Assembly (NCBI GenBank): GCA_001873995.1
Contig: MNVR01000021.1
Span: 1 to 64,000 of the forward strand
Origin: Candidatus Phelpsiimicrobium noxiivivens
GTDB taxonomy: Bacteria; Omnitrophota; Gorgyraeia; Velamenicoccales; Velamenicoccaceae
Direction: 5' to 3'
Length of the DNA: 64,000 nt
Shown: one piece after another, positions 1 to 64,000 of the stretch
How the letters are laid out: each line of letters starts with the position of its first letter
Numbering within the stretch: position 1 is the first letter of the stretch
Program-made: the position numbers and the translations under genes
The notes under the pieces: model-generated
The model's database searches: none
What the model was told of the DNA's origin: nothing
Seen by the model: the letters and a program-made list of their open reading frames with translations, nothing else

Positions 1-54
1 CTTATGGGAATTGGTTTAGCAGGTGCAGCACGTTTAAGACGTAGAACAGCCTAA
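1..54 (+). CDS. PEP-CTERM protein, C-terminal end only (left edge)
   Basis: An open frame enters from the left edge and ends at TAA 52-54. The visible residues are LMGIGLAGAARLRRRTA. A short glycine/alanine hydrophobic stretch followed by an arginine cluster is typical of the last part of a PEP-CTERM sorting signal, as in the next gene, which ends in a full PEP motif. PEP-CTERM proteins are exported and processed by an exosortase. The rest of the protein lies outside the window, so the assignment rests on this tail and the neighbour. Confidence 0.55.
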   Translation, partial: LMGIGLAGAARLRRRTA

Positions 55-103
55 GTCATCCTAAGAAATTGGGGTGGCTTAGTTGTTTTTTACCGGTAAA
101 TGC

Positions 104-153
104 AATTAAGCCTATTCTTCAACTGCGAGAGTAGTAAGGGTAGGCTTAATTTT
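104..153 (+). terminator. possible terminator hairpin after the first PEP-CTERM gene
   Basis: AATTAAGCCTA (104-114) is complementary to TAGGCTTAATT (141-151), followed by a short T run. The loop is long (26 nt), so this could be a weak terminator or a remnant repeat. Confidence 0.4.
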
Positions 154-199
154 GGCCTTATAATTACATACTTTTTATAACTTTTGCATTATGCTTGAA

Positions 200-230
200 T
201 GAGACAAATCATTCTGTTTGATTTGTCTCA
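200..230. repeat. GAGACAAATC palindrome, copy 1 of 3
   Basis: TGAGACAAATCA and TGATTTGTCTCA flank a 7-base loop (TTCTGTT). The same palindrome occurs at 17701-17735 and 38474-38514 with loops AGCAGGA or its complement. It is intergenic here, just upstream of a PEP-CTERM gene. It looks like a dispersed REP-type hairpin. Confidence 0.75.
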
Positions 231-275
231 CTGGAAATAGATCAAAGGCGCTAGTAAAATAAAGCGGAGATAAAA

Positions 276-908
276 ATGAAGAAGGTTTTAATTGCGGTGA
301 TGATGGGATTCTTGGTTTTCGGTTTTGCCAGCTTAGCCAAAGCGGCAATATTTATTGATTTTGATACAATGCCGGAAGTTTTTACGCAAGACGATGGATA
401 CTCAGATGTTTCACATGCCCTTGTTACTTCCTACGGTACCATTAACTTTAATGGCAACATAGACAACACTCTCGATGATGGGTATTCGTATCCAGACAAT
501 ACTACAGGCGTTGGGTATTTTTTGAAAAATACGTGAGACGCGCCTCAGGTTACCATTGATTTTGATTTTGATGTGGCTGCCGTTGATTTTTATTGGTTAG
601 GGATTTATGATATTGAAATGAATGGCGAAGTTGATGATTTTGATGGAAATTTTATTGATGGTGGTTCGGGATATGGTGTGGAAGAATGGGAACATATATT
701 CGCAGGGCCTTTTGCTACACCGGCAAGAAGCATGTCTTTTGGGTCTGATAGCGGCGATGACATGGCAATTGACGATATGACATTTTATTTTGCGAACGAT
801 ACGCTTCCCGCTGGTTTTCAACATGAAAACGTCGTTCCAGAACCGGCATCAATGAGCTTGCTTGGATTAGGGTTGCTTGGATTGGTTCGCAGGTATCGCA
901 GAAAATAA
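276..908 (+). pseudogene. PEP-CTERM exported protein interrupted by an in-frame TGA
   Basis: The frame from ATG 276 starts with a signal peptide (MKKVLIAVMMGFLVFGFASL then AKAA) and runs to TGA 534-536. The same frame continues without any shift to TAA 906-908 and ends in a classic PEP-CTERM signal: VPEPAS, a leucine/glycine hydrophobic segment, then RRYRRK. Without the stop the product would be about 210 residues, acidic and rich in D, G, F and Y, with no recognised catalytic motif. A TGG-to-TGA change (Trp 87) is the simplest explanation. Selenocysteine or readthrough is conceivable, but no supporting structure was seen. It could also be a sequencing error. It should be an exosortase substrate displayed on the surface, associated with the acyltransferase locus that follows. 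Confidence 0.7.
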
Positions 909-935
909 ATATAAGTAACAAGGTGGTCTGAAAAG

Positions 936-963
936 GCGCGGGTTGAAAAACTCGCGCTTTTTT
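936..963 (+). terminator. rho-independent terminator
   Basis: GCGCGGG (936-942) pairs with CTCGCGC (951-957) and is followed by six T residues. It closes the interrupted PEP-CTERM gene. Confidence 0.75.
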
Positions 964-1032
964 ATTGTGTGTAGGTTTATAATTGTGTTTAAATGACCAG
1001 TATTTATTTACAAAACAGCAGTATTTCAAACC

Positions 1033-1061
1033 TGGACAAAGGTTTATAAATATGCTAAATT
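1033..1061 (+). promoter_or_regulatory. promoter of the AbiEi-like gene, predicting a leaderless mRNA
   Basis: TGGACA (1033-1038), a 17-base spacer and TAAATT (1056-1061) form a sigma-70-type promoter. The ATG at 1069 lies 7 bases beyond the -10 box, where transcription would start. Confidence 0.5.
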
Positions 1062-1068
1062 GTCTACT

Positions 1069-1833
1069 ATGGATAGACAAAATAGAAGCATAATAAACAA
1101 TTTGCTTAGAAGCTGGCCCAAAAATACCGTTGCTGTTTATGCTTGGCTTGATGGCCAGGGCGTGTATCGTCAATTAGCCGGGACGTATGTTAAGAGCGGA
1201 TGGATAGAGCGGATAGGGCAAGGCGCTTTTAAGCGGGCGGGAGAAAATGTAGACTGGAGTGGCGGACTATACACATTGCAAACACAGTTAAACATGTTTG
1301 TCCATCCTGCGGGGAAAACCGCTCTTCAATTGCAGGGGGATGCTCATTATCTTCCGGCAAGCTTAAAACAATCAAAGATCGTCCTTTTTGGATCCGAAAA
1401 CGAGAAACTTCCCAAATGGTTTAAAAGCTACAAATGGGAAGTCGCCCTCCGTTATGTGATGACCGGTCTTTTCGGTAAAGATACAGGGTTGGGGCTTACG
1501 GCATATAATTCCGGTAATTATGAGATAAAAATATCATCGTCCGAAAGAGCAGCCATGGAATTATGCTATGACGTTCCTGACCGGGAATCTTTTGATGAGC
1601 TGGATCAGATAATGTCAGGCCTCACAACGCTTCGCCCACTAATGGTCCAAGAGCTCTTAGAGAAATGTGATTCAGTTAAGACGAAAAGGCTATTTATGTG
1701 TTTAGCCGAGAAGTATGATCACGCGTGGGTAAAGAAATTAGATCTTGAAAGAGTTAATTTTGGGGCAGGGAAGAGATCCATCTGTAATAACGGCCACTAT
1801 GACGGCAAATATAAAATAGTTGTTCCAAAATGA
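1069..1833 (+). CDS. AbiEi-family antitoxin-like protein (type IV TA), orphan
   Basis: The 254-residue protein begins with a winged-helix-like region (about residues 5-90: RSIINNLLRSWPKNTVAVYA, then LAGTYVKSGWIERIGQGAFKR) matching the N-terminal domain of AbiEi-type antitoxins. This is followed by the conserved core with GKTALQLQG and a helical C-terminus. Family members repress their own operon and counteract an AbiEii nucleotidyltransferase toxin encoded just downstream. Here no full toxin follows, only a 31-codon frame (1843-1938) before a convergent gene. The start at 1069 is chosen over TTG 1060 because the latter lies inside the -10 region. The C-terminal KRSICNNGHYDGKYKIVVPK stretch is unremarkable. 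Family assignment is by motif memory and is good; activity without a toxin is unknown. Confidence 0.7.
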   Translation: MDRQNRSIINNLLRSWPKNTVAVYAWLDGQGVYRQLAGTYVKSGWIERIGQGAFKRAGENVDWSGGLYTLQTQLNMFVHPAGKTALQLQGDAHYLPASLKQSKIVLFGSENEKLPKWFKSYKWEVALRYVMTGLFGKDTGLGLTAYNSGNYEIKISSSERAAMELCYDVPDRESFDELDQIMSGLTTLRPLMVQELLEKCDSVKTKRLFMCLAEKYDHAWVKKLDLERVNFGAGKRSICNNGHYDGKYKIVVPK

Positions 1834-1842
1834 TCGGAGACC

Positions 1843-1938
1843 ATGAAATGGAAATTAGCCAATTTGGCTAAAATGAATAATGAAAAGCATAAACGGGCGG
1901 TTCATCAGCTGAAAAAGATTATCACAAAGGATAAATAA
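1843..1938 (+). pseudogene. 31-codon frame, possible remnant of the AbiEii toxin C-terminus
   Basis: The frame starts at ATG 1843, 9 bases after the antitoxin stop, and encodes a lysine-rich helix (MKWKLANLAKMNNEKHKRAV then HQLKKIITKDK). AbiEii-type toxins commonly end in such a WKL...NL.K..KHK helix, so this may be what is left after an internal deletion of the partner toxin. The length and position support this, but the match is too short to be certain. It could also be a genuine small gene. Confidence 0.35.
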
Positions 1939-1962
1939 GTTATAAGGCGCCAATTTGGCACT

Positions 1963-3381
1963 TTAGATATATTGGAACTTCTTTTCGTAATTCAGTTCCA
2001 TGCCGTGGGGGAAGTCGCGGTAAGGGTAGATGATGATCTCGGCCTTTGCCGGGATGTTGGTAATAAGCACGTCGCGTATGTGGTTTTCCAATTGTTCCGA
2101 AAGTGGAGTTGTTTTTTTCGTCTGTATCTCAATCCTTAAGCCGGCCTTGCTGTTGGATAGTTTAAAATTTCCCGTGATGTTTTCGGCGATGGTCTTTTCT
2201 TTATAAAGCAGTTCTTTAACGAATTCAGGCCGCAGAGCAAAGCCCTCTTCAAGCGTTATTTTATCCCTGCCCCAGACAGCTGCCAAAGGCAGGCGGACAC
2301 GCGGTGTGTAATCCGCGTAATTAAATGCCGCGAGCGTGTCTTTGAGATGTTTAAAAGAAACGCAGATACCCTCGTCCTTGATGTTATAGCGCACAAGCGG
2401 TATCACGGCTTCTTCCTGGAGATTCGTGAGCACTATATCGGATAAGCCGCGTTCTTTAGGCGACTCCTCAACAAAGAACCTTAAAGGGTTGTATTGCATC
2501 AGGCTTGGCAGGTTGTCAGGGTCGGCTTTGATGAGAGCCTCTCTGAATTTCCTGTCGCGCTGTAAAAGCCGCCGTATTCTGATAAGTTCTTTTGTCTCGT
2601 AGAAAATGTTTAATCCGAATTCAGCTACCCCCAGAGACGAGCCAATAAGGCTTTTGGAATCGGGTTGGTCAGGGTCTACTCCTAATATATCGCAAAAATA
2701 AGTCCTTAAGTTTTCAGGCAGCATTTCTTCGCCTAAAACTATATGCATTTTTAATTTCTTCCACTCAATGCCTGATTCCGCGCCATCTTCAAGGCATTTT
2801 TTGACAAATGAGTTCTCTCCTATGAGTATGATCTGTTCGTATGAGGCGGCAAATGTCTTTATTGCGGATATGACTATGTCCGGCCGGACGCTTGTGTCTG
2901 CTATGGTGACGAGCGATGAGTGTATTTTAACGCCCATAGGCAGGCAGTTGATAAGCAGGGTCTTTTTTCCGCCCACATTGAAAATATAATCCAGCATGAA
3001 ATCAATTGTATCCTGGGACATGGCGGACTCTTTTTTATTGATAAGGCTGTAAGAGAAAAGTCCGCTGTGGCCGGAGCTTGAGACTATTTCGTGGATGTTG
3101 TTTATTTCGCTATCAACACAGAGCTTTTTAATATTGTCAGTGTAGAGCTTGAATGTCTTGTCTTTATCAAGGAGAGGAACCAACTTTTTAAAGTCTTCAA
3201 TAGTTTTGATGGAGGAGACGGGCGCATTGTGTTCTTTTAAGAATTGTTCGTAGGCAGGAACTTTTAAAGCGGCTCTTTGGAATGCCTTCAGGGTCTTTTT
3301 TTCAGAAAGCGCCTTGAGCTTTGTCGGTTCAAGCGAGGCAAGCATTTGTATTGTCAGGTATTTTTTAGTGCGGCGGAACAT
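1963..3381 (-). CDS. PaaK/CapK-like adenylate-forming enzyme
   Basis: The 472-residue protein resembles the phenylacetate-CoA ligase/coenzyme F390 synthetase branch of adenylating enzymes. It has an N-terminal helical region with VPAYEQFL, then an ATP-binding-like SSSGHSG loop (about residue 101) corresponding to the SSGTTG motif. LGEEMLPENLR (about 217) and a GSSLGVAEFG segment (about 247) follow, then a C-terminal mobile domain. Such enzymes activate a carboxylic acid as an acyl-adenylate and pass it to CoA or another acceptor. The substrate cannot be read from sequence. It is the last gene of the minus-strand operon carrying an outer-membrane protein and an ABC exporter, opposite acyltransferase genes, so a role in making an acylated product is plausible. 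The start at 3381 has no obvious Shine-Dalgarno. Confidence 0.7.
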   Translation of the reverse strand: MFRRTKKYLTIQMLASLEPTKLKALSEKKTLKAFQRAALKVPAYEQFLKEHNAPVSSIKTIEDFKKLVPLLDKDKTFKLYTDNIKKLCVDSEINNIHEIVSSSGHSGLFSYSLINKKESAMSQDTIDFMLDYIFNVGGKKTLLINCLPMGVKIHSSLVTIADTSVRPDIVISAIKTFAASYEQIILIGENSFVKKCLEDGAESGIEWKKLKMHIVLGEEMLPENLRTYFCDILGVDPDQPDSKSLIGSSLGVAEFGLNIFYETKELIRIRRLLQRDRKFREALIKADPDNLPSLMQYNPLRFFVEESPKERGLSDIVLTNLQEEAVIPLVRYNIKDEGICVSFKHLKDTLAAFNYADYTPRVRLPLAAVWGRDKITLEEGFALRPEFVKELLYKEKTIAENITGNFKLSNSKAGLRIEIQTKKTTPLSEQLENHIRDVLITNIPAKAEIIIYPYRDFPHGMELNYEKKFQYI

Positions 3382-3409
3382 AGAGAGTTTATAGTTAATA
3401 GGCGAAATA

Positions 3410-4672
3410 TCAAAAAAATAGTTTTAGCTCACAATAATACAGGTTATTACTGTCCTGGAACTCGGAGCCGGGGGTTTCAGCAAAAAGCTGGGCGCCGGCC
3501 TTGGCGTCAAGGTTCTCTTTGATATTATAACTCAATTCGGGGTTGACGAAAGCACTTTTACCATTGATATCATATATGGCCGCTAATTGGGCCTTAAAGA
3601 GCGGGGTAAGTTTGCGCGATATAGAGGCGCTGACGAGATTTTTTTTTGAAGAGAGCCGCTCGCGGGATTCTAATATGGAGCCTGAGAACGCGCTGAAATT
3701 ATTATTAGCCGCGCCGTTATAAAAATATTCCAGGATGATGTTTGTCTCTGAAGAAAAGGTGTGGTCAAGCCCTAAACTCGCGCGAGGGTAGCGCTCTTTA
3801 CCTGCTCTGGTGTAGGTGAACTCGCCCCTTAATCCGGTATTCCAGAGGTAGCCGTCAAAACCGAAACCTAACACTTTTTCTTTGATGTGTTTGGCCGCGA
3901 TCAGCGTTGTATCATACGTGCCTAATTTCTTGTTGAATTTCAGGCCGTAGCTGTCCTGAGCGTTTGTTCTTCCAGGGCCATATAGGATATTCATTCCTGA
4001 AAAATTATTGCTGGATAACTCCACATTCAGCGCGTCAAATCCCACGCGCTCATCTGCTTCAATATCTGAGGGGAGAGGCTGATTAAACAGGTCAAGCGGC
4101 GAGTAAAAACGCATCTTGCCCCAGTCTATGAGCTGTTTGCCAAAGGTTACGCGGCTATGAGGCGATCCAAATTTTAAAAAGGCGCGATGGAGAAGATGGC
4201 GCTCGTAGATATGTTTTGTATCTGTTATGACCTTGTCCGCGTCAAACCAGGCGAGGGTTCTTTGGTTTTTTTGCCTGATAAAATTAAAGTCAGGTGTATT
4301 AGAAAAATCATTGAGCATGAGTTCGTGGTCATATGTGAAATTTGCCTCCAGGTTTTTTGTAAGTTTCGGGGTAAATTCAAGGCGCAGGCGCTGAAGCGCG
4401 TAAAATATGCCTTCTTTGGTGGTTGAGGACTTGGAGAAAGCGGATAGTATTTTGTAGTAACCGGAAAGCACTTCAGTGAGGCCAGCGGCTTGGGTATTGT
4501 TTGTCTGTAGAAAAAAAATAAAGAGGGTGGTAAAGAGGATACGCGTTAATAATTTCGCGCTCCGGCGCCCCTGTGTCCCAGCGTCCCAGTCAAAAGCAGT
4601 TGTTGGGGTTCTGGGAGACCGGGGTTCTGGGGGACTGGATAGCATTTTTCTACGCGATAATCTTGCCATCAT
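3410..4672 (-). CDS. outer-membrane beta-barrel protein (porin-like)
   Basis: The protein of up to 420 residues has a hydrophobic signal segment (LLTRILFTTLFIFFL, then NTQAAG) only after about 45 residues. Alternating amphipathic strands and a terminal aromatic pair (ELKLFF) then mark an outer-membrane barrel. The first 35 or so residues are proline/arginine-rich and are encoded by a repeated GGTTCTGGG-type intergenic sequence (4567-4640), so the natural start may be further in. The frame overlaps the end of the ABC ATPase gene by 23 bases. The position with a LolCDE-like transporter and a LolA-like protein suggests it is the outer-membrane component of an export or lipoprotein-handling system. 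Specific function is unknown. Confidence 0.65.
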   Translation of the reverse strand: MMARLSRRKMLSSPPEPRSPRTPTTAFDWDAGTQGRRSAKLLTRILFTTLFIFFLQTNNTQAAGLTEVLSGYYKILSAFSKSSTTKEGIFYALQRLRLEFTPKLTKNLEANFTYDHELMLNDFSNTPDFNFIRQKNQRTLAWFDADKVITDTKHIYERHLLHRAFLKFGSPHSRVTFGKQLIDWGKMRFYSPLDLFNQPLPSDIEADERVGFDALNVELSSNNFSGMNILYGPGRTNAQDSYGLKFNKKLGTYDTTLIAAKHIKEKVLGFGFDGYLWNTGLRGEFTYTRAGKERYPRASLGLDHTFSSETNIILEYFYNGAANNNFSAFSGSILESRERLSSKKNLVSASISRKLTPLFKAQLAAIYDINGKSAFVNPELSYNIKENLDAKAGAQLFAETPGSEFQDSNNLYYCELKLFF

Positions 4673-5330
4673 GCAGCTGGATCAATGTTTTGGCTTTGTC
4701 CATTACCATCTTGTCGTGGGTGGCAAAGATGAAAGTTATGCCTAAGGTTGAGCCCATGGTTTTCATAAGGTCAATAAGATCTGAGCCTGTCCTGGAGTCT
4801 AAGTTTGCCGTAGGCTCGTCAGCTAATACCAGTTTGGGCTGGGCGAGTATTGCCCTTGCTATGGCAACACGCTGCTGCTGGCCGCCGCTTAATTCACCAG
4901 GCCGCCTGTTTACGCAGTTCTCAAGCCCTAAGTCTTTTAAGATCTGATAAGCTTCGTGTTGCCGTCTTTTATTTGATATGCCCTGTAGCAATGCCACGTA
5001 TTCTGTGTTTTCTATGGCAGTAAGTGTTGTAACGAGGTTATACGCCTGAAAGACAAAACCTATTTTTTTTAAGCGGAACTCTGCCAGTCGCGCGCTATTC
5101 AAAGAAGATAAAAGCGTGCCGTCAACTACGACTTCTCCGCTGGTTGGCGTGTCAAGTGCGCCTATAATGTTTAAAAGCGTTGTTTTGCCTGAGCCTGAAG
5201 GCCCGGCAATAGCCACGAAATCTCCGCTTTCAATCGCTAAGGTAATATCGTCAAGCGCTGTGGAGCGTATGTTTGAGCCTTTTTCAGTATAGGTTTTTGA
5301 CAGGCGCTGGATATTTATAATAGAGCTCAT
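4650..5330 (-). CDS. ABC transporter ATP-binding protein, LolD/MacB type
   Basis: This 226-residue ATPase has all the expected motifs: Walker A GPSGSGKTT (about 40), the Q-loop FVFQAYNLV, signature LSGGQQQRVAIARA (about 143), Walker B LVLADEPTANLD and the switch histidine in FATHDK. LolD/MacB ATPases drive extraction of lipoproteins or export of substrates from the inner membrane, with FtsX-fold permeases. Its start overlaps the permease stop by four bases, so the two are translationally coupled. The next gene (outer-membrane protein) overlaps its 3-prime end. Confidence 0.92.
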   Translation of the reverse strand: MSSIINIQRLSKTYTEKGSNIRSTALDDITLAIESGDFVAIAGPSGSGKTTLLNIIGALDTPTSGEVVVDGTLLSSLNSARLAEFRLKKIGFVFQAYNLVTTLTAIENTEYVALLQGISNKRRQHEAYQILKDLGLENCVNRRPGELSGGQQQRVAIARAILAQPKLVLADEPTANLDSRTGSDLIDLMKTMGSTLGITFIFATHDKMVMDKAKTLIQLHDGKIIA

Positions 5331-6553
5331 ATGTGCCTTATTGCCTCAATAGGTGAAAGCCGAGACGCCTTGAGCGCCGGTATTATTGAGATCGTTATGC
5401 TGACAGTCAGGACTATCAGGCTATAGATAGCGATATCAATCCAGCCTGATCTTGGATAAATAATAGAGTCGTAATAAAGAGTATTCAAAGCGTTTGATAT
5501 TACTGAAAGGTCTATGCCGTTGGCCCCGAAAAATATGACGAGGAGCGTGCCTAAAAGCGCTCCGGTGAATGTCCCTATAAGCCCTAAGAAGAAAGATTCC
5601 GCGGCTACTGTAAAAACTATCTGGCCTGGCCTTGTGCCTAAAGCGAGCATGATGCCGAATTCGCGCGTTCTTTCAAGCACAGCCATAAGTATGGTGTTGA
5701 GTATGCCGGTCGCGACTACGAGCAAGACTATAAAAAGGATGAGGTTCGTGAATACCGCGTCAAATTGGAGCCATTGGTATACCTGGGGCGAGATCTCTTT
5801 CCAATTCAGGACTTCAAATTTTGCCTGGTCTATCTTTGCCTTCAAAATTTTGGTTGCCGCGTCAACTTCTTTAAGGGAGCCTGTCTTTACTGCTATTTCA
5901 GATACTTTGCCGTTCAATACAAGGAGGCTTTGCGCCGCTTTTAGCGTTATTATGGCCAGGCCTTTGTCAATTTCTTCAGCTCCGGTCTCTATAATGCCCG
6001 CTACTTCATAGGCTGCCGCGGCAACACTGCCATCGCTTGCCTGGCTCATTATTACTACTTTGTCGCCAATCTCAGCTTTGAGGTTGCCTGAGAGTTGAGC
6101 GCCTATCAATATTTTGTCGTCATCTCCTTTTTTAAGGAATTCGCCTTTGTTTACGCGTTTATGGATAGTGGAGACATTTTTTTCAGTGACAGGGTCAACA
6201 CCTAAAAGCAGGATGCCCGCTGATCCTTCAGGCGATGAGATAAGCGCGAAATCTTTTACTCTTTCAGAGAAGACGGCTGTTTGCGGTGTTTTTCGCAGGG
6301 CATCTTTAATGGTTTCCAGGCCGCCTAAGCTTTTTTCAACGCTCATATTCTTCTGGAAACCTTTTTTGTGTATCTGTATGTGTCCGATAAGCAGGCCTGT
6401 GTAGTTTTCCGCCATCTGTTGGTCTGCGCCGTTGACAAAACCTTTCAAAAAAATAAGTGAACACAGACCTATAGAAATAGCGGATATCGTGATAAGCGAG
6501 CGCGCAGGGCTGCGCGCGATGTTTCGCCAGGCTATTTTGATGAAGGTAGACAT
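5327..6553 (-). CDS. ABC transporter permease, FtsX/LolCE family
   Basis: The 408-residue protein has one N-terminal membrane helix (IAWRNIARSPARSLITISAI), a large periplasmic domain of about 230 residues, and three C-terminal helices. The FtsX-fold signature TREFGIMLALGTRPGQI lies between them, and the end is LKASRLSPIEAIRHI. This is the usual layout of LolC/LolE and MacB permeases. It is coupled to the ATPase gene by a four-base overlap. The upstream LolA-like gene probably belonged to the same operon, but a repeat-flanked four-helix-bundle gene now separates them. Confidence 0.9.
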   Translation of the reverse strand: MSTFIKIAWRNIARSPARSLITISAISIGLCSLIFLKGFVNGADQQMAENYTGLLIGHIQIHKKGFQKNMSVEKSLGGLETIKDALRKTPQTAVFSERVKDFALISSPEGSAGILLLGVDPVTEKNVSTIHKRVNKGEFLKKGDDDKILIGAQLSGNLKAEIGDKVVIMSQASDGSVAAAAYEVAGIIETGAEEIDKGLAIITLKAAQSLLVLNGKVSEIAVKTGSLKEVDAATKILKAKIDQAKFEVLNWKEISPQVYQWLQFDAVFTNLILFIVLLVVATGILNTILMAVLERTREFGIMLALGTRPGQIVFTVAAESFFLGLIGTFTGALLGTLLVIFFGANGIDLSVISNALNTLYYDSIIYPRSGWIDIAIYSLIVLTVSITISIIPALKASRLSPIEAIRHI

Positions 6554-6556
6554 AAT

Positions 6557-6991
6557 TAGTTTATAGTTTATAGTATATAGGTTATAGTAGGACTAATTCT
6601 TAAGATAATTCCTATAACCATGCAACATCTTGGAAAGCTCTTCGCATCCTTGATAAAAAGTGTCAAATTCTGTTTTGTTAATATATTTTTGTTCTAAACA
6701 AATATATAGGATCGTAACAGCTTCGTATAAAGAACCTATCGATATGTGTATGAAACGGGATAGATCAACGTTTGATTTTCTGCCTTCTCCTTCAGCAATA
6801 TTCAAACTAATAGATACGGACGCCCTATTTAATTGACTAATCAATCCAAATTCTTCGTTTTTTGGAAATTTTTTTGTCAGAGAGTATATATCGCTGGCAA
6901 ATTTTACAGATTCTTTCCAGATGTTTAAGCTTTCAAATTTGAATGCCACGTTTCTATGTCCTATTAACTATACACCATATACTATAAACTA
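6557..6991. mobile_element. TTTATAG inverted-repeat cassette carrying a four-helix-bundle gene
   Basis: AT-rich arms built on TAGTTTATAGTATATAGG (6564-6581) and the inverted CCATATACTATAAACTA (6975-6991) surround a single small gene. The cassette lies between the LolA-like gene and the permease of one minus-strand operon. The right arm even supplies the TAG stop codon of the LolA-like gene. A gene-free copy with the same units lies at 37535-37613. No transposase is present. Confidence 0.55.
6593..6949 (-). CDS. four-helix-bundle protein, 23S intervening-sequence (S23) family
   Basis: The 118-residue protein matches the S23/four-helix-bundle family: FESLNIWKESVKFASDIYSL near the start, FPKNEEFGLISQLNRASVSI with SLNIAEGEGRK in the middle, and FIHISIGSLYEAVTI towards the end. 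Members were first seen in intervening sequences of 23S rRNA genes. Relatives related to Avd of diversity-generating retroelements are thought to bind nucleic acid. Here it is enclosed by inverted AT-rich repeats and splits an operon, as if carried on a small element. Biochemical role is unknown. Confidence 0.85.
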   Translation of the reverse strand: MAFKFESLNIWKESVKFASDIYSLTKKFPKNEEFGLISQLNRASVSISLNIAEGEGRKSNVDLSRFIHISIGSLYEAVTILYICLEQKYINKTEFDTFYQGCEELSKMLHGYRNYLKN

Positions 6992-7750
6992 CTTACTTCT
7001 CAAGTTTTGCAGGCTGAATACGCTGTCGTCAATGGGCTTATTATAGACGACTTTGTCGTCAACTTCAATTATGGTGGCGTGGCCTTGTTTGGCTTCTGAC
7101 TTCATCTCCCAATAAGTAGGTATAAAACGATCGGATATTTTTTTGACCCTGGAGTATTTGAGCGTTTTTATCAGTTTATCGCCCTTGCCGTAAAACTCAT
7201 CGCGCACCGGCGTAAAATCTTTTTTATTGATACGCATTATCCTTTTGTACCAGATAACGGCAGAGCCTGGTTTAGGCGTAAGCTCAATTACATATACATC
7301 CTGGCCATCAGAGTTTTCTTCCGCGAGCAGTTTGTGCGTGTAGTCGTTGACAATGCTCGCTTCTTTGACTAAGTCGTCGTTGGCAAAGTCTGAACCCATC
7401 CATGGCTGAAGCATCATTGAGGGAGGTATTTTTATTGTGCGCTCAACGCTGGGCAGGTAGTTCCACATCTCATTTTTTACGCGCAGGGTTGTCGTGTCTT
7501 TTTCTTTTGCGGGGGAGAGTATGCGGATAAACATCTTGTCGCGGCCGCGGCTTACGACATATAGCTCAAGGCGCCTCTCCCAGTTAGGCGTTATGATGGC
7601 CATGGTGTATTTGCCTTCCTGGGTGTCGCCTCTCATTAAGTCGTCAGAGTGTTTGACAATATCCTGCGGGGAAAGCTCTTGGCTAAATAAAAATGAAGGT
7701 AGCCATAATAGGAAGATAAAAATGGCATATACAAAAAGCGCCTTTTTCAT
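6989..7750 (-). CDS. LolA-like outer-membrane lipoprotein-sorting protein
   Basis: The 253-residue protein has a signal peptide (MKKALFVYAIFIFLLWLPSF, then LFSQE). A LolA-like half-barrel domain follows with LKVKNEMW-type strands, SPAKEKDTTTLRVKNEMWNY, a PPSMMLQPWMGSDFANDDLV segment, and KPGSAVIWYKRIMRI. This is the expanded LolA-like family often encoded beside MacB/LolCDE-type exporters. It probably shuttles a hydrophobic substrate across the periplasm. The start at 7750 is preferred over the ATG at 7759, because the latter overlaps the -10 box TATAAT (7763-7758) of a strong promoter. This makes the mRNA leaderless. The stop codon TAG lies inside the flanking repeat. Confidence 0.85.
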   Translation of the reverse strand: MKKALFVYAIFIFLLWLPSFLFSQELSPQDIVKHSDDLMRGDTQEGKYTMAIITPNWERRLELYVVSRGRDKMFIRILSPAKEKDTTTLRVKNEMWNYLPSVERTIKIPPSMMLQPWMGSDFANDDLVKEASIVNDYTHKLLAEENSDGQDVYVIELTPKPGSAVIWYKRIMRINKKDFTPVRDEFYGKGDKLIKTLKYSRVKKISDRFIPTYWEMKSEAKQGHATIIEVDDKVVYNKPIDDSVFSLQNLRSK

Positions 7751-7757
7751 ATAACTC

Positions 7758-7836
7758 ATTATATTTCATATAGATAAAAAGTCAAACTGAGATTATAAAG
7801 TGCAGGGTTGACTGATGCCCGGGGCTGTGATAAGGT
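7758..7836. promoter_or_regulatory. divergent promoter pair between the LolA-like and acyltransferase genes
   Basis: Minus strand: TTGACT (7785-7780), 16-base spacer, TATAAT (7763-7758), then the start codon 7 bases on. Plus strand: TTGACT (7808-7813), 17-base spacer, TAAGGT (7831-7836), then the ATG at 7850. The two halves of the locus should fire from adjacent sigma-70-type promoters and give mRNAs with little or no leader. Confidence 0.6.
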
Positions 7837-7849
7837 AATGCTTGTCATT

Positions 7850-8497
7850 ATGAGTGAATACACATTTAAAAAGATAGGATCAGAAGACGCCCTTGTTGAA
7901 GTTTTTCGCCTGCGCTTCCAGGTTTATTGTAAAGAGCGCAACTTTATCAAAGAGTCTGACTGTCCCTTCGGCTTTGAGACCGATGAACTTGATGAACATA
8001 GCGCGCACTTTGGCGCGTTTGATTTTTGCGGCCAGCTTGTAGGCGCTGTGCGTTTGATAAAGCCGATTGCTAATAAATTCCCAATTGAATATCTTTACCC
8101 AGATATAGTATTTGGTTCTTCGCTGCCTGACAGGGAAGAATGCGCCGAGATATCGCGGCTTACCATAAGTAAATTATATATGGGTAAGAATAAATCTGAT
8201 TTTAGCAATAGATCATGTATCCATGAAAAGCCGACGCTTTTTATCAGGCGCGTAAGCCCCATTGTTACAGGCCTTTGCGATGCCATGTATCAGGAATGCA
8301 GGGAGTCTGGTATCAATTATTGCCTTGCCCTTATGGAAAAACCTTTATGGCTTTTATTAAAACTGCATGGTTTTGTTTTTAGGCCGTTAGGCGGCGAGGT
8401 GGATGTATATGGAATGGTTACTCCGTATATTATTGATGTTATAGAACATGGCAAAAGAGGCGTATTGAAGCTCCCTGATCACTCCAGCCTTAGTTAG
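7850..8497 (+). CDS. N-acyl amino acid synthase-like acyltransferase (PEP-CTERM/exosortase-associated)
   Basis: This 215-residue GNAT-fold protein has the motif run FRLRFQVYCKERNFI, DELDEHSAHFGAFD, VGAVRLI and CAEISRLTISK. These are typical of the acyltransferases found with PEP-CTERM/exosortase systems and related to N-acyl amino acid synthases such as FeeM, which move a fatty acyl chain from ACP to an amino group. It is about half identical by eye to the next gene, so the pair arose by duplication. The ATG at 7850 gives an N-terminus aligned with its paralogue; upstream TTG 7808 lies in the -35 box and ATG 7838 is next to the -10 box. The acyl donor may come from the ligase/ACP fusion two genes downstream. 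Confidence 0.82.
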   Translation: MSEYTFKKIGSEDALVEVFRLRFQVYCKERNFIKESDCPFGFETDELDEHSAHFGAFDFCGQLVGAVRLIKPIANKFPIEYLYPDIVFGSSLPDREECAEISRLTISKLYMGKNKSDFSNRSCIHEKPTLFIRRVSPIVTGLCDAMYQECRESGINYCLALMEKPLWLLLKLHGFVFRPLGGEVDVYGMVTPYIIDVIEHGKRGVLKLPDHSSLS

Positions 8498-8503
8498 GCC
8501 CTT

Positions 8504-9205
8504 ATGGAAGAAAAATTTACGTTCAGAAAAATTGAGTCAAAAGAAGATATGATGGCTGTTTTTAAGCTGCGCTTCCAGGTCTATTGTAAAGAGTGCAACT
8601 TTATCAAAGAGTCGGATTGTCCCTCAGGCTTTGAGACCGATGAGCTTGATGAACACTGCGCGCACTTTGGCGCGTTTGACCAGGAGAACTTGCTTGTGGG
8701 TGGTGTTCGATTGATACTGCCATCCTGCGAAAAATTCCCTATTGAAGATCATTGCAAGGGATCGAATGTTGACTACAACGTGACTCCGCGCCAGCAGTGC
8801 GCCGAGATATCGCGGCTTACTATAAGCAAACTTTTCAGAAGAAGGGCGAATGACGGACTTTACTATGAACCGCAGACAGATGACCAGACAGTTGAAGACA
8901 AAGGTATGTATTTTATGCGCCGCGTGCGGCCTATGGCATTCGGGCTTTACCGCGCTATGTATCACGAGTCTAAGCGCATAGGCATTGATCATTGGTTCGC
9001 TGTTATGGAGCCAAAGCTATGGATGCTTTTAAAGATCCACGGGTTTATTTTTAAGCCCATTGGCGCGCCTGTTGATTTTTACGGCATGGTTACGCCTTAT
9101 ATGGTGAGCCTGACGGAACTTGAGCAGAACGTCTATTCCAAATTCCCGCAATTCTTCAGTTATTTCATGGAAAACCTTGAACCCGAACTGCAGCCAAAGT
9201 TTTAG
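8504..9205 (+). CDS. second N-acyl amino acid synthase-like acyltransferase
   Basis: The 233-residue paralogue of the preceding gene shares FKLRFQVYCKECNFIKESDC, ETDELDEHCAHFGAFD and QQCAEISRLTISKLF. It differs by an insertion (about residues 110-130: RRRANDGLYYEPQTDDQTVE) and a longer C-terminus ending in a predicted amphipathic helix. Two paralogues side by side suggest different amino-acid or acyl preferences, or a heteromer. It lies six bases after the first paralogue and one base before the ligase fusion, so all three are one transcription unit. Reaction is inferred from the family: acyl-ACP plus amine to N-acyl product. Confidence 0.82.
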   Translation: MEEKFTFRKIESKEDMMAVFKLRFQVYCKECNFIKESDCPSGFETDELDEHCAHFGAFDQENLLVGGVRLILPSCEKFPIEDHCKGSNVDYNVTPRQQCAEISRLTISKLFRRRANDGLYYEPQTDDQTVEDKGMYFMRRVRPMAFGLYRAMYHESKRIGIDHWFAVMEPKLWMLLKIHGFIFKPIGAPVDFYGMVTPYMVSLTELEQNVYSKFPQFFSYFMENLEPELQPKF

Positions 9206-9206
9206 A

Positions 9207-11855
9207 ATGAATATATTCCAGGTTTTTAGCGAGACGTGCGAAAAGTATCCTGATAAGGCCTGCCTTAAATTTAAAAATGGCGAGGCGTATGAGGGTGTAA
9301 CTTATGCCGAGCTTTTCAGACGGGTTCGCGAATTGCGCTCTGAACTTATAAAGGCGCGCGTCAGGCCAGGCCAGAGAGTGGCTATTCTTTTAACCAACGG
9401 CGTTAATTGGCCTGTTGCTTTTTTCGCGGCCGTTTCCATTCAGGCAGTGGCAGTGCCCATTGATACTCAGCTTTCTCCAAAAGAGATGCGCTCTATTCTG
9501 CTGCACTCAGCTACAAAAATGTTATTGACGGAAGATAAGTTTGGTGTCTCGCTCGGTTCGGTGTTCACGTGGGATACGGGCATTAAGCTGAGATTCATTG
9601 ATAGGTTAGACGTTACTGTTGTTCCTGAAAGCGTTAACGAAGCCGCCGCGCGTTTAGGCGCTTACGAAACTCATAAGCTCGCCGCGTTGTTCTATACCTC
9701 AGGCACAACGCAGGAACATAAAGCGGTGATGCTGACGCATAAGAACCTGCTTGCCAATTTTAATTCCATTGAAGAATTAAATATCATACAAGGTGACGAT
9801 GTGCTTGTGTCGCTTTTGCCTCTGCACCACACGTATCCTTTTATGATAACGTGCCTGGCGCCTTTTTTAAAAGGGGCGTGCGTGTGTTATTTTTCTTCTA
9901 TGGCGTATCACGAACTTTTTTCCTGCATAAAAGAGAACAATGTGACTATTTTTGTGGGCGTGCCTCAGTTATTTACTTTAATAGAGCGTTCAGTGGCTGA
10001 CCGTCTGAAAAAATACGGTTTGGCTCTCAGGTGGCCTATGAACAGGCTGCTTGACGTATGCGTAGGGCTGTCCGCTGTCAGCGGCCGTAATGTATGCAAA
10101 GTATTTTTAAAAGGGTTGCACAACGTGTTTGGCCCGACTTTAAGGTTTATGGTAAGCGGAGGCGCGAAGCTTGACCCTCAAGTCGCGCGCAGTTTTACAA
10201 GATGGGGCTATAAAATAATTGAAGGCTATGGCCTTACAGAGACATCGCCTGTTGTCGCGTTCAATAACGCTGATATCGGCAAATTCGCGTCTGTAGGCCG
10301 CGCTCTGCCCGGGGTAGATATCTCTATCGTCAATTCCGGCAGTGACGGCGTAGGTGAAATAGCTGTGCGCGGAGATAATGTAATGCTCGGTTATTACCGC
10401 GCGCCATCTTTGACTAAAAAGGTATTCTTAAAAGATTGGTTTTTGACAGGTGACGCGGGATTTAAAGACAAAGCCGGATACCTGCATATCACGGGCAGGC
10501 AAAATGAACTGATAGCCCTGCCATCCGGCAAGAAGGTAAGCCCAGAGGCTGTTGAGGCGGAATATCTTAAAAGCCCCTTTATCAAAGAGGTGTGCGTTTT
10601 GTATGCTAAGTCAGGAGCTGAGGGCGGGCATTTAGTGGCTGTGGTAGTGCCTAATGAAGAAGAGCTAAGGGCAAAGAGGCATTTTAATATTCATTTTAAA
10701 TTGCGATGGGAGCTGGATAACGTTTCTCAACAGATGCCGCCTTATCAGAGGATAACGGGTTTTGTTCTATCCAAAGAGGCTCTGCCGCGCACGCGATTGG
10801 GTAAAATACTTCGTTACAAAATAGATGAGAAATATAAAGCCGGCGGTTTCGCGCAGGATGAGAAAAAGTATATCGGGCCTGAAGAACTTTCTGAATTTGA
10901 GAATATGGCGCTGAGGTATTTTTCCAAGATATTGAAAAAGACAGTAAATCTTGACGACCATCTTGAGCTGGACCTAGGGTTAGACTCGCTGGGCCGCATT
11001 GAGCTTTTGTCGTCTTTGCAGGAATTGGTGAAGGTCGGCATTGATGATTCGCTCGCGCTTGAGATGTTTCAGGCAAGGACTATACGCGACATTATCACAA
11101 AGGCGAGAGAGGCTTTTCCCGCGAGCGCCTTTACGGATTTTTTAAAAAGAGACGACATGGTGTTCTGGCCGCATATTTTGGCACAGGCCCCGTCACCTGA
11201 GGACAAGGCAAAATTAAAACTCCACTTTGATATTTTTGATAAGTTCGTCTCGGCGCTGGAAATCCTATTGTTTAAATTTAAATTTATGGTATTGTTTTCC
11301 GTGAAGGTCAAAGGAAAGGCGCGCATACCACAGGCAGGGCCGTTTGTGATAACGCCAAATCACGTGACTTACCTTGACGCCTTTTTTGTATTGTGCGCCT
11401 TGCCCACGCGGCTTATTTTAAATACTTATTTTGTGGGTTTTGGCGAGATATTCAATCATCCATTGTTGGCGTGGGCTTTGCGTTTTCACAGGCTTATACC
11501 TATTGACGCCAATCTTGACCTTGCAAAAACGTTAAAATTATGCAAATATGTTTTAGGGCAGGGCAAAATTTTAGTATATTTTCCGGAGGGGCAGCGCTCC
11601 GCGGACGGCACTTTGAAGGAGTTTAGGAAGGGGATAGGCATTTTGGCCAAGGAGTCTGGCGCTAAAATTTTGCCTATGTATATTGATGGCGCTTATAAGG
11701 CATGGCCGCGCACAAGGGCATTCCCTTTACCAGGCCAAGTAACGGTTAAGATAGGCGAGTGCTTAGATGTTGATGATCTAAGTCACGGAGCAGGGGAAGA
11801 CCCTTATACTGTGATAGCGCGTAACTTAAGAGCCAAAATGGTTGGTTTGGTTTAG
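9207..11855 (+). CDS. AMP-ligase / acyl carrier protein / PlsC acyltransferase fusion
   Basis: The 882-residue protein has three modules. An AMP-dependent acyl ligase (about 1-560) carries YTSGTTQEHKAVMLTHKNL, the GYGLTETSPVV motif and the LTGDAGFKDKAGYLHITGR hinge. A carrier domain (about 560-650) has the phosphopantetheine serine in LDLGLDSLGRIELL. A PlsC/LPLAT acyltransferase (about 690-882) has the NHVTYLD (HX4D) and FPEGQRSADG motifs. It can plausibly activate a free fatty acid, load it on its own carrier domain and transfer it to a lysolipid or glycerol phosphate, as in Aas-type proteins. The start at 9207 directly follows the preceding stop; upstream frame extensions lie inside that gene. 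With the two N-acyl transferases it forms a self-contained acyl supply and transfer set. Confidence 0.88.
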   Translation: MNIFQVFSETCEKYPDKACLKFKNGEAYEGVTYAELFRRVRELRSELIKARVRPGQRVAILLTNGVNWPVAFFAAVSIQAVAVPIDTQLSPKEMRSILLHSATKMLLTEDKFGVSLGSVFTWDTGIKLRFIDRLDVTVVPESVNEAAARLGAYETHKLAALFYTSGTTQEHKAVMLTHKNLLANFNSIEELNIIQGDDVLVSLLPLHHTYPFMITCLAPFLKGACVCYFSSMAYHELFSCIKENNVTIFVGVPQLFTLIERSVADRLKKYGLALRWPMNRLLDVCVGLSAVSGRNVCKVFLKGLHNVFGPTLRFMVSGGAKLDPQVARSFTRWGYKIIEGYGLTETSPVVAFNNADIGKFASVGRALPGVDISIVNSGSDGVGEIAVRGDNVMLGYYRAPSLTKKVFLKDWFLTGDAGFKDKAGYLHITGRQNELIALPSGKKVSPEAVEAEYLKSPFIKEVCVLYAKSGAEGGHLVAVVVPNEEELRAKRHFNIHFKLRWELDNVSQQMPPYQRITGFVLSKEALPRTRLGKILRYKIDEKYKAGGFAQDEKKYIGPEELSEFENMALRYFSKILKKTVNLDDHLELDLGLDSLGRIELLSSLQELVKVGIDDSLALEMFQARTIRDIITKAREAFPASAFTDFLKRDDMVFWPHILAQAPSPEDKAKLKLHFDIFDKFVSALEILLFKFKFMVLFSVKVKGKARIPQAGPFVITPNHVTYLDAFFVLCALPTRLILNTYFVGFGEIFNHPLLAWALRFHRLIPIDANLDLAKTLKLCKYVLGQGKILVYFPEGQRSADGTLKEFRKGIGILAKESGAKILPMYIDGAYKAWPRTRAFPLPGQVTVKIGECLDVDDLSHGAGEDPYTVIARNLRAKMVGLV

Positions 11856-11877
11856 TAGTATAACAAAAGGAGGAAGT

Positions 11878-12048
11878 GTGGCATATCAACAAGGTGGCAG
11901 TGGTGGATACGACAGAGGGCCCAGGGAGATGTTCAAGGCGGTTTGTTCAGAATGTAAGAAAGAATGTGAAGTCCCTTTTAAGCCCAGGGATGAACGTCCG
12001 ATATATTGCAAGGAATGTTATTCTAAGCGCAAGAATAGCGGCAAGTAA
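11878..12048 (+). CDS. small zinc-ribbon protein (CxxC-x17-CxxC type)
   Basis: The 56-residue protein has a glycine/glutamine-rich start, then CSECKKEC and, after 17 residues, CKECYSK, forming a treble-clef or ribbon zinc site. GTG 11878 is the start because the AAAGGAGG Shine-Dalgarno (11866-11873) sits four bases upstream; the longer frame from 11842 has no ribosome site. Proteins of this type are common in Omnitrophota and candidate-phyla genomes and may bind nucleic acid. Specific function is unknown. Confidence 0.75.
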   Translation: MAYQQGGSGGYDRGPREMFKAVCSECKKECEVPFKPRDERPIYCKECYSKRKNSGK

Positions 12049-12078
12049 ACGGTAGCTGCCACGAGGGTTAGGGAGCTT

Positions 12079-12261
12079 TTGATCTTTGTGGCAGGCCTTT
12101 TGGTGTCTGTTTTTCTTATCGGCCTGGGTATGGGGCTGTGGCTTTCTGGCCAGCCTCATTCCTATGCCGCGATCTTAGCGGGCCTATTGATCAACGGCAT
12201 CGTTCACTTTTTCTTCTGGGAAAAATTCTGGAATTTGCTGAAATCGTTGCGCGCGCGTTAA
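12079..12261 (+). CDS. small two-helix membrane protein
   Basis: The frame of 60 codons from TTG 12079, with GGGAG a few bases upstream, encodes two hydrophobic helices (FVAGLLVSVFLIGLGMGLWL and AAILAGLLINGIVHFFF) and a basic tail KSLRAR. I recognise no family. A GTG at 12088 is an alternative start. It sits between a zinc-ribbon gene and a membrane-protein gene that has its own promoter. Confidence 0.5.
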   Translation: MIFVAGLLVSVFLIGLGMGLWLSGQPHSYAAILAGLLINGIVHFFFWEKFWNLLKSLRAR

Positions 12262-12288
12262 CTGCTTATCAATGTTACGGTTTCAGCC

Positions 12289-12317
12289 TTGACAAAATCT
12301 GGAACATATGTTATCCT
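12289..12317 (+). promoter_or_regulatory. promoter for the membrane-protein gene at 12328
   Basis: TTGACA (12289-12294), 17-base spacer, TATCCT (12312-12317). The start codon follows after 10 bases, so the transcript should have a leader of only a few bases. Confidence 0.65.
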
Positions 12318-12327
12318 TTCACTTCAA

Positions 12328-13215
12328 ATGGCAAAACTGAAGATGAAGATAACTATACCAAAAGGCCTGTTCGCCATCTGGAAGCCTGCTATAGGCCTCT
12401 TGGTAAAAGAACCCAGGGTTCTTGTGCCATTTTGTCTGCTTGCCATAGTTGAGACATTTGCCTTGTGGTTCCTTTCCTGCAGTCCGCACTTTCCGATAAA
12501 TTTTATTATGGCTCCTCCGATCAGGAGTATTTGGGGGCCTACTTACCTACATTATCCTTATTTATACGAGCTTTTGCCGCGGATGTTCTATTACGCTAAG
12601 ATCGTTATAGGCGTTATGGTTGGAGCGCTTACCAGCGGTATGGCTGTTCTTGTGGTCTATTATTTTAAAAAGAACCGGCGCGTAGACTTAAAAGAGATAT
12701 TTTTTAAAGTGCTTAAGCGCTATGTCTCGCTTTTCCTACTTGCCATTATCTTGTTCTCCTGCGTCCATTTTGTAATGAAAGAGCCATCAGTTTTGCTCTT
12801 AAAATATTTTTTCGCCAAGCACGCCAAATTGCTCTTTTTGGGGCCTAAGTTCTGGTTTGCTATTTTTCTGCCCGCCTTGCAGTTTATGATGGCGGTCATA
12901 CTGCAGTCGTTATTTGTTTACTCTATTCCTTATATTGTCATCAAAGAAAAGAAATTCCTGGCGGCCCTTATTTCAGGCATCGTGCTTTTCTTTAAGAAGT
13001 TCTTAGTGACTTTTATGGCCGTGTTAGTACCGATGTTCTTGTATATTCCCGTGACCATGATCCGCGGCAATATGGGCTTGATAGCTGACATTTTCTCGCC
13101 TGAATCCATCGTAGTCGTTTTGTTCATAGGGATCATAGTAGGGACGATCATTGTGGACGCGTTGGTGACGCTTGCTACAACTCTTATTTTTATCGGGGCT
13201 ACAGATGAAGCGTAG
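12328..13215 (+). CDS. multi-pass membrane protein of unknown function
   Basis: The 295-residue protein has about six hydrophobic segments, including VLVPFCLLAIVETFALWFL, VIGVMVGALTSGMAVLVVYY, YVSLFLLAIILFSCVHFVM and a C-terminal VVLFIGIIVGTIIVDALVTL. The layout resembles the DUF4013/YIP1-like class of uncharacterised membrane proteins, but no signature is certain. ATG 12328 is chosen because the upstream TTG 12289 is the promoter -35 box; ATG 12343 is a further alternative. The 3-prime end overlaps the next (lipoprotein) gene by 11 bases, so the two are coupled. Confidence 0.6.
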   Translation: MAKLKMKITIPKGLFAIWKPAIGLLVKEPRVLVPFCLLAIVETFALWFLSCSPHFPINFIMAPPIRSIWGPTYLHYPYLYELLPRMFYYAKIVIGVMVGALTSGMAVLVVYYFKKNRRVDLKEIFFKVLKRYVSLFLLAIILFSCVHFVMKEPSVLLLKYFFAKHAKLLFLGPKFWFAIFLPALQFMMAVILQSLFVYSIPYIVIKEKKFLAALISGIVLFFKKFLVTFMAVLVPMFLYIPVTMIRGNMGLIADIFSPESIVVVLFIGIIVGTIIVDALVTLATTLIFIGATDEA

Positions 13216-14050
13216 AATATTATATTTGTCGGTTTTCGCGCTTGTCGCGTTTCCAGCGCTCCTGGCGCTTTCAGGCTGCGAAAGCAAAGCCTTTAAGGCT
13301 GAACGCGAGATGTGGCGGGCGCATAAGTCAGCGCAGGCTGTCTATAAAAATCCCAAGGGCACGCCGCCATTCCAATTGGCCGCTGCTCAGGAACAATACC
13401 GCAAGATCATCAAGAAATATTCTGATTCACTCTTTGCTATACAGTCGCAATTTTCTATCGGCCATCTTTATCTTGTAATTGGAGATTTTCAGAAGGCCCG
13501 CGTCGAATACCGTAAGCTTACCCTTGATTGTGATAAAAAAGGCAATCTCTGCGCCGAGGCATTTTTCGCTATAGGCAATAGTTATGAGTTGGAGGGCAAG
13601 TGGGATGACGCGTTATCGCAGTATAAGATGATAATGCAGTCTTTTTCTTTCTCAGCCAAGAGCCTGGACTTACCTCTTTATATAATCAGGCACTACCGCA
13701 AAGCCGGAAATGAGGTTGCCATAAAGAGCGCGGTTGACGAAGCAGTGTCTTATTACACAGGGCTTAAGAGCAAGTCTGAGACGGAAAAGGGCGGATATAT
13801 ATTGCAGAGCCTTGTTACGCGCTCCTATCTGGCGGGCCAGCAATACGAAGACGCGCTCGCCAGTTTAGACAAGGTTATCCGGGATTATCCTAAATATAAC
13901 CCTGAGCAGACGCTCTGGATAAAGATGTTGATCTACGCGAATAGGTTAAAAGATAATGTCAAAGCTAAAGAAATCCTTCAGAAGATCGTGAGCGATTATC
14001 CTCAATCTAAGCTCGCCAAGTCAGCCGAAGTGTTATTAAAGAAATTTTAA
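13205..14050 (+). CDS. TPR-repeat lipoprotein (BamD/YbgF-like)
   Basis: The 281-residue protein starts with a lipoprotein signal ending in the lipobox LALSGC, with the cysteine near residue 26. Helical TPR-type repeats follow, including SQFSIGHLYLVIGDFQKARV, FFAIGNSYELEGKWDDALSQ and TRSYLAGQQYEDALASLDKV. Such lipoproteins act as assembly scaffolds at the outer membrane or periplasm. ATG 13205 begins the signal peptide; the longer frame from 13172 would put extra residues before it. It overlaps the preceding membrane protein and precedes a two-component system, with which no functional link is evident. Confidence 0.78.
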   Translation: MKRRILYLSVFALVAFPALLALSGCESKAFKAEREMWRAHKSAQAVYKNPKGTPPFQLAAAQEQYRKIIKKYSDSLFAIQSQFSIGHLYLVIGDFQKARVEYRKLTLDCDKKGNLCAEAFFAIGNSYELEGKWDDALSQYKMIMQSFSFSAKSLDLPLYIIRHYRKAGNEVAIKSAVDEAVSYYTGLKSKSETEKGGYILQSLVTRSYLAGQQYEDALASLDKVIRDYPKYNPEQTLWIKMLIYANRLKDNVKAKEILQKIVSDYPQSKLAKSAEVLLKKF

Positions 14051-14085
14051 AGGGCCGGGGTTAAAAAAATTTCATGGGGGTGAAG

Positions 14086-15285
14086 ATGAGACCTAAGGTT
14101 GATTTTTCGGAACTTCATAAAGATATTTTAAATGATACGTTAGCAAAGCTCAAAGGCTTTCTGGCCGCGGAATCCGCTTCTTTGTTCTTGTTTGACCCAG
14201 AGCACCAGGAGCTTGTGCTAGATTCTTTTTTTGATGAACACAAAGTTCAGTTCAAGGGCCTGCGCCAGAGGATAGGCGAGGGCGTGGCCGGCTCTGTTGC
14301 CAACGAGTGCAAGGCCATCTTAGTAAAAGATATAAATACAGACCCGCGTTTTCAGCAGGGGCGTTTCCGCCAATATCACACTAATTCGTTCATCTGCGTT
14401 CCAATACTTACCGAAGACTCGCTTATCGGCGTAATTAATATTTCAGATAAAGTTTCCGGCGCGATGTTCACGGAAGAGGATTTCAATCTCGCCTGCCTTT
14501 TCGCTCAACTTGCTTCGCGCATGGTTGAGGATCAAATGGCTTTAGCCAAACTGCGCGATGAAAATGAGCTCTTAAAAAAAGAGAATGCCGATATTAAGGA
14601 AGAGCACGGATTTTTGGAAAAATTCGCATCTGTTGGCAAGCTTGCCGGCGGCATCGTGCATGAGATAAACAACCCGCTTGACGCTGTGATGCGCTACACG
14701 AATATGATAATTGAAAAGGACTTAGACCCAGCGGTAGCGCGCGAATATTTAGATGAGATAAAGGTTGGGTTGACGCGCATCCTTAAGATAACGCGTTCTT
14801 TGCTGGAGTTTTCACATCAGCTGAATGATAATGACAATAAGGAGACGTCCGATGTCAACGAGATGGTTGAGGAGGCGCTTTCTCTGTTTAGGCATACGCT
14901 TTTCTTGGGCCATATTAAGGTGGAAAAACATTTCTCCGACAGCTTGCCTAAGATCATAGATAAAGGTTTATGCCGCGTATTCTCTAACTTTATTAAGAAC
15001 GCTTTTGACGCCATGTCTGACGGCGGGACGCTTTGCATAACGACTTTATTTGAAGATGGATGCCTGTCAGTCAGATTTAAAGATACCGGATGTGGTATCG
15101 CGGATGAGATAAAAGAAAAAATATTTTCTCCGTTCTTTACGACTAAGCCAATAGGGCAGGGTATTGGCCTTGGGCTGCCTATTTGTTTTGAGGTCATACA
15201 GCGCTATGGAGGCAAGATAGACTTAAAAAGCGCGCCAGGCCAAGGCACTGAATTTAAGATCCTCCTGCCTATCAAAAATATATAA
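14086..15285 (+). CDS. GAF-domain sensor histidine kinase (NtrB-like)
   Basis: The roughly 399-residue soluble kinase has an N-terminal GAF domain (about 20-160: SASLFLFDPEHQELVLDSFF, GEGVAGSVA, INISDKVSG), a short coiled coil, and a HisKA helix with the phospho-accepting histidine in GGIVHEINNPLDAVMRY (about residue 192). The HATPase domain has NFIKNAFDAM (N box), DTGCGI (G1), FSPFFTTK and GQGIGLGL. It lacks membrane segments, so it senses a cytoplasmic signal. GGGGGTG just before ATG 14086 is the likely ribosome site. Its stop overlaps the start of the sigma-54 response regulator, so the two are partners. Confidence 0.92.
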   Translation: MRPKVDFSELHKDILNDTLAKLKGFLAAESASLFLFDPEHQELVLDSFFDEHKVQFKGLRQRIGEGVAGSVANECKAILVKDINTDPRFQQGRFRQYHTNSFICVPILTEDSLIGVINISDKVSGAMFTEEDFNLACLFAQLASRMVEDQMALAKLRDENELLKKENADIKEEHGFLEKFASVGKLAGGIVHEINNPLDAVMRYTNMIIEKDLDPAVAREYLDEIKVGLTRILKITRSLLEFSHQLNDNDNKETSDVNEMVEEALSLFRHTLFLGHIKVEKHFSDSLPKIIDKGLCRVFSNFIKNAFDAMSDGGTLCITTLFEDGCLSVRFKDTGCGIADEIKEKIFSPFFTTKPIGQGIGLGLPICFEVIQRYGGKIDLKSAPGQGTEFKILLPIKNI

Positions 15286-16676
15286 TGACTTTAAACGGCA
15301 TACATATACTCGTAGCAGATGATGACTCGCTTGTGCGCAGGTCTATGTGCGAGGTCCTTTCTTATGAGGGGTATTACTGCAGCCAGGCGTGCGACGGCGA
15401 TGACGCCCTTGCCAAATTAAGACAGGTCCATTTTGACATCCTGATATCAGATATGAAGATGCCCAAGCTTGAGGGCATGGAACTTTTAAAGAAGGTAAAA
15501 AGCGAATTTCCCGGGCTTTCCGTGATAATGGTGACGGGTTTTGGCTCAATTGAAAGCGCGGTGGCTGCCATACGCGAGGGCGCGGTGGACTATATCACCA
15601 AACCCATAATTGATGATGAGATAAAATTTATTATTAAACGCATTGCCACAGAGCTTAATCTGCTTGACGAAAATAAATACCTGCGAAGCAAGCTCTCCTC
15701 AGTTGTCCGTCAGAAGTGCTGTGATATCATTGGTAAGAACCACAGGATGCAGAAGATATATGACCTTATTGATATTATCTCCGAGGCAAAGACAACGGTA
15801 ATGATAAGAGGAGAGAGCGGCACAGGCAAGAGGCTTGTGGCGCGCGCTATTCACTATACCAGCCCGGGCGCGGACACCAAACCTTTTGTGGAGGTCAGTT
15901 GTGGCGCACTTTCAGAGACTTTGCTTGAAAGCGAACTTTTTGGTCACGTCAAAGGCGCGTTCACAGGAGCTATCAAAGACAGGCTTGGCCGTTTTGAATC
16001 TGCCGAGGGTGGGACTATATTTTTAGACGAAATAGACGCGTTTAGCCCGGCCTTGCAGATGAAGTTATTGCGCGTCCTGCAGGATGGAGAATTTGAGCGA
16101 GTTGGAGAGACCAAGACGCGCAAGGCCAATGCCCGCGTTATAGCCGCCACGAACCAAAACTTAGAAGAGTGTATAAGGACAGGCAAATTCAGAAGCGACC
16201 TTTACTATAGGTTGAACATTATATCCATAGATCTGCCGCCTTTGCGCGAGCGCAAAGAAGATATCCCGCTATTGGCTGAAAGTTTTATTGAGAAACACAC
16301 GAATCAGCTCAGTAAAAAACTCAGCGGCATAGCTGACGACGCGTTGCAAAAATTGATGGAGCATCAATGGCCCGGCAATGTGCGAGAGCTGGAAAATGTA
16401 ATAGAGCGCGCGTGTGTATTGAGCAAGGGGCCGTTGATACATACCGAAGACCTCCCTGACTCTGTTATTAAAAGTATTACGAAGAGCGCCCAGCTCTCTA
16501 ATATCAACGGCAGCCTGAAAGACGCTCTGCGCGACCCCGAAAAGAAGCTTATCCTTGACGCGCTTGAAAAGAGCCGCTGGAATAAAAAAGAAGCGGCAGA
16601 GTTGTTAGGCATAAACCGGACGACGCTTTACAAAAAATTAAGTTATTATGGTATTAATCCTAAAGGTAGAAAGTGA
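15285..16676 (+). CDS. sigma-54-dependent response regulator, NtrC family
   Basis: The 463-residue regulator has a receiver domain with the phosphorylatable Asp56 (ILISDMKMPK), an AAA+ domain with Walker A GESGTGKR, the sigma-54-contacting GAFTGA loop, GGTIFLDEI and an R-finger region, and a C-terminal Fis-type helix-turn-helix (KKEAAELLGINRTTLYKKL). It should activate sigma-54 promoters when phosphorylated by the adjacent kinase. The TAATG overlap with that kinase and the nearby rpoN gene support this. Its targets are not visible here; I saw no convincing -24/-12 promoter in the window. Confidence 0.95.
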   Translation: MTLNGIHILVADDDSLVRRSMCEVLSYEGYYCSQACDGDDALAKLRQVHFDILISDMKMPKLEGMELLKKVKSEFPGLSVIMVTGFGSIESAVAAIREGAVDYITKPIIDDEIKFIIKRIATELNLLDENKYLRSKLSSVVRQKCCDIIGKNHRMQKIYDLIDIISEAKTTVMIRGESGTGKRLVARAIHYTSPGADTKPFVEVSCGALSETLLESELFGHVKGAFTGAIKDRLGRFESAEGGTIFLDEIDAFSPALQMKLLRVLQDGEFERVGETKTRKANARVIAATNQNLEECIRTGKFRSDLYYRLNIISIDLPPLRERKEDIPLLAESFIEKHTNQLSKKLSGIADDALQKLMEHQWPGNVRELENVIERACVLSKGPLIHTEDLPDSVIKSITKSAQLSNINGSLKDALRDPEKKLILDALEKSRWNKKEAAELLGINRTTLYKKLSYYGINPKGRK

Positions 16677-17689
16677 AGAACATAAAAATAGCTTTGGCTG
16701 ATCTTGTACCTTCAAATGAATTGCAGGAAATGCAGGACTCTTTTTCCGAGGTCGCTAACGTCAGCATGCGCACCATTGACGCTAATGGCCGCCCGTTGAC
16801 CGTTATGAGCAATATTTCATCTATTTGCCAGGATAAATTCTGTAAACAATGCCTGCCGGCGTTCCTTGGCGGTGAAGGTATTATAGACGAAGAATTAAGT
16901 TTTGAATGTATGCCCGGCCTCAAACATTATCTAATACCCCTGGAGATCTCGCTTTCTTCCACAACTTCCTTGATACTCGGCTATATGATAGTAGGCCCTG
17001 TCGTATTTATGAAAAGGAGTGATAAAGAAGAATATAGGGATGCCGCTGGCAAGATGGGCATTGAACTTGATCAGCTGTGGAGCTGGATATTAGAATTAAG
17101 GGTGTTTTCGTATCGCGGTATACATTCTCTGAAAGATATGATAGAGAATATGACGAGCCGAATTTTAAATCTCGCTTACGCTAAGATGCTGATGCAAAAG
17201 AAGGTATCAGGAAGCCGAACGGTCAGATTATTTGAAAGAAGGGTTGTTAATCTTCAGCATAGAGACGAGTTTCTTGAGCTTTTCCTTGATTTTGTAATGC
17301 AGGTGACCCAAGGCAGCGCGGGCTCTGTGATGCTCTTAGACAGCCATAAAGGGATTCTTGAGGTGAGGTCTTCACGCGGCTTGCCTTCTTTTATAGCGCG
17401 AAAGGCCTCTTTAAAGCTTGGCGAAGGTATTTCCGGGCTTGCCGCGGAGATGAAAAAGCCGTTCCTTATAAACGAAGAGCATGTTGATCAGCTTATTTTA
17501 GATAGATTAAAGAGGCCGGCCATTTTTTCATCAATGGTCGTCCCGATCAGGTCCCGCGAAGACGTCTACGGTGTTGTAAATATTTCCTCTGATAAAGCCC
17601 AGCCAGTCAGATTTGACGAAACAACTCTTGCCCTCGTGACAAGGGCGGCCGGTATTGCCGGCATTGCCCTTGAAAGTATGCAAAACTAG
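16673..17689 (+). CDS. PocR-domain plus GAF-domain sensory protein
   Basis: The 338-residue protein starts at GTG 16673, overlapping the regulator stop by four bases. The N-terminal half (about 1-170) fits the PocR sensory domain, with the cysteine-containing segment SSICQDKFCKQCLPAF and GYMIVGPVVF. The C-terminal half (about 190-338) is a GAF domain with SAGSVMLLD, LKLGEGISGLAAEMKKPFLI and VVPIRSREDVYGVVNISS. No output domain is attached, so it probably relays a small-molecule signal to the kinase/regulator pair it is coupled with. PocR domains often bind small hydrocarbon derivatives; the ligand here is unknown. Confidence 0.82.
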   Translation: MKNIKIALADLVPSNELQEMQDSFSEVANVSMRTIDANGRPLTVMSNISSICQDKFCKQCLPAFLGGEGIIDEELSFECMPGLKHYLIPLEISLSSTTSLILGYMIVGPVVFMKRSDKEEYRDAAGKMGIELDQLWSWILELRVFSYRGIHSLKDMIENMTSRILNLAYAKMLMQKKVSGSRTVRLFERRVVNLQHRDEFLELFLDFVMQVTQGSAGSVMLLDSHKGILEVRSSRGLPSFIARKASLKLGEGISGLAAEMKKPFLINEEHVDQLILDRLKRPAIFSSMVVPIRSREDVYGVVNISSDKAQPVRFDETTLALVTRAAGIAGIALESMQN

Positions 17690-17700
17690 TGAGACAGATC

Positions 17701-17735
17701 AATGAGACAAATCAAGCAGGATGATTTGTCTCATT
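17701..17735. repeat. GAGACAAATC palindrome, copy 2, at a convergent gene junction
   Basis: AATGAGACAAATCA (17701-17714) and its reverse complement (17722-17735) flank AGCAGGA. A partial unit GAGACAGATC precedes it. The palindrome overlaps the rpoN stop codon (17731-17733), so it would form the 3-prime hairpin of both convergent transcripts. Confidence 0.75.
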
Positions 17736-19050
17736 CACGGCGTTCGGATACGGGCGGGATCTTTAACATCTTGCGGTATTTGGCTACGGTGCGGCGCGCG
17801 ATAGATAATTTTTCTGTTAGGCGTATCTGCTCTACTACCTCATAGTCTCTCAAAGGCCGCGTTTTGTCCTCATTTTCTATCAATTCCTGGATCTTAAGTT
17901 TGATGCTTTGAGCTGAGACGTCTTCGCCGTCTTCTTTTTTAAGAGAGGTTGAGAAGAATCCGCGCAGAGGAAATATGCCTATCGGCGTCTGCACGTATTT
18001 ATTCATGACGATGCGCGATATGGTTGATTCGTGCATGGATACCTTTTCGGCTATTTCTTTTAACGACAGCGGCTTTAATTTATCCATGCCTTCCATTAGC
18101 GCTTCTTTTTGGGTCTCGGCTATGATAGTAATAACCCTTGTTAAGGTCTCTTTGCGCTGGATTATGGCGTTGATAAGGTTAGAGGCGTTCTTTAATTTTT
18201 CGCGTATGAAGTCTTTTGTTTTTTCATCGGTCTTTTTTGACCTGAGCATGTTTTTATACAGGGGATTGACCCGTATAATAGGTATAGAATTGTCCTTGGT
18301 AGAGACGCGTAGGATGTCATCTTTTTCTTCAATAGAGATATCAGGAATGACGTAAGCGGTTTCTTCGTTTGAATAACCTCTGCCAGGCTTTGGTTCAAGG
18401 GAGTGTATCTTTTCAATACAGCGCGCTAATTCCGAGCTGTCACATTTTAATTTCTTACACACTTTGTGGAGCGTGTCTTTGCGCGCCAGGTCTTCTAAGC
18501 ATTCTTCAATGAGACGGCGGCACAAAGGGTCTTTGTCCTGTTTTTTGTCCAGCTGGATAAGGAGGCATTCTTTAATGTCGCGCGCGCCTACGCCGGCAGG
18601 CTCAAAGGCCTGGATGAGCTTTAATACTTTAAGAGCGTCTTTTTCGCGGCACCCTGATCCTGCGCATATGGCTTCCAGGCTTTCACGCAAATAACCGTTT
18701 TCATCAATGTTATTGATAAGAGCGGTTCCTACGCGGGCCTGTTCTTCATCAACAGCGTTTATCCTAAGCTGCCTTAATAATGCCTCTGTAAGATCTTCTT
18801 TTTTGCCGGGGATGGCCTTTTCGTAGGCGTCTTCGTCTGCCTCTATCCGTGTTGGCGTAAATTCACCCTCTGCACCTCCAGGTGCTAAGGCCTCCTGAGG
18901 CACCTCTTCAATGACTGGGTTTTCAACAAGTTCAGCCTCCACAACTTCTTTGAGCTCAAGGAGAGGCAGTTCTAATATCTTCATGGATTGCTGGAGGCTT
19001 TGTGTGAATATTCCTTTTTGCCTATGTTCTAATCTTTGATGTAATGCCAT
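17731..19050 (-). CDS. rpoN: RNA polymerase sigma-54 factor RpoN
   Basis: The 439-residue protein has the three RpoN regions. Region I (about 1-50) is glutamine/leucine-rich, with HRQKGIFTQSLQQSMKILEL. A short acidic region II follows, then the core-binding domain with ALLRQLR and GYLRESL. The DNA-binding part has STISRIVMNKYVQTPIGIFP-like residues and the C-terminal RpoN box ARRTVAKYRKML. It directs transcription from -24/-12 promoters with NtrC-type activators such as the one two genes away. An extended -10 (TGATATACT, ending six bases before the ATG) predicts a leaderless message. The 3-prime end lies in a dispersed palindrome. Confidence 0.96.
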   Translation of the reverse strand: MALHQRLEHRQKGIFTQSLQQSMKILELPLLELKEVVEAELVENPVIEEVPQEALAPGGAEGEFTPTRIEADEDAYEKAIPGKKEDLTEALLRQLRINAVDEEQARVGTALINNIDENGYLRESLEAICAGSGCREKDALKVLKLIQAFEPAGVGARDIKECLLIQLDKKQDKDPLCRRLIEECLEDLARKDTLHKVCKKLKCDSSELARCIEKIHSLEPKPGRGYSNEETAYVIPDISIEEKDDILRVSTKDNSIPIIRVNPLYKNMLRSKKTDEKTKDFIREKLKNASNLINAIIQRKETLTRVITIIAETQKEALMEGMDKLKPLSLKEIAEKVSMHESTISRIVMNKYVQTPIGIFPLRGFFSTSLKKEDGEDVSAQSIKLKIQELIENEDKTRPLRDYEVVEQIRLTEKLSIARRTVAKYRKMLKIPPVSERRE

Positions 19051-19056
19051 ATAAAC

Positions 19057-19103
19057 AGTATATCATAAATTACATTGCTAATTTCAGAAGTAATTAGTAA
19101 AAT
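19057..19103. promoter_or_regulatory. divergent promoters for rpoN and the lone receiver gene
   Basis: Minus strand: TATACT (19062-19057) preceded by TGA, six bases before the rpoN ATG. Plus strand: TTGCTA (19075-19080), 17-base spacer, TAAAAT (19098-19103), seven bases before the receiver ATG at 19111. Both predict transcription starting at or next to the start codon. Confidence 0.5.
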
Positions 19104-19110
19104 ATAGGCA

Positions 19111-19473
19111 ATGCAGATTTTTGCTAGCGTAAAGAGTGCTTTAGTGGCGGATGACGAAAAAGATATCTGTCTATATCTGAAAAGATATCTGGAGCGTAAG
19201 AGAATGAAGGTCACCTCTTGCTTGGATGGCCAGGAAGCAAAAGATCTAATAGAAAAGGAAAGTTTTGATTACTTCTTTCTTGACTGCAGTATGCCTAATA
19301 TCACAGGGCTTGAATTGATAGGTTCGGCGCGTAGGCGCAATCCGCAGTCAAAGATAATCCTCATCTCGGGGTTCCCTTCGGTCAACAATGCGGTTATTCG
19401 TCAGCTTGGAGGTGATTACTTTATCCATAAACCCATACAATTAACTGAGATCGACAATATATTAAAGGATTAA
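19111..19473 (+). CDS. single-domain response regulator (CheY-like)
   Basis: The 120-residue receiver has the acidic pair D14-D15, phosphorylatable D58 (YFFLDCSMPN), a conserved ISGFPS switch segment and the HKP lysine (about 109). There is no output domain, so it acts by protein contact. It lies divergently from rpoN and just upstream of a cyclophilin gene. No kinase partner is evident nearby other than the GAF kinase at 14086. A promoter seven bases upstream gives a leaderless start. Confidence 0.9.
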   Translation: MQIFASVKSALVADDEKDICLYLKRYLERKRMKVTSCLDGQEAKDLIEKESFDYFFLDCSMPNITGLELIGSARRRNPQSKIILISGFPSVNNAVIRQLGGDYFIHKPIQLTEIDNILKD

Positions 19474-19477
19474 TAAA

Positions 19478-20041
19478 ATGAAGATATTTTATGGCATTGT
19501 TTTGGCGGGATTATTTTTGAACGTTTGTTCGTTTAATCGCGCGTGGGGAGAGGAGGCTCAGGTGGCAACAGGGACAATAGTGGTGTTGGAGACTGATCAG
19601 GGTAATATTGAATTGAAGCTTTTTCCGGAAACCGCCCCAAAGGCGTGCGAGAATTTTATAGGGCTCGTGAATAAAGGGTATTACAACGGGACTGTGTTCC
19701 ATCGCGTCATCAGGGGGTTTATGATCCAGGGCGGGGACCCTACTGCTACAGGAATGGGCGGGGAGTCATTTTTCGGCAGGCCTTTTGATGATGAGGTGAA
19801 GGCTGGCGTAGGGTTTGATAAAGCGGGCATCTTGGCTATGGCGAACGCCGGGCCAGGGACCAACGGCAGCCAGTTCTTTATCACGGTCGCGCCAACGCCG
19901 TGGCTTAATATGAAGCATACCATATTCGGCGAAGTCGTATCAGGCTATGATGTAGTAGAAAAGATAGTCGGCGCTCCTACGGAGCGCGGGGATAAACCGC
20001 TTAAGGAACAGAAGATAATTAAGGCTTATATAAAGGCCTAA
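19478..20041 (+). CDS. periplasmic peptidyl-prolyl cis-trans isomerase, cyclophilin type
   Basis: The 187-residue protein has a signal peptide (MKIFYGIVLAGLFLNVCSFN, then RAWGEE) and a cyclophilin fold. Recognisable segments are ENFIGLVNKGYYNGTVFHRV, FMIQGGDPT, NAGPGTNGSQFFIT and WLNMKHTIFGEV. These hold the catalytic Arg (FHRVI) and the substrate-binding Gln/Phe residues. It assists folding of exported proteins. An AAGG ribosome site precedes the ATG. The family-1 leader RNA begins eight bases after its stop. Confidence 0.92.
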   Translation: MKIFYGIVLAGLFLNVCSFNRAWGEEAQVATGTIVVLETDQGNIELKLFPETAPKACENFIGLVNKGYYNGTVFHRVIRGFMIQGGDPTATGMGGESFFGRPFDDEVKAGVGFDKAGILAMANAGPGTNGSQFFITVAPTPWLNMKHTIFGEVVSGYDVVEKIVGAPTERGDKPLKEQKIIKAYIKA

Positions 20042-20048
20042 GGATTGA

Positions 20049-20165
20049 CTCCTTGCTAACCCGTTTGTAAATATTAAGTGCATTCACTTAATATTTACCG
20101 CGCTGGCTTCGGTGTTGGTTTTGCAGGGAATAGATACCCACAGTATTTAAAACCAAGGAGGTCGC
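20049..20165 (+). promoter_or_regulatory. family-1 structured RNA leader, copy A
   Basis: This is the cleanest copy of a recurring leader. CTCCTTG (20049-20055) can pair perfectly with CAAGGAG (20054-20060 plus 100, i.e. 20154-20160), which contains the Shine-Dalgarno. Between them are a 14-bp perfect hairpin (20067-20080 with 20085-20098) and a second domain in which GGTTTT (20117-20122) pairs with AAAACC (20149-20154) around the core GCAGGGAATAGATACCC. Other copies (36512, 37178, 59309) keep the core and change paired positions together. The arrangement suggests control of ribosome access to the small gene at 20166. Ligand or signal is unknown. Confidence 0.7.
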
Positions 20166-20327
20166 ATGATGTGTTCCAAAATGCTTGGCGATTATTATTC
20201 CAGCTCGTATCTTTTGTTTACCGTGCAGATCATTTTTGTGCTTATGTTGTTCACGTGCCTCTTGGTTTCGCTTGTGCGTCAACGAGTGATGATAAATATA
20301 TTGAAAGAAATAAGGGACAAGAAGTAA
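20166..20327 (+). CDS. small membrane protein (53 aa) behind a structured leader
   Basis: ATG 20166 follows AAGGAGG (20155-20161) by four bases. The product has one long hydrophobic helix (about residues 14-38: SYLLFTVQIIFVLMLFTCLL) and a basic C-terminal tail (VRQRVMINILKEIRDKK). I recognise no family. It lies between cyclophilin and a cold-shock gene. Its strong ribosome site and the family-1 leader show it is a real, regulated gene. Single-helix proteins of this size often modulate a larger membrane complex; the partner is unknown. Confidence 0.65.
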   Translation: MMCSKMLGDYYSSSYLLFTVQIIFVLMLFTCLLVSLVRQRVMINILKEIRDKK

Positions 20328-20360
20328 TAACAAAAACACAGTTGCATAGGGGGTGGTAAC

Positions 20361-20561
20361 ATGGCAAAGGGTACAGTGAAGTGGTTCAATAATCAAAAAG
20401 GTTACGGTTTCATCACGACATCTGAGGGAAAAGACGTATTTGTGCATCATAGTTCTATCCAGGGCGAAGGTTATAAGTCGCTGGATGAAGGACAGGCGGT
20501 TGAATTTGACGTGACCCAGGGCCCTAAAGGTGAACAGGCGACGAACGTCGTCAAACTTTAA
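20361..20561 (+). CDS. cold-shock domain protein
   Basis: The 66-residue OB-fold protein has [14 protein letters not shown] (RNP1) and DVFVHHSS (RNP2), and ends in QATNVVKL. Cold-shock proteins bind single-stranded RNA and DNA and act as RNA chaperones. GGGGGTGG lies six bases before the ATG. It is likely co-transcribed with the small membrane protein 33 bases upstream and so may share the family-1 leader. Confidence 0.95.
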
Positions 20562-20588
20562 GATTTTAAATTTTTAAGTGAGGTTTTT

Positions 20589-21002
20589 ATGCGCAGGTTT
20601 TTTTTAATCCTTGTTATTGCTTGTTTGTCGTTTTTTTCTTTCCATCAGGCTCTTACAGCTGGTGAAAGCGTTGATAAGATCGCTATAGGCGCGATAAAAG
20701 ATTTTCCCGTGCCGAGCGTAAAACCATTTCCTAAAGAACAGTTTATCGTATTTATGGACGAGGATGGTATCTACGCGGTCTCCACGCGATGCACCCATAA
20801 AGGGTGCACTGTCAGTTTTAAAGATAAAGAAGGTGTATTTGCCTGCCCCTGCCACGGAGCAAAATTCGGTAAGTCCGGAGATGTCCTGTCCGGCCCGGCC
20901 ACTATGGCGCTCGCGTGGTTTTTGATAGAGAAGGATAGCGCGGGCGATCTTTATGTTGATAAATCAAAGCCCGTGGCGCAAGGCACTAAGTTTAAATTTT
21001 GA
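20589..21002 (+). CDS. exported Rieske [2Fe-2S] protein
   Basis: The 137-residue protein has a signal peptide (MRRFFLILVIACLSFFSFHQ, then ALTAGE). Its Rieske domain has both cluster-ligand motifs: CTHKGC (about 76-81) and CPCHGAKF (about 95-102). It should carry one electron in the periplasm. No cytochrome b or other respiratory subunit is adjacent, so its partner is unclear. An ABC-2 transporter follows. Confidence 0.9.
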   Translation: MRRFFLILVIACLSFFSFHQALTAGESVDKIAIGAIKDFPVPSVKPFPKEQFIVFMDEDGIYAVSTRCTHKGCTVSFKDKEGVFACPCHGAKFGKSGDVLSGPATMALAWFLIEKDSAGDLYVDKSKPVAQGTKFKF

Positions 21003-21023
21003 CCATTCCGTAGTACTTTCCCA

Positions 21024-21932
21024 ATGGATATTATAAGAGCCACTGATCTTGTTAAAACGTTCCGGCATGCCGCTGCGGTTGACCACATAAGCCTTCGCGT
21101 GTCGCGACAGGAGTGTTTTGGCATACTTGGGCCCAATGGCGCCGGCAAGACGACGACCGTAAAAATGATATATTGTTTTTTTGAGCCTACTAGCGGAAAG
21201 CTGGAGGTTTTGGGAGAAGACGCGCGAAAAAATATCAGGCGTGTCAAAGAAGGCATCGGCGTCTGCCCGCAGGAAAATAACTTAGACCCGGACCTGACTG
21301 TTATAGAAAATTTGCGAGTTTTCGCGCGTTATTTTGATATAGTTGGCGCGAGAGCGCTTTCTCGCTGTGAAGAGCTTCTGCGTTTTGTAGGGCTTTATGG
21401 GAAAAGACATAGCGTTATTGACGAACTCTCGGGCGGTATGAAGCGCCGCCTCATTATAGCCAGGTCTTTGGTAAACAGCCCGCGCTTGCTTATTTTAGAT
21501 GAGCCTACTACAGGCCTTGACCCTCAAGCAAGGCATCAGATATGGGAAAGTATTATCAGCCTGAAAAAATCCGGCACAACAGTACTCTTGACCACGCATT
21601 ATATGGATGAAGCCACGCATTTATGCGATAGGCTCGTCATAATGGATAAAGGCAAAATAGTAGTTGAGGGCTCGCCAAAGGAGCTCATACGTCAATACGC
21701 CGGTTCTCACGTCATAGAAATATCTCCTGCTGGTGAGGCGGCAGGGAACTATCTTAAACAAAAAGGCCTCACTTTTGAGAAGACGCCAACGCATTTTTTT
21801 GTGTATGCACAAAAAGGGCCTGAGGTATTTTCGGATATCACGCTTAAGTTTGGTGAGAGCGGCTGCGCCCTGCGTATGGCTAACCTAGAAGACGTGTTCC
21901 TGAAGTTGACCGGGCGGGAGCTGCGGGAATGA
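21024..21932 (+). CDS. ABC-2 type transporter ATP-binding protein (NodI-like)
   Basis: The 302-residue ATPase has Walker A GPNGAGKTTT (about 35), signature LSGGMKRRLIIARSL, Walker B LLILDEPTTGLD and the switch TTHYMDEA. The C-terminal extension ending in EDVFLKLTGRELRE is typical of DRA/NodI-type ATPases that pair with ABC-2 permeases. The gene overlaps the permease start by four bases. The exported substrate, perhaps a lipid-linked or polysaccharide molecule, is not evident. Confidence 0.93.
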   Translation: MDIIRATDLVKTFRHAAAVDHISLRVSRQECFGILGPNGAGKTTTVKMIYCFFEPTSGKLEVLGEDARKNIRRVKEGIGVCPQENNLDPDLTVIENLRVFARYFDIVGARALSRCEELLRFVGLYGKRHSVIDELSGGMKRRLIIARSLVNSPRLLILDEPTTGLDPQARHQIWESIISLKKSGTTVLLTTHYMDEATHLCDRLVIMDKGKIVVEGSPKELIRQYAGSHVIEISPAGEAAGNYLKQKGLTFEKTPTHFFVYAQKGPEVFSDITLKFGESGCALRMANLEDVFLKLTGRELRE

Positions 21933-22705
21933 TGAATATAAGTTTAAGGTCAATGCGGGTTTGGCAAAGGAATTTTGACGTATATCTTGTAACATGGAAG
22001 GTGAATTTTATACCGCCCCTGCTTGAGCCTCTTTTGTATCTTTTTGCTTTTGGCATAGGTTTGGGCCAACTGGTCAAAGATGTCCCTTATGAAGGTGCCC
22101 AGGTATCGTATTTAAGATTTATCGCGCCCGGCCTTATCGCTACGGCGGTCATGAACCACGGATTTTTTGAGACGACTTACTCATCGTTCGTCAGGATGTA
22201 TTATCAGAAGACTTTTGACGCCATGCTCTCTACGCCCTTGACCATTGAAGACGTGGTCATGGCTGAAATGATCTGGGGCGCGACAAAAGCGTTATTCGCG
22301 GGCTCCATAATGTTCGTTGTCACGCTTCTTTTCGGGTTGTTGTCAATGCCTATGGCTTTATGGATAATACCTGTAGCATTTTTGTCTGGGTTGACGTTTT
22401 CCGCGATGGGCATGTGTTTTACCGCTTATGTCAAAAATATTGAGATGTTCAATTTTCCGGTATTTCTATTTATCACGCCTATGTTTTTATTCAGCGGCGT
22501 GTTTTTCCCTCTGTCAAGCCTTCCTGCCTGGGCTCAGGCAGTAGCCTGGTGCCTGCCATTGACCTTTCTTGTATCTTCTTTAAGGTCCATCGCGCTTGGG
22601 TCTTTTGGCATGGCCGTTATCTGGCAGATATTAGTTTTAGCGGCTCTGGGATTTGCCTGCGTATTGATAAGCTTGTCCGCCATGAAAAAGAGGCTTCTTA
22701 AATGA
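21929..22705 (+). CDS. ABC-2 type transporter permease (NodJ-like)
   Basis: The 258-residue protein has six hydrophobic segments, including PPLLEPLLYLFAFGIGLGQL, the motif YLRFIAPGLIATAVM, FLFITPMFLFSGVFFPLSSL and a C-terminal ILVLAALGFACVLISLSAM. FSGVFFPLSSLP is the hallmark segment of ABC-2 exporters. It is coupled by overlaps to the ATPase upstream and to the DUF2156 gene downstream. Confidence 0.92.
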   Translation: MMNISLRSMRVWQRNFDVYLVTWKVNFIPPLLEPLLYLFAFGIGLGQLVKDVPYEGAQVSYLRFIAPGLIATAVMNHGFFETTYSSFVRMYYQKTFDAMLSTPLTIEDVVMAEMIWGATKALFAGSIMFVVTLLFGLLSMPMALWIIPVAFLSGLTFSAMGMCFTAYVKNIEMFNFPVFLFITPMFLFSGVFFPLSSLPAWAQAVAWCLPLTFLVSSLRSIALGSFGMAVIWQILVLAALGFACVLISLSAMKKRLLK

Positions 22706-23601
22706 AGGCAGTGCCTGAATTCCCCCTGATGAGGCCCATAGAGCTGGATGATAAGGCATTGTTGACCGGGCTTTTCAAAAAATATCCTTCAGATATATCA
22801 GAGCTCACATTTACTAATCTGTTCGCCTGGAGGCACGCCTATAATTTCAATCTTTCAGACGCGGGCGATTTCTTGCTGGTTGTATCTTTAAATAAAGATC
22901 TTTTTCAGGTTTTTGATCCGTTGGGGCCTTTTGACACAAAAGAAAAGTGTGTAAGAAAATGTTTTTCCGTTTGCGGAAGTAATACTGAGCTGAAGTTCAT
23001 CAGGCTTCCTGGGAAGACAGCTGAGATCTTTAAAAAAGCAGGCGGCTTGCGGCTTTTAGAAGATAGGGATGATTTTGATTATGTCTATCTGGCCCAGGAC
23101 CTTATAGGCTTAAAGGGCCGCGATTTTGACGGCAAGAGGAATTTTATAAAACGTTTTAAAGATAACAATTCTTTCATGTATAAGAAGCTATTGGAAGACG
23201 ACGTCAAAGAATGTATTTCTTTTCAGGAGGAGTGGTGCCTGGCAAAAGATTGTCAGCATACTCAGGGCCTGGCAAAAGAAAGGCAGGCAATGCGCGAGAT
23301 GCTTGCCAATTTTGAATATCTTGGTATGCAGGGCGGCATGATAGAGATAGCCGGCAAAGTAGAGGCAGTGGCATTGGGCGAGCAGCTTAACCCTGAAACT
23401 TTTGTCGTGCATATTGAAAAGGCTAACGGCAGTTTTATAGGTATATATCAGGCCACAAATCAGCTCTTTTGCGACAAGGAAGCATCCGGCTATAAATATA
23501 TTAATCGTGAGCAGGACTTAGGCGTGCCAGGATTACGCCAGGCAAAAGAGTCTTACCATCCGTGCCATATGGTGAAAAAATTTACGCTCGTTAGAGCATG
23601 A
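22702..23601 (+). CDS. DUF2156 protein (phosphatidylglycerol lysyltransferase C-terminal domain-like)
   Basis: The 299-residue protein has two GNAT-like halves. Motifs include SELTFTNLFAWRHAYNF near the N-terminus, the KRNFIKRF segment (about 150), EEWCLAKDC, and the C-terminal YKYINREQDLGVPGLRQAKE with SYHP. These match the aminoacyl/acyl-transferase domain of lysyl-phosphatidylglycerol synthases without the membrane part. It may transfer an amino acid or similar group to a lipid or peptide, but the substrate is unknown. The start overlaps the permease stop. The stop is followed directly by a large inverted repeat. Confidence 0.85.
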   Translation: MKAVPEFPLMRPIELDDKALLTGLFKKYPSDISELTFTNLFAWRHAYNFNLSDAGDFLLVVSLNKDLFQVFDPLGPFDTKEKCVRKCFSVCGSNTELKFIRLPGKTAEIFKKAGGLRLLEDRDDFDYVYLAQDLIGLKGRDFDGKRNFIKRFKDNNSFMYKKLLEDDVKECISFQEEWCLAKDCQHTQGLAKERQAMREMLANFEYLGMQGGMIEIAGKVEAVALGEQLNPETFVVHIEKANGSFIGIYQATNQLFCDKEASGYKYINREQDLGVPGLRQAKESYHPCHMVKKFTLVRA

Positions 23602-23789
23602 GAAACAGTTTCCAACCTATTCGGGAACCTATTCGGGAAACAGTTTCCGACCTATTCGGGACACTGTTTCCGATCTATTCGGGAAAGTGGGCTAGTTGGA
23701 AAGAAAAAATACCCACTGTCCCGAACAACTTGGAAACAGTTTCCCGAACAACATGGAAACAGTTTCCCGAATAGGTTGGAAACTGTTTC
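23602..23789. repeat. large inverted repeat built from AAACAGTTTCC / CCTATTCGGG units
   Basis: The left arm starts at 23602 with GAAACAGTTTCCAACCTATT and repeats CCTATTCGGG four times with AAACAGTTTCC-like units between. The right arm (to 23789) is the inverted counterpart, with CCCGAACAAC, CCCGAATAGG and GGAAACAGTTTCCC. The outer 25 or so bases of each arm match perfectly. The RNA would fold into one long hairpin between the DUF2156 and rmuC genes. No open frame of interest lies in it. Confidence 0.85.
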
Positions 23790-23809
23790 GGTTTTGGTGG
23801 GTTTTGCGG

Positions 23810-23815
23810 TATAAT
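23810..23815 (+). promoter_or_regulatory. -10 box of rmuC
   Basis: A perfect TATAAT lies six bases before the rmuC ATG at 23822, just after the inverted repeat. No good -35 is visible at the usual distance. Transcription would start at the ATG itself. Confidence 0.45.
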
Positions 23816-23821
23816 TACGCT

Positions 23822-24979
23822 ATGAAAATGGATATTATGCAGATCGGGTTGGGAATATTCTTGGGCGTTGTTGTTTTCGCGGTTATTTGGCTGGTAAATA
23901 GGTCTTTCGCGCGCGGGCCTGAGTCAAAGAAGAATGATGGCCTTCAGGACGCGGTGGATAAGCTTAAGGGCGTGTTCGCCAGCCTTTCCATGGAGGCGCT
24001 TTCTAAGAACAGCGAGGAATTTTTAAAGCTCGCTCAGCAGAAGTTTGAAGCATCAAGCGCTTTGAGCGAGAAGGACCTTGAGGGCAAAAAGAAGCTTATT
24101 GACCAGACGTTCACGGACATGAAGGTTGAGCTAAATAAAGTTGAAGACTTGATGAAGTCGCTGGAAAAGGACCGGGAGTTTAAATTCGCCCAGTTGTCCA
24201 CTAATCTGGACGTTATGACCAGGGAAGTATCGGGCCTCCAACAGACGACAGAGCATTTAAAGACAGCCCTTGCCAGCACGAAATCCCGCGGGCAGTGGGG
24301 CGAGCGCATGGCAGAGGATGTGCTTAGGCTCTCCGGTTTTATTGAGGGCGTCAATTACGCTAAACAAAAAGCGCAGGGAGCCGGCAGGCCGGATTATACT
24401 TTCTTTCTTCCTCAGGGCTTAAAAGTGAACATGGATGTAAAGTTCCCTTTGGATAATTATATGCGTTTTTTCGAGGCGGATAATGACGCGCAAAAGGATA
24501 ATTTTAAGGGCCAGTTCTTAAGAGACGTTAAACTGCGCATCAAAGAGGTGACCTCGCGGGATTATATAGACCCCGAACAGAAGACTGTTGATTATGTTAT
24601 TGTTTTTATTCCTAACGAACAGGTATATGCTTTTATCAATGAAAATGACCGCGGCATCCTTGATGAAGCCATGCGCCAGAAAGTCATTTTTTGCTCGCCG
24701 CTGACGCTATACGCGATACTTGCTGTCATCCGCCAGGCGATGGATAATTTTAATCTGGAACGGACCGCCCATCAGATACTATCGGTTTTGGGAGCTTTTG
24801 AAAAACAGTACCAGCTTTTTTGTAATGCTTTGGAAGAGGTGGGTATCAGGATAGAGAAAGCCAAAGAGGCGTATGATACTTTAAATACTACGCGCCGTAA
24901 TCAATTAGACAGGCAGCTTAGGAAGGTTGAGGATCTGCGGCAGGAAAAGGGTATTCTTTTGGAAGGCCCTAAAGAATGA
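23822..24979 (+). CDS. rmuC: DNA recombination protein RmuC homologue
   Basis: The 385-residue protein has an N-terminal membrane helix (IGLGIFLGVVVFAVIWLV), a coiled-coil stretch (about 40-150) and the RmuC nuclease-fold core. The core shows SRGQWGERMAEDVLRLSGF, GRPDYTFFLPQGLKVNMDVK and VIVFIPNEQVYAFI. RmuC family proteins limit inversions at short inverted repeats in E. coli. The ATG at 23822 is chosen over a longer frame that would begin inside the large inverted repeat. It overlaps the DUF167 gene by four bases. Its position directly beside a large inverted repeat is curious. Confidence 0.9.
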   Translation: MKMDIMQIGLGIFLGVVVFAVIWLVNRSFARGPESKKNDGLQDAVDKLKGVFASLSMEALSKNSEEFLKLAQQKFEASSALSEKDLEGKKKLIDQTFTDMKVELNKVEDLMKSLEKDREFKFAQLSTNLDVMTREVSGLQQTTEHLKTALASTKSRGQWGERMAEDVLRLSGFIEGVNYAKQKAQGAGRPDYTFFLPQGLKVNMDVKFPLDNYMRFFEADNDAQKDNFKGQFLRDVKLRIKEVTSRDYIDPEQKTVDYVIVFIPNEQVYAFINENDRGILDEAMRQKVIFCSPLTLYAILAVIRQAMDNFNLERTAHQILSVLGAFEKQYQLFCNALEEVGIRIEKAKEAYDTLNTTRRNQLDRQLRKVEDLRQEKGILLEGPKE

Positions 24980-25197
24980 TCAGGGAAGTTAAGGTTACCA
25001 CAAAGGCTTTCGGGAATATGGTTAAGGAAGAAGGCGGCCGTCTTAAGGCATATGTGACAGCGGCTCCGGAAAAGGGTAAGGCCAATAAAGTCCTCGTAGT
25101 ATTGCTTTCCGCTTATTTCAAGGTAAAAAAGAAAGATATCCGTATCATTCGCGGAGAACACGCGCAAATAAAGACCGTCCTGATAAATATCGATTAA
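24976..25197 (+). CDS. DUF167 (YggU-family) protein
   Basis: The 73-residue protein has the family core: LKAYVTAAPEKGKANKVLVV and VKKKDIRIIRGEHAQIKTVL. The family is widespread but has no established biochemical role. It is coupled to rmuC by an ATGA overlap and lies two bases before the PgeF gene, an arrangement fitting one operon. Confidence 0.88.
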   Translation: MIREVKVTTKAFGNMVKEEGGRLKAYVTAAPEKGKANKVLVVLLSAYFKVKKKDIRIIRGEHAQIKTVLINID

Positions 25198-25199
25198 CC

Positions 25200-25919
25200 A
25201 TGCCTCAGCCCTTAGTCCTGAAAAAATCAAACGGGTTTTATGAAATACCCCTATTTGAGGAGTTTAACGCCAGGGCTGTCTTTACCACGAGGGAAAAAGC
25301 CCCGGATCTTTACAAAATGGGGATAAGCGGCTCAAGACTTATATTGCCTACTCAAGTCCATGGAGACCGAGTTTTTTGCGTTGATGCTGACGCCGCTGAG
25401 CCTGTGGCGCAGAGGCGTAAACCTGCCGCGCGGGAGCATCAGCCTGAAGCGGACGCCCTGATAACGCGCTGCCAGCATCTTCCTTTGGCTATCCGGACAG
25501 CTGATTGCCTGCCTGTTTTTTTGTTTGACACAGGCCATAGGGCGATCGCGATGATACACGCAGGATGGAAGGGCACGCATAAAAAAATAATTTCCAAGAC
25601 GATAAAACAGATGGGATTAAAATTTTCAACAAGCCCCGGAGAGTTGATAGCTGTTTTAGGGCCGGCCATAAGGCAGTGCTGTTATGAAGTAGGAGAGGAA
25701 TTTAGGGGGTTCTTCGGCGGATTTGTCTCATCTCGGGATAGTAGGCTGTATTTTGATATCTGCTCCGCGACCGTAAATGAACTTTTGGAGGCAGGAGTTA
25801 AGGACGGGCGTATCTACGACTCTGCTATATGCACGTCGTGCAGGAACGATGAATTTTTTTCTTTCAGGCGCGAAGGCCTTAAGGCCGGCCGGAGTTTTTC
25901 CGTTATGGAGATATTGTAA
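25200..25919 (+). CDS. pgeF: PgeF/YfiH-type purine nucleoside phosphorylase (laccase domain)
   Basis: The 239-residue protein carries the conserved metal-binding and active-site segments of this family: LPTQVHGDRV with the first histidine, RTADCLPVFLFD with the cysteine, and IAMIHAGWKGT with the second histidine. The late segment is PAIRQCCYEVGEEF. Members were first called polyphenol oxidases and are now linked to adenosine/purine nucleoside phosphorolysis and peptidoglycan-precursor fidelity. The start at 25200 immediately follows the DUF167 stop. Confidence 0.9.
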   Translation: MPQPLVLKKSNGFYEIPLFEEFNARAVFTTREKAPDLYKMGISGSRLILPTQVHGDRVFCVDADAAEPVAQRRKPAAREHQPEADALITRCQHLPLAIRTADCLPVFLFDTGHRAIAMIHAGWKGTHKKIISKTIKQMGLKFSTSPGELIAVLGPAIRQCCYEVGEEFRGFFGGFVSSRDSRLYFDICSATVNELLEAGVKDGRIYDSAICTSCRNDEFFSFRREGLKAGRSFSVMEIL

Positions 25920-25955
25920 GTTTCGTGGTATTATAAAATAAAGGAAGCCGCGGAT

Positions 25956-26315
25956 ATGGTCAAAATGGTTGAAATAAATGATTCTCAGTTCAATACGCTG
26001 GTATTGAGGTCAGCTTTGCCCGTCTTGATAGAGTGCACCAGCCCGGAATGCATTATCTGCAAGACCATGGCGGAGCGCATACAGGAGGCTATCAAAGATC
26101 ATCTTTCAAAGATGGTCTTTTTTAGGCTCAATATAAACGAGAATAATAAGTGGAAGGATTTTAATGTCCGCGTGATACCGACCCTGCTCTATTTTAAAGA
26201 TGGCATACTTGTGGCGCGTCAGGATAGTTTTCCGGAGACCGAAGAGATATCATGCCAGATACACCGCATTTTAATGCCCTGTAAAAAGAAAGGCGCGGCT
26301 AATGGCAACGGTTAA
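25956..26315 (+). CDS. thioredoxin-like protein
   Basis: The 119-residue thioredoxin fold has a CIIC redox pair (SPECIICKTM, about residues 31-34) in place of CGPC, and the cis-proline segment VRVIPTLLYFKDG (about 72). It begins the thiol-redox cluster: thioredoxin-like, glutaredoxin, thioredoxin reductase, CutA, CcdA and a TlpA-like protein. It overlaps the glutaredoxin start by 14 bases. A role as electron carrier from the reductase is inferred. Confidence 0.85.
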   Translation: MVKMVEINDSQFNTLVLRSALPVLIECTSPECIICKTMAERIQEAIKDHLSKMVFFRLNINENNKWKDFNVRVIPTLLYFKDGILVARQDSFPETEEISCQIHRILMPCKKKGAANGNG

Positions 26316-26535
26316 AGTATTTTCAACTCCTACGTGCCCGTATTGCACCAGGGTCAAAAGCTACCTTGATGAGAAGAATATCCCTTTTGAAAATATTGAC
26401 GTAGCGGGCAATCCGAACGGCCTGCAGTATATGATAACTGTCTCAGGCCAAATGGGAGTCCCTGTTGTCATGATAGACGATTATGTTATCGTAGGTTTTG
26501 ATAAAGACAAGATAGATGCTAAACTTGGCATTTAG
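26302..26535 (+). CDS. glutaredoxin/NrdH-like redoxin
   Basis: The 77-residue protein starts with VKVFSTPTCPYCTRVKSYL, containing the CPYC active site, and has the TVSGQMGVPVVMID cis-proline segment and GFDKDKIDAKL end. This fits the Grx/NrdH/YruB group of small glutaredoxins often reduced directly by thioredoxin reductase in anaerobes. That fits its location two bases before trxB. Confidence 0.9.
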   Translation: MATVKVFSTPTCPYCTRVKSYLDEKNIPFENIDVAGNPNGLQYMITVSGQMGVPVVMIDDYVIVGFDKDKIDAKLGI

Positions 26536-26537
26536 TT

Positions 26538-27455
26538 ATGGTTGATCTGATCATTGTGGGCGCGGGACCCGCGGGGATAACAGCCGGTGTTTATGCCGCC
26601 AGGAAAAAAATTGATTTTCTCATGGTCAGTGAAGATATCGGCGGCCAGACTGCCTTAAGCTCCGATGTTGAAAATTATACAGGATATCAATTCATAACCG
26701 GCACAGAGCTCGTATCAAAATTTGAAGAACACTTAAAACAGTTTAACGTTGAACTTAAAGCTAATGAGGCAGTTAAGCGTATCGTCAAAGCGAACGATAG
26801 CGCCGGCGGAGTTTGGTTTATTGTTGAAACAGCTAAAGAGCATTATGAAGCGAAAAGTGTTATAATCGCTTCAGGCAGGCGCCCGCGATGGTTGAGCGTC
26901 AAGGGAGAAGAAGGGTTTCGCAATAAGGGGGTAAGTTACTGCGCTACGTGCGACGGCCCTGTATTCGCCGAAAAGATAGTCGCTGTGATAGGCGGCGGGA
27001 ACGCGGCCCTTGACGCGGCGCTTCAGATGATGAAGATAGCCAGCAAGGTCTATCTCATCAATATAAATCCAAAGCTTTCAGGCGACCCTGTTATGCGCGA
27101 CAAAGTAGAGTCAAGCAATAAGGTCGAAGTTTTGAACAACGCTGTGACTAAAGAGATATTAGGCGCTAAATTTGTTACGGGTATTAAGTTGGAGCAGGGC
27201 GGCGTTGAAAAAGAAATAGGCTTGCAGGGCATTTTTGTAGAGATAGGCTCTGTGCCTAACTCAGGTATCATAGATCTTGTAAAAAAGAACAATGGCGGCG
27301 AGATCATCGTAGATAATCTGAACAGGACGAGCGAACCTGGTATTTTTGCGGCGGGTGACGTAACGGATGTTCCTGAAAAACAGATCATCGTGGCCGCGGG
27401 AGAGGGCGCTAAAGCTGTTCTTGGCGCTTTCCGTTATCTGGCGGGCTTAGGATGA
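26538..27455 (+). CDS. trxB: thioredoxin reductase
   Basis: The 305-residue flavoprotein has the FAD-binding GAGPAGITAGVYAAR, the redox-active CATCDGP pair (about 133-136), the NAD(P)H-binding GGGNAALDAAL and the second FAD motif GIFAAGDVTDVPEKQI. It would pass electrons to the thioredoxin- and glutaredoxin-like proteins encoded just upstream. The NADPH-binding loop was not clear enough to say which cofactor is preferred. It overlaps the cutA start by four bases. Confidence 0.94.
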   Translation: MVDLIIVGAGPAGITAGVYAARKKIDFLMVSEDIGGQTALSSDVENYTGYQFITGTELVSKFEEHLKQFNVELKANEAVKRIVKANDSAGGVWFIVETAKEHYEAKSVIIASGRRPRWLSVKGEEGFRNKGVSYCATCDGPVFAEKIVAVIGGGNAALDAALQMMKIASKVYLININPKLSGDPVMRDKVESSNKVEVLNNAVTKEILGAKFVTGIKLEQGGVEKEIGLQGIFVEIGSVPNSGIIDLVKKNNGGEIIVDNLNRTSEPGIFAAGDVTDVPEKQIIVAAGEGAKAVLGAFRYLAGLG

Positions 27456-27769
27456 AAAAAACCGGCCTTTGTGTTGTTTTTATAACAGCCCCTAAAGGAA
27501 AAGAGGCTTATCTATTGAGCGAGCTTTTGCTCAAGCGCAGGCTTTGCGCCTGTGTCAATATCATAAAGGGCGTTGATTCTTTTTTTTGGTGGAAGGGGAA
27601 AATAGATAGCGCGAAAGAGTCTTTGATGGTTATAAAGACTAAGCAAAGTTTATTGCCGAAGCTTATAAAAAAAGTAAAAGCGGCGCATAGCTATGATGTG
27701 TGCGAGGTCATAGCGCTGCCTATTATCGCGGGTTCTAAAGAATATATGGACTGGGTTAAGTCATGTTGA
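27452..27769 (+). CDS. cutA: CutA divalent-cation tolerance protein
   Basis: The 105-residue protein has VFITAPKGKEAYLLSELLLK, RLCACVNIIKGVDSFFWWKG and SYDVCEVIALPI, the conserved CutA1 segments. CutA forms a trimer resembling PII proteins and binds divalent metals. In E. coli cutA also neighbours a CcdA/DsbD-type gene, as here, which supports the assignment. It overlaps both neighbours. Confidence 0.93.
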   Translation: MKKTGLCVVFITAPKGKEAYLLSELLLKRRLCACVNIIKGVDSFFWWKGKIDSAKESLMVIKTKQSLLPKLIKKVKAAHSYDVCEVIALPIIAGSKEYMDWVKSC

Positions 27770-28434
27770 CAGGGTCAAATCCGTTTGAGTTCATTCTTGT
27801 GTTCGGCGCGGGCGTTTTGGTAAGTTTTTCGCCGTGCGTATATCCGCTTTTGCCGATAACTATAGGTTATATAGGCGTCTCAAAGCAGAAGGATAGGTTC
27901 CACTCCTTTTTATTGAGCCTAATATATGTTTTAGGTATGGCTATAACATATTCTATACTTGGCGTTTTCGCGAGCCTCACAGGCAAGATATTCGGCCAGG
28001 TAAGTTCAAGCCCGGTCTCATTTTTTATCATAGGTAATACCTGTATCATATTTGGGTTAGCTATGCTTGGCGTCTTTGAGATGCATTTGCCCGAATTTTT
28101 TATGAAAAAGTTCAAAGGCAGAAAATCAAAATTTTCCGTCTTTCTTTTAGGCGTGACTTCAGGGCTGATAGTCGGGCCATGCACAGCTCCTGTGTTAGGC
28201 ACTCTGCTGGTCTTTGTAGCCACAAAACAGAATCTTTTATACGGTATGTTCTTACTTTTTAGTTTTGCTTATGGTATGGGCGCCCTCCTGATCCTGGCCG
28301 GGACTTTTAGCGGCATCCTTGTTAATATGCCAAAATCAGGGAAGTGGATGTACACTATAGAGAGGATGGGCGGCGTTTTATTAATATTGGCTGGGGAATA
28401 CTACTTGGTAGAAATGGGGAGGGCGCTTGTATGA
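27763..28434 (+). CDS. ccdA: CcdA-type thiol:disulfide transmembrane protein
   Basis: The 223-residue protein has six membrane helices and the two redox cysteines in SFSPCVYPLLP (first helix) and VGPCTAPVLG (fourth helix). CcdA/DsbD-beta proteins carry electrons from cytoplasmic thioredoxin to periplasmic thioredoxin-like proteins. The gene overlaps the TlpA-like gene, the likely recipient, and follows the thioredoxin reductase that would supply it. Confidence 0.93.
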   Translation: MLTGSNPFEFILVFGAGVLVSFSPCVYPLLPITIGYIGVSKQKDRFHSFLLSLIYVLGMAITYSILGVFASLTGKIFGQVSSSPVSFFIIGNTCIIFGLAMLGVFEMHLPEFFMKKFKGRKSKFSVFLLGVTSGLIVGPCTAPVLGTLLVFVATKQNLLYGMFLLFSFAYGMGALLILAGTFSGILVNMPKSGKWMYTIERMGGVLLILAGEYYLVEMGRALV

Positions 28435-28931
28435 GTAAGCTTTCGTTAAGATATTTTTGTACCTTTGTTTTATTGTTGTCTTTTCTGCCGTTTGGCAACG
28501 TGTTCGCTTCGGCTTCTTTGCCGAAAGTATCAAAAACAGAAGCCGCGTCTGATTTTACGCTTGATACGGCGGCTGGCAAGACAGTATCGTTGAAAGACGC
28601 GAAAGGCAAAGGCGCCATCCTATTCTTTTTTACCACATGGTGCCCTTTTTGCCGCCAAAAATTCCCGTCCCTTTCAAAGGATTATGAAACATTACGCAAA
28701 GAAGGCATTGAACTTTTTGTTATTGATGCCGGAGAGAGCCAGGCCAAGGTAAGCGCTTTTTTAAGCAAGACGCAACCGCCTTTTGATGTCCTTTTAGATA
28801 AGAACACGGCAGTCGCTGAGGCCTATGGCGTTATGGGCGTGCCGACCTTTATCCTTATCTCAAAGAGCGGCGTTGTTGTCTATGAGGGCAACGAACTGCC
28901 CGGTAATTACAAAGGCCTGCTTAATAATTAG
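28431..28931 (+). CDS. TlpA/ResA-like periplasmic thioredoxin
   Basis: The 166-residue protein has a signal peptide (MSKLSLRYFCTFVLLLSFLP, then FGNVFAS) and a redoxin fold with the active site TTWCPFCRQKFP (about 71-74) and cis-proline GVMGVPTFILISK. ATG 28431 is the start because it begins the signal sequence and overlaps the ccdA stop; the longer frame runs inside ccdA. It should receive electrons from CcdA and reduce periplasmic disulfides, for example during cytochrome maturation. Confidence 0.9.
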   Translation: MSKLSLRYFCTFVLLLSFLPFGNVFASASLPKVSKTEAASDFTLDTAAGKTVSLKDAKGKGAILFFFTTWCPFCRQKFPSLSKDYETLRKEGIELFVIDAGESQAKVSAFLSKTQPPFDVLLDKNTAVAEAYGVMGVPTFILISKSGVVVYEGNELPGNYKGLLNN

Positions 28932-28955
28932 GAATATTCCTCTTAAATTTTCCCC

Positions 28956-29009
28956 TTGACAACGTGCCTCGCGGGCGTATAATTGAATTAGTAATAATTA
29001 CCATTATTA
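28956..29009 (+). promoter_or_regulatory. fur promoter with Fur/PerR-like operator
   Basis: TTGACA (28956-28961), a 16-base spacer and TATAAT (28978-28983) form a strong promoter. The palindrome TAATAAT-TACC-ATTATTA (28992-29009) covers the expected transcription start. It resembles Fur/PerR boxes, so the downstream Fur-family gene is probably autorepressed. Confidence 0.75.
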
Positions 29010-29097
29010 ATAAGGTTGACCCCCCTTTTTTAAAAGAATCCAAAAGCTAATTCAACCACTAAGTAAGATTTTTTTGTCTTTAAAGAATGGAGTTGTC

Positions 29098-29514
29098 ATG
29101 AAAGAAAAAGAAAAAGATGGCACTTATCGCATCACCAAGCAACGTCAGAAAATATTAGAGCTTCTGACCAATACCAAGGAGCATCCTACGGCGGACCAGG
29201 TTTATAAAAAACTTAAAGGTAAGTTTCCGCGCTTAAGTCTTGGGACTGTTTACAGGAATTTAAGGATATTAAAAGAACAGGGCCAGATATGGGAGCTTGA
29301 TTTTGGCACGGGCCTGAGCCATTTTGACGCGGTGGTGCATTCACACTATCATTTTATCTGCAAAAATTGCAATAAGATCTACGATATCAGGATACCCGCG
29401 ATCAAAGAATTGGACGAGCGGGTCAGGACGATGACGGGTTTTCGCATCTATTCACACCGCCTGGAATTTTTTGGTCTCTGTGATATTTGTAATCAACGCC
29501 AAAGCATTAATTAA
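29098..29514 (+). CDS. Fur-family metalloregulator (Fur/PerR type)
   Basis: The 138-residue repressor has a winged-helix domain (RITKQRQKILELL, HPTADQVYKKL, LSLGTVYRNLRILKEQG) and a dimerisation domain with metal ligands HSHYHFICKNC and FFGLCDIC, giving two CxxC zinc-site pairs. It lacks features that would separate Fur from PerR with certainty. The start at ATG 29098 has GGAG seven bases upstream; TTG 29074 is less likely. A Fur-like palindrome lies over its own promoter. The surrounding redox and oxygen-defence genes would suit a PerR or iron-responsive role. Confidence 0.93.
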   Translation: MKEKEKDGTYRITKQRQKILELLTNTKEHPTADQVYKKLKGKFPRLSLGTVYRNLRILKEQGQIWELDFGTGLSHFDAVVHSHYHFICKNCNKIYDIRIPAIKELDERVRTMTGFRIYSHRLEFFGLCDICNQRQSIN

Positions 29515-29519
29515 AAACC

Positions 29520-30902
29520 ATGCCGTATATACGGACAGATTCAAGCCTTTTAGTAGACCTATATGAATTGACGATGGCGCAGAGTTATTTTAACCATCGC
29601 GTCAAGGCCCAGGCTACTTTTGACTTGTTCGCGCGGGACCTGCCTAAGAACAGGTCCTATTTTCTTTTCGCGGGGTTAGAGGATGCCCTGCGTTTTTTAA
29701 AGAACCTGAAGTTCAGCCAGGAAGACCTGGATTATCTTGAACGCCTGGGTTTTAGCGAAGACTTTCTGACTTATTTAGGTAAGCTCAGATTTCACGGCGA
29801 GGTGTGGGCAATGCCGGAGGGTACGGTATTCTTTCCAAATGAACCTGTTATCAGGATAACAGGTTCATTGATAGAAACGCAGATCGTAGAAAGTTTTCTT
29901 TTAAACACGGTCAATTTGTCTACGGTGATAGCGACAAAGGCCTCTCGCATAGTTATTGCCGCTCAGGGTAAAGGGGTCTATGATTTTTCTCTGCGCAGGA
30001 CGCACGGCGTGGATGCATCTCTTAAGGCGGCGCGCTCAGCTTTTATCGCGGGATTTCGCGGGACATCAAACGTCTTGGCCTCAAAACTCTATGGCATACC
30101 TGCTGTAGGGACCATGGCGCACTCTTTTGTAATGTCTTTCTCAAAAGAAAAAGAGGCTTTCAGGTCTATCTTTGGGACTTTTCCTGAGAAGTGCACTTTA
30201 CTCGTGGATACGTATGACACAAGAGAGGGTATTTTAAATGCTATCCGCGTCGCAAAAGAATTCAAGGCAAAAGGCCATCTTTTAAAAGGCATACGTTTAG
30301 ACAGCGGCAATATCCTCAAACTTTCTAAAATTGCCAGAGAGTTGTTGGATGCCGAGGATTTCAGGGAGGTCAGGATATTGGCGAGCGGCGATCTGGACGA
30401 ATATAAAATAAAACAGCTTATAGATGGCGGCGCCGCTGTGGATGATTTTGGCGTCGGCACGAAGATGGGTGTTTCAGAAGACTCACCGTCAGTGAATGTC
30501 ATTTATAAAATATCCGAGGTGGCTAATCAGGATGGCATTTTCCTGCCTACGATGAAACTCAGCGAAGGCAAAGTGACTTTGCCAGGCAGAAAACAGGTTT
30601 TTCGTGTTTTTGACAAGAAGGGTTTTATCAAGAAAGACGTGATAGGCCTTGAGACCGAGAATATGGGTGAACCTCTGCTAAAGAGGGTTATGCAGGCAGG
30701 TGAAGTGGTCTATACTCCATTATCCCTGCCCATGATCAGGGAAACCGCTGCTAAAAATCTGCACGCGCTTAGCCGCGCCATAAGGTGCCTTGAGGGAAAC
30801 GATCCTGTCCCTGTTTTGCTCTCTTGCGGCCTGACAAAGATGATAAAGGGCTTGGCAAGAGAGTTAAAGAAGAGGCAGACGAGGGTATCTAAAAAACCTT
30901 GA
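29520..30902 (+). CDS. pncB: nicotinate phosphoribosyltransferase
   Basis: The 460-residue enzyme starts with SLLVDLYELTMAQSYFNH, has FDLFARDLPKNRSYFLFAGL, the phosphohistidine-region FSLRRTHGVDASLKAAR, and VDTYDTREGI plus IRLDSGNI near the PRPP site. It converts nicotinate and PRPP to nicotinate mononucleotide in NAD salvage. The start is six bases after the fur stop, so it may be co-transcribed with that regulator. Confidence 0.94.
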   Translation: MPYIRTDSSLLVDLYELTMAQSYFNHRVKAQATFDLFARDLPKNRSYFLFAGLEDALRFLKNLKFSQEDLDYLERLGFSEDFLTYLGKLRFHGEVWAMPEGTVFFPNEPVIRITGSLIETQIVESFLLNTVNLSTVIATKASRIVIAAQGKGVYDFSLRRTHGVDASLKAARSAFIAGFRGTSNVLASKLYGIPAVGTMAHSFVMSFSKEKEAFRSIFGTFPEKCTLLVDTYDTREGILNAIRVAKEFKAKGHLLKGIRLDSGNILKLSKIARELLDAEDFREVRILASGDLDEYKIKQLIDGGAAVDDFGVGTKMGVSEDSPSVNVIYKISEVANQDGIFLPTMKLSEGKVTLPGRKQVFRVFDKKGFIKKDVIGLETENMGEPLLKRVMQAGEVVYTPLSLPMIRETAAKNLHALSRAIRCLEGNDPVPVLLSCGLTKMIKGLARELKKRQTRVSKKP

Positions 30903-30927
30903 TTTAACGCGCCCTACCTAATATAAT
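30899..30927 (+). promoter_or_regulatory. promoter of the PFOR operon
   Basis: TTGATT (30899-30904), a 17-base spacer and TATAAT (30922-30927). It lies about 55 bases before the gamma-subunit start, which has a GGGGG ribosome site. Confidence 0.55.
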
Positions 30928-30981
30928 GGGAATTCATTTTTATAGAAACCTGTAATACGCACAATGTGAAGGGGGAATTAG

Positions 30982-31542
30982 ATGAAAGAGATACGGATAC
31001 ACGCCCGGGCAGGCCAGGGGGCTATTACCACGGCCAGCATATTGGGTTACGCCTATTTTTCAAAAGGCCAATACCCTTACGCCTTTCCTCATTTTGGGGC
31101 TGCTCGCATGGGCGCGCCGATGAACGCGTTTGTGCGCATTGATGATAAGCCGGTGCGCTTAAGGAGCCAGGTCTACAATCCTGATTACCTTATTGTAGTT
31201 GACGCGACACTTATGCGCGGGTTTGACTGCTACGTGGGTTTTAAAGACGACGGCATAGCTATCGTGAATGAAAGGGAAGGGATCGAGATACCGCAGCCTC
31301 GCGGTAAGCAGAAGCTTTTTATGGTCCCGGCCGGCAAGATATCCACGGAGATCATGGGCAAAACACTTTTAGTAAACACTGTGCTTTTGGGAGCTTACGC
31401 GGCCGCTACAGGCGAACTGAAGCTTGAAGATATGATAAAGGCCATAAGCGATCGTTTCGGCGATAAGGGTAAGGCAATAGTGGACATGAACGTAGAGGCT
31501 ATTAAAAAAGGATACCAGTTTATAAAGGACACCCCGCGCTAA
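30982..31542 (+). CDS. porG: pyruvate/2-oxoacid:ferredoxin oxidoreductase, gamma subunit
   Basis: The 186-residue protein has the gamma-subunit signature: IRIHARAGQGAITTASILG, YPYAFPHFGAARMGAPMNAF and LLVNTVLLGAYAA. With the delta, alpha and beta genes that follow it forms a four-subunit PFOR-type complex that oxidises pyruvate (or a related 2-oxoacid) to acetyl-CoA and reduces ferredoxin. Its last codons (DTPR then TAA) are encoded by the conserved start of a family-2 leader element. The gene end and the next gene's control region therefore overlap. Confidence 0.93.
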   Translation: MKEIRIHARAGQGAITTASILGYAYFSKGQYPYAFPHFGAARMGAPMNAFVRIDDKPVRLRSQVYNPDYLIVVDATLMRGFDCYVGFKDDGIAIVNEREGIEIPQPRGKQKLFMVPAGKISTEIMGKTLLVNTVLLGAYAAATGELKLEDMIKAISDRFGDKGKAIVDMNVEAIKKGYQFIKDTPR

Positions 31543-31645
31543 GCGGCACCTGGCCCTTATAAGGAATTGGGCCAGTGTCCGCCCAGTGGCGAAATTGCGT
31601 CGGTGTTTCGCTAAATAAAACATTAAGGTGCTCAAGGAGGCAAAA
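31529..31645 (+). promoter_or_regulatory. family-2 RNA leader with nested second copy, upstream of porD
   Basis: The outer element starts ACACCCCGCGC-TAA (31529-31542) and resumes at AAATTGCG with GGTGT (about 31602-31615). An inner hairpin CAC-C-TGGCCC / GGGCCA-GTG (31547-31577) with the usual bulged C occupies the outer loop. The final TTGTGT/ACACAA hairpin of other copies is not evident. CAAGGAGG precedes the porD start. The element begins inside the end of porG. It looks like one copy inserted into the loop of another. Confidence 0.55.
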
Positions 31646-31897
31646 ATGGTCGGACATTTGACGTCAAAACCAGGTTCAAGCACGGCGAATAAAACAGGTT
31701 CCTGGCGCACGGAGGCTAAGCCAAAGTTTTTAAAGAAAAATTGTATTGCCTGTAAGATGTGCGTCCTTATCTGCCCTGAAGGCATTATTTCAGGCGAGGG
31801 CAAGAATACTTTTTATTGCGATTACGCCTATTGCAAGGGCTGTGGTAATTGCGCGGCGGTTTGCCCTAAAAAAGATATTGAGATGGTAAAGGAATAA
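31646..31897 (+). CDS. porD: 2-oxoacid:ferredoxin oxidoreductase, delta (ferredoxin) subunit
   Basis: The 83-residue protein carries two [4Fe-4S] motifs: CIACKMCVLICPEG and CKGCGNCAAVCPKK. It relays electrons from the catalytic core to ferredoxin. ATG 31646 is preceded by CAAGGAGG, so the longer frame from GTG 31628 is rejected. It is followed by a 150-base repeat rather than directly by the alpha-subunit gene. Confidence 0.93.
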   Translation: MVGHLTSKPGSSTANKTGSWRTEAKPKFLKKNCIACKMCVLICPEGIISGEGKNTFYCDYAYCKGCGNCAAVCPKKDIEMVKE

Positions 31898-31906
31898 ACA
31901 CGAAGA

Positions 31907-32037
31907 TCCAAATGACAAAATCCAAATTCCAGAATAAATCCCAAATTCAAATACGTAAAATAAGTCATCTTGAATTCTTATCGTTGGGATTTTGGAATTA
32001 ATTTGTCATTTGAAATTTGACACTTGTCATTTTAACC
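31907..32037. repeat. AT-rich inverted repeat (MITE-like), gene-free
   Basis: The left arm AAATGACAAAATCCAAATTC (from 31910) is the inverted counterpart of the right arm with GGAATTAATTTGTCATTT (to 32011), with further imperfect pairing inside (AATCCCAA against TTGGGAT). It separates porD from porA within one operon. There is no open frame. Similar sequences are common around four-helix-bundle genes in related genomes, from memory. Confidence 0.65.
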
Positions 32038-32050
32038 AAGGAGTTTAAAA

Positions 32051-33232
32051 ATGAAGCAATTTATTGAAGGTTCACACGCTGTTGCCGAGATAATAAAGTT
32101 GTGCAGGCCGGGTGTTGTATCAGCATATCCTATAACGCCGCAGACGCATATCGTGGAAGACTTAGCATTGATGGTTGCCAACAAAGAACTTAACGCGCAG
32201 TTCGTCAATGTTGAGAGTGAGCATTCCGCTGCCTCAGTAGTCTTGGGCGGAGAATCCACAGGCGTGCGTTCTTATACAGCTACAAGCTCACAGGGGCTTC
32301 TTCTTATGGCGGAGGTTGTTTTTAATATCGCTGGCTTAAGGCTGCCTTTGGTTATGACAACCGCGAACAGGGCCATATCAGCGCCTATAAATATTTGGAA
32401 TGACCAGCAGGACGTGATGACGGTCAGGGATTCGGGATGGGTCTTATTGTTCGCCGAGACCAATCAGGAGGCAGTAGACCTTCACGTGCAGGCATACAAG
32501 CTGGCTGAAGACAAGCGCGTAATGCTGCCTGTCATGGTAAATATGGACGGCTTTATTTTAACGCACGGTATGGAGGTTCTGGATATGCCGTCTCAGAAAG
32601 AAGTGGATAAATTCCTGCCGCCCTACAAGACTACTTATAAACTTGATGTTGAAAATCCGCTGACTATGGGTTATCTGGCGGACCCTGATTATTATTTAGA
32701 GATAAGGTATATGGTCCAGGATACACACAAGCAACTTTTGGATATAATCCCTCAGGTGGCTGATGATTTTAAAAAGGCGTTTAAAAGAGGCGAGGGTAAC
32801 GGTTTAGTTGAGGGCTATAAAATAGAAGACGCGGACCAGGTCTTTGTGGCCATGGGTTCTGTATGCGGCAGTATCCGCGATGTTGTTGACGATCTTAGGG
32901 CCAAGGGGAAGAAGGCAGGACTTTTAAAGGTCATTTCCTACAGGCCGTTCCCTAAGGCTTGCGTGGCAAGCGCTTTGGCTCGCGCTAAAGAGGTGGCTGT
33001 AATCGATAAGAGTATTTCTTTGGGCGCGTTTGGGCCTCTTTACACTGACGTCATGGTAGCGGTATCATCTTTAGGCTCAGAGATGCCTAAAATGAGCGGT
33101 TTTGTTTTAGGGTTGGGAGGCCGTGACATAACCAAAAGATCCATTATGGATACATACGAGAGATTGTTCGGTAAACAGGTTGATTGCGAATTTATCGGCT
33201 TAAAACAGGAATTACTCGTTGAGGATAAATGA
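32051..33232 (+). CDS. porA: 2-oxoacid:ferredoxin oxidoreductase, alpha subunit
   Basis: The 393-residue subunit has AEIIKLCRPGVVSAYPITPQ, the FVNVESEHSAASVVLGGEST pyrimidine-domain segment, SSQGLLLMAEVV, and a C-terminal KAGLLKVISYRPFP domain. This fits pyruvate-type alpha subunits. An AAGGAG site lies eight bases before the start, supplied by the edge of the upstream repeat region. Confidence 0.93.
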   Translation: MKQFIEGSHAVAEIIKLCRPGVVSAYPITPQTHIVEDLALMVANKELNAQFVNVESEHSAASVVLGGESTGVRSYTATSSQGLLLMAEVVFNIAGLRLPLVMTTANRAISAPINIWNDQQDVMTVRDSGWVLLFAETNQEAVDLHVQAYKLAEDKRVMLPVMVNMDGFILTHGMEVLDMPSQKEVDKFLPPYKTTYKLDVENPLTMGYLADPDYYLEIRYMVQDTHKQLLDIIPQVADDFKKAFKRGEGNGLVEGYKIEDADQVFVAMGSVCGSIRDVVDDLRAKGKKAGLLKVISYRPFPKACVASALARAKEVAVIDKSISLGAFGPLYTDVMVAVSSLGSEMPKMSGFVLGLGGRDITKRSIMDTYERLFGKQVDCEFIGLKQELLVEDK

Positions 33233-33250
33233 AAGAGAGGGGTAAATTAA

Positions 33251-34126
33251 ATGGTTGAGACATTGTTCAAACCCGGGCATACGGCGTGCGCAGGCTGCGG
33301 CCAGGCAATAGCCGCGCGTTTAGTGATCGACGCGGCCGGTAAAAATACTATGGTCGCTAACGGCACAGGTTGTCTTGAAGTATTTTCTACTAAGTATCCC
33401 GAATCTTCATGGGGCGTGCCGTGGATACATTCGCTGTTTGAGAATTGCTCGGCTGTTGCTTCCGGTGTTGAGGCAGGCCTGAAGTATTTAGGTAAGAAGG
33501 ATTCCATTAATGTCATAGCCCAAGCTGGAGACGGCGGCACCGCGGATATTGGACTACAGGCGATCTCGGGTATGTTTGAAAGAGGCCACGACGTGCTTTA
33601 TGTCTGTTACGATAATGAAGCTTATATGAATACCGGCGTACAGAGGAGCGGTTTGACGCCGACCCTTTCCAACACCACGACTTCTCCGTCAGGGAGCGCT
33701 TCTTTAGGCAATCCTCGCCCAAAGAAGCCCATGCCAGAAATAGCCGCGGCTCACGGCATACCTTACGTGGCTACGGCATCAGTCGGCTATCCTCAGGACA
33801 TTCAGAGAAAAGTCAAAAAGGCGTTGAGTATCAAAGGCCCTAAATATATACAGATACACGTGCCTTGCCCTTTGGGTTGGAGGCACGAGTCCCGCATGAC
33901 GTTTGATGTAGCCAAGCTTGCTGTGGAAACAGGGTTATATCCTATTTTTGAATATGATAATGGCAAACTGATACCCAGGAAAATAACCGCTATCAAGCCT
34001 GTTGAAGAATATCTTAAATATCAGGGCCGTTTTAAGCATCTTATGAAGGATCCTGAGGCCATAAAGGAGATGCAGGCGATAGCTGACAATAATATTAAAA
34101 AATACGGCTTAAGCGCGACAGTGTAG
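33251..34126 (+). CDS. porB: 2-oxoacid:ferredoxin oxidoreductase, beta subunit (TPP-binding)
   Basis: The 291-residue subunit has the CAGCGQAIAARL cysteine motif, GNGTGCLEVF-type residues (NGTGCLEVFSTKYPESSWG), the TPP/Mg motif AGDGGTADIG with YDNEAYMNTGVQRSG, and a later cysteine in VPCPLGW. These cysteines bind the cluster proximal to thiamine diphosphate. It completes the complex encoded by the three preceding genes. A rubredoxin gene follows 22 bases later. Confidence 0.94.
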   Translation: MVETLFKPGHTACAGCGQAIAARLVIDAAGKNTMVANGTGCLEVFSTKYPESSWGVPWIHSLFENCSAVASGVEAGLKYLGKKDSINVIAQAGDGGTADIGLQAISGMFERGHDVLYVCYDNEAYMNTGVQRSGLTPTLSNTTTSPSGSASLGNPRPKKPMPEIAAAHGIPYVATASVGYPQDIQRKVKKALSIKGPKYIQIHVPCPLGWRHESRMTFDVAKLAVETGLYPIFEYDNGKLIPRKITAIKPVEEYLKYQGRFKHLMKDPEAIKEMQAIADNNIKKYGLSATV

Positions 34127-34148
34127 ATAAGTTTAGCGGGAGGTAGCC

Positions 34149-34310
34149 ATGGAAAAATGGGAATGCTTAGTTTGCGGTTATATCTATGATCCTGCTGTTG
34201 GTGACCCGACGCAGGGTATTAAACCTGGGACTAAATTTGAGGACATACCCGACACCTGGGTATGCCCGGAGTGCGGCGTTACAAAAGATAACTTTAAAAA
34301 ACTAACCTAA
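34149..34310 (+). CDS. rubredoxin
   Basis: The 53-residue protein is a standard rubredoxin: [19 protein letters not shown] near the start and [11 protein letters not shown] near the end, the four cysteines binding one iron. The length is exactly that of the family. It carries electrons to the flavodiiron protein encoded two genes downstream and/or to the ferritin-like protein. GGGAGG lies about six bases before the ATG. Confidence 0.95.
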
Positions 34311-34355
34311 GGATCTGAGGCCGAGGCCGGGCCTTAGAGCCTTGACACTATTATT

Positions 34356-35315
34356 ATGCCTACACCGCTTTATATCTGGGAAGAGAGTAGCGATACATTA
34401 AGTTTCATGAAGGCGCTGCCTCGCCTTGCTTTCAATATTTTATTTAAGCCAGTTGTCTTCTTTAAGGAATTGACTTTATCGGGCACGGTAGATACAAAGA
34501 AACGCCTATACCGCGCCGCGCTCTTTGCCTTTGTATTTGGATATCTGAAATTATTCATAGACATTTCTTTTTTATCCGGTAACGTTCCTGACTCCGCGTT
34601 ATTTTTATTAAGGCCCGTAATTAGTTTTGTGGTGACTCTTGCCCTTGTGACAACATCCATTAAACTTATTCTGGGTTTTGACAAGTTACTTTTGCCGGTT
34701 TTTCTCGTAGTCTGCTACAGAAGCGTGGCTGAAATATTTTATTGTATCCCGGTTTTCGGGCCGGTTTTTGCCGGCGTCTGGGGCGCAGCTTTATTAGCTG
34801 TCGGCGTAAAAGAAGTTTATTATAGCCCCATTGCGAAGGCTGTATTGGCGTCCGCCATTATGCCTTTTATAATGCTGCTTTTTGTATTTTTGTCTTTTGG
34901 GCCGGCTGCCAACAGGATAGTTGCAGCCATGTATCCAGAGGCCCAAAAACAAATAGTAAAACTAAATGACGTGAACGCTTATCTTTATGTGTCTTCTATA
35001 ACCGTAGGCGCGCAAGCATATAAAAAAGACCTGGGTTTTTATCCGTCTCACCTGGGGGCTTTAAAGAAATATCTCGGCAGCGCGGTTTCCGAGGACGTGA
35101 CTAATCCCGATAACGCCACAGGTTATGTTTATGATTATACGCGCGCTGATGACGGCCATTTCACGTTATTCGCGCGGCCTTTTAAAGAGTCTTATTCCGG
35201 GAGATTTGTTTTTTATGCGGACGAAACAGGCTTAGTCAGGCTGAATACCTCTAAGGGAGAAGTTATCCGAAGCCTCAAGGATATGGAGAGGCTTGTGATG
35301 GGAGGCGCCACATGA
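34356..35315 (+). CDS. YIP1-like membrane protein with a pseudopilin-like C-terminal region
   Basis: The 319-residue protein has an N-terminal half of about five helices resembling the YIP1 family (PVVFFKELTLSG, FVVTLALVTTSIKLILGF, LPVFLVVCYRSVAEIFY). A soluble C-terminal part (about 210-310) includes YKKDLGFYPSHLGALKKYL, a TGYVYDYTRADDG strand pair and FVFYADETGLVR. That second part recalls the C-terminal domain of GspG-like pseudopilins, but the match is loose. It overlaps the flavodiiron gene by four bases. Function unknown. Confidence 0.55.
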   Translation: MPTPLYIWEESSDTLSFMKALPRLAFNILFKPVVFFKELTLSGTVDTKKRLYRAALFAFVFGYLKLFIDISFLSGNVPDSALFLLRPVISFVVTLALVTTSIKLILGFDKLLLPVFLVVCYRSVAEIFYCIPVFGPVFAGVWGAALLAVGVKEVYYSPIAKAVLASAIMPFIMLLFVFLSFGPAANRIVAAMYPEAQKQIVKLNDVNAYLYVSSITVGAQAYKKDLGFYPSHLGALKKYLGSAVSEDVTNPDNATGYVYDYTRADDGHFTLFARPFKESYSGRFVFYADETGLVRLNTSKGEVIRSLKDMERLVMGGAT

Positions 35316-36532
35316 GTTGTGAATTAAAAAATAAGATATATTGGGTTGGGGCTGTGGATCATAACGTCCGTGATTTCCATGGTTATATTACGCCGAACGG
35401 GACTTCTTATAACTCGTATTTAATAGTGGATGATAAGATAACTTTGGTAGATACTGTAAAAAAGGAGTTTGCCGCGTGCCTCCTTGGCCACGTGTCCGAG
35501 ATCATAGACCCCGCGAAAATAGATTACCTTATAGTTAATCACGTGGAGATGGACCATTCGGGCTCGATCGTTGATATCTTAAAAGTTGCCAAGAACGCCA
35601 AGATATTCTGTTCGGCAAAAGGCAAGGAAGGGCTTTTAAAACATTACCAGATAACCGGCAGGGAATTCAATGTTGTTAAGACAGGTGATACGCTTTCTTT
35701 GGGTAAGCGCACGCTGAAGTTCATAACAGCGCCGATGATACATTGGCCGGATAGCATGTTCACTTATTGTGTTGAGGACAAAGTCCTTTTGCCTAATGAC
35801 GCTTTTGGCCAACACTTGGCTTCGCCTAAGCGTTTTGCCGATGAAGTAGGAGAAGCATATTGTATGGAGGAGAGCGCTAAATATTACGCGAACATCCTTA
35901 TGCCGTTGGGTTCCATCATCGCGAAGAAAATAGATGAGATAAAGAGCTTAGGTATCCCCATTGATATCATAGGCCCCAGCCATGGCGCTATATGGAGAAA
36001 TAATATACCGGCCCTTATAAATTCTTATATGGATTGGGCGGTTTTTAAAGCGAAAGAGAAAGTAGTTATCGTATATGACACCATGTGGGAGTCCACGGAT
36101 AAGCTCGCCCGCCGCCTGACAGAACTTATAAATTCCGCGGGTGTTGATGTAAAGCTATATAATATTCGTAGATCCGACGGCAGCGCTATTGTCAGGGATA
36201 TTTTAGACGCGAAGGTGTTTTTGGTAGGTTCCCCGACATTAAACGCGGATATGTTCTGGACGGTTGGAGGGTTTTTGACTTATCTTCGGGGCCTTAAGCC
36301 AAAAAATAAAAAGGTAGGCATATTTGGTTCTTACGGTTGGGCTGAAGGCGCTTCTAAGGCTATAAGAAAGGAGATAGAGGCAATGGGGCTTGAGGTGATA
36401 GAGCCGCCTTTTGAGGTCAATTTTGTTCCTAGCCGAGAGGAGTTGAGTAAATTAGAGGAATATGCTAAGGTAGTTGTTCAGGCGGTGAGGGCCATAGGAA
36501 AAAACACTGATCCCTTGCCAACCCGCTTGTAA
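35312..36532 (+). CDS. flavodiiron protein (oxygen/NO reductase, FprA type)
   Basis: The 406-residue protein has a metallo-beta-lactamase domain with diiron ligands (VNHVEMDHSG, and later histidines in MIHWPDSMFTY and GPSHGAIW). A flavodoxin domain (about 255-400) has VVIVYDTMWESTDKLAR and GSPTLNADMFWTVGGFL. It reduces O2 to water or NO to N2O with electrons from rubredoxin, encoded two genes upstream. The last six codons (PLPTRL, stop) coincide with the 5-prime end of the family-1 leader of the next gene. Confidence 0.94.
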   Translation: MSCELKNKIYWVGAVDHNVRDFHGYITPNGTSYNSYLIVDDKITLVDTVKKEFAACLLGHVSEIIDPAKIDYLIVNHVEMDHSGSIVDILKVAKNAKIFCSAKGKEGLLKHYQITGREFNVVKTGDTLSLGKRTLKFITAPMIHWPDSMFTYCVEDKVLLPNDAFGQHLASPKRFADEVGEAYCMEESAKYYANILMPLGSIIAKKIDEIKSLGIPIDIIGPSHGAIWRNNIPALINSYMDWAVFKAKEKVVIVYDTMWESTDKLARRLTELINSAGVDVKLYNIRRSDGSAIVRDILDAKVFLVGSPTLNADMFWTVGGFLTYLRGLKPKNKKVGIFGSYGWAEGASKAIRKEIEAMGLEVIEPPFEVNFVPSREELSKLEEYAKVVVQAVRAIGKNTDPLPTRL

Positions 36533-36640
36533 ATTTTAAGCTATCACGCGTAAAATTTACTACGTTGGTTTGTCTGCCGGCAGGCAGGCGCCTACGGCGG
36601 AAATTTTGCAGGGAATAAAAACTTACAGTATACGAAACTA
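36512..36640 (+). promoter_or_regulatory. family-1 structured RNA leader, copy B (with inserted palindrome)
   Basis: CCTTG (36513-36517), the hairpin GTAAATTTTA / TAAAATTTAC, and the core TTTTGCAGGGAATAAAAAC with ACAGTATAC are conserved. A GC-rich palindromic repeat (TCTGCCGGCAGGCAGG and following) is inserted between the hairpin and the core. The element begins within the last codons of the flavodiiron gene and runs straight into a family-2 leader. The CCTTG strand could pair with CAAGG (36685-36689) at the ribosome site. Confidence 0.6.
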
Positions 36641-36697
36641 ATACCCGGCGCTTTATGGTATCGCGCCGGTGTGTGTCTACTACACAAGGAGGTTGTT
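36641..36697 (+). promoter_or_regulatory. family-2 RNA leader of the ferritin-like gene
   Basis: TAC-C-CGGCGC (36643 onwards) pairs with GCGCCG-GTG with the constant bulged C. GTGTGT and ACACA form the second hairpin, which runs into CAAGGAGG and the ATG at 36698. It follows a family-1 leader in tandem, the only such case in the window. Confidence 0.65.
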
Positions 36698-37171
36698 ATG
36701 GGAGAGAGATTCAGAAAGACATCGGGAGTGGATCTGAAAGAGATCATCGCGGACTTAAACAAGGCTTACTGCGATGAGTGGTTGGCTTTTTACGCATATA
36801 CGTATGCCGCTCAGGCAGTATCGGGAAGCGCCTACGAGGATATGCAGGAGATGTTAGAGAAAATAGCTAAAGATGAATTGGAGCACCAGTCAGAAGCGGC
36901 CGACATGATCATTAAGCTCGGCGGGATGCCAACGGCCAATTTTAACGATATAGAGAAGAACGCGAACGCGCCATTCCCTATGCCTCCTAAAAAGACCGAT
37001 GATTATGAGAAGATCATTGGGTTCGTTTTGGCAGCTGAAGGCGGAGCCATTGAGGCTTACAGGAAGATAGCCAAGAAGACCTTAGGTAAAGAAGACGTTG
37101 TCTATCAGTTAGCGGCGCATATTTTAGGCGAAGAGGTTCAGCACGAAGAGATATTCGAGAACCTGAAATAA
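36698..37171 (+). CDS. ferritin-like/rubrerythrin-family diiron protein
   Basis: The 157-residue four-helix protein has diiron-ligand motifs CDEWLAFYAYTYAAQ, KDELEHQSEAADM and EEVQHEEIFENL. It lacks the rubredoxin tail of classical rubrerythrins and is nearer to bacterioferritin/ferritin-like short forms. It likely stores iron or reduces peroxide in the anaerobic oxygen-defence set with rubredoxin and the flavodiiron protein. ATG 36698 follows CAAGGAGG by five bases; the GTG at 36671 lies inside the leader and is rejected. Two structured leaders in tandem suggest tight control. Confidence 0.88.
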   Translation: MGERFRKTSGVDLKEIIADLNKAYCDEWLAFYAYTYAAQAVSGSAYEDMQEMLEKIAKDELEHQSEAADMIIKLGGMPTANFNDIEKNANAPFPMPPKKTDDYEKIIGFVLAAEGGAIEAYRKIAKKTLGKEDVVYQLAAHILGEEVQHEEIFENLK

Positions 37172-37177
37172 GGAATA

Positions 37178-37300
37178 CCCCTTGCGAAAACGCTTGTAAA
37201 TTTTTACACGACATATTTGTGTAATAATTTACTGCGCTCGCTTCGGGATTGATTTTGTAGGGAATAGAAACCTACAATATACAAAATCAAGGAGATAAAA
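37178..37300 (+). promoter_or_regulatory. family-1 structured RNA leader, copy C
   Basis: CCTTG (37180-37184) can pair with CAAGG (37288-37292) at the Shine-Dalgarno. Between them are CGC-TT-GTAAATTTTTACAC / GTGTAATAATTTAC-T-GCG, then GGCTTCGG-type linker, and GATTTTG / CAAAATC enclosing GTAGGGAATAGAAACCTAC. The paired arms differ from copies A and D by matching changes on both sides. Confidence 0.7.
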
Positions 37301-37483
37301 ATGGCGAAAGTTACAGTAGATGCGTCTACGTGCGTAGGTTGCGGGCTTTGTGAACAGAATTGTCCTGATGTTTTTCAGGTCAAGGATGACGGTATCGCTT
37401 ATGTTAAATCACAGGAGTGCGGCAGCTGTGATCTAAAAGAGGTAGCCGGTATGTGCCCTGTTAACGCGATAACAGTAAGTTAA
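37301..37483 (+). CDS. ferredoxin, single [4Fe-4S] type
   Basis: The 60-residue protein has one cluster motif, CVGCGLCEQNCPDVF, with the distal ligand in GMCPVNAI, and an extra cysteine pair (CGSC) typical of monocluster ferredoxins of this class. It is the likely electron acceptor of the pyruvate:ferredoxin oxidoreductase encoded nearby. The ATG follows the AAGGAG of the family-1 leader by six bases. A terminator closes the unit. Confidence 0.93.
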   Translation: MAKVTVDASTCVGCGLCEQNCPDVFQVKDDGIAYVKSQECGSCDLKEVAGMCPVNAITVS

Positions 37484-37491
37484 TAAAAACA

Positions 37492-37528
37492 AAAAACCAC
37501 CTTCTTGTTAATAAGAGGGTGGTTTTTT
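37492..37528 (+). terminator. rho-independent terminator after ferredoxin
   Basis: AACCACCTTCTT pairs with AAGAGGGTGGTT, followed by a run of T. It ends the redox gene group. Confidence 0.85.
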
Positions 37529-37534
37529 GTTTTA

Positions 37535-37613
37535 GTTAATAGTGAATAGTTTATAGTAAATAGGATATAGGGAAAATAAGCTATAAACTATAAGCTATAA
37601 GCTATAAACTAAT
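37535..37613. repeat. TTTATAG repeat, gene-free copy
   Basis: AGTTAATAGTGAATAGTTTA on the left and repeated AAGCTATAAACTATAAGC units on the right form inverted arms of the same type as those around the four-helix-bundle gene at 6557-6991. It abuts the start codon of the radical SAM gene at 37615 and must contain or replace its ribosome site. Confidence 0.6.
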
Positions 37614-37614
37614 T

Positions 37615-38466
37615 ATGCTTCAAGCCCTTTACTATAAGAATATCGCAGGCGCTACCGTCCGATGTTTTCTTTGCCCGCGCTTTTGCGTGATCAATGATAA
37701 CAAGATAGGTTTTTGCGGTGTGCGGGCGAATAAGGGCGGTAAACTTTATGCCGCTAATTATGGCCGCGTTGCTTCTGTTGCCTTGGACCCTATAGAAAAA
37801 AAACCGCTTTACCACTTCCATCCGGGTTCTTTCATACTTTCCGCGGGGACTCTCGGGTGCAATCTTTCTTGTCTTTTTTGCCAAAATTGGAGTATCTCTA
37901 AAGAAATTCAGACGCCCACTGAGCCTATGGAGCCGCGGTCTTTAGTCAGCCGCGCGCTGAAATTAAATTCCTTTGGCATAGCCTATACATATAATGAGCC
38001 TTTTATCTGGTATGAATTTGTCTTAGAGACGGCGAAACTCGCAAAGGCCTCCGGCCTAAAGAATGTGCTTGTTACTAATGGTTATGTGAATCCGGAGCCG
38101 TTGGCTGAGCTCTTGCCATATATTGACGCGATGAACATTGACCTGAAATCTATCCGTGACGGATTTTACAAAAAGGTTTGCGCGGGTTCTGTCGGGCCTG
38201 TTTTAGAGACTATAAGTACTTCCGCAAAGAGTTGCCACGTTGAATTGACTAATTTGATAATTCCAACGCTGAACGATACAGAGGAAGAACTTACCGAGCT
38301 CGTAGATTGGATATATGATAACGTGGGTGAGTCTGTGCCATTGCATTTTTCAAGGTATTTTCCCTGCTACAAGATGAACCTTTCGCCAACACCGCTTTCT
38401 ACTCTGAAAAGAGCAGAAGAGATCGCCAGAAAAAAACTAAAATACGTTTATTTGGGGAATATTTAA
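37615..38466 (+). CDS. AmmeMemoRadiSam-type radical SAM enzyme (AmrS/PflA-like)
   Basis: The 283-residue protein has an N-terminal cysteine-rich segment (VRCFLCPRFCVINDNKIGFC), then the radical SAM motif CNLSCLFCQNW (about 82-89) and YTYNEPFIWYEF. It ends in a SAM-binding barrel with NIDLKSI and HFSRYFPCYKM. It belongs to the pyruvate-formate-lyase-activase-like subgroup seen with AMMECR1 and Memo proteins, though those partners are not in this window. The reaction is unknown. The start is immediately after an AT-rich repeat. Confidence 0.87.
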   Translation: MLQALYYKNIAGATVRCFLCPRFCVINDNKIGFCGVRANKGGKLYAANYGRVASVALDPIEKKPLYHFHPGSFILSAGTLGCNLSCLFCQNWSISKEIQTPTEPMEPRSLVSRALKLNSFGIAYTYNEPFIWYEFVLETAKLAKASGLKNVLVTNGYVNPEPLAELLPYIDAMNIDLKSIRDGFYKKVCAGSVGPVLETISTSAKSCHVELTNLIIPTLNDTEEELTELVDWIYDNVGESVPLHFSRYFPCYKMNLSPTPLSTLKRAEEIARKKLKYVYLGNI

Positions 38467-38473
38467 GTGGTTA

Positions 38474-38514
38474 TTGAATGAGACAAATCATCCTGCTTGA
38501 TTTGTCTCATTCAA
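38474..38514. repeat. GAGACAAATC palindrome, copy 3, at a convergent gene junction
   Basis: TTGAATGAGACAAATCA and TGATTTGTCTCATTCAA (17-bp arms) flank TCCTGCT. It lies exactly between the convergent radical SAM and SurA/PpiD genes and could act as a two-way 3-prime hairpin. Confidence 0.8.
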
Positions 38515-38521
38515 TGTTTGC

Positions 38522-39982
38522 TTATTTGGTTTTTGTGTCGGGGACAAGGCTGGTGAGGTTGGCTTGTTTTTTCAGGTTTTCGGAAAAGTCGTTGAATGCT
38601 TTATTGCGTTTTGTTTCAAGCAGTTGTTTTGAGAAGTCGTCTTTTTCTTTTTTGAATTTTTCTTCGTCAAACGGTATAGTCTCTAAAGATTGGATGTCGT
38701 AAAAACCCTGTTCTAATTCTACTGGGTTTTCGGCTACAGCGTCTTTGGTTAGTTTGAAGGCCGCGTCTTTTAAAGGTTGGGCTAGCCCAAGTTCTGAGAT
38801 ATATCCTTCGTGGGCAAATAGCGGTGTTTCTTTGACGGCCAGGCCGCTTTCCTGGGCGGCTTTTTCAAATGATATGGCTTTTGTCTTGATGGCGCTTAAG
38901 AGATCTTTTGAATTTTTAAAAGCTATCTCTTTGGATCTTTCACTTAAGAGCGCGTCTTTTGCTTTATCTTTTGCTTGCGTATACTCCGGTATGTAGGCAT
39001 CTTTCTTTTCTTTGATCATAAAGATATAAACTCCCCGGGGGGCTTCTATTACCTTGCTTAACTTTTCGGCTGATAGATCAAAAAGGACGCTTGAGAGCTG
39101 AGGCATCCAACCTAATCCAGGTATAGGGTCTTCAAAGCCAAAGAGGCCTGTTTCTTTGATCTCAAGATCTTCTTCTTTGGCTGCCGCGGCCAGGCCTTTT
39201 CCGTTGGCTAATGTATGGGCCTTTGTTATTTTTTCTTTTGTTTTTGATCTTTCGTCTTCGTTTGCCCCTTCTTTGAATTCCGCTCCGCAGTAACTTACGT
39301 TGATCTGCGGCGGGACCTTAAACTTATCTTTTGATCTTTCGTAGTAGGCCTGTATCTCGTCTTCCGTTATTGAGACTTTGTCTTTATAGCCCTTGGCAGG
39401 AAAGAATACGTATTTGACGCGGGTCTGAACGTTAAGTTGTTCATATTCTTTTTTGATCTCTTCGTCGGATATCGCGATATCTCCCGTTACCTCTTTAAAG
39501 AGTTTAGCCATTGAGAGGTTTTCACGCAGTTGTTCTTCAAAGACCCTGGGCTGAGTGTTCAGGGAGTACCTTAAAAATAGGTCATAGGCCTGCGGGTCAA
39601 AGTTGTTGTTCTTTTGTAAGAACGGCATATTGGTAAGAGCGGTTATTATCTCAGCGTCTGTAGCCTTTAGCTTGCGGCGTTTGGCCTCGTGAAGAAGGAT
39701 AAGCCGTTCCCAAGCGGCCTGCGTCGGATTGAAAAATGCCGCGGATATCTCCCTGGCTTTTTCGCCATACTGGAGCTTCAATTGTGTATTCCAGGCGGAT
39801 AGGGCTTGGCGGAAATCATCGAAACTTACCTTTTTGCCGAAAATGATACCGGCGTAGTCAGGCGTCTTGTTCTTATCAATGGAACTGGCAGAGCCCCATA
39901 TGACAAAAGCCGGGATGATCAATGCCGCCAATACATAGAAAATGCGCTTGGCGACCTTTTTTCTTCGTAGTAGTTTTAGCAT
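38522..39982 (-). CDS. SurA/PpiD-like peptidyl-prolyl isomerase and chaperone
   Basis: The 486-residue protein has an N-terminal membrane anchor ([20 protein letters not shown]) and a SurA-N-like helical chaperone region (about 50-200: [34 protein letters not shown]). Parvulin-related segments (about 215-460) include [19 protein letters not shown] and a [13 protein letters not shown]-like active-site region. The layout is that of PpiD: inner-membrane anchored, facing the periplasm and assisting outer-membrane protein folding. The parvulin signature is weak, so the isomerase may be degenerate. Confidence 0.85.
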
Positions 39983-40014
39983 AAGTGTTCCATATTATAC
40001 ACGTCAATTTTTCC

Positions 40015-40043
40015 TTTACAAAGCAAATTTTAAAATGTATAAT
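40015..40043 (+). promoter_or_regulatory. hisG promoter
   Basis: TTTACA (40015-40020), 17-base spacer, TATAAT (40038-40043). The ATG at 40053 is nine bases further on, so the mRNA should be leaderless or nearly so. Confidence 0.65.
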
Positions 40044-40052
40044 GCCCGCGCT

Positions 40053-40943
40053 ATGGTAAAAAAAGAAGAGAAGAAATTAAAATTAGGCATACCCAAGGGG
40101 AGTTTAAGCGAAGCTACCATAAAGATGTTCGCCAAGGCGGGCTTTAACGTGGTTGTAAGCTCCCGTTCCTATATACCTGCCATTAATGACCCTGAGATAG
40201 AACTTATTATGCTCAGGGCCCAGGAAATGTCCCGTTATGTGGAAGACGGGGCGCTGGATTGTGGTATTACAGGCAACGATTGGATCTTGGAGAATAAGTC
40301 AGACGTCGCCAAGCTCGCTGATCTGGCCTACGCCAAACAGAGCATGAACCCTGTGCGTTGGGTCCTGGCCATACCTGATAATTCAGACATCAAATCCGTG
40401 AAAGATCTGGAGGGTAAAAGGATAGCCACTGAACTTGTTGAAGTCACAAAAGATTTTTTAAAGAAGAATAATGTTAAGGCTGATGTGGAGTTCAGCTGGG
40501 GCGCGACCGAGGTCAAGGTGGCGGTAAAGCTGGTTGACGCCATCGTTGAATTGACGGAGACGGGTTCAAGCCTGCGCGCGCATAATTTAAAAGAGATAAC
40601 TACTGTTTGCACTTCTACTACGCAGTTTATCGCTAACAAGAACGCCTGTAAGGACGTATGGAAGAAAAAGAAGATGGAACAGATAATACTTCTTTTAAAA
40701 GGCGCTATTGAGGCAGAAGGCAAGGTCGGGCTGAAAATGAACGTGCCGGCTGAAAAATTAGGCGGCCTGTTAAAGCTTTTGCCTGCTTTGAAAAATCCGA
40801 CAATCTCGAATTTGTCGGATAAGAAGTGGGCAGCCGTAGAGATCGTTGTTGAAGAGCGCCTGGTGCGCAAAATGATCCCGGAACTTAAAGAGGCAGGGGC
40901 TGAGGGCATTATTGAGTACGCTTTGAATAAGTTGATCTTGTAG
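40053..40943 (+). CDS. hisG: ATP phosphoribosyltransferase, long form
   Basis: The 296-residue enzyme has [20 protein letters not shown], the [12 protein letters not shown] segment, [18 protein letters not shown] and the PRPP-binding [16 protein letters not shown]. The C-terminal 75 or so residues form the regulatory ACT-like domain that allows histidine feedback. It catalyses the first step of histidine synthesis. No other his gene is nearby. ATG 40053 is chosen because upstream codons overlap the promoter. Confidence 0.93.
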
Positions 40944-40948
40944 GAGAT

Positions 40949-40972
40949 CTGCCTGCCGGCAGGCAGGAGTTA
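40949..40972. repeat. CTGCCTGCCGGCAGGCAG palindrome plus GAGTTAAG
   Basis: A perfect 18-base palindrome (40949-40966) is followed by GAGTTAAG. A near-identical unit precedes rpsR (49891-49916), and partial units lie at 36570 and 62890. Here it sits directly upstream of the ribosome site of a small basic-protein gene. Confidence 0.8.
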
Positions 40973-40984
40973 AGGGGTAGAAAT

Positions 40985-41086
40985 ATGCCTTGTGGAAGAA
41001 AGAGAAAAAGAAGGAAGATCAAGACGCATAAAAGGAAAAAGATGCGTCGCAAACTCCGTCATCTCAAGAAGAGGGACTGGGGATGA
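40985..41086 (+). CDS. tiny basic protein, probably ribosome-associated
   Basis: This 33-residue protein is almost entirely lysine and arginine: MPCGRKRKRRKIKTHKRKKM, then RRKLRHLKKRDWG. An AAGGGG site lies eight bases before the ATG and a clear terminator follows, so it is a genuine gene. The MP-G-KRKR-K--THKRKK-R pattern resembles very small basic ribosomal proteins and COX24/AURKAIP1-like peptides known from Bacteroidetes and other groups. A ribosomal subunit role is inferred, not shown. Confidence 0.65.
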   Translation: MPCGRKRKRRKIKTHKRKKMRRKLRHLKKRDWG

Positions 41087-41092
41087 GCCGCG

Positions 41093-41122
41093 CCCGCCGC
41101 GAAACGGTATTGGCGGGTTTTT
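41093..41122 (+). terminator. rho-independent terminator after the basic-protein gene
   Basis: CCCGCC (41093-41098) pairs with GGCGGG (41112-41117), followed by five T residues. Confidence 0.7.
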
Positions 41123-41238
41123 GGGTTTGATCTTGATGTCCTGCGAAATAAAGATCAGCGCTGTCTTTGTGCGGCGGCGCGCTCGGTTTGATTTTGTGCC
41201 CATCTGATGAGAATAATGCTTGTTATGTACTAGCGACG

Positions 41239-41277
41239 AATATATAGCTGAGACGTATTTTGTCTCAGCTATATATT
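41239..41277. repeat. 16-bp perfect hairpin upstream of the transketolase operon
   Basis: AATATATAGCTGAGAC and GTCTCAGCTATATATT flank GTATTTT. It lies in the roughly 240-base gap between the basic-protein gene and transketolase, 46 bases before the latter. It may be a terminator, an operator or another dispersed palindrome; no second copy was seen. Confidence 0.7.
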
Positions 41278-41322
41278 TTGGGCGATAAAACATCCTGAAG
41301 GACGCCTAAAACAGAAAGATCA

Positions 41323-42156
41323 ATGATGTTAGACTTAAAGAAGATCAGGGAGTTAGAAGAAAAGGCCCGCGAGATACGCCTTATGATAGTTGAGATGTTG
41401 TCAATAGCCGGCTCCGGCCATCCAGGCGGCTCGCTTTCCAGCACTGATATACTGACGTGTTTATATTATTCGGTGATGAGGCATGACCCGAAAAATCCCA
41501 CTTGGCCCGGCAGGGACCGTTTCCATCTTTCTAAAGGGCATTGTTGCCCGGCGCTATACGCGGTCTTGGCTGAACAGGGATATTTTCCAAAAGCTGAGTT
41601 GGCTCGTTTAAGAAAGTTTGGAGCTATGCTCCAGGGCCATCCTGACAGGCATACGCCAGGTATAGAGGCCTGCAGCGGTTCACTCGGACAGGGCCTGTCT
41701 GTCGCTTTAGGCATGAGCCTTGCGGCTAAGTTAGATGATAAAGACTACAGGGTGTATTGCCTTATGGGCGACGGTGAAATACAGGAAGGCAATATTTGGG
41801 AAGCGGCCATGGCCGCGGCTCATTATAAGAGCGATAATCTATGCGCTATTTTGGATTATAACGGATTTCAGATAGACGGAAGAGTGTCCGATGTTATGGG
41901 CATTGAGCCATTAGCTGATAAGTGGCGCGCTTTTGGTTGGCATGTATTGGAAATTGACGGCCATAATATGGAAGCCATTTATAAAGCTTTCTATACCGCG
42001 AAGAATATTAAAGAGAAGCCGGCTATCATTATCGCCAAGACCATTAAAGGCAAGGGCGTTTCTTTTATGGAGAACGTCGTTGATTTTCACGGCAGAGCGC
42101 CGTCCGCGGATGAAACTGGTTTAGCTAAAAAGGAATTGGGTGGGAAGCATGGCTGA
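41323..42156 (+). CDS. transketolase, N-terminal subunit
   Basis: The 277-residue protein corresponds to the thiamine-diphosphate-binding half of transketolase: SIAGSGHPGGSLSSTDILTC, HLSKGHCCPALYAVL, CSGSLGQGLSVALGMSLAAK and the TPP motif GDGEIQEGNIWEA with DYNGFQIDG. Split transketolases of two subunits are common in anaerobes. It overlaps the C-terminal subunit gene by eight bases. Role: transfer of two-carbon units in the pentose phosphate pathway. Confidence 0.93.
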   Translation: MMLDLKKIRELEEKAREIRLMIVEMLSIAGSGHPGGSLSSTDILTCLYYSVMRHDPKNPTWPGRDRFHLSKGHCCPALYAVLAEQGYFPKAELARLRKFGAMLQGHPDRHTPGIEACSGSLGQGLSVALGMSLAAKLDDKDYRVYCLMGDGEIQEGNIWEAAMAAAHYKSDNLCAILDYNGFQIDGRVSDVMGIEPLADKWRAFGWHVLEIDGHNMEAIYKAFYTAKNIKEKPAIIIAKTIKGKGVSFMENVVDFHGRAPSADETGLAKKELGGKHG

Positions 42157-43075
42157 GATGCTTTACGCGCGTGACGTTTATGGCAAAACCCTGATAGAAT
42201 TGGGCAAGAGGGATAAGAGCGTTGTCGTTTGCGACGCTGATCTTTCAGGCTCTACGCGCACCGGTTTGTTCGCCAAAGAATTTCCAAAAAGGTTTTTTAA
42301 CTTTGGCGTGGCAGAGCAGGATATGATGGCCACAGCCGCGGGCATGGCAAGCTGCGGCAAAGTAGTTTTTGTATCCACATTCGCGATGTTCGCGTCAGGC
42401 CGCGCGTGGGACCAGGTGAGGAACACCATTTGTTATGGTGGTTTTGATGTTAAGATAGTAGCGACCCACGCGGGTGTTACCGTAGGGCCTGATGGCGCGA
42501 GCCACCAGGCTTTGGAAGATATCGCGATATTGCGCGCCATACCAAGCATAAGAATAATTGTGCCGGCTGACGGCCCTGAAACTCGCGAGGCGGTCATTGC
42601 CGCGTTTGAAACAAAAGGCCCTTTTTATATAAGGCTGGGGCGGTCTAAAGTACCGACCATAGAAGGCAGGCCAGTTTTTCAATTAGGTAAAGGCTGCGTG
42701 TTGCGCCAGGGGTCTGACGTTACTATTGTGGCTTGCGGTATCATGGCGCGGGAGGCCCTCGCGGCTTATGACGCGTTGAGCAAAGAGAAGATATCAGCAC
42801 GGGTCATAAACATGCCGTCCATTAAGCCCATAGATGAAGAGCTTCTTATAGAAGCGGCTAGCTCAACCCGCGGGTTTGTCGTTTGTGAAGAGCATTCGGT
42901 CATAGGCGGCCTCTCTTCAGCCGTTGCTGAAGTATTGTCTGAAAAACACCCTGCCAGGATAGTTAGAATAGGTGTAAAAAATAGATTTGGCCAATCCGGA
43001 GACGAAAAAGACCTCATGCGTGAATATCATCTGACGAGCAACGATATTGTTTCCGCGGCCAAAACGCTTATATAA
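42149..43075 (+). CDS. transketolase, C-terminal subunit
   Basis: The 308-residue protein has the pyrimidine-binding half and C-terminal domain: VCDADLSGSTRTGLFAKEFP, FFNFGVAEQDMMATAAGMAS, THAGVTVGPDGASHQALEDI and RLGRSKVP. It completes the enzyme with the preceding gene. ATG 42149 is taken as the start; GTG 42140 is an alternative inside the upstream gene. The ispE gene follows eight bases after the stop. Confidence 0.93.
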   Translation: MAEMLYARDVYGKTLIELGKRDKSVVVCDADLSGSTRTGLFAKEFPKRFFNFGVAEQDMMATAAGMASCGKVVFVSTFAMFASGRAWDQVRNTICYGGFDVKIVATHAGVTVGPDGASHQALEDIAILRAIPSIRIIVPADGPETREAVIAAFETKGPFYIRLGRSKVPTIEGRPVFQLGKGCVLRQGSDVTIVACGIMAREALAAYDALSKEKISARVINMPSIKPIDEELLIEAASSTRGFVVCEEHSVIGGLSSAVAEVLSEKHPARIVRIGVKNRFGQSGDEKDLMREYHLTSNDIVSAAKTLI

Positions 43076-43082
43076 CTCAGCT

Positions 43083-43991
43083 ATGGCCCTCTCTGCTAAT
43101 AGCCTTCTTGTTCATTGTCCTGCCAAGCTCAATCTTTTCCTTGATATTATTAATAAAAGGCCTGATGGTTTTCATAATATCCTGACGCTTTTTGAGAGGA
43201 TATCGCTTGCCGATACCATACAGTTGACGGAGATAAATAACGATGAGATAGTTATAGTGTCTTCAGGCGAAGATATACCCAGCGGCCAGTGCAATCTGGT
43301 ATATCAAGCAGCTGATCTATTGAGGCGTTCGCAAGGTATTAAGAGAGGTGTTAAGATAGAATTGAAAAAAGATATCCCAGTGGGCGCTGGCCTTGGCGGA
43401 GGTTCAAGCGATGCCGCCTCAACCCTGATGGGGGTGAACAAGCTTTTTGGCCTAAAACTAAGTAAAAGCACGCTTATTTCATACGCCAACAGGCTTGGCA
43501 GCGATGTGGCCTTTTTTTGCCTGAATAAGAGGTTCGCTATAGGTAAGGAGCGCGGAGGAGAGCTTGCGCCCGCGGCAATACCCAATAATCTTATTTTTTG
43601 GCATGTTTTATTCGTTTTACCCATAAAAATAATGACTAAAGACGTTTACGGGCTCTGGGATAAGTTGCAAAATGGCAAAATAAGTTTAAAGTTGACAAAA
43701 AAACCTCATGATGTTAATATACTAATCTCTTATTTGAAGAGAAACGACGTTCCTTCGCTTAACCGAAATATCTACAATCAGTTAATTGAAATAGTAATGA
43801 ATTCATATGGTTTGGTTTCTGGTTTTAAAGCTGATCTTTTAAAATCAGGTTTAAAAAATGTCCATATGTCCGGGAGCGGCGCAACACTTTTTACAACATT
43901 TAAAAAAGAAAGCGAAGCGCAGGCTGTTTTTGAAGATATGACTCACCGGTTTTCACATAGATGCAGGATTATTTTGACAAGCACCTGGTAA
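43083..43991 (+). CDS. ispE: 4-diphosphocytidyl-2-C-methyl-D-erythritol kinase
   Basis: The 302-residue GHMP kinase has CPAKLNLFLDIINKRPDGFH, the ATP-binding loop PVGAGLGGGSSDAASTLMG and the C-terminal MSGSGATLFTTF. It phosphorylates CDP-methylerythritol in the MEP isoprenoid pathway. It stands in the conserved ispE-spoVG-glmU-prs gene neighbourhood known from many bacteria. The start at 43083 aligns with family N-termini. Confidence 0.93.
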   Translation: MALSANSLLVHCPAKLNLFLDIINKRPDGFHNILTLFERISLADTIQLTEINNDEIVIVSSGEDIPSGQCNLVYQAADLLRRSQGIKRGVKIELKKDIPVGAGLGGGSSDAASTLMGVNKLFGLKLSKSTLISYANRLGSDVAFFCLNKRFAIGKERGGELAPAAIPNNLIFWHVLFVLPIKIMTKDVYGLWDKLQNGKISLKLTKKPHDVNILISYLKRNDVPSLNRNIYNQLIEIVMNSYGLVSGFKADLLKSGLKNVHMSGSGATLFTTFKKESEAQAVFEDMTHRFSHRCRIILTSTW

Positions 43992-44011
43992 GGGGTAAAT
44001 GGAGGCCAGCT

Positions 44012-44440
44012 ATGGATATCACTGAAGTTCGGATATTTCTGAAAGATAGTCCTGACAAGAAGCTAAAGGCTTACGCTACAGCGACTTTTGATAATGCCTT
44101 TGTCGTGAGAAATATTAAAGTGATCGAAGGCGGCGCAGGGTTGTTCATCGCCATGCCATCCAGAAAACTTAAAACCGCTTGCCCTAAATGTGGATTCCGC
44201 AATGAAGCCAGAAGCAAGTATTGCAATCAGTGCGCCGCGCAATTATCCGCTGTTTTGAGGCCTACGGCAGCTGTTGAACATGAAGGCGCCGGGGCGCAGT
44301 CTGAACACCGGGATATAGCTCATCCTATAACCCAGGCCTTTAGGGATTATCTTCAGAAGAAAGTATTAGAGGCTTATGAGGCTGAAAAAATAAAAGGCCC
44401 TGCCCCTGTCTTAAAGACTTCAAGCAATAGCGAATTTTGA
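44012..44440 (+). CDS. spoVG: SpoVG-family RNA/DNA-binding protein with an inserted zinc ribbon
   Basis: The 142-residue protein begins with the SpoVG core (MDITEVRIFLKDSPDKKLKA, FDNAFVVRNIKVIEG, GLFIAMPSRK). A CPKC-x12-CNQC zinc ribbon (about 55-74) is then inserted, and the SpoVG C-terminal helix (HPITQAFRDYLQKKVLEAYE) follows. Ordinary SpoVG is about 95 residues, so the ribbon and a linker are extra. SpoVG proteins bind nucleic acid and affect division and gene expression. GGAGG lies eight bases before ATG 44012. It precedes tRNA-Gln and glmU, keeping the ispE-spoVG-glmU order. Confidence 0.88.
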   Translation: MDITEVRIFLKDSPDKKLKAYATATFDNAFVVRNIKVIEGGAGLFIAMPSRKLKTACPKCGFRNEARSKYCNQCAAQLSAVLRPTAAVEHEGAGAQSEHRDIAHPITQAFRDYLQKKVLEAYEAEKIKGPAPVLKTSSNSEF

Positions 44441-44557
44441 GCACTTTAGTGTGTCGCAGATTTTAATCGCGGCATTCAGCGAAATCCAGGCGAATATGCA
44501 AAAATTACCGAAGAGAATTTTGGCATAGTTTATGAGCCTGGATCGGGTCGGAAGAAT

Positions 44558-44629
44558 TGCCCGGTAGTGTAATTGGTAACACTCCAGAATTTGGGTCTGG
44601 CTTTTGAGGTTCGAGTCCTCACCGGGCAA
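44558..44629 (+). tRNA. tRNA-Gln (TTG)
   Basis: All arms fold: acceptor TGCCCGG / CCGGGCA, D stem GTGT / ACAC, anticodon stem CCAGA / TCTGG with loop ATTTGGG (anticodon TTG), T stem TGAGG / CCTCA with TTCGAGT loop, and discriminator A. The CCA end is not encoded. The 3-prime 27 bases (with downstream sequence) are duplicated 132 bases later. Confidence 0.95.
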
Positions 44630-44770
44630 CTAAAATTTCAGAGGACTCGAAACGAGTAAGCGCCGAGCGAATAGCGAGGGTGAGGCCTCTGGCCGAAAGC
44701 GAACGAGGAGAGGCTACGCAAGCCACTATGTGGCTGTAGTAGCCGAGTCCTCACCGGGCAACTAAAATTT
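44612..44770. repeat. direct repeat of the tRNA-Gln 3-prime end flanking a short insert
   Basis: A 27-base identical direct repeat (44612-44638 and 44744-44770) covers the T-loop and acceptor of tRNA-Gln and flanking bases. The 105 bases between contain an inverted fragment of the T arm (GAGGACTCGA at 44641) and GC-rich arrays. A nucleotidyltransferase gene starts just after the second copy. The pattern resembles attL/attR scars at a tRNA. Confidence 0.7.
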
Positions 44771-44795
44771 AGTCGGCAACTAACTTGTTAAAGGC

Positions 44796-45299
44796 ATGAT
44801 ACTTTACGAAGAAGTATTCCGTGCATTTCAGAAGCAAAAAGTCAAGTATTGCCTTGTCGGAGGGATAGCGGTAAACCTTCTTGGTTCTTTGAGAAGCACG
44901 GCTGACATGGATATCCTTGTTGAGATGAGCGGTGAGAATCTCAGAAAAGTTGTCAGCATCTTGAAGAAAAAGGGGTACCGGGTAAAACAGCCGGTTGATC
45001 CCATGGGAATAGCCGATGAAAAGACGAGATACGACTGGATCCATAATAAACACATGAAGGCTTTTAATTTTTATAAAATGGATGAGATGAAAGAAGTGGA
45101 TATTATCATAGAATCGCCCATCTCTTTTGAGAACGCGAATAAAAACGTTGTCCGGATAAAGATAGGCGATATTATATTGCCCGTCGTATCAATAAATAAT
45201 CTTATAAAAATGAAAAAGGCCGCGGGGCGCGATGTAGATAAATTTGATATTGAAGAACTGAAAAAGATAAAAGACATAAAAAGGCGAAATGATCTTTAA
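44796..45299 (+). CDS. MNT-type nucleotidyltransferase (AbiEii/toxin-like)
   Basis: The 167-residue protein has the minimal nucleotidyltransferase fold: YCLVGGIAVNLLGSLRSTAD then DMDILVEM, giving the GG and DxD catalytic motifs, and a later aspartate in KEVDIIIESP. It ends in SINNLIKMKKAAGRDVDKFD, typical of the family. It overlaps by 11 bases a 53-codon partner gene. Such pairs are often toxin-antitoxin-like modules. It is inserted between tRNA-Gln and glmU, interrupting an otherwise conserved gene order. Confidence 0.82.
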   Translation: MILYEEVFRAFQKQKVKYCLVGGIAVNLLGSLRSTADMDILVEMSGENLRKVVSILKKKGYRVKQPVDPMGIADEKTRYDWIHNKHMKAFNFYKMDEMKEVDIIIESPISFENANKNVVRIKIGDIILPVVSINNLIKMKKAAGRDVDKFDIEELKKIKDIKRRNDL

Positions 45300-45450
45300 A
45301 TGGGAAAACCAAGAAGATAGGTTACAAAGATTTATGAAGATATCTCCTAAGAATAAAATGGAGTGGCTTCGTCAGATGAACGATTTTTTGCGCAAGGCGG
45401 CTACGAAAAAACAGAGAGATATTTATTGGAGTTTGAGAGAAAGCAGGTAG
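45289..45450 (+). CDS. small partner protein of the nucleotidyltransferase
   Basis: The 53-residue protein (MIFKWENQEDRLQRFMKISP, then a helix with KMEWLRQMNDFLRKAATKKQ) starts inside the nucleotidyltransferase gene and ends eight bases before glmU. Small helical proteins with the pattern K-S---K-EWL--M--F accompany this kind of nucleotidyltransferase in other genomes. A toxin-antitoxin or modification role is inferred from the pairing alone. Confidence 0.65.
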   Translation: MIFKWENQEDRLQRFMKISPKNKMEWLRQMNDFLRKAATKKQRDIYWSLRESR

Positions 45451-45458
45451 TTTTTAAT

Positions 45459-46721
45459 ATGTCAAACTTTTGCGTAATAATACTGGCGGCGGGCGAAGGC
45501 AAACGCATGAAGACCGTTGTGCCGAAGGTCCTTTGCGAGATCTATGGTAAGCCCATGGTGCAATATGTGGTAGAGGCGGCGAGCAAGGTAAAACCTAAGA
45601 AGGTGATCGTCGTGATTGGCCGCAAGCGTTCCCAGGTTAAAGAAGTTTTGGGAGGCGGCGTGCGCGTCGCCTATCAGGAAAAGCCGTTGGGCACGGCTGA
45701 TGCCGTTAAGGCGGCGATAAAAGATATACCGCCTGACGCGAAAGACGTTATCGTGCTCTATGGGGACACCCCTTTGATCACCGAAGATACTATCCGCGTT
45801 CTTTATGATTTTCACACATCAAGCAATGTTTCCTGCACGGTGTTAACGACATTTTTGGATAATCCCAGGGGCTATGGCCGCGTCTTGAGAAATGATACCG
45901 GGCAGCTTGTAGGCATTATTGAAGATAAGGACGCTGACTATCAGCAAAAAAATATCCGCGAAATAAATACAGGTATGTATTGTTTTAAAAAGGCGGATCT
46001 CCTGGAGGCCCTTAAATATGTTAAGCCCGCGGCTAATACGGCTGAGTTTTATCTGACGGATGTCTTCAGCTGGCTTTTTTCAAGGAATAGAAAGATAGGC
46101 GCCTGCGTAGTTGATACCTCGCAAGAAGTCCTGGGTGTAAATTCTCAGGGCCAACTTTTGGAAGCCGCTGAGATCCTGAGAAAGAGGGCCTTGGAGAGGT
46201 TTCTTGAGGCCGGCGTAAAGATCGTGGATTTCAAAACGACTTTTATTGACGCGTCGGCCCAGATAGGCCAAGGCACAAAGATCCTTCCTTTTACGGTGAT
46301 AGACAAGGGAGTCTGCATAGGGGAAGATTGCACTATAGGGCCTTTTTGCCACTTGCGCCAGGGGGCTGTTCTAAAAGACAGGGTCTCGGTAGGGAATTTC
46401 ACGGAAATAAAGAATTCTTACTTAGGTGAATCTACCCGCGTGCGCCACGTAAGCTACATTGGAGATACTAAAATAGGCAAGAAGGTCAATATCGGCGCGG
46501 GCACGATAGTAGCTAATTTTGACGGTGAAAAGAAGAATAAGACTACGATCAAAGATAAGGCTTTTATTGGATGTGACACGATACTTATCGCGCCAGTGTC
46601 AATAGGGAAGAATGCTATCGTTGGCGCGGGCTCCGTAGTCACGAAGAACCATAATGTGCCAGACGGCGCTTTAGTCGTCGGCGTTCCGGCCAGAGAGGTG
46701 AAAAAGAGGAAGAGACCATGA
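45459..46721 (+). CDS. glmU: bifunctional GlmU (UDP-GlcNAc pyrophosphorylase / GlcN-1-P acetyltransferase)
   Basis: The 420-residue enzyme has the uridyltransferase loop LAAGEGKRMKTVVPKVL (about 9-25), YGDTPLITEDTI, EINTGMYCFK, and a left-handed beta-helix acetyltransferase half from about 240. The latter has LPFTVIDKGVCIGEDCTIGP, HVSYIGDTKIGKKVNIGAGT and CDTILIAPVSIG. It makes UDP-GlcNAc for peptidoglycan and lipid A. The start at 45459 aligns with the family; the longer frame overlaps the preceding small gene. It overlaps prs by four bases. Confidence 0.94.
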   Translation: MSNFCVIILAAGEGKRMKTVVPKVLCEIYGKPMVQYVVEAASKVKPKKVIVVIGRKRSQVKEVLGGGVRVAYQEKPLGTADAVKAAIKDIPPDAKDVIVLYGDTPLITEDTIRVLYDFHTSSNVSCTVLTTFLDNPRGYGRVLRNDTGQLVGIIEDKDADYQQKNIREINTGMYCFKKADLLEALKYVKPAANTAEFYLTDVFSWLFSRNRKIGACVVDTSQEVLGVNSQGQLLEAAEILRKRALERFLEAGVKIVDFKTTFIDASAQIGQGTKILPFTVIDKGVCIGEDCTIGPFCHLRQGAVLKDRVSVGNFTEIKNSYLGESTRVRHVSYIGDTKIGKKVNIGAGTIVANFDGEKKNKTTIKDKAFIGCDTILIAPVSIGKNAIVGAGSVVTKNHNVPDGALVVGVPAREVKKRKRP

Positions 46722-47656
46722 CTAAGCTAGAGATATTTTCTGGAAATGCTAATCCGCAGTTAGCTAAAGATATCTGCGCGGTGTTAGGCAAAAAGCTGGG
46801 CGGTATGATGGTGGAAAGGTTCAGCGAAGGAGAATGCCGCGTCAAAATAGACGACAATGTCAGGGGCAAAGATGTTTTCATCGTGCAGCCGACGTGTCCG
46901 CCGGTAAACGAAAACCTTATGGAGCTGCTTGTGATCATTGACGCGCTAAAGCGCGCTTCCGCGGGGCGTATTACCGCGGTCGTGCCCTATTACGGTTACG
47001 CGCGCCAAGATAGGAAAGATCAGCCGCGCGTGCCGATCAGCGCTAAACTCGTTGCCAATCTTCTTACTGTAGCCGGTGCTGACAGGATATTGACCATGGA
47101 CCTGCACGCCGGCCAGATACAGGGGTTTTTTGATATACCCCTTGACCACCTTTTCGCCGTAAACGTTTTTGTAGAGCATATCTCTAATAAGCTTAAACTT
47201 AAAGATTTTGTGGTCGTCTCGCCTGATGTCGGAGGCATTAAGACGGCGCGGGCGTATGCCAAGCGCCTTGGCGCGGCTCTCGCTATAGTTGATAAACGCC
47301 GCGTATCTCCAGAAAAAGCCGAAGTGATGAATATATTAGGAGAGGTCTCAGGTAAGAACGCCATTCTGGTGGATGACCTGGTAGCCACAGGCGGCTCTCT
47401 TTTGGAAGCGGCCCACGCTTTGAAAAAGGCCGGCGTCAAAAAGATATACGCCGCCGTAGTCCATGGCGTGCTATCGGGCGATGCCATGAAAAATGTTGAG
47501 AATTCTATTTTAGAGGAATTGATCATTACCGATACCATACCTCTGGATGCTGGCAAGAGAAGCCCTAAGATAAAAGTTTTGACCGTGGCTCCGCTTTTAG
47601 CGGAGGCGATAAAGAGGATACACCAGGAAGAGTCTATTAGTTGTTTATTTGATTAA
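46718..47656 (+). CDS. prs: ribose-phosphate pyrophosphokinase
   Basis: The 312-residue PRPP synthase has EIFSGNANPQLAKDICAVLG, FSEGECRVKID, YYGYARQDRKDQPRVPIS (ATP flexible loop), TMDLHAGQIQGFFDIPLDHL and the PRPP-binding AILVDDLVATGGS. It supplies PRPP for hisG, pncB and nucleotide synthesis. It is coupled to glmU by overlap. A family-2 leader begins six bases after its stop. Confidence 0.96.
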   Translation: MTKLEIFSGNANPQLAKDICAVLGKKLGGMMVERFSEGECRVKIDDNVRGKDVFIVQPTCPPVNENLMELLVIIDALKRASAGRITAVVPYYGYARQDRKDQPRVPISAKLVANLLTVAGADRILTMDLHAGQIQGFFDIPLDHLFAVNVFVEHISNKLKLKDFVVVSPDVGGIKTARAYAKRLGAALAIVDKRRVSPEKAEVMNILGEVSGKNAILVDDLVATGGSLLEAAHALKKAGVKKIYAAVVHGVLSGDAMKNVENSILEELIITDTIPLDAGKRSPKIKVLTVAPLLAEAIKRIHQEESISCLFD

Positions 47657-47661
47657 CGTAA

Positions 47662-47722
47662 ACACCCCGCGCTAATCGGAATTGCGCGGGTGTTGTGTCT
47701 TTCTACACAAGGAGATCATAAA
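47662..47722 (+). promoter_or_regulatory. family-2 RNA leader of rplY
   Basis: ACAC-C-CCGCGC (47662-47672) pairs with GCGCGG-GTGT (47684-47693), leaving one bulged C. The tip is AAT-CGGA-ATT. TTGTGT (47693-47698) and ACACAA (47705-47710) form a second hairpin that runs into AAGGAG. It is the type example together with 50346 and 61404. Confidence 0.75.
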
Positions 47723-48478
47723 ATGGCAGCTATTTATTTGGAATTATCGGTCCGCGAAGATGTTGAGATCGGCAAAAGCCATCTTCTGCGAAAACAAAAT
47801 ATTGTGCCGTGCGTCGTATACGGGGAAGGAAAAACGACTCTTCCGTTAAAGATAGACAGAGGGCATCTGGTCAAGTTCATGCACGCCCATCATGGCGGCG
47901 AGAATATGGTCATTACGCTTAAGGTCTTGTCTTCTAAGAGCAATCCGGCCCAGGAAAAAGCTGTTTTGATCAAAGAGATACAGAAGCATCCGGTGAGCGG
48001 TGATATTCTTCATGTTGATTTTAACGAGATATCCTTGACGAAGCGTATTGTTGTGAAAGTCCCTGTTTTAGGCAAAGGCGAGCCCGTAGGCGTTAAGCAG
48101 GAAGGCGGCTCGTTAGAGCATATCCTCTGGGAAGTAGAGGTGGAGTGTCTGCCTACGCAGATCCCTGAAAAATTAGAAATAGATGTAACGAATTTAAAGA
48201 TCGGTGATTCTATCACGGTTAAAGATCTTGTCGCGCCGGAAGGCGTAGTAATAAAACACGATGTTGAGGCATTGGTCTTTGTCGTTATGGCTCCCATGAA
48301 AGTGGAAGAGGTTGTTTCTGCTGAAGCAGCCGCTGGCGCTGAAGGCGCGGCCGGAGCGGAACCTGAAGTGATCAAGAAAGAAAAGAAACTCGTAGAAGGC
48401 GAAGAAGAAGCCAAGCCAAAAGATGAAGCCAAGGAGAAGGGCGGATCTAAAGGCAAAGGTGAACCCAAAGGCAAGTGA
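47723..48478 (+). CDS. rplY: 50S ribosomal protein bL25 (CTC family)
   Basis: The 251-residue protein has a bL25 N-terminal 5S rRNA-binding domain (VREDVEIGKSHLLRKQNIVP, VVYGEGKTTLPLKI) and the CTC-type C-terminal domain (LGKGEPVGVKQEGGSLEHIL, EIDVTNLKIGDSITV). It has a low-complexity alanine/glutamate/lysine tail. The long form is typical of most bacteria other than enterics. ATG 47723 follows AAGGAG; the ATG at 47690 lies inside the leader. It overlaps pth. Confidence 0.94.
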   Translation: MAAIYLELSVREDVEIGKSHLLRKQNIVPCVVYGEGKTTLPLKIDRGHLVKFMHAHHGGENMVITLKVLSSKSNPAQEKAVLIKEIQKHPVSGDILHVDFNEISLTKRIVVKVPVLGKGEPVGVKQEGGSLEHILWEVEVECLPTQIPEKLEIDVTNLKIGDSITVKDLVAPEGVVIKHDVEALVFVVMAPMKVEEVVSAEAAAGAEGAAGAEPEVIKKEKKLVEGEEEAKPKDEAKEKGGSKGKGEPKGK

Positions 48479-49050
48479 AATTAATTATCGGATTAGGTAA
48501 TCCCGGCGTTTCTTATAAAGCTACGCGCCATAACGCTGGAGCGATGGCTGTTGAGAGGCTGGCAAAGAAAGAAAAGCTTGTTTTTAAGTTGGACCGTTCT
48601 TTTAAAAGTTATATTGCCTCCGGAAAGATAAGCGGTGAATCTGTTTGCCTGGCGCTTCCGCAGACTTTTATGAACCTTTCGGGAGAGGCGGTTGAGGCGC
48701 TGGTAAAAAAGAGGCGTATAGACTATCAGGATGTCTTAGTCGTGTATGATGATGTCAACCTTCTTTTAGGCCAGATCAAGGCCAAGCCCAAGGGCAGCGA
48801 CGGCGGCCACCACGGGCTGGCTTCTGTTATTGAAAAACTTGGGGTTAATGATATTCCGCGTTTAAGATTGGGTATAGGCTGTCAGGGCCTCAGGGGTGAT
48901 CTGACGGGCCACGTGTTGTCAAAGTTTGAAAAGGGAGAAACTGATATTATTGAAGGTATATTGGATAAGGCCTCAGAGGCTATGAAGACCTGGATATTGG
49001 AAGGCATGGATAAATGCATGAATGCTTGCAATACAAAAACTAAATGTTAG
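48475..49050 (+). CDS. pth: peptidyl-tRNA hydrolase
   Basis: The 191-residue enzyme has LIIGLGNPGVSYKATRHNAG (with the catalytic histidine of RHN), FMNLSGEAV, VYDDVNLLLGQIKAKPKGSD and GGHHGLASVIEKLG. It releases peptides from stalled peptidyl-tRNA. GTG 48475 overlaps the rplY stop by four bases, the classic rplY-pth order. Confidence 0.94.
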   Translation: MKLIIGLGNPGVSYKATRHNAGAMAVERLAKKEKLVFKLDRSFKSYIASGKISGESVCLALPQTFMNLSGEAVEALVKKRRIDYQDVLVVYDDVNLLLGQIKAKPKGSDGGHHGLASVIEKLGVNDIPRLRLGIGCQGLRGDLTGHVLSKFEKGETDIIEGILDKASEAMKTWILEGMDKCMNACNTKTKC

Positions 49051-49060
49051 AGAGGAGCTT

Positions 49061-49390
49061 ATGTTAAGTATGAAAAAGTATGAAGCGATGTTTATTATTA
49101 AGCCGGACTTAAAAGACGAAGAGAAGGCTTCTGTTATGAAGAGTATCAAGGAACAGATATCAAAACAACAGGGGAACATTACGCAGGACCAGATATGGGC
49201 TGAAAAAAGAAAGTTGGCGTATGACCTTTTTCCCATTGGCGGCGGCACAAGATTTAAAGAGGGGATGTATTATCTGGTAAATTTTGATAGCAATCCTTTG
49301 GCCATTACTACGCTTAAAACGAACTATAATCTTAACGAAAATGTTTTAAGATTTTTGATATTAAAGTTAGAAGATAAGAAAAAAGTTTAG
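49061..49390 (+). CDS. rpsF: 30S ribosomal protein bS6
   Basis: The 109-residue protein has KKYEAMFIIKPDLKDEEKAS, the IWAEKRKLAYDL segment and YYLVNFDSNP, matching bS6. GAGGAG lies just before ATG 49061; ATG 49070 is an alternative. It begins the rpsF-ssb-rpsR-rplI-dnaB group conserved in many bacteria. Confidence 0.92.
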   Translation: MLSMKKYEAMFIIKPDLKDEEKASVMKSIKEQISKQQGNITQDQIWAEKRKLAYDLFPIGGGTRFKEGMYYLVNFDSNPLAITTLKTNYNLNENVLRFLILKLEDKKKV

Positions 49391-49399
49391 GGGGTTGTT

Positions 49400-49858
49400 A
49401 TGGCGAATTTGAACAAAGTTCTTCTTATCGGCAATCTGACACGTGACCCGGAATTGCGCTATACGCCGGGTGGGACGGCTGTTGTAAATCTACGTATGGC
49501 TACGAACCGCCGCTATAAAGATAAGGCGGGCGAGGCCAAGCAGGATGTATGTTATATGACAGTGGTAGCTTGGGATAAGCAGGCTGAGGTGTGTAATCAG
49601 TATCTTCATAAAGGAAGCCCGCTTTTTGTGGAAGGCCGGCTTCAATCAAGGTCATGGGATGGGCCGGACGGCAAAAAGAGATCAGTCCTTGAGATCCGCG
49701 CTGAAAGAGTGCAATTTTTGGGCGCGCCTTCGTCAAAGGCTAACGCGGCCCCTGAAGACCATGCCGCTGTGAAGGAAGAAAAAGCGGCAGATGATGTTAT
49801 AAGCACCGGCCCCGATGAGGTGACGTGGGGCCAGGATGCGGCAGAGGGCGCGGGCTAA
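49400..49858 (+). CDS. ssb: single-stranded DNA-binding protein
   Basis: The 152-residue protein has an OB fold (LNKVLLIGNLTRDPELRYTP, VVNLRMATNRRYKD, FVEGRLQSRSWDGPDGKKRS) and an acidic disordered tail. The tail ends TWGQDAAEGAG rather than the usual DDDIPF-like tip, so the standard partner-binding end is missing or altered. GGGGG lies nine bases before the ATG. Confidence 0.93.
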   Translation: MANLNKVLLIGNLTRDPELRYTPGGTAVVNLRMATNRRYKDKAGEAKQDVCYMTVVAWDKQAEVCNQYLHKGSPLFVEGRLQSRSWDGPDGKKRSVLEIRAERVQFLGAPSSKANAAPEDHAAVKEEKAADDVISTGPDEVTWGQDAAEGAG

Positions 49859-49910
49859 CTTTGGAAGGAATAAAAACCTACAGTATGCAACCTGCCTGCT
49901 GGTAGGCAGG
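49858..49910 (+). promoter_or_regulatory. family-1 leader fragment plus GC palindrome upstream of rpsR
   Basis: TTTGGAAGGAATAAAAACCT (from 49858) and ACAGTATGCAA match the 3-prime core domain of family-1 leaders. The long hairpin and the 5-prime CCTTG are absent; ssb coding sequence lies there instead. The expected CAAGGAG end is replaced by the palindrome CCTGCCTGCTGGTAGGCAGG (49891-49910) and GAGTTAAG. Confidence 0.55.
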
Positions 49911-49932
49911 AGTTAAGAAAGGAAATTAAATC

Positions 49933-50325
49933 ATGTTTCAGAAGAATAGTCGTAGCAGCAGTAGTAGCAGTCATGGAAGGGCCGGCGGCGGTGGTTTTGG
50001 CGGAGGAAAATTCGGCGGTAGATCAGGAGGCAAGAGCGGCGGAAAATTTGGCAGTAAGTTCGGCGGTAAGTTCGATGGCAGGCGAAGAGAGAAAAAAGAT
50101 GACGTGCTTATGGCGCGCTTCAGAAAAAAGACATGCCGTTTCTGCGAAGAAAAAGTGATCGCGTTAGATTACAAAGATCTAAAAAGGACGGAGCGTTTGG
50201 TCAGCGAGAGAGGCAAGATGCTTTCTCGCCGCGTAACGGGTGTCTGCGCCAAGCATCAGAGGATGGTTGAAGAATCGATCAAGAGAGCAAGGTTCATGGC
50301 ATTGCTGCCGTTCTTAAAAAAGTAG
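49933..50325 (+). CDS. rpsR: 30S ribosomal protein bS18 with a long glycine-rich N-terminal extension
   Basis: The C-terminal 75 or so residues are bS18: KKTCRFCEEKVIALDYKDLK, RRVTGVCAKHQRMV, KRARFMALLPFLKK. About 55 extra residues precede them, serine-rich and then repeating FGGGKFGG/SGGKFG-type units. Ordinary bS18 is about 75-90 residues. AAAGGAAA-type sequence (49918 onwards) provides the ribosome site for ATG 49933. No internal start with a good ribosome site was seen, so the extension seems real. Confidence 0.9.
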   Translation: MFQKNSRSSSSSSHGRAGGGGFGGGKFGGRSGGKSGGKFGSKFGGKFDGRRREKKDDVLMARFRKKTCRFCEEKVIALDYKDLKRTERLVSERGKMLSRRVTGVCAKHQRMVEESIKRARFMALLPFLKK

Positions 50326-50345
50326 TTAAATGACAACGTAAGTTG

Positions 50346-50403
50346 ACACCCGGCGCTAATCGGAATCGCGCCGGTGTTGTGTTTTTTACACAAGGGGTGC
50401 ATC
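50346..50403 (+). promoter_or_regulatory. family-2 RNA leader of rplI
   Basis: ACAC-C-CGGCGC (50346-50356) pairs with GCGCCG-GTGT, again with one bulged C. TTGTGT / ACACAA follows and abuts AAGGGG. Compared with the rplY copy, the C-G pairs of the stem are exchanged on both strands. Confidence 0.75.
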
Positions 50404-50850
50404 ATGCTTAAAGTAATTTTAAGAGAAGATGTAGCGGGCTTCGGAAAAGCCGGAGAGGTTAAGCAGGTAAAAGACGGTTTCGCGAGAAATTTTCTTTTTC
50501 CAAGGAAGCTGGCTTTGGCCGCTTCTGATGAGACTTTAAAACAGATAGAGCTGAACCAGAATAAGAAAAAGGCCAAAAAAGAGCTTGAGACAAAAAAGGC
50601 GCAAGAGGCTGCTCTCAGGTTGGCTGGTCTCTCGGTAACGATCACCGCTGAGGTGAATGAGGAAGAAAAACTTTATGGCAGCCTGAACGCCTCAGATATT
50701 GCCGCGGCCATAGCTGCTGAAGGCGTTGAAGTCAATAAGAAGGCGATAGTATTGGAGACACCCATAAAAGAGCTGGGTATTTACGATGTAGAGGTAAGGC
50801 TTCATCCCGAAGTGATTTCCAAGATCAAGGTCTGGGTCGTTAAGAAATAG
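50404..50850 (+). CDS. rplI: 50S ribosomal protein bL9
   Basis: The 148-residue protein has MLKVILREDVAGFGKAGEVK and VKDGFARNFLFPRKLALAAS, then a long central helix and a C-terminal domain with LYGSLNASDIAAAI and LHPEVISKIKVWVVKK. ATG 50404 is selected by the AAGGGG of the leader; the longer frame from 50374 lies inside the leader hairpin. Confidence 0.95.
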   Translation: MLKVILREDVAGFGKAGEVKQVKDGFARNFLFPRKLALAASDETLKQIELNQNKKKAKKELETKKAQEAALRLAGLSVTITAEVNEEEKLYGSLNASDIAAAIAAEGVEVNKKAIVLETPIKELGIYDVEVRLHPEVISKIKVWVVKK

Positions 50851-50855
50851 GTAAT

Positions 50856-52259
50856 ATGAAGAGGAATCTGAAACGTTCGGATAAAGAGGCTTCCGCGCTT
50901 GGCCTTTCTTTGGAAAAACTTCCTCCGCAGAACATAGAGGCAGAGATGGCTGTTTTGGGCTCTATGCTCATAGAGGAAGATGCTATCTCTTTAGTCCTTG
51001 AGATCCTGAGTGAAGACGATTTTTATAAGGACAGTCACCGCAAGATATTTTTAGGCATCGTTTCTCTTTACGACTCGCGCAAGGCTGTTGACCTTATCAC
51101 GCTGGTAGAGAAACTTAGATCTGACGGTGTGCTTGAAGAAGTTGGCGGCGCCAGTTATCTGACAGGCCTGACCAATGTCGTGCCTACAGCGGCTAACATC
51201 CTGCACTATGCCAAGATAGTCAAAGAAAAAAATATTTTAAGAAAGCTTATCCATAATGCTACTCAGATAGTCACTGAAGCTTATGGGACAGACGAAGACG
51301 TCAATTCCGTGCTAGACCGCGCGGAAAAAATGATATTTAAGATATCTGATGACCGCATTGGCAAGGTTGGTTTCACTCCTATTAAAGAAGTTATAAAAGA
51401 CAGTATTGAGGCTATTGATAGGCTTTATCAGAATAAGGCTCATGTTACAGGAGTGGCGAGCGGTTTTACGGATTTTGATATTAAGACCGCCGGGCTTCAG
51501 CCATCGGACCTTATTATTATCGCGGGCCGACCTTCAATGGGAAAGAGCGCGTTTGCCATAAATATCGTAGAGCACGCCAGTATTAATGATAAGGTCCCTG
51601 TAGCTTTTTTCAGTCTTGAGATGTCAAAGGAACAATTGGTCCAGAGGTTGTTATGTTCTCACGCCAGAGTTGACGCCCATAAGGTGCGCACTGGTTATCT
51701 GTCAGCGCAGGACTGGCCTCTTCTGACCGCGGCAGCTGGCAAACTTTCTGAAGCGCCCATTTTTATAGATGATACAGCCGGTATTTCTGTCCTTGAGCTC
51801 CGCGCCAAGGCAAGGCGGCTTAAGTCTCACCATGATATTAAGCTTATCGTTTTAGATTATCTCCAGTTGATGCGAGGCGGGTCTAATATTGAAAACAGGC
51901 AGCAAGAGATCTCCGAGATCTCAAGGTCGCTTAAGGCGTTGGCAAGGGAATTAAATGTTCCGGTTATCGCGATAAGCCAGCTTTCGCGCGCCGTGGAAAG
52001 CCGCACTGACCATAGGCCGCAGCTCTCAGACTTAAGGGAGTCCGGAGCTATTGAACAAGACGCGGATGTTGTCGTACTTCTTATGCGTGAAGAGTATTAT
52101 AACGCGAATGAACAGAACAAAGGTTCAGCGGATGTCATCATCGCCAAACAGCGTAACGGCCCTGTGGGCACGGTCAAGCTTTCTTTTATAAAGGAATATA
52201 CGCGATTCGAGAATTTTGCTTTGTCTGAGGGCCAAAACTATGATGATGGCGGGCGTTAG
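50856..52259 (+). CDS. dnaB: replicative DNA helicase DnaB
   Basis: The 467-residue helicase has an N-terminal domain (PPQNIEAEMAVLGSMLIEED) and a RecA-like domain with Walker A AGRPSMGKSAFA (about 225). LIVLDYLQLMRGG, the ELNVPVIAISQLSRAVESR segment and DLRESGAIEQDADVV follow. It lies five bases after rplI in the usual order. No intein is present. Confidence 0.96.
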   Translation: MKRNLKRSDKEASALGLSLEKLPPQNIEAEMAVLGSMLIEEDAISLVLEILSEDDFYKDSHRKIFLGIVSLYDSRKAVDLITLVEKLRSDGVLEEVGGASYLTGLTNVVPTAANILHYAKIVKEKNILRKLIHNATQIVTEAYGTDEDVNSVLDRAEKMIFKISDDRIGKVGFTPIKEVIKDSIEAIDRLYQNKAHVTGVASGFTDFDIKTAGLQPSDLIIIAGRPSMGKSAFAINIVEHASINDKVPVAFFSLEMSKEQLVQRLLCSHARVDAHKVRTGYLSAQDWPLLTAAAGKLSEAPIFIDDTAGISVLELRAKARRLKSHHDIKLIVLDYLQLMRGGSNIENRQQEISEISRSLKALARELNVPVIAISQLSRAVESRTDHRPQLSDLRESGAIEQDADVVVLLMREEYYNANEQNKGSADVIIAKQRNGPVGTVKLSFIKEYTRFENFALSEGQNYDDGGR

Positions 52260-52275
52260 CAGCTGTATGTTTGTG

Positions 52276-52304
52276 TTGACTTTGGGTTTTGGCTGCTTTA
52301 TAAT
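52276..52304 (+). promoter_or_regulatory. bamA promoter
   Basis: TTGACT (52276-52281), 17-base spacer, TATAAT (52299-52304). The ATG follows 11 bases later with no ribosome site, so the leader should be about five bases. Confidence 0.7.
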
Positions 52305-52315
52305 TAAAAAATAAT

Positions 52316-54640
52316 ATGACACAAAAAAATAGTTATCCTATTGCCTGCCTGTTCGCTTTATTCCTTGTTTCTTCTTCCGTTGTTTTCGCGCAAAATGAAG
52401 AGCCTGCGAAAGATACGCAAATTCAAAAAGAAGTAAAGGTTATTGAAGTCACGGGTAATAAAGCGATAAGCACGCCTACTATTATGGCCAAGATCAAGAC
52501 GCGCGTTGGCCAGCCTTACTACGCGCAGGCCTCGCGGGATGACATCAAGAGACTATACGAAACCGGCTTCTTCTCTGATATTACCTTAAGCCTGGTAGAT
52601 CATGAAGGCGGGCTTAAGGTCATTTTTAAAGTTGAAGAAAGGCCGGTCATTGAAGAGATCAGGATAGAAGGCAATCGTAAAGTCGCCCGCGGTATACTTA
52701 CGCATAAGCTCAAGTCGAAAATGGGGCAATATCTGAACTTGGCACTTTTGAAAGAAGATGTAGCCGCCTTTAAGAAAGAGTATGAGAGGCACGGCCTTTT
52801 GGATGTTTCAATTGAGCATACCATAGATACAGATCCTAAAACGAATAAAACTAAGATCGTGATACTGATCGTTGAAGGCAGGCAGGTAAAAATACGTAAA
52901 ATATACATAGACAACAACTTTCGTTTCTCAGATAAAAAGGTCATAAGTCTGATAAAGACAAGAACAGTAGGGTTCCTGCGCGCCGGTTTCTTTAAAGAAG
53001 ACCAGTTCAGTGATGATCTTGAGCGCATTAAGGCATTTTATCTTAAGAATGGTTATCTTGATGCCAAGGTAGACTACAGGATAGATTATGATACTAAAAA
53101 AAATATATACTTACGTATTTTGATAGAAGAAGGCAAGCAGTATACAGTAGGCAGTATTGCTATAAGAGGTTATGAGAAGTTTTCCGAGTCAGAGGTCAGG
53201 GATAGTCTCAATGCTTGTTTGCCGGGCGGCGTGTTCACCTATGACGCGTTAAAGGAGGATGTTGCCAATATACAGGGATTTTATTTCGGTAAGGGATATA
53301 TATTCGCGCAGGTGAAAGAGTCAACAGCATTGGATTCAGCGTCTGGCAAAGTGAATATCAGCTATTCTCTGGAAGAGAACCAAGAGGCTTATGTGGATCG
53401 TATTGAGATACGTGGTAATTTAAAAACGCAGGATAAAGTTATTCGTCGTGAGTTAAGGATAAGGCCTGGTGAGAAGTTTGACGGCGGTAAGCTTAAACGC
53501 AGTAAAGAGCGGCTTTACAACCTGGGATTTTTTGAAGAGGTAAATTATGATACCTCTCAGGGCACGGAAGTCAATCAGCGAAATCTCATCGTTGACGTGA
53601 AAGAAGCGAAAACAGGGTCTTTTAGCTTTGGCGGCGGTTATAGTTCCATAGATCAGTTCGTCGGGTTTGTTGAGGTAGAGCAGAAGAACTTTGACTGGAG
53701 AAATTGGAACACATTTACCGGCGCCGGACAGGATGTCAAGGCGCGCGCTGATATGGGATCTGTCAGGCAGAACTTTGAGCTGAGTTTTACAGAGCCCTGG
53801 ATGTTTGACCATCCCGTAGCTGGAGGTTTTGATCTTTATAAACGCGTGCATGATAAAAATAGTGATGTTGGGTATGGTTATGTAGAAGATAGGACGGGCG
53901 GCGACTTAAGATTAAGCAAGGAGTTCACGGAATATGTAAAGGGAGGCGCGTCTTATCGTATTGAACAAGTTGATATATCGGATGTCGCGTCAACGGCTAC
54001 GCAAGACCTTAAGGATGAGCAAGGCAAAAAACTTATAAGCTCTGTTGAGTTTTTCTTAACGCGCGATACTACGGATAACGTCTTTAATCCTACGAGGGGC
54101 ACCGTTATAAGTGGTTCTTATGAAATAGCCGGAGGGCCTTTCGCGGGGGATAAAGATTTTAATAAATTATTTTCCCTGGTTTCGCAATACGTGCCTGTGT
54201 TTGGCAAAGGTGTATTGCAGTTTGAGCTAAGGGCCGGCGTTATGCAGGCCTTCGGCGATAGTGATAAAGTACCTATTTATGAAAGATTCTATGCTGGTGG
54301 AGCTAATACTATAAGAGGCTATGAAGAAAGAAGTGTCGGCCCTATTGACCATAATACTAATGATCCGTTAGGAGGAGAATCTCTGATCGTAGGAAATATA
54401 GAATATACCGTGCCGTTATTGGAGTTTGTCAAGGGAGCGCTTTTTATTGATAGCGGGAACGTATGGTCCAAGGCTCAGGATATAGGCGACGGGGGTTTTA
54501 AAACGGGTGTTGGATTTGGCGTGCGTATTAAGACGCCCATAGGCCCGCTTAAACTTGATTATGGTATTCCTATGGAAATACAACCCGGTAAAAATAAAAG
54601 AGAAGGAAGATTCCATTTTAGCATGAGCCATGGATTCTAA
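52316..54640 (+). CDS. bamA: outer-membrane protein assembly factor BamA
   Basis: The 774-residue protein has a signal peptide (NSYPIACLFALFLVSSSVVF, then AQNEE) and five POTRA domains. Recognisable parts are VIEVTGNKAISTPTIMAKIK, IEEIRIEGNRKVARGILTHK and VDRIEIRGNLKTQDKVIRRE. A 16-strand barrel with YERFYAGGANTIRGYEERSV (the VRGF/Y-type lid motif) ends in RFHFSMSHGF with the terminal Phe. It inserts beta-barrel proteins into the outer membrane. It heads the operon with skp and the lipid A genes. Confidence 0.95.
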   Translation: MTQKNSYPIACLFALFLVSSSVVFAQNEEPAKDTQIQKEVKVIEVTGNKAISTPTIMAKIKTRVGQPYYAQASRDDIKRLYETGFFSDITLSLVDHEGGLKVIFKVEERPVIEEIRIEGNRKVARGILTHKLKSKMGQYLNLALLKEDVAAFKKEYERHGLLDVSIEHTIDTDPKTNKTKIVILIVEGRQVKIRKIYIDNNFRFSDKKVISLIKTRTVGFLRAGFFKEDQFSDDLERIKAFYLKNGYLDAKVDYRIDYDTKKNIYLRILIEEGKQYTVGSIAIRGYEKFSESEVRDSLNACLPGGVFTYDALKEDVANIQGFYFGKGYIFAQVKESTALDSASGKVNISYSLEENQEAYVDRIEIRGNLKTQDKVIRRELRIRPGEKFDGGKLKRSKERLYNLGFFEEVNYDTSQGTEVNQRNLIVDVKEAKTGSFSFGGGYSSIDQFVGFVEVEQKNFDWRNWNTFTGAGQDVKARADMGSVRQNFELSFTEPWMFDHPVAGGFDLYKRVHDKNSDVGYGYVEDRTGGDLRLSKEFTEYVKGGASYRIEQVDISDVASTATQDLKDEQGKKLISSVEFFLTRDTTDNVFNPTRGTVISGSYEIAGGPFAGDKDFNKLFSLVSQYVPVFGKGVLQFELRAGVMQAFGDSDKVPIYERFYAGGANTIRGYEERSVGPIDHNTNDPLGGESLIVGNIEYTVPLLEFVKGALFIDSGNVWSKAQDIGDGGFKTGVGFGVRIKTPIGPLKLDYGIPMEIQPGKNKREGRFHFSMSHGF

Positions 54641-54663
54641 TCTAAGATAAGAAGTACCAGAAA

Positions 54664-54766
54664 CACCTGGCCATTATGGACACCCCGCGCTAATTTGAAT
54701 TGCGCGGGTGTGCGCTCGGTAGCGTAAATTAGGCCAGTGTTGTGTCTGCACACAAGGAGGAGTCAG
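54664..54766 (+). promoter_or_regulatory. family-2 RNA leader of skp, with a nested second copy
   Basis: An outer stem CAC-C-TGGCC (54664 onwards) / GGCCA-GTG encloses a complete inner element ACAC-C-CCGCGC / GCGCGG-GTGT (54680-54711) with tip AAT-TTGA-ATT. The TTGTGT / ACACAA hairpin and CAAGGAGG then follow. Both stems keep the bulged C. It is the clearest case of one copy sitting in the loop of another. Confidence 0.7.
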
Positions 54767-55306
54767 ATGTTCAAGAGAAGCGTGGTTTTGTCAGTGGTAA
54801 TATTGTTTTTAGCGATCTTTGGGCTTTCATTGAATGCCTATGCCGCGGGTAAGATGGGTTATGTTGACCTATCGTCTACTTTTGACAAGTATGAGAAGAC
54901 GAAAGTCTATGATGACGCCCTTTCTTCAGTTCAGAGCGTTAAGGAGAAAGAGTTAGAGCAGTTATCCAACGAAATAAAAGCTTTGGAAGATAAGATGTCT
55001 TTATTGAGCGAAAAAGAGAAGACGGCTAAAGGCCAGGAGCTGGAAGGTAAGAAAAAGCAATTGACCCAGATGAGCCAACAGGTAGCTTTGGACTTAAGAA
55101 AAGAGCGCGACGAGAAGCTCAAGGAGATCCTTCAGGATATAGAAAAGGTCGTTCAGTCTTACGCTCAGAAGAATGGTTATGATTTTATTTTTAATGACAG
55201 AGTACTTTTATATGGCGCGGCAAACGCGGACGTCACGCAGGATATCGTAGATCTATTGAACGGCGGATATAAGAATAAGCCCGCGGGAAAAGCCGGCAAA
55301 AAGTAA
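54767..55306 (+). CDS. OmpH/Skp-like periplasmic chaperone
   Basis: The 179-residue protein has a signal peptide (SVVLSVVILFLAIFGLSLNA, then YAAGK) and GKMGYVDLSSTFDKYEKTK. Two long coiled-coil tentacles (about 50-130) and a closing YAQKNGYDFIFND strand complete it. Skp holds unfolded outer-membrane proteins for BamA, encoded just upstream. ATG 54767 follows CAAGGAGG; the GTG at 54737 is inside the leader. Confidence 0.9.
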   Translation: MFKRSVVLSVVILFLAIFGLSLNAYAAGKMGYVDLSSTFDKYEKTKVYDDALSSVQSVKEKELEQLSNEIKALEDKMSLLSEKEKTAKGQELEGKKKQLTQMSQQVALDLRKERDEKLKEILQDIEKVVQSYAQKNGYDFIFNDRVLLYGAANADVTQDIVDLLNGGYKNKPAGKAGKK

Positions 55307-55311
55307 GATAG

Positions 55312-56355
55312 ATGGAAAAGACTTTAAGGGAGCTCGCCTTGCTTGTCGGTGGGCAGATTGTAGGCGATCCGGAGATCAAGATCAGCGGCGTTAGCGGGAT
55401 CAGGGAAGCTAAAAAAGGCGATATAACTTTTTTAGCTAACCGCCGCTATATGTCACTTATAAATGAAACAGAGGCGAGCGCGATCATAATGCCTCTGGAT
55501 ATTGGATCCGCTTCTAAGCCTATCATTAAGGTACAAGACCCGTCTTTCGTGTTTGCTCAGATCGTAGCTATTATGCATCCCGTAAAGCTCAAACACCCAG
55601 AGGGGATCCATAAGACAGCGGTTATCGCTAAGAGCGCAAAGCTAGGAAAAGGCGTTGCTATCGGCGCGTACGCGGTCATTGAAGATGGAGCGGAAATAGG
55701 TGAAGGCACCATTATTTACGCGGGTTGTTACGTTGGAGGCAAAGTCAAGATAGGCGAAGGATGTATTTTTTACGCCAATGTTTCTATCAGAGAAAGAGTA
55801 TTAATAGGCAACCGTGTTTTTATCCAGAGCGGCGCGGTTATCGGATCGGAAGGATTTGGTTATGCTAATGTCGCAGGTAAACATCGTCTTATACCACAGG
55901 TTGGAACTGTAGTCATTGAAGATGATGTGGAGATAGGCGCTAATGTTACTATTGACCGCGCGCGTTTTGACAAGACCCTTATTGGCAAAGGGACCAAGAT
56001 CGATAATCTCGTGCAGATAGCTCATAATGTCGTCATCGGCGCAAACAGTATTATTGTGGCGCAGGCCGGCATATCCGGTTCTACGCGCGTAGGCAATAAT
56101 GTGACTATAGCCGGGCAGGCAGGCCTTGTGGGGCACATTGAGATAGGCGATGGGGCTATTTTAGCGGCCCAGGCAGGCATAACGAAATCTGTGCCGCCTA
56201 ACACTTTTGTTTCAGGTTATCCGGCAAGGCCTCATAATGAGGCGATGCGTATTTACGCGGCTATGACCGGTTTGCCTGAGTTGGTCAAAACTGTTCGTGA
56301 GTTGAAAAATAAAATTAAAGAATTAGAAGAGCGGGTCAATAAGCAGGGGAGATAA
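55312..56355 (+). CDS. lpxD: UDP-3-O-acylglucosamine N-acyltransferase LpxD
   Basis: The 347-residue enzyme has an N-terminal uridine-binding domain ([20 protein letters not shown]), then a hexapeptide beta-helix. The segments [20 protein letters not shown] and [20 protein letters not shown] carry the catalytic histidine. It adds the second acyl chain in lipid A synthesis. It continues the bamA-skp-lpx operon. Confidence 0.95.
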
Positions 56356-56357
56356 AA

Positions 56358-57668
56358 GTGCAGCGTACGATAGTTCGTGAAGTTTTAGTGGAAGGCATAG
56401 GGTTGCATACGGGCCATCCCGTGCGCCTGAAGTTTAAGCCTCTTGGGACAGGTATGGGAGTCGTGTTCCAGAGGGTTGACTTACCAGGCAAGCCTATGAT
56501 AAAGGCCGACGTGAGTTCGCTTTTGTCAGTTAAAAAAAATCCGCGGCGCACGACTATTTCTTTTAATGATGCCCAGGTGCAGACAATAGAGCATCTCATG
56601 GCTGCTTTGTATGGCCTGGGAATAGATAATCTATTAGTTGAGATAGATAATAATGAAGTGCCAGGCCTTGACGGTAGCACGCTTGGTTTCGTGGAAGTGT
56701 TAAAAAAGGCTGGCATTGTCGAACAGGACGCCCAACGCAGGACTTTTAAGGTCACCACCGCCGTATGGGTGACAGACGAAGATTCTTCTATTGTGATATT
56801 GCCGTCTTCGGATTTTAGGATATCTTATACTTTAAATTATGATCATCCTGTTTTAGGCAGTCAGTATATGGACATTTGCTTTGATAGCGCCTCTTTTGAA
56901 AAAGAGCTCGCTCCTGCCAGGACATTTTGCCTTCAGGAAGAAGCTGACGCCCTTGTCAAAAGCGGCTTAGGGTTAGGCGCTAATTATGAAAATACGCTTG
57001 TTGTCTCAGACTCAGGTGTCGTAAAGAACAAACTGCGCTTTCCGGATGAATTTATCCGTCATAAAATACTTGACCTCGTGGGCGATTTTTATTTGCTGGG
57101 CATGCCTGTCAAAGGCCACATAATCGCAGTCAGAAGCGGCCACACTTTGAACCTTAATCTTGTGCAGAAAATAAAAGACCAGATGGAGCAGCAGTTGATG
57201 GTGGCTATCAAATCTGTTGAAGGATGCCCTAAGGGCTCGGAAATAGACGCGACAACTATTATGAAGATACTGCCGCACCGCTATCCGTTCCTTCTCGTGG
57301 ACAGAGTTATTTCTATGGAAGAGGGTAAGAGCGCCGTCGGCATAAAGAACGTGACTATCAACGATAATTTTTTTGAAGGGCATTTTCCAGGCAGGCCGGT
57401 CATGCCGGGAGTTCTGATAGTTGAGGCGATGGCCCAGGTAGGCGGCGTCCTTATGTTAAGTCCTTCGGAGAATCGTGGTAAACTTGCTTTTTTTATGGCC
57501 GCTAATAATGTGAAATTCAGGAAACCTGTTGTGCCTGGCGACCAGTTGCGCATTGAGGTAGAAGTCGGGAAATTACGTTCTAAGACCGGCCAGGTCATTA
57601 CGCGCGCTTTTGTGGACGGTGAAGTGGCCGCTGAAGCAGAGTTGATGTTCGCGCTTGTTGAGAAATAG
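56358..57668 (+). CDS. lpxC/fabZ: LpxC-FabZ fusion: UDP-acyl-GlcNAc deacetylase and hydroxyacyl-ACP dehydratase
   Basis: The 436-residue protein fuses two enzymes. LpxC (about 1-285) has [17 protein letters not shown] with a zinc histidine, [15 protein letters not shown] and the catalytic histidine in RSGHTLN. FabZ (about 290-436) has [13 protein letters not shown] and [20 protein letters not shown] with the catalytic His and Glu. Such fusions are known in Bacteroidetes and some PVC relatives and link lipid A commitment with fatty-acid supply. GTG 56358 is the start, two bases after lpxD. Confidence 0.95.
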
Positions 57669-58439
57669 ATGAAAATACATCCTACGGCTATAATTTCCAA
57701 AGAAGCGTGTTTGGAGCGCGGTGTTGAGGTCGGGCCTTACGCTATTATAGGCGCCGGCGTAAAGATAGCTAAGGGCGTTAGAATAGGGAGTTTCTGCGAC
57801 GTTAAAAATGATGTCACTTTAGGCGCGGGCACCCAGATCTTTACTGGCGCGGTTATTGGTAACGTGCCGCAAGACCTAAAGTATGATGGCGCCAAAAGTT
57901 CTGTTGTCATTGGAAAGAATAATATCATTCGCGAATACGTCACAATTAATTTAAGCACACAGGAGGGCAGCCGGACTATAATAGGCGACAATAATCTTAT
58001 TATGGCCTATAGCCATATCGCTCATGATTGCGTAGTCGGCAGCCATTGTATCATAGCCAATTCCGGAACTTTAGCAGGCCATGTGACGTTAGGGGATAGG
58101 GTGGTAGTAGGCGGCCTGGTAGCTATCCACCAATTTGTAAGATTGGGTACTATGTCCATAGTGGGCGGTTGTTCAAAAGTCGTCATGGATATACCGCCTT
58201 ATTCTATGTGCGACGGACATCCAGCGAAATTTTACGGCCTTAATCTTGTCGGATTAAAGAGGGCCGGAGTTTCAAAAGATGCCATCCACGGCTTAAAAGC
58301 GGCTTATAAAATATTCTTCCGATCCGGCCTTAATAAGAAGCACGCCGTTGAAAAAATAAAAAAGAGCCTGCCTCCCTCGCCTGAAATAGGCCATCTGGTT
58401 GAATTTATCTCTACTTCAGAACGCGGCATATGTCATTGA
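57669..58439 (+). CDS. lpxA: UDP-N-acetylglucosamine acyltransferase LpxA
   Basis: The 256-residue enzyme is a hexapeptide beta-helix with IHPTAIISKEACLERGVEVG, YSHIAHDCVVGSHCIIANSG (catalytic histidine) and AIHQFVRLG. The helical C-terminus contains GLKRAGVSKDAIHGLKAAYK. It makes the first acylation of lipid A. The gene abuts its neighbours with no gap. Confidence 0.96.
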   Translation: MKIHPTAIISKEACLERGVEVGPYAIIGAGVKIAKGVRIGSFCDVKNDVTLGAGTQIFTGAVIGNVPQDLKYDGAKSSVVIGKNNIIREYVTINLSTQEGSRTIIGDNNLIMAYSHIAHDCVVGSHCIIANSGTLAGHVTLGDRVVVGGLVAIHQFVRLGTMSIVGGCSKVVMDIPPYSMCDGHPAKFYGLNLVGLKRAGVSKDAIHGLKAAYKIFFRSGLNKKHAVEKIKKSLPPSPEIGHLVEFISTSERGICH

Positions 58440-59254
58440 ACGTACTTCGCGGCATTAAAAAGATAGGCCTGATAGCTGGCAATGGTAAATTCCCTCTTCT
58501 TTTCGCCAAGGCTGCCAGTCGCAACGGCATAGACGTTATCGCTGTTGCCATTAAAAATGATACGTCTCCATGGATAACGCCTTTGGTCAAAAAAGTGCAT
58601 TGGCTGACGTTGAAAGAGTATTCAAAGATGTTTGATATCTTCCAGGCCGAGGGGATAAGCAAGGTCATTATGGCAGGCCAGGTCAATCCGAAGAACCTCT
58701 TTTATAAAGATGTAGGCGACGAGGCGTTGAAGACTTTGCTTTTGGCTGTCAAAGATAAAAGGCCGGATACGGTCTTTGGCGCTGTTGCTGATAAGCTTGC
58801 CGAGCGCGCCATAGAATTGATAGACTCAACGTTGTTTTTAGATGAATACTTACTGCCTGCTGGTATTTTGACAAAATGCCAGCCGGACGCTGGTATCTGG
58901 AATGATATACGCTTTGGTTATGATATGGCTAAAAAGATGGCTGGTTTAGACATAGGCCAGACCCTTATTGTCAAGAACGGCGCTATTGTGGCTGTGGAAG
59001 CTATTGAAGGCACAGACGCGGCTATTCTGCGTGGCGGGAAGCTGGCAAATGGCGGCATTGTAGTGATAAAAGTCAGTAAGCTCGATCAGGATATGAGGTT
59101 TGATATTCCTGTGGTAGGCCCTAAAACTATTGAGTCTTTAAGCCGAGTGAAAGGCAAGTGCCTTGCCATAGAGGCTCACAAGACACTTGTGATAGACCGG
59201 GAGATGTGCGTGCGGATAGCTGACAGAAAGCGAGTAGCCATTGTCGTTCTTTAG
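58430..59254 (+). CDS. lpxI: UDP-2,3-diacylglucosamine pyrophosphatase LpxI
   Basis: The 274-residue protein has KKIGLIAGNGKFPLLFAKAA, VIMAGQVNPKNLF, the C-terminal DVGQTLIVKNGAIVAVEAIE-like segment (IGQTLIVKNGAIVAVEAIEG) and FDIPVVGPKTIESL. LpxI replaces LpxH in many non-enteric bacteria. It overlaps lpxA by ten bases and ends the lipid A operon in this window; lpxB and lpxK are not seen. Confidence 0.93.
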   Translation: MSLNVLRGIKKIGLIAGNGKFPLLFAKAASRNGIDVIAVAIKNDTSPWITPLVKKVHWLTLKEYSKMFDIFQAEGISKVIMAGQVNPKNLFYKDVGDEALKTLLLAVKDKRPDTVFGAVADKLAERAIELIDSTLFLDEYLLPAGILTKCQPDAGIWNDIRFGYDMAKKMAGLDIGQTLIVKNGAIVAVEAIEGTDAAILRGGKLANGGIVVIKVSKLDQDMRFDIPVVGPKTIESLSRVKGKCLAIEAHKTLVIDREMCVRIADRKRVAIVVL

Positions 59255-59308
59255 CTTGACAAACTCATGGAATGTATTTAGAATAAAAACTTGAAGATGA
59301 AAAGTTAT

Positions 59309-59431
59309 CCCTTGCCTATACGCTTGTAAATTTTAGCCCGGCGTACCCGGGCATAAAATTTACTGCGCAGGCTTCGGGATCAACTTTGCAGGGAATAAAT
59401 ACCTAATAATATACAAAGTTAAGGAGGCGGT
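59309..59431 (+). promoter_or_regulatory. family-1 structured RNA leader, copy D
   Basis: CCTT (59310-59313) can pair with AAGG (59421-59424). The hairpin GTAAATTTTA-GCCCGG / CCGGGC-A-TAAAATTTAC (59326-59363) is followed by GGCTTCGG, then AACTTTG (59382-59388) / CAAAGTT (59414-59420) enclosing GCAGGGAATAAATACC. The last stem differs from copies A and C at matched positions. AAGGAGG lies five bases before the ATG. Confidence 0.7.
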
Positions 59432-59710
59432 ATGGTTAGAAAAACAGTTGTTACGAAAAGAATAGAGTTTAAAATTGCTGCTCCTAAAGCCAATCGAGTT
59501 GGCGTGGCCGGAGATTTTAACGGCTGGAAACCTGACAGCCTGACAGCTCAAAAAGACAGAAACGGTGTTTGGAAAGCTCAAGCCACTGTTCCTACAGGGA
59601 CTTATGAATACAAATTTGTCATTGACGGCTCTTGGATCACTGACCCGGCATGCTCCCGCAGGACCATCAATTCCTTTGGCACTGAAAATTCGGTGCTTGT
59701 GGTTAAATAA
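59432..59710 (+). CDS. stand-alone glycogen-binding domain protein (CBM48/AMPK-beta type)
   Basis: The 92-residue protein is a single carbohydrate-binding module: FKIAAPKANRVGVAGDFNGW, then WKAQATVPTGTYEYKFVIDG and WITDPACSRR. The aromatic Trp residues are the usual glucan contacts. No catalytic domain is attached. Stand-alone modules of this kind occur in several phyla and may target other proteins to glycogen or act as sensors. A family-1 leader precedes it and a terminator follows, so it is a single-gene unit. Confidence 0.88.
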   Translation: MVRKTVVTKRIEFKIAAPKANRVGVAGDFNGWKPDSLTAQKDRNGVWKAQATVPTGTYEYKFVIDGSWITDPACSRRTINSFGTENSVLVVK

Positions 59711-59740
59711 GATACTTAAAGATACTTATTACTATATATA

Positions 59741-59770
59741 AATAGGGATAGCGAGAGCTATCCCTATTTT
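59741..59770 (+). terminator. rho-independent terminator after the glycogen-binding gene
   Basis: AATAGGGATAGC (59741-59752), loop GAGA, and GCTATCCCTATT end in TTTT. The stem is perfect. Confidence 0.9.
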
Positions 59771-59829
59771 TCGTAAATAATGAAACATCGGTATCCAAAC
59801 AAACGTATAAGTTTTTGATCATATTATTC

Positions 59830-60000
59830 ATTGGCTCGGCATTCGTTGAAAAGTTTCTCGAAAAAGTCAAAAACAGCTCGTCCGTCACTAAAGCGTTGCC
59901 GGACGCCTCGACAAAGTTTTGATGGCGGGCGCCCGCCATTGGAGCGTTGGCGGACTCAAACAGTTTTTGCCAAATACTTTTCGAAAAACTTTCTGCTCAT
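59830..60000. repeat. intergenic region with imperfect long inverted repeat
   Basis: The 365-base gap before the radical SAM gene holds no gene. AAAAGTTTCTCGAAAAAG on the left and CTTTTCGAAAAACTTTC on the right are inverted. A perfect palindrome ATGGCGGGCGCCCGCCAT (59922-59939) lies in the centre and GTCCG/CGGAC arms surround it. CCATT...GGCGGACT sequence resembles part of the tRNA-Lys insert at 62849-62871. Confidence 0.6.
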
Positions 60001-60076
60001 AACATGCCTCTTTATGCGGCTGAACAATATGATCAAGATCTTATAAAAAAACTTTTACTTAAAATAGGCAAAGTTA

Positions 60077-60793
60077 ATGAAATATATCTATGGGCCCGTT
60101 AAATCCAGAAGATTAGGCAATTCATTGGGAATAAGTATTATCCCCTATAAGGTCTGTAGTTTTGACTGTGTCTATTGCCAGCTTAAAAAAACGGCAAAGA
60201 AGACAAAACAGAGGAAAAATTACGCGCCTGTCGGTGAAATACTGGAGGAAGTAAAAACTTTTTTTCTTAATAAACCAAAAGGCCTGAAAATAGACTGCGT
60301 TACGTTTTCGGGTTCCGGAGAGCCGACATTGCACAGCTCTATAGGCGCTTTGATAAGAGCGGTCAAGGAGCTGACGCGTCTTCCTGTGGTGCTGATAACG
60401 AATAGCTCTGTTATGGTAGACCCTAAGGCCTCAAACGATATCAGGGATGTGGATCTATTGGTTCCTTCGCTTGACGCGGTCACTCAGGACGTGTTTGAGA
60501 AGATAGACCTGCCTATAAAGGGATTGCGCGTTGAGGATATCATTGAAGCGCTTATTAAGTTCAGGCGGACATTTAAAGGGAAGATGTGGCTTGAGGTTAT
60601 GTTAGTACGCGGGCTCAATGATTCGCCGGAATATCTTAGGAAGATCAAGAATGTTGTGGATATGATCAAGCCGGACCGAGTTCAGCTTAACGCGCCGATA
60701 AGGCCTCCATCTCAAAATTGGGTAAAACCGGCCATGCCTTCAACGCTCAAGAAAGCGAAAGATATATTCGGAGCGAATTGTGATATTGTATAG
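60077..60793 (+). CDS. radical SAM protein
   Basis: The 238-residue protein has YGPVKSRRLGNSLGISIIPY, the radical SAM motif CSFDCVYCQ (about 28-35), TFSGSGEPTLHS and LNAPIRPP. It matches a group of short radical SAM proteins annotated as molybdenum-cofactor-like or MoaA-related in many anaerobes. There is no SPASM domain. Its substrate is unknown. tRNA-Arg follows eight bases later. Confidence 0.87.
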   Translation: MKYIYGPVKSRRLGNSLGISIIPYKVCSFDCVYCQLKKTAKKTKQRKNYAPVGEILEEVKTFFLNKPKGLKIDCVTFSGSGEPTLHSSIGALIRAVKELTRLPVVLITNSSVMVDPKASNDIRDVDLLVPSLDAVTQDVFEKIDLPIKGLRVEDIIEALIKFRRTFKGKMWLEVMLVRGLNDSPEYLRKIKNVVDMIKPDRVQLNAPIRPPSQNWVKPAMPSTLKKAKDIFGANCDIV

Positions 60794-60801
60794 AGAGATA
60801 C

Positions 60802-60875
60802 GCGCTCGTAGCTCAATTGGATAGAGCACTAGTCTTCGGAACTAGGGGTTGGGAGTTCGACCCTCCCCGAGCGCA
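60802..60875 (+). tRNA. tRNA-Arg (TCG)
   Basis: Acceptor GCGCTCG / CGAGCGC, D stem GCTC / GAGC, anticodon stem CTAGT / ACTAG with loop CTTCGGA (anticodon TCG), T stem GGGAG / CTCCC with TTCGACC, and discriminator A. The CCA end is not encoded. No duplication of its 3-prime end was seen nearby. Confidence 0.95.
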
Positions 60876-60982
60876 TGATAATAAGGGTTTACGCCGTAGG
60901 CGGGCCCGCCCGCGGCGGGCAAGTGCCTCTAGGCGCATTGTTAGAAAATGTTTTTGTATCGGAAAAATAAAGGTACTATAAT
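60876..60982 (+). promoter_or_regulatory. gap after tRNA-Arg with GC palindrome and a promoter
   Basis: The gap holds a GC-rich inverted sequence (GCCCGCC / GGCGGGC, about 60904-60920) and then TTGTAT (60954-60959), 17-base spacer, TATAAT (60977-60982). The promoter would give a leader of about 46 bases for the receiver gene at 61035. A second TATAAT lies at 60999. Confidence 0.5.
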
Positions 60983-61034
60983 AGTATTGGTTATGAGCTA
61001 TAATATTATAAAGTAGCACATTATCGCGCTCAAT

Positions 61035-61403
61035 ATGGCCAAGAAAATATTAGTTGTAGATGATGAAAAACAGATAGTTTGTCTTTTCGCGGAATTTTTG
61101 GAGAAGACCGGCTTTGAAGCGGTTGTCGCTTTTGGCGGCGAGAAAGCCATTGAGATCTTAAACGCGGACACTGTTATAGACCTTGTGATATTAGACGTTA
61201 GGATGCCGGGAGTAAGCGGTATCGACGTAGTCAAGGCATTGAAAAAAACAAAAAGAGATATACCGGTTATCATAATAAGCGGTAATATAGGCATTCAGGG
61301 CGAGCTCGAGCAGTTGAAAAAATTGGGTTGTACGGATATTTTCAGCAAACCCGTTGACCTATTTGTGCTTTTAAAGTGTATTAATAAAAAGTTGGAAAAT
61401 TAG
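61035..61403 (+). CDS. single-domain response regulator
   Basis: The 122-residue receiver has D9-D10, phosphorylatable D54 (LVILDVRMPGVSG), the IIISGN switch and the FSKPVDLF lysine. It has no output domain. It starts a group with two exported/membrane proteins and a second receiver. A family-2 leader starts at the base after its stop codon. Confidence 0.92.
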   Translation: MAKKILVVDDEKQIVCLFAEFLEKTGFEAVVAFGGEKAIEILNADTVIDLVILDVRMPGVSGIDVVKALKKTKRDIPVIIISGNIGIQGELEQLKKLGCTDIFSKPVDLFVLLKCINKKLEN

Positions 61404-61463
61404 GCACCCGGCGCTAATCGGGATCGCGCCGGTGTTGTGTTTTCTACACAAGGGGGATGAGAT
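61404..61463 (+). promoter_or_regulatory. family-2 RNA leader of the coiled-coil protein gene
   Basis: CAC-C-CGGCGC (61405 onwards) / GCGCCG-GTG with bulged C, loop AAT-CGGG-ATC, then TTGTGT / ACACAA running into AAGGGGG. It begins directly after the receiver stop codon at 61401-61403. Confidence 0.75.
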
Positions 61464-61949
61464 ATGAAGACGGATAAGGTATTGGGTATTTTGGTGATCA
61501 TTGTTTTCATTCTACTGGGAGGAGCGTATGCTCAGTTCGTAGTACAGGAGCAGGCTACGGCAAAGAACATTCGCGGGCTCAATCGCAAGGTTGGCGATTT
61601 TGACGCTATTTTAAAAAAAATTGGATCTCAAGCCAAAGACAACGCTGATATTATAAAAAATATTGAAGATAAGGCCACGGCAAACGACGCGCGAAGCAGA
61701 GATGTAGCTTCTAAATTAGAGGAAATGGATAAAGATATACAACAGTTGCAAAATGATGTCAAAGAAGCGATCGCGTTGAAAGAAGTCAAGGTTTCGGCAG
61801 CACCTGCGGTAACGCCTGTGGCCGGATCGGTTCAATTGGCTCCGGCGGGTGGATCAACAGTATCAACAGAAGCCCAGACTGCACCGGCAGACACGGTAAT
61901 GCCGGCAGCAGAACGATCAACGGTTGAAGGGCAGGCATTGCAGCCATAA
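61464..61949 (+). CDS. membrane-anchored coiled-coil protein
   Basis: The 161-residue protein has an N-terminal membrane helix (VLGILVIIVFILLGGAYAQF), a coiled-coil of about 85 residues (LNRKVGDFDAILKKIGSQAK to LEEMDKDIQQLQNDVKEAIA), and a low-complexity alanine/proline/threonine tail. I recognise no family. It overlaps the next exported-protein gene by one base. Location between two receivers suggests a shared pathway, but nothing shows which. Confidence 0.7.
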   Translation: MKTDKVLGILVIIVFILLGGAYAQFVVQEQATAKNIRGLNRKVGDFDAILKKIGSQAKDNADIIKNIEDKATANDARSRDVASKLEEMDKDIQQLQNDVKEAIALKEVKVSAAPAVTPVAGSVQLAPAGGSTVSTEAQTAPADTVMPAAERSTVEGQALQP

Positions 61950-62419
61950 TGAAGGCGCTTTTTAAGTTTTTTATAGTTTTATTTTTTTTACTTCTTTGCC
62001 GGGCAGGTTATACTCAGTCTACACTTGAATACGCGGCGCTTTTATCAGGGCAGAGCGCGGTGAGCAGTATTAAAAAAGGAAAGGGCCCTGTTCCTCAAGG
62101 AGTGGATAGCGCGGGAGTACTTTCAAAAGGCAGCGCATTGTTGCGGCAGGCCGGCTCTAGTTTTGACGCTACGGGCACAAGCCCTGATCAAGAGAAACAG
62201 GCGGCCCCGGGCGAGGCTAAGGTTGGAATGCCCAAAGTCTTAGAGATAGAAACAAAACCTTCTGCCCCAGAGGGCGAGAATGACATAGTTAAGGTATATC
62301 TTAAGAGCGGCCAGGTCATTGAAGGTAAGTTGGTAGAACGCGGAGATGATCACGTCAAGGTAGATTGCGTCGGTATCGCCGTGACTTATTTTAACGAAGA
62401 GATAGACAAGGTAGTTTAA
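61949..62419 (+). CDS. exported protein with a C-terminal SH3/Sm-like fold
   Basis: The 156-residue protein has a signal peptide (LFKFFIVLFFLLLCRAGYTQ), a disordered central part and a C-terminal beta segment: VKVYLKSGQVIEGKLVERGD then HVKVDCVGIAVTYFNEEIDK. That pattern (a KSG...GK...D.V.V strand set) is typical of small barrel domains. The family is unknown to me. It is translationally coupled to the coiled-coil gene. Confidence 0.65.
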   Translation: MKALFKFFIVLFFLLLCRAGYTQSTLEYAALLSGQSAVSSIKKGKGPVPQGVDSAGVLSKGSALLRQAGSSFDATGTSPDQEKQAAPGEAKVGMPKVLEIETKPSAPEGENDIVKVYLKSGQVIEGKLVERGDDHVKVDCVGIAVTYFNEEIDKVV

Positions 62420-62436
62420 TAATAGTAAGGCGCATT

Positions 62437-62814
62437 ATGGACAATGGTATCAAGATCCTATTGGTTGATGATGAGCAGGATTTTGCTAATTCTATGGCTT
62501 TTTGGCTGAAGGCTCGCGGTTATTCCGCGGTGGTTGAGGATAATTGCGAAAATGCCTTAAAGATAATCAAACAAGACGCGCCTGACCTGGTTTTTTTAGA
62601 TGTAGTCATGCCGGGCGTCAATGGGCTTGCTATGTTGAAGAAAATAAGAGAATTCAACGAGACGATACCTATCATTATGATGAGTTCTTTTATTAAGGAA
62701 AGCAGGAGCGAGGACGGATCAAATTTTTATAATGTCTCTGGCATTTTTAACAAAGGGCATGATCTTTCAAAAGCGCTCGCCTTGATCAAAACTACGTTAG
62801 ATAAAAAAAAATAA
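62437..62814 (+). CDS. single-domain response regulator
   Basis: The 125-residue receiver has D11-D12, phosphorylatable D55 (LVFLDVVMPGVNG), the IIMMSSF switch and a lysine in FNKGHDLSK near the end. It is the second receiver of this gene group and has no output domain. No kinase is encoded here. Confidence 0.92.
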   Translation: MDNGIKILLVDDEQDFANSMAFWLKARGYSAVVEDNCENALKIIKQDAPDLVFLDVVMPGVNGLAMLKKIREFNETIPIIMMSSFIKESRSEDGSNFYNVSGIFNKGHDLSKALALIKTTLDKKK

Positions 62815-62825
62815 ACCTGAAATTT

Positions 62826-63077
62826 TGAGCCGCGAAGGACTCCGTTCGCCATTAAACCAATGGCGGACTAGAACCTGTCGTCGCTCGCTTACCTGCCTGC
62901 CGGCAGGCGCTCGGCTCCTCCCCAAAGGGGCTCTGCCCCTATGGCGCTCGCTGTGTTCGCTGTTACCCCGAGGGCGTGGGGACGGTCTCCCCACACCCCT
63001 TGGGTTCTCGTCCTGTATCTTTGATAATAAAGCCACACAAAAAACGTGTAGCTTCAAATATGAGCCGCGAAGGACTC
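62826..63077. repeat. direct repeat of the tRNA-Lys 3-prime end flanking a GC-rich insert
   Basis: TGAGCCGCGAAGGACTC occurs at 62826-62842 and again at 63061-63077, where it is the acceptor and T-arm part of tRNA-Lys (minus strand). The roughly 220 bases between hold palindromes (CCTGCCTGCCGGCAGG, CCCCAAAGGGG, GGGGACGGTCTCCCC) and no gene. It is the same pattern as at tRNA-Gln. Confidence 0.7.
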
Positions 63078-63133
63078 GAACCTTCAACCCCCTGATTAAG
63101 AGTCAGATGCTCTACCGATTGAGCTAGCGGCCC
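63061..63133 (-). tRNA. tRNA-Lys (CTT)
   Basis: Read on the minus strand: acceptor GGGCCGC / GCGGCTC (one G-U), D stem GCTC / GAGC, anticodon loop CTCTTAA (anticodon CTT), T arm GAAGG-TTCGAGT-CCTTC, and discriminator A. No encoded CCA. Confidence 0.95.
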
Positions 63134-63254
63134 GATCATTTTTTATTTTAGGGTGTTCATATTAGCAGATTTTGGAAATTATGTAAAGTGGGATATTTAT
63201 CTTAATTGAGATAAGAGTTTAATGAAAAATTTGGGTTAAGATAGAGGGTCAACC

Positions 63255-64000
63255 ATGAAGAGCGATGTTTACTTTGCGCCTGTGGATACCGTTGGCGTAG
63301 AGGCGCGTTGCGCGGCCCTTGATAGGTTATTAGAAAGATCCGAGCCTTTTTTAATTTATAAAGAAGGTGAAATAATCCCAATTAAGCTGACTGTAGGAGA
63401 TCCCGCGTGTGTTTATAATGTGAGCCCGGAGCTGGCCGGTCGTGTCATAGCAAAGATCAAGCTTCAGAAAGCTAAACCTTTTCTTTTTGATACCAGCGTC
63501 ATCTACAAAGGCCAGCGGCAGAACGCTGTTGATCACTTAAAACTCGCGCAAGACAAGGGGTTTTGCTATTCTAGCGTTAAAGCGCCTTTTGTGATAGCTG
63601 ATGGCGTTTTAGGACAGGACGGCAGAGAGTTTACGATAGATGCCGCTCACATAAAGAAGATAAAGGCGCCATCTTTTGTGGGTATGCTTGACAGTCTTCT
63701 TGTGTTATCTCATGCCACCGGCCATATCTTTACAGGTTTTGCCGCGGCTATCAAAAATGTCGCCATGGGTATGAGCTGCAGGCCTACGAAACAAGTCCAG
63801 CATTCTTCTATGAAGCCATCAGTTTCCGAGGAGAAATGCACAGGTTGCGGATGTTGTAAATTTATCTGTCCAGCCAGCGCCATTACGCTTGGGCGTGGTT
63901 CAAAGGCCCACGTTGATCTCGGCATCTGTATCGGTTGCGGGGAGTGCCTATGCGCCTGTAAGTTTGATGCTATCAACGTGAATTGGGAAGAAGACGCGGA
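63255..64000 (+). CDS. DUF362 protein with ferredoxin domain (partial, right edge)
   Basis: At least 248 residues are open to the window end. The N-terminal part has the DUF362 layout (LTVGDPACVYNVSPELAGRV, FLFDTSVIYKGQRQNAVDHL, MLDSLLVLSHATGHIFTGFA and GMSCRPTKQVQHSS). Two [4Fe-4S] motifs follow: CTGCGCCKFICPASAI-like (CTGCGCCKFICP is read here as CTGCGCC with an extra cysteine) and CIGCGECLCACKFDAI. Family members are predicted iron-sulfur enzymes or electron carriers with no firm reaction. GAGGG lies six bases before ATG 63255; an inverted repeat TTATCT/AGATAA (63196-63213) lies upstream and could be an operator. Confidence 0.82.
   Translation, partial: MKSDVYFAPVDTVGVEARCAALDRLLERSEPFLIYKEGEIIPIKLTVGDPACVYNVSPELAGRVIAKIKLQKAKPFLFDTSVIYKGQRQNAVDHLKLAQDKGFCYSSVKAPFVIADGVLGQDGREFTIDAAHIKKIKAPSFVGMLDSLLVLSHATGHIFTGFAAAIKNVAMGMSCRPTKQVQHSSMKPSVSEEKCTGCGCCKFICPASAITLGRGSKAHVDLGICIGCGECLCACKFDAINVNWEEDA

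Follow-up and report, generated by a model that had tools for sequence, protein, structure and literature searches.

The window, the whole 64,000-nucleotide stretch of DNA analyzed here, is contig C19 of a 39-contig, 1.56-Mb genome. It contains four copies (A to D) of a structured element, the family-1 element, each found where the original prediction had placed a leader (20049, 36512, 37178, and 59309), together with a damaged fifth copy (Table 1). An exact GNAGGGAATARAWAC core lies at 20123, 36608, 37257, and 59388; with up to 2 mismatches, the window holds 8 matches against 1.98 expected, a number reached in 0 of 100 shuffles, and this core marks approximately 20 copies genome-wide. Copies A and C begin a few nucleotides past the stop codon of the upstream gene, which ends at 20041 and 37171, respectively, and copy C carries P1 ACCCC/GGGAT, P2 GCGA/TCGC, and P5 GATTTTG/CAAAATC with the Shine-Dalgarno (SD) sequence AAGGAG. 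Copy B is matched by the covariance model in two separate pieces, a first domain (36515-36572) and a P5 part (36604-36637), and has no adjoining SD of its own. The SD is carried by the second leader that adjoins it, which consists of CCCGGCGC..GCGCCGG followed by TGTGT..ACACA directly 5' of AGGAGG and serves a ferritin-like gene (Pfam Ferritin). In the fifth copy, the P5 5' arm and loop (CTAACTTTGGAAGGAATAAAAACCTACAGTATGCAA) are broken by the palindrome CCTGCCTGCTGGTAGGCAGG.

Table 1. Family-1 copies and an adjoining leader, in window coordinates
Feature	Position	Strand	Remarks
Copy A, whole element including SD and ATG	20047..20168	+	113.8 bits, own-genome search
Copy A, P1	20048-20052/20111-20115		
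Copy A, P2	20055-20058/20104-20107		ACCC bulge 20059-20062
Copy A, P4 hairpin	about 20067-20099		
Copy A, P5	20116-20123/20148-20155		
Copy A, SD AAGGAGG	20155-20161		ATG 20166
Copy B, family-1 element split by palindromic insert	36509..36640	+	Insert about 36569-36600
Second two-hairpin leader, adjoins copy B	36641..36700	+	Family D2; hairpins 36641-36693; ATG 36698
Copy C, whole element	37175..37303	+	121.5 bits; ferredoxin (Fer4) ATG 37301
Fifth copy, damaged	about 49855-49920	+	Weak model match
Copy D, whole element	59305..59434	+	110.2 bits; CBM48/glycogen-recognition protein ATG 59432

Other repeats were seen in the same window. A second leader family, intercistronic and with two hairpins, occurs at 36635-36692, 47656-47713, 50340-50397, and 61398-61455 (partly also at 54680 and 31529); it reads ACACCCGGCGC..GCGCCGGTGT and then TGTGT..ACACA directly 5' of AGGAG or AGGGG. 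It precedes, for example, genes that we take from their sequences to be L25-like and L9-like, and the family-1 element is found at the L25-like gene in sister genera. Short direct and inverted repeats (GAAACAGTTTCC.., families D6 and D12) lie in or adjoin a gene start at 23602-23787, and a terminator-like 36-nt palindrome, TTGAATGAGACAAATCATTCTGTTTGATTTGTCTCA, is present in three copies (195-230, 17698-17733, and 38474-38509) at or near gene ends.

We built a covariance model, searched Omnitrophota genomes with it, and compared the element with Rfam. This revealed a large family that is absent from Rfam: as the original prediction of a new structured family implied, there was no Rfam 15 match at the gathering threshold and none at the element up to an E value of 10. 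The model found 66 matches in the window's own genome at E ≤ 0.01 (76 at E ≤ 1) and 63, 50, 92, and 70 matches in the family relatives G003, G004, G005, and G006, respectively; the remaining relatives had 1 to 15, and three sister genera carry 63 to 92 copies. A model of domain 1 (described below), built on copies from several families, had matches in 81 of 334 sampled genomes of the phylum, 80 of them in the same class and spread over about 30 families; per-genome counts from this model were made among the matches listed and are lower bounds from 15 upward. Scanning one genome per species across 84,980 species for an exact pattern gave 81 loci, all labeled Omnitrophota save one in Auribacterota and one in an unlabeled metagenome-assembled genome. 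No element was found in a plasmid collection at the sensitivity used, and none of the papers covered by a literature search joined Omnitrophota and riboswitches. The distribution is patchy, ranging from 0 to about 90 copies per genome. The family-1 element, previously undescribed, is best read as class-specific, high-copy, and modular.

Domain 1 is predicted to form a long hairpin, composed of P1, an internal loop UU/UUC, P2, a one-sided AAAC bulge, P3, and an exchangeable P4, which is itself a long hairpin. It is followed by P5 (TAACTTTG/CAAAGTTA and variants) with a weak apical helix, P6. The original prediction had claimed covarying stems, and in 15 clean genome copies the 35 proposed pairs were indeed 92.1% paired. 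These copies (alignment A1) were aligned from sequence alone, as were those of alignment A5; alignments A2 to A4 were fitted to the model, and their pairing percentages therefore lean toward it. In the 15-copy set, both sides had changed in 18 pairs, which was matched by 0 of 500 shuffles, sliding one arm destroyed the pairing, and 56 cells were doubly changed versus 16.2 ± 3.3 in shuffled data. Covariation was strong in P1 (variants ATCCC/GGGAT and ACTCC/GGAGT), P2 (GCCT/AGGC, GCGA/TCGC, and GCTT/AAGC), P3 (GC/GC and AC/GT), and P5. Across families, the domain-1 model showed 73 doubly changed cells versus 20.8 ± 6.0 in shuffled data, and the asymmetric internal loops UU/UUC and AAAC were conserved. 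RNAalifold, run unaided, recovered the same main helices with P6 off by one. P6 is the weakest helix (83% paired in the 15 copies and 65 to 71% in larger sets) and may not exist as drawn. When single sequences were folded, copy C and loci L243 and L087 formed tandem hairpins as expected; copies A and D gave competing folds, and in L031 the SD was paired.

The predicted hairpin arms GGTTTT/AAAACC, GATTTTG/CAAAATC, and AACTTTG/CAAAGTT do pair, and their place is in the arms of P5. The accompanying GCAGGGAATARAWACC core is likewise present, at the apical end of hairpin P5, but it is not indispensable, as unrelated hairpins take its place in other genomes. With its own arms, P5 forms at least 7 of 8 pairs in 95% of both classes of copy defined below and all 8 in 127 of 159 copies; once arms are exchanged between copies, 8/8 pairing falls to approximately 20%. 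Counting P1 (minus its outermost pair), P2, P3, and P5 together (~4,080 cells), we found 3,877 Watson-Crick pairs, 67 GU pairs, and 74 AC mismatches, whereas tRNAs at the same loci, chosen by a tRNA finder, gave 21 GU and 0 AC. Selection at the RNA level predicts that GU is favored, and the symmetry of GU and AC is contrary to in-place selection on the RNA strand; it is the outcome expected from neutral decay of perfect palindromes or from palindrome correction at the DNA level. Because GU and AC are so nearly equal, we do not claim the covariation as proof of a selected RNA. These counts do not support strand-specific covariation of the RNA; the argument for RNA selection is carried by the placement of the element and the class-2 SD signal described below, and a DNA-level repeat origin is left open.

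The copies were predicted to be leaders. They do sit at ribosome sites, but they are intercistronic, mostly right after the preceding gene, instead of promoter-proximal. All 34 copies with long flanks in the window's own genome have a co-directional upstream gene, and 24 of these begin no more than 12 nt past its stop codon; a co-directional upstream neighbor was also found for 26 of 27 copies in G005 and, by a crude ORF call, for 19 of 30 in G006. Because copies start at stop codons, the element occupies the gap between two genes, mostly with no space for a promoter 5' of it, one exception being copy D, which has a sigma-70-like TTGACA-17-TAGAAT upstream at 59256-59284. Downstream, P5 runs exactly up to AAGGAG (SD plus a close start in 41 of 67 copies of this genome) or exactly up to ATG (11 of 67). 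Both classes recur in G005 and G006, most copies in the three genera end at SD or ATG, and other families have the same layout, with 3' ends ..CTCATTAAGGAGG and ..CTCATTAA, the latter directly before ATG. The copies are therefore oriented and abut SD or ATG, unlike a repeat spread evenly over gene interiors and gene ends. At least five copies run up to the 5' end of a tRNA gene, namely, two tRNA-Ser genes here, one tRNA-Ser gene in G021, and genes in G005 and G006 that we take, from our own reading of the sequence, to be tRNA-Tyr-like. Tandem copies occur as well. At L451, L471, L470, L188, and L148, copies adjoin tRNA genes in antisense, and in L451 and L471 an apparent 5' tRNA half lies on the opposite strand at the element end. 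A replication-strand bias of insertion was considered and dropped: 65 of 69 copies in G006 are in the leading orientation, but genes themselves are distributed 255:103 (crude call), leaving no clear excess.

The proposed tight coupling to the ribosome site is upheld by the exact ending of P5 at SD or ATG and by a signature in one class of copies. In class 1, P5 borders the SD. In class 2, the ATG-abutting copies, an SD-like tetramer directly precedes the P5 3' arm in 19 of 37 copies versus 8 of 122 others (odds ratio 15, P = 7e-9). This run (GAGG, AGGG, GGAG, and similar) lies in an unpaired bulge about 8 nt 5' of the ATG, and pairing with the anti-SD is stronger in class 2 than in the SD class (-3.7 versus -0.7 kcal/mol, P = 3.5e-7); about half of the class-2 copies are without a clear SD. 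Since the SD-like run sits just before the 3' arm and P5 is still paired, the class-2 3' arm would be the SD-to-AUG spacer and would have to open for initiation. Of all the evidence, the class-2 signal speaks most strongly for the element as a probable part of the next gene's ribosome site.

Masking of the SD by pairing of CTCCTTG with CAAGGAG, by contrast, does not hold. The 5' tetramer varies among CTCC (51 copies), CCCC (18), and TCCC (17) while the SD stays GGAG; an SD of GGGG goes with CTCC in 6 copies, and 69 of the counted copies have no SD match. The 5' CTCC or TCCC strand pairs instead with GGAG or GGGA 3' of the first hairpin, forming P1, and the P1 partner follows each change. Because the 5' strand covaries with its P1 partner and not with the SD, masking is unsupported. 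No covariation was detected for an alternative SD-hiding fold, and in single sequences the 5' strand paired with the SD at most in CTCC-type copies (such as A and L031). Translation may be gated by another route, through the AU-rich P5 that in one class separates the SD from the AUG.

Pfam searches with about 50 downstream proteins returned housekeeping functions with no common pathway. The list, which is not exhaustive, covers glycolysis (GAPDH and two phosphofructokinases), SAM and riboflavin (SAM synthetase and lumazine synthase), secretion (SecD and SecG), and the ribosome (L31, L32, and S11), together with acyl carrier protein, AccA, ketol-acid reductoisomerase, PanD, BioY, cobalamin adenosyltransferase, ferredoxin, a ferritin-like protein, superoxide dismutase, ATP synthase delta, gyrase A, and ParB. 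Further downstream genes found in other families, named by eye from their sequences, presumably encode EF-Tu, DnaK, SMC, S10, and a ribosome hibernation factor. The gyrase A gene of this genome (L101:293-1801, on contig C32) contains a LAGLIDADG domain and therefore probably an intein. The idea of a metabolite sensor is not supported: 66 to 92 copies per genome stand before unrelated housekeeping genes and some tRNA genes, and the supposed core is exchangeable. As the downstream genes share no pathway, a one-ligand riboswitch is unlikely.

Comparison of genera showed that positions are kept while the element itself is exchanged. Among downstream genes, there were 7 to 9 reciprocal best hits per genus pair (about 50 genes each), against our own chance estimate of 1 to 2, and genes for S11, L31, L32, S10, metK, ribH, and SMC recur with the element. 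Elements at orthologous genes resemble one another no more than randomly chosen copies do (mean rank, 0.45). Within one genus (G004, G006, and G007), many sites retain the element and some copies are near-identical, but at the S11, metK, and S10 genes a wholly different subtype lies between conserved flanks; in the genus of G002 and G005, trxA and ribH likewise have the subtype swapped and the position kept. For same-subtype pairs between species of one genus, stems differed by 6%, loops by 10%, the upstream flank by 19%, and third codon positions by 23%, figures that lean toward conservation because the pairs were picked for similarity. What is constant is the layout, together with a P1-P2 core that contains the UU/UUC loop and the AAAC bulge. 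Other parts vary: G006 often swaps the P5-P6 domain for a plain hairpin (e.g., TTAATCCGCCAGAGGCGGATTAAGGAGG), and in G005 P4 is filled by that genome's own palindromes. At L113, L215, and L218 (own genome and G006), P1 and P5 enclose a third module, CCCC-AGAAA-GGGGTAGACC..GGTCTAA, and the gaps at these loci are therefore mosaics of hairpin modules. Near-identical copies were also seen at different genes, and empty or remnant sites exist in sister genera in a genus-level comparison.

The element also occurs on viral contig L483 (IMGVR_UViG_3300025669_004029), probably from a phage of Omnitrophota. A complete copy at 3010-3110 has a head-scaffolding-like gene upstream and the gene for the major head protein downstream; it begins right after the stop codon and ends TTAAGGAGG before the ATG. 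Such a copy fits use as a putative expression part.

The original observation of a structured, ribosome-site element was right; its proposed mechanism, a ligand switch with masking by CTCCTTG, found no support. The element is best described as an intercistronic one that would provide the next gene with its ribosome entry region, and it looks like a general gene-expression part and not a metabolite sensor. Tentatively, and with slightly less than even confidence, we read it as a lineage-specific intercistronic module that would supply the initiation region for whichever gene comes next in a row of co-directional genes. In domain 2, P5 would touch the SD with its 3' foot (class 1) or, in class 2, would use its 3' arm as the spacer that separates a bulged SD from the AUG. 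The folded gap would set the next ribosome site apart from the upstream coding RNA, the next gene would get its own P5-gated entry, and the two genes would be uncoupled; perhaps the fold also marks a point of transcript cleavage or protection. Structure, placement, the class-2 SD signature, conservation of position, and slow in-place divergence are observed features; from them we infer that the element works at the RNA level, that translation is raised or gated by it, and that P5 is the gate. Against the module reading stand the GU/AC symmetry, the copies at tRNA 5' ends, where translation is irrelevant, the antisense abutment of some tRNA genes, the patchy distribution, near-identical copies at different genes, and the class-2 copies in which no clear SD is seen.

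The GU/AC symmetry also points toward a dispersed modular palindromic repeat, spread by some enzyme that prefers SD- or ATG-like targets, in which structure is kept for mobility or by DNA-level palindrome correction and effects on genes are secondary. Enterobacterial REP/BIME and ERIC sequences are intergenic palindromes that, like the family-1 element, are intercistronic, present in many copies, and form mosaics with other palindromes; as far as we know, they are neither gene-oriented nor tied to the SD. Copy number here was not related to Y1/RAYT transposase genes (Y1_Tnp in 22 of 30 genomes), which gives no support to a link with a single-stranded-DNA transposon of the Y1 type. Pneumococcal BOX repeats, judged mostly parasitic, are also short, interspersed, modular, and lineage-restricted, with exchangeable subunits and strong RNA folding potential, and they can change the expression of co-transcribed genes (PMC3049150), as the family-1 element may. 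A repeat would account for the exchangeable modules and palindromic inserts, the tandem arrays, the random resemblance of copies at orthologous genes, the abutment of antisense tRNA ends that resemble SD or ATG, and an AAGGA-type motif on the 5' flank of some copies (36 of 69 in G006 versus a 14% background); patchiness and near-identical copies at different genes likewise suggest spreading. Unlike BOX, however, the family-1 element has one orientation to genes, abuts SD, ATG, or tRNA precisely, occupies the same genes across genera and families with slow in-place divergence, extends across a class, and holds the SD within the bulge of one class; the plasmid collection gave no match, and the element is retained before a phage head gene. 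We regard a mobile repeat as the less likely account but as a rival to be taken seriously.

A ligand- or protein-responsive regulator, in which domain 1 senses one global signal and P5 switches access to SD or AUG at many housekeeping genes, appears improbable. The conserved asymmetric loops beside a ribosome-site helix, the class-2 SD within the P5 bulge, and a set of central genes resembling a growth-rate regulon are consistent with it, and translational riboswitches share the structured domain with covarying stems and a ribosome-site helix. They differ in that the family-1 element has no shared target pathway and no Rfam relative, is intercistronic and present at 66 to 92 copies per genome, including some before tRNA genes, has an exchangeable apical core and P4, and lacks an alternative pairing backed by covariation. 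Candidate leaders of ribosomal protein genes have been surveyed (PMC7247131), and the family-1 element does precede S10, S11, L31, and L32 genes; since dozens of unrelated genes carry the same element, it is not autogenous control by one ribosomal protein. An element that forms 5' ends, through a promoter or an RNA cleavage signal ending at the P5 foot and giving short-leader or near-leaderless mRNAs and tRNA 5' ends, would bring the SD, ATG, and tRNA classes under one rule but is very unlikely: a sigma-70-like TTGATT-18-TACAAT in the P5 domain (26 of 67 copies here versus about 5 in shuffles) is weak and mostly confined to this genome, being found in 0 of 69 copies in G006, rarely in G005 and G004, and by inspection not in other families, and a promoter leaves the covarying arms unexplained. 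Three further candidates were set aside: a CsrA site (ANGGA in the loop plus SD), as many copies have an AAAGA loop and class 2 has no second site on inspection; an integron attC-like site (R and L boxes, variable tip), as inspection found no R-box GTTRRRY and the copies are dispersed; and an intrinsic terminator, as none was called at copies C and D and in other families P1 is followed by the run UUAAUUCG.

Judged against riboswitch numbers in general, the family-1 element would have one of the highest copy numbers per genome of any structured cis element in bacteria, and its phylum is known almost entirely through metagenomes. It offers natural interchangeable intercistronic parts, with P4 and P5 modules exchanged while the sites stay the same, and the copy before a phage major head gene suggests value for strong expression. 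Under the module reading, separate tuning of neighboring co-directional genes would become testable. We consider it a long shot that P5 gates housekeeping genes genome-wide on a single global signal read by the UU/UUC-AAAC domain; if true, this layer of translational control would place one RNA architecture before roughly 5% of the genes in some Omnitrophota, borrowed by a phage.

Follow-up and report, generated by a model that had tools for sequence, protein, structure and literature searches.

REPs and REPINs are short, dispersed, extragenic palindromes that occur in tens of copies, in tandem or in clusters, and are often found between co-directional genes, near stop codons and transcribed in operons (PMC3733652, PMC3116915). 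The known REP superfamilies are defined by GTAG and CGTC tags (PMC3733652), and REPs of E. coli located no more than 15 nt from a stop codon cause ribosomes to stall and reduce translation (as summarised in PMC12306157). The Omnitrophota element described here is like these repeats in dispersal, copy number and genic setting, but it lacks both the GTAG/CGTC tag and linkage to a RAYT, is built of two different adjacent hairpins rather than of inverted REP doublets, and nests in its own loop. It also shares with the ribosomal-protein leader RNAs of Rfam the placement of a structured RNA directly 5' of ribosomal protein genes; it differs from them in having no Rfam match at gathering score and in preceding a wide range of unrelated genes, with antisense copies as well. 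A third comparison is with SDR5 of cyanobacteria, which Elhai and colleagues (Genome Research, 2008) reportedly described as very small structured mobile repeats. The differences from SDR5 are unrelated sequence and phylum and a shorter unit; we know of no SDR5 copies that abut a Shine-Dalgarno (SD) sequence.

Drawing on a repeat family whose structure, positions, uninterrupted orthologous sites, nesting and tandem copy-number change were observed directly, we propose that the element, which measures about 46 bp and joins two adjacent imperfect palindromes, is probably a REP/MITE-like mobile repeat of Omnitrophota that is non-autonomous and palindromic.

Two-hairpin copies in the window

The window, by which we mean the whole 64,000-nucleotide stretch that was analysed, contains six copies of the element directly 5' of start codons, each consisting of a hairpin with a bulged C (hp1) followed by a second hairpin (hp2). 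The initial annotation had placed such copies before porD, a ferritin-like gene, rplY, rplI, skp and a gene starting at 61464, and all six were found there. Its gene identities have Pfam support in five cases, but the 61464 gene is without a Pfam match. Its observation that hp2 abuts the SD in five copies also holds. Features are listed below, with scores from the covariance-model (CM) search.

31529..31606, + strand: compound copy before the porD-like gene, outer ACACCCCGCGCTAAGCGG...AATTGCGTCGGTGT plus inner unit (sequence, fold)
31547..31592, + strand: inner unit of the porD leader, CACCTGGCCC...GGGCCAGTG plus a CCGCC/GGCG hairpin (CM match 31542-31599)
31646..31897, + strand: PorD-like 4Fe-4S ferredoxin subunit gene, ATG at 31646 (Pfam Fer4)
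32051-33232: porA-like gene downstream of the porD-like gene (Pfam POR_N)
36641..36686, + strand: hp1 and hp2 of the ferritin-like copy (CM 69.4 bits), then SD AGGAGG
36698..37171, + strand: ferritin-like protein gene (Pfam PF00210)
47662..47693, + strand: hp1 of the rplY copy, ACAC-C(bulge)-CCGCGC-loop-GCGCGG-GTGT (sequence, stem scan, fold)
47693..47710, + strand: hp2 of the rplY copy, TTGTGT/ACACAA, with SD GGAG at 47711-47714 at spacing 0
47723..48478, + strand: rplY, ribosomal protein L25/TL5, ATG at 47723 (Pfam PF01386, PF14693)
50346..50393, + strand: hp1 and hp2 of the rplI copy (CM 82.5 bits), SD GGGG at 50394-50397
50404..50850, + strand: rplI, ribosomal protein L9 (Pfam PF01281/PF03948)
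54663..54755, + strand: compound skp copy, outer hp1 ACACCTGGCC...GGCCAGTGT whose loop holds a complete inner unit (sequence, fold)
54680..54725, + strand: inner unit of the skp leader, hp1 CCGCGC/GCGCGG plus hp2 GCGCT/AGCGT (CM matches)
54767..55306, + strand: skp/OmpH-like chaperone gene (Pfam PF03938)
61404..61451, + strand: hp1 and hp2 of the copy before the 61464 gene (CM 82.1 bits), then SD GGGGG
61464..61949, + strand: gene of unassigned function, 161 aa (no Pfam match)

The rplY copy, whose sequence from 47662 begins ACACCCCGCGC, was matched by the CM at 47658-47716 with 81.3 bits, and its hp1 has a predicted fold of -20.5 kcal/mol with a z-score of -3.05, the lower end of the range for window copies (-1.5 to -3.05). 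The skp copy has a complete second unit within its outer hp1 (TGGCC/GGCCA), with a nested fold of -38 kcal/mol, and its outer hp2 (TTGTGT/ACACAA) is followed by SD GGAGG. The porD leader has the same layout, the GG and AATT of its outer loop flanking the inner unit, but its minimum-energy fold does not contain the outer hairpin. Repeat finding aligned the window copies with one another, and a strict scan for CAC-C-stem-loop-stem-GTG returned five matches in the window, all on the + strand, compared with a total of four in 20 dinucleotide-model shuffles. An Rfam search of the window yielded three tRNAs only, and no family matched any copy of the element at gathering score.

The bulged C, described earlier as constant, is present in 65/66 and 44/47 copies of two copy sets. 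The compensating stem changes that had been noted among window copies are borne out on a larger scale, both stems covarying strongly: hp1 and hp2 are each 96.8% paired (n=64 copies), 12 of 15 pairs have changed on both sides, and the covariation score was reached by none of 500 shuffles; hp1/hp2 covariation was seen again in other families. The AAT-tetraloop-ATT tip is not supported as a helix, given a pairing rate of only about 71% and a first pair that fails to form in 30/64 copies; the tip of hp1 is a conserved sequence, GGAATTG.

The initial annotation further argued that conserved shape with changing sequence indicates RNA function. Shape is indeed kept while sequence changes, but G-U wobbles are rare in the stems and no more frequent than A-C, their reverse-strand equivalent: upper-stem hp1 and hp2 cells comprise 647 Watson-Crick, 8 G-U and 8 A-C in set A2, and 499 Watson-Crick, 2 G-U and 1 A-C in set A3. 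In structured RNAs, G-U pairs are usually clearly more frequent. The near absence of G-U intermediates means that covariation alone does not prove that RNA is selected, and the parity of G-U with A-C suggests that the stems are maintained at the DNA level, by copying or palindrome correction; strong recent selection could also account for the scarcity of G-U pairs.

Several other repeats occupy the window. A second leader family (CCCTTGC..CGCTTGTAAATTTT...GCAGGGAATA.AAACCTACAGTAT), which also terminates at or near an SD, is located at 20047-20160, 36509-36641 (directly 5' of the two-hairpin element of the ferritin-like gene), 37176-37294, 49857-49886 and 59306-59425. Palindromes of CCTGCCTGCCGGCAGGCAGG type are found at 36563-36591, 40942-40970, 49890-49910 and 62882-62910, and in a relative, G230, such a palindrome has been inserted beside the hp2 of two-hairpin copies (L377, L385). 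Long intergenic A+T-rich palindromic repeats of TAGTTTATAGT type lie at 6557-6587, 6961-7004 and 37526-37624; similar long palindromes fill the cysK gap in genomes G004 and G007. Direct copies at 7857-8022 and 8514-8679, 81% identical and in adjacent ORFs, suggest a tandem gene duplication.

Copy number, context and occupied sites

A CM built from four window copies gave 49 matches at E <=1 in the 1.56-Mb genome, one built from 66 copies gave 58 at E <=0.5, and one without flanks gave 50 at E <=0.01. The element is a short palindromic extragenic repeat with 50-58 copies per 1.56 Mb, nearly all of them intergenic. Genomic copies were read from sequence stretches around the matches. Search model R3, used for searching only, comprised 30 trimmed units, six of which were adjusted by 1-2 bases to 47 columns. 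A covariance-model search across the phylum, as the initial annotation had proposed, matched 89 of 384 genomes at 1e-5, all in the class of the window, with one family being copy-rich, and an IUPAC pattern scan of 85k genomes returned only Omnitrophota titles among the matches listed. A viral origin was rejected after the same kind of scan of IMG/VR gave no match.

Automatic classification, in which a few assignments are doubtful (e.g. C34:9121, C2:48529) and a nested unit is scored separately from the unit around it, places 25 of the 58 matches in the window's genome among sense leaders, roughly half and half. Several of the remainder belong to compound leaders, as their inner units (skp, porD, lepB, argG, purE, htpX and a PilZ gene). 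Other copies run antisense to neighbouring genes; these are found at antisense stop codons or next to A-tracts that correspond to terminator T-tracts on the opposite strand. Sense leaders precede six ribosomal protein genes (rplY, rplI, rplL, rpsP, rpsH, rpsC) and genes for an EF-G-like protein (fusA-like GTPase), trigger factor, cysK, aroC, an AcrB-family transporter and a response regulator. Sense-upstream placement, by which the initial annotation wished its reading to be judged, differs between genomes: it applies to about half of the copies in the window's genome, to 11/20 in G230 and to 12/18 in G224, but to only about 1/40 of the copies sampled in Ca. Velamenicoccus archaeovorus, where by that measure the reading is refuted. 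One antisense copy in the window's genome (L031, G000:C18:18370-18426) has a CIRCE-like operator (TTAGCACTC-N9-GAGTGCTAA) on one side and a groES-like gene on the other; by contrast, three genomes of another genus have a sense copy that abuts the groES SD.

Orthologous leaders reveal patchy occupation. Before rplI, the element is present in one of eight family genomes, the window's genome being filled and seven genomes of the same family empty. Within that family only the window's genome (G000) carries it before cysK, where G002 and G005 have uninterrupted TTAAGGAGG; in family f4, 3/30 cysK loci are filled. A cysK paralogue in G035 has the element between stop codon and GGAGG. The protein-matched region of this paralogue (G035:C6:69695-70450) contains one in-frame TAG and may represent a decaying copy or an assembly error. 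Within a single genus, 3/20 readable groES leaders are filled, directly before AAGGAGGTG and in one case with a nested copy, the remaining groES leaders having no element or a different palindrome. This patchiness shows that the element is dispensable at any one gene. Most of these empty/filled comparisons span genera, and no insertion event within one species was caught.

In several genomes, hp1 loops contain whole further units, always placed between GG and AATT, and tandem arrays likewise occur in several genomes. The sister species G230 and G334, whose DNA is about 95% identical, have at least nine filled sites in common with well conserved elements, but differ in tandem copy number (L377/L427, L381/L438). 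AAG is found on both sides of many G230 and f4 copies and is absent from others, such that a target-site duplication is not consistent. Filled and empty sites, nesting and tandem change are together the picture of a mobile repeat with maintained hairpins.

We consider it improbable that the copies represent a cis-regulatory leader RNA, in which a trans-acting protein or ligand acting on the bulged-C hairpin would set translation or stability of a ribosomal, chaperone and redox regulon. Such a reading accords with copies that are in sense and stop exactly at the SD, with the strong stem covariation, with the ribosomal protein, fusA-like GTPase and trigger factor genes among the carriers, and with compensating hp2 changes at two orthologous leaders. 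Against it stand the mostly empty orthologues of rplI, cysK and groES, with retention across species seen only at the G230/G334 sites, a carrier set that extends to argG, purE, aroC, cysK, AcrB and PilZ, the sampled Ca. V. archaeovorus copies, nearly all of which are not leaders, the lack of a G-U excess, and unrelated palindromes that take the same SD-proximal place in relatives (G423 groES, G421 rpsF). A regulatory role of the element is conceivable but not supported, nor is there support for the growth- or stress-linked regulator suggested by the initial annotation, given that orthologues are usually without the element and carrier genes are diverse.

Placement at the Shine-Dalgarno sequence

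Of 47 leaders, 37 have no spacing between hp2 and SD and six have a single intervening base, and in two other genomes, sampled with an SD-free model, hp2 and SD are 0-3 nt apart at 21/33 loci. Beside the SD, hp2 is weaker, with 2.3 G-C pairs of 5 vs 3.7 elsewhere (p 1.6e-6) and a mean energy of -3.6 vs -5.9 kcal/mol. Either leaders with a strong hp2 have been purged, or SD-sited copies form a subfamily; we count the difference in favour of an effect at the RNA level. The upstream stop codon lies no more than about 5 nt from hp1 in 13/24 leaders of the window's genome.

It is conceivable, albeit rather unlikely in our estimation, that leader copies of mobile origin have been exapted as intercistronic hairpins and kept for their shape rather than for a specific binder, whereby they would block exonucleases, set a processing site or separate the translation of neighbouring genes. 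The closeness of stop codons to hp1, the weaker hp2 beside the SD, and the preservation of hp2 pairing where sister species differ by double changes (before two genes, one of them ribH-like) are in keeping with such a role, as is the effect on translation of E. coli REPs near stop codons (PMC12306157). Weighing against it, patchy presence shows the hairpin to be dispensable at any one gene, and double changes without G-U intermediates may stem from DNA-level palindrome correction. Such hairpins may affect operon mRNAs in a generic way. The conserved G230/G334 sites, the double hp2 changes and the weaker SD-side hp2 point to some selection on leader copies.

A further, tentative reading is that the SD itself is the preferred insertion target, the element being inserted in fixed orientation directly 5' of AAGGAG. 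We found no SD-targeting element in the literature, where thin coverage of subscription journals makes this weak evidence, and the Omnitrophota literature examined does not mention palindromes.

Mobilisation and proposed mode of spread

An ordinary REP moved by a RAYT (Y1 tyrosine transposase) would be palindromic, extragenic and present in about 50 copies, as the element is, and RAYT-like Y1_Tnp genes are available, three in the window's genome and 20 in six relatives. We nevertheless regard this origin as very improbable. At 21 of the 23 Y1_Tnp loci in these seven genomes there is no copy within about 1.5 kb on each side, the other two are near an unrelated leader copy, and those examined closely (L047, L048, L448) have other terminal repeats. 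GTAG and CGTC tags are rare at element ends (8 and 2 of 105 matches). Since none of the 23 loci has a Y1_Tnp gene flanked by the element, a RAYT/Y1 transposase was rejected as partner; no autonomous partner with the same ends was found among the Y1 transposases. With tags rare and RAYTs unlinked, the element appears to work like a REP or MITE, and membership in a described REP family is not supported.

Two other repeats of the window have counterparts at such loci. The repeat TTGAATGAGACAAATCAT..TGATTTGTCTCA at 195-230, 17698-17733 and 38474-38509 also flanks the Y1_Tnp (RAYT-like) gene G000:C27 (L048), and looks like a RAYT-mobilised REP family; at 23602-23787, a GAAACAGTTTCC..CCTATTCGGGA repeat cluster matches repeats around the Y1_Tnp gene G000:C30 (L047).

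As a mobile palindromic repeat, the element would spread through intergenic DNA, where its copies usually lie immediately 5' of a purine tract. This tract is either (i) an SD (AAGGAG), with the element in sense between one stop codon and the next start, or (ii) an A-tract, the T-tract of an opposite-strand terminator, with the element in antisense. A unit would also serve as target for another, inserted between the GG and AATT of its loop, and units would duplicate in tandem. We infer movement via a hairpin intermediate of single-stranded DNA, with an enzyme acting in trans. Within operons, the predicted outcome is a hairpin in the mRNA leader, with neither stop codon nor SD disrupted and with a weak hp2 prevailing beside the SD, and most leader copies would be tolerated passengers. 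Two dissimilar hairpins, self-nesting and zero distance to the SD are unusual features for a dispersed mobile palindrome.

Many leader-like hairpins of Omnitrophota would belong to this one repeat family, which serves as a warning that covariation and sense position before genes are insufficient by themselves to show a riboregulator. Ca. Velamenicoccus archaeovorus LiM (NZ_CP019384.1) carries copies and offers a complete genome and published metatranscriptome data. If SD abutment reflects selection, the copies provide a natural series of one hairpin before tens of genes, in which orthologous sites lacking the element serve as internal controls. If it reflects target choice, a mobile element is steered to translation start sites; each transposition would then install a ready hairpin leader with stop codon, SD and reading frame unbroken, and the translation of operon genes across the phylum could be rewired.

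Follow-up and report, generated by a model that had tools for sequence, protein, structure and literature searches.

The intergenic segment upstream of skp raises the question of how one hairpin element came to lie inside the loop of another, directly before a ribosome-binding site. In the window (the whole 64,000-nt stretch of DNA that was analysed), positions 54664-54755 between a bamA-like gene and skp hold two copies of a two-hairpin element, one lying within the loop of the other; the 3′ end of the outer copy meets the Shine-Dalgarno (SD) sequence of skp. The explanation that we favour, with a probability of roughly 0.8, is that the skp leader consists of two nested copies of a non-autonomous mobile palindromic element of ~48 nt, which would insert at SD sequences or into the loop of an existing copy and would move as single-stranded DNA.

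Architecture of the skp leader

The leader reads CACCTGGCC-ATTATGG-(ACACCCCGCGCTAATTTGAATTGCGCGGGTGT + GCGCTCGGTAGCGT)-AAATTA-GGCCAGTG-TTGTGTCTGCACACAA-GGAGG, where the parentheses enclose the full inner unit. Its features, with those of the flanking genes, are as follows:

52316-54640, + strand: bamA-like gene, upstream (stop codon 54638..54640)
54664..54672, + strand: outer copy, 5′ arm of hairpin 1, CACCTGGCC, with one C unpaired (from sequence and folding)
54673..54679, + strand: outer copy, loop, 5′ half (ATTATGG), whose right edge is the insertion point of the inner copy
54680..54711, + strand: inner copy, hairpin 1, ACAC-C-CCGCGC / loop / GCGCGGGTGT (match to model R1, E 4e-9)
54712..54725, + strand: inner copy, hairpin 2, GCGCTCGGTAGCGT (GCGCT CGGT AGCGT)
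54726..54731, + strand: outer copy, loop, 3′ half (AAATTA)
54732..54739, + strand: outer copy, 3′ arm of hairpin 1, GGCCAGTG (from sequence and folding)
54740..54755, + strand: outer copy, hairpin 2, TTGTGTCTGCACACAA (TTGTGT CTGC ACACAA)
54754..54760, + strand: skp SD AAGGAGG, overlapped by the end of outer hairpin 2; host-owned (present without the element in genomes G002 and G005)
54767..55306, + strand: skp (OmpH family, PF03938; Pfam match), ATG at 54767

A preliminary description of this locus had proposed an outer stem opened in its loop by a complete second element, and its coordinates and pairing proved correct, with all pieces in place. It had also let a TTGTGT hairpin and a ribosome-binding site follow the outer stem. 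This order holds in the sequence and in the DNA fold, which comprises the nested structure together with the final hairpin (z -3.8 for this strand, -4.6 for the other), but the TTGTGT hairpin is lost from the RNA minimum-energy fold, in which the outer stem encloses two inner hairpins (z -2.0).

The nested arrangement is not due to chance. Inner hairpin 1 matches the family model with E 4e-9, the TTGTGTNNNNACACAAGGAGG block has two matches in the window against 0.07 expected, and the whole nested form is found at a second place of this genome (C13:11359) with 79% identity. The outer 5′ arm CACCTGGCC recurs in the same genome in a solo copy (C26:23896) and in an inner copy (C6:15342). By its position the segment is a leader, and it may have a regulatory role.

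The element family and its distribution

Each element consists of hairpin 1 followed immediately by the short hairpin 2, ~48 nt in all. Hairpin 1 has the form A-CACC stem, loop TNATNGG-AATT and stem-GGTG-T, with 10 pairs, a single unpaired C after CACC and a loop made of a GG half and an AATT half. Among 76 distinct sequences, its positions pair in 97.1% of cells compared with 83.1% after shuffling, and there are 84 double-sided changes (17.9 when shuffled), distributed over 8 of the 10 pairs; in slid controls the signal collapses. Covariation, which the preliminary description had named as a test of the outer stem, thus supports stems of the outer type across the element family. With the exception of the terminal pair, G-T pairs are scarce in these stems, which would fit constraint on the element as DNA at least as well as on RNA.

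Hairpin 2 directly follows hairpin 1 in 124 of 133 copies. Its stem is very variable (45 distinct inner 4-bp arms), yet 96% of its pairs are Watson-Crick, compared with 31% when the arms are re-paired; most of its loops end in T. Subfamilies differ in their feet: copies with a TGTNT-type hairpin 2 prefer AAG before hairpin 1, those with a GCCC-type one prefer TA, and some subfamilies seem to bring 3–7 extra nucleotides at the 5′ foot. One subfamily has AAG on both sides, and the left AAG stays where the right side differs, so that AAG looks like a part of the element and not a target duplication. We found no consistent target duplication among the copies, and the exact ends of the element are therefore uncertain by 1–3 nt. 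A related subfamily in genome G004 (L101, L103, L104 and L105), with AGACC/GGTCT feet, lies beside other small hairpins (CCGCCTCTGGCGG) and not before SDs.

A covariance model of hairpin 1 (R1) recovered 34 copies in this genome, 15 in G021 and 11 in each of G004 and G006. Across the class, 36 of 292 genomes scored above threshold (at most 24 candidates scored per genome), concentrated in a few families. A DNA search with the inner 33 nt likewise matched several relatives and many places of this genome. The window itself contains, beside the skp leader, the following copies:

31529..31640, + strand: second nested copy, SD after it; outer arms CACCCCGCGCTAAGCGG ... AATTGCGTCGGTG around an inner copy at 31546-31578
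36641..36692, + strand: solo copy abutting the SD of a gene encoding MGERFRKTSG...
47662..47714, + strand: solo copy abutting the SD of the ribosomal protein L25 gene
50346..50397, + strand: solo copy abutting the SD of the ribosomal protein L9 gene
61404..61454, + strand: solo copy abutting the SD of a gene encoding MKTDKVLGIL...

In this second nested copy (window 31524-31640), the 3′ part, TTTCGCTAAATAAAACATTAAGGTGCTCAAGGAGG, is longer and different; two other loci of the genome, C11:32599 and C9:59098, share it.

Scanned for the exact pattern, 84,980 species yielded 107 stretches, and 80 of 80 among the matches listed belong to Omnitrophota, including the complete genome of Ca. Velamenicoccus archaeovorus LiM; the closed 1,974,201-bp genome G006 matches Ca. 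V. archaeovorus NZ_CP019384. There was no exact match in a collection of viral contigs. So far, then, the element has been found in Omnitrophota only. Our finding no description of such repeats from this phylum in the open-access literature is weak evidence of absence.

Empty sites, nesting and position at SD sequences

The element is mobile, as the comparison of occupied and empty sites shows. At skp, all seven other genomes of the family lack an R1 match. The sequence before skp in G005 reads TAACCAAAAGGAGG; the element-free versions are TAACCAAAAGGAGGAATAGC-ATG in G005 and a sequence ending in AACCAAAAGGAGGAATCAG-ATG in G002. Since the SD is present in both, it is a host sequence, immediately in front of which the unit was inserted. 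The preliminary description had looked to relatives for a single-copy form of the skp leader. No species with a single copy at skp was found; what the relatives offer is the empty site. Its own counter-argument, that all relatives might carry the long form, does not apply as worded, because the skp site is free of the element in all seven and the outer type is found as solo copies at other places in the genome.

Within another genus, g78, glyA is preceded by AACATA/AGGAG in G124 and is filled at the point of the slash in G137; rpsF is filled in G137 and empty in G092 and G290; and a LeuA-like gene is filled in G137 and empty in six species. The smc site is empty in G092, G124 and G161 and holds different copies in G137, G267, G290 and G185. 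G137 carries eight copies with identical hairpin 1 before unrelated genes. The distant genome G021 has a nested element before its own skp, which is most simply explained as an independent event.

Nesting is recurrent. When the flanks were scored for an enclosing stem, 11 cases reached the top score, where shuffles gave 0.3, and a looser score admitted 20, where shuffles gave 3.5; the null here is the shuffled one, as a re-paired null recreates nested pairs. About 6 of 23 score matches are chance pairings without the CACC foot (e.g. window position 47662 and L144 in G137) and were not counted as nested, whereas by inspection about 16 of the listed enclosures have a CACC-type foot and the conserved unpaired base. 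The break point is almost always the same, after ...GG (or ...AG, ...TA) and before (A)AATT. Nested cases occur in G000, G004, G006, G021, G124, G185 and G267, with further ones in flanks (e.g. L134 in G137), and at least one locus (C82 in G021) appears by eye to be nested three deep; solo copies with the same outer arms are present in G000 and G021. Across species, the accB-like, pilT-like and smc leaders vary among solo, tandem and nested forms, with all three in the accB-like leader and solo and nested ones in the pilT-like leader, in each case formed by different copies. As the closed LiM genome holds nested copies, nesting is not an assembly artefact. At L019 (C17:50123 in G002), the two hairpins of one copy are separated by a further copy in inverted orientation. 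The suggestion in the preliminary description that a mobile palindromic unit can enter its own loop is borne out by the empty sites, the many non-orthologous copies and this recurrence at one loop position.

The copies are positioned at SD sequences with high precision. No more than 3 nt separate the end of the copy from the SD in 57 of the 79 copies located upstream of a same-strand reading frame; in most of the remaining cases the copy is an inner one, and it is its outer partner that adjoins the SD. In the independent exact-pattern set, 63 of 102 copies adjoin an SD in sense orientation, whereas no antisense copy does so. Genes for ribosomal proteins account for 14 of about 75 bearing genes, compared with about 3.5% expected (binomial 3e-7; gene identities were checked, and the expectation derives from an estimated 52 of 1500 genes). 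Copies also abut the 5′ ends of tRNA-Arg genes in G004 and G006, and others abut A-tracts, the reverse of terminator T-tracts.

Several loci stand apart from the common SD arrangement. At L092, L094, L099 and L168 (G004 and G006), hairpin 2 ends exactly at the tRNA-Arg 5′ end or overlaps it by ~2 nt, and at L168 the first nucleotides of a tRNA-Gly gene are complementary to GCTCGC in the outer copy. At L151 (G267), a putative ATG start comes immediately after hairpin 2, and no SD lies between them. Unrelated inserts, of which at least one is a palindrome, lie just upstream of the same SD sites at L221 (G267 cysK), L202 (G161 smc) and L118 (G002 skp); more than one hairpin family may therefore use this position as an insertion hot spot.

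Placement at the SD edge could reflect targeting or selection. We suggest, tentatively, that the machinery recognises the SD edge and the element's own loop in a strand-specific manner, which would make these units miniature elements that home to translation starts and create new 5′ leaders throughout the phylum. It is also possible, if somewhat doubtful, that insertion is random and that copies survive only just upstream of an SD or where they have helped expression, a reading that needs no targeting and is compatible with mobility. Insertions in coding DNA would be lost, and the enrichment at highly expressed genes may mean a benefit; however, the distances between copy and SD cluster at 0 ± 1 nt instead of spreading across intergenic space, and 17 of 17 examined copies in G137 are in sense orientation. 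Zero spacing and single orientation favour targeting, and purifying selection surely contributes.

Mechanism and relation to known systems

On the mobile-element reading, the unit would have two kinds of insertion site, entered in a single orientation: the 5′ edge of a host SD and, in a copy already present, the point between the GG and AATT sides of the hairpin 1 loop. The skp leader would be the product of one insertion of each kind, in succession. The inserted unit would then serve as a structured 5′ untranslated region that leaves the SD free. By analogy with REP sequences and the ends of IS200/IS605 elements, it may move in the form of folded single-stranded DNA, which a host enzyme of the HUH/Y1 type would cut and paste in trans. 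We prefer a DNA route because G-T pairs are few and the stem has an unpaired base, as do the substrates of TnpA-REP and IS608 TnpA: the former enzyme requires its hairpin to have a bulge or other single-stranded features, and the latter makes contact with a stem base that is left unpaired (PMC8266576). An HUH/Y1 route would also agree with the conservation of the unpaired C, with the orientation on one strand and with nested sites that lack a duplication.

No mobilising enzyme was identified among the Y1 transposase and reverse transcriptase candidates. Y1 transposase genes are present in most of these genomes; a copy of the element lies within 1.5 kb of only 1 of 30 Y1 loci, the Y1 tree has no clade limited to element-rich genomes, and G061 and G008 carry copies and have no Y1 match. 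Among the Y1 loci examined, there was no full-length relative with a Y1 gene between the same end hairpins, and so variable a hairpin 2 speaks against a sequence-specific end.

The lack of a linked transposase favours spread without any transposase, by template switching at hairpins during replication or repair or by gene conversion between copies, processes that could also be proposed for the hairpin elements of mitochondria. The strong hairpins, the perfect head-to-tail tandem copies and the half-copies resembling slippage products agree with such a process, which nevertheless appears unlikely to us given single, oriented and precise SD insertions at unrelated genes with no flanking homology to the donor. 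An RNA route, in which the hairpin RNA is joined to RNA ends (SD-trimmed mRNA, the 5′ end of a tRNA or a terminated 3′ end) and copied into DNA, would account for copies abutting SDs, tRNA 5′ ends and terminator T-tracts, for their sense orientation and for the excess at ribosomal protein genes. Reverse transcriptase PF00078 is, however, absent from G137, G267, G281, G111, G185, G290, G092, G021 and G099, which are at least 92% complete and carry several to many copies; movement based on reverse transcriptase is unlikely as a general route, and we regard the RNA route as a whole as distinctly improbable. Least probable of all is an inherited regulatory RNA (a riboswitch-like or ribosomal-protein-like leader) kept by selection and not mobile. 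The conserved structure, the SD-adjacent position, the sense orientation and the cysK and glnB leaders that bear the element in distant families agree with it, but it conflicts with the empty sites of close relatives, with identical copies that precede unrelated genes of a single genome, with nesting and tandem arrangement, and with the copies at terminators and tRNAs; in the window, Rfam at gathering thresholds reported tRNAs only and no match to the element. Integron attC sites were set aside on the sole ground that the copies precede core genes and do not lie in cassette arrays.

If the mobile-element reading is correct, Omnitrophota possess tiny, phylum-specific mobile DNA that settles at SDs and leaves them intact, in many cases in front of ribosomal protein genes, and that stacks inside its own copies. 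It would provide a natural route for copying one 5′ leader to many genes and a clean system for studying the movement of tiny palindromes without a linked transposase, with Ca. V. archaeovorus as a host available in enrichment culture.

Among known systems, the element resembles REP sequences and REPINs (mobilised by TnpA-REP/RAYT) in being a short imperfect palindrome with an unpaired stem position (a bulge), extragenic, multi-copy and non-autonomous, and in its compensatory stem changes (PMC3733652, PMC8266576). It does not belong with them, as it has no fixed GTAG or CGTC tetranucleotide (one subfamily has AAG as its foot, another has TA) and no RAYT gene was found beside its copies or flanked by repeats; it also differs in consisting of two unlike hairpins in fixed order, arranged head-to-tail and nested instead of in inverted pairs, and in its precise position at the SD. 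Like MITEs such as ERIC and Correia elements, it is small non-autonomous mobile DNA that enters transcripts (PMC2229807). Membership in that class fails because the two hairpins are unlike and the ends are not inverted repeats of each other; there is also no clear target duplication, and the unit measures only ~48 nt. The end hairpins of IS200/IS605-type elements share with it the two hairpins, the unpaired stem base, the one-strand orientation and the absence of target duplication at nested sites, whereas here hairpin 2 is hypervariable and no full-length element with these ends was found. Mitochondrial double-hairpin elements and the small dispersed repeats of cyanobacteria are mobile hairpins found inside one another's loops or in other repeats; they belong to other genomes, differ in sequence and have no demonstrated relation to the present element, and we know of no SD-edge placement for either. 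The best reading is that the element represents a distinct family that behaves like the small mobile palindromes of the REP and MITE kind and adds to their behaviour nesting in its own copies and seating at the SD edge.
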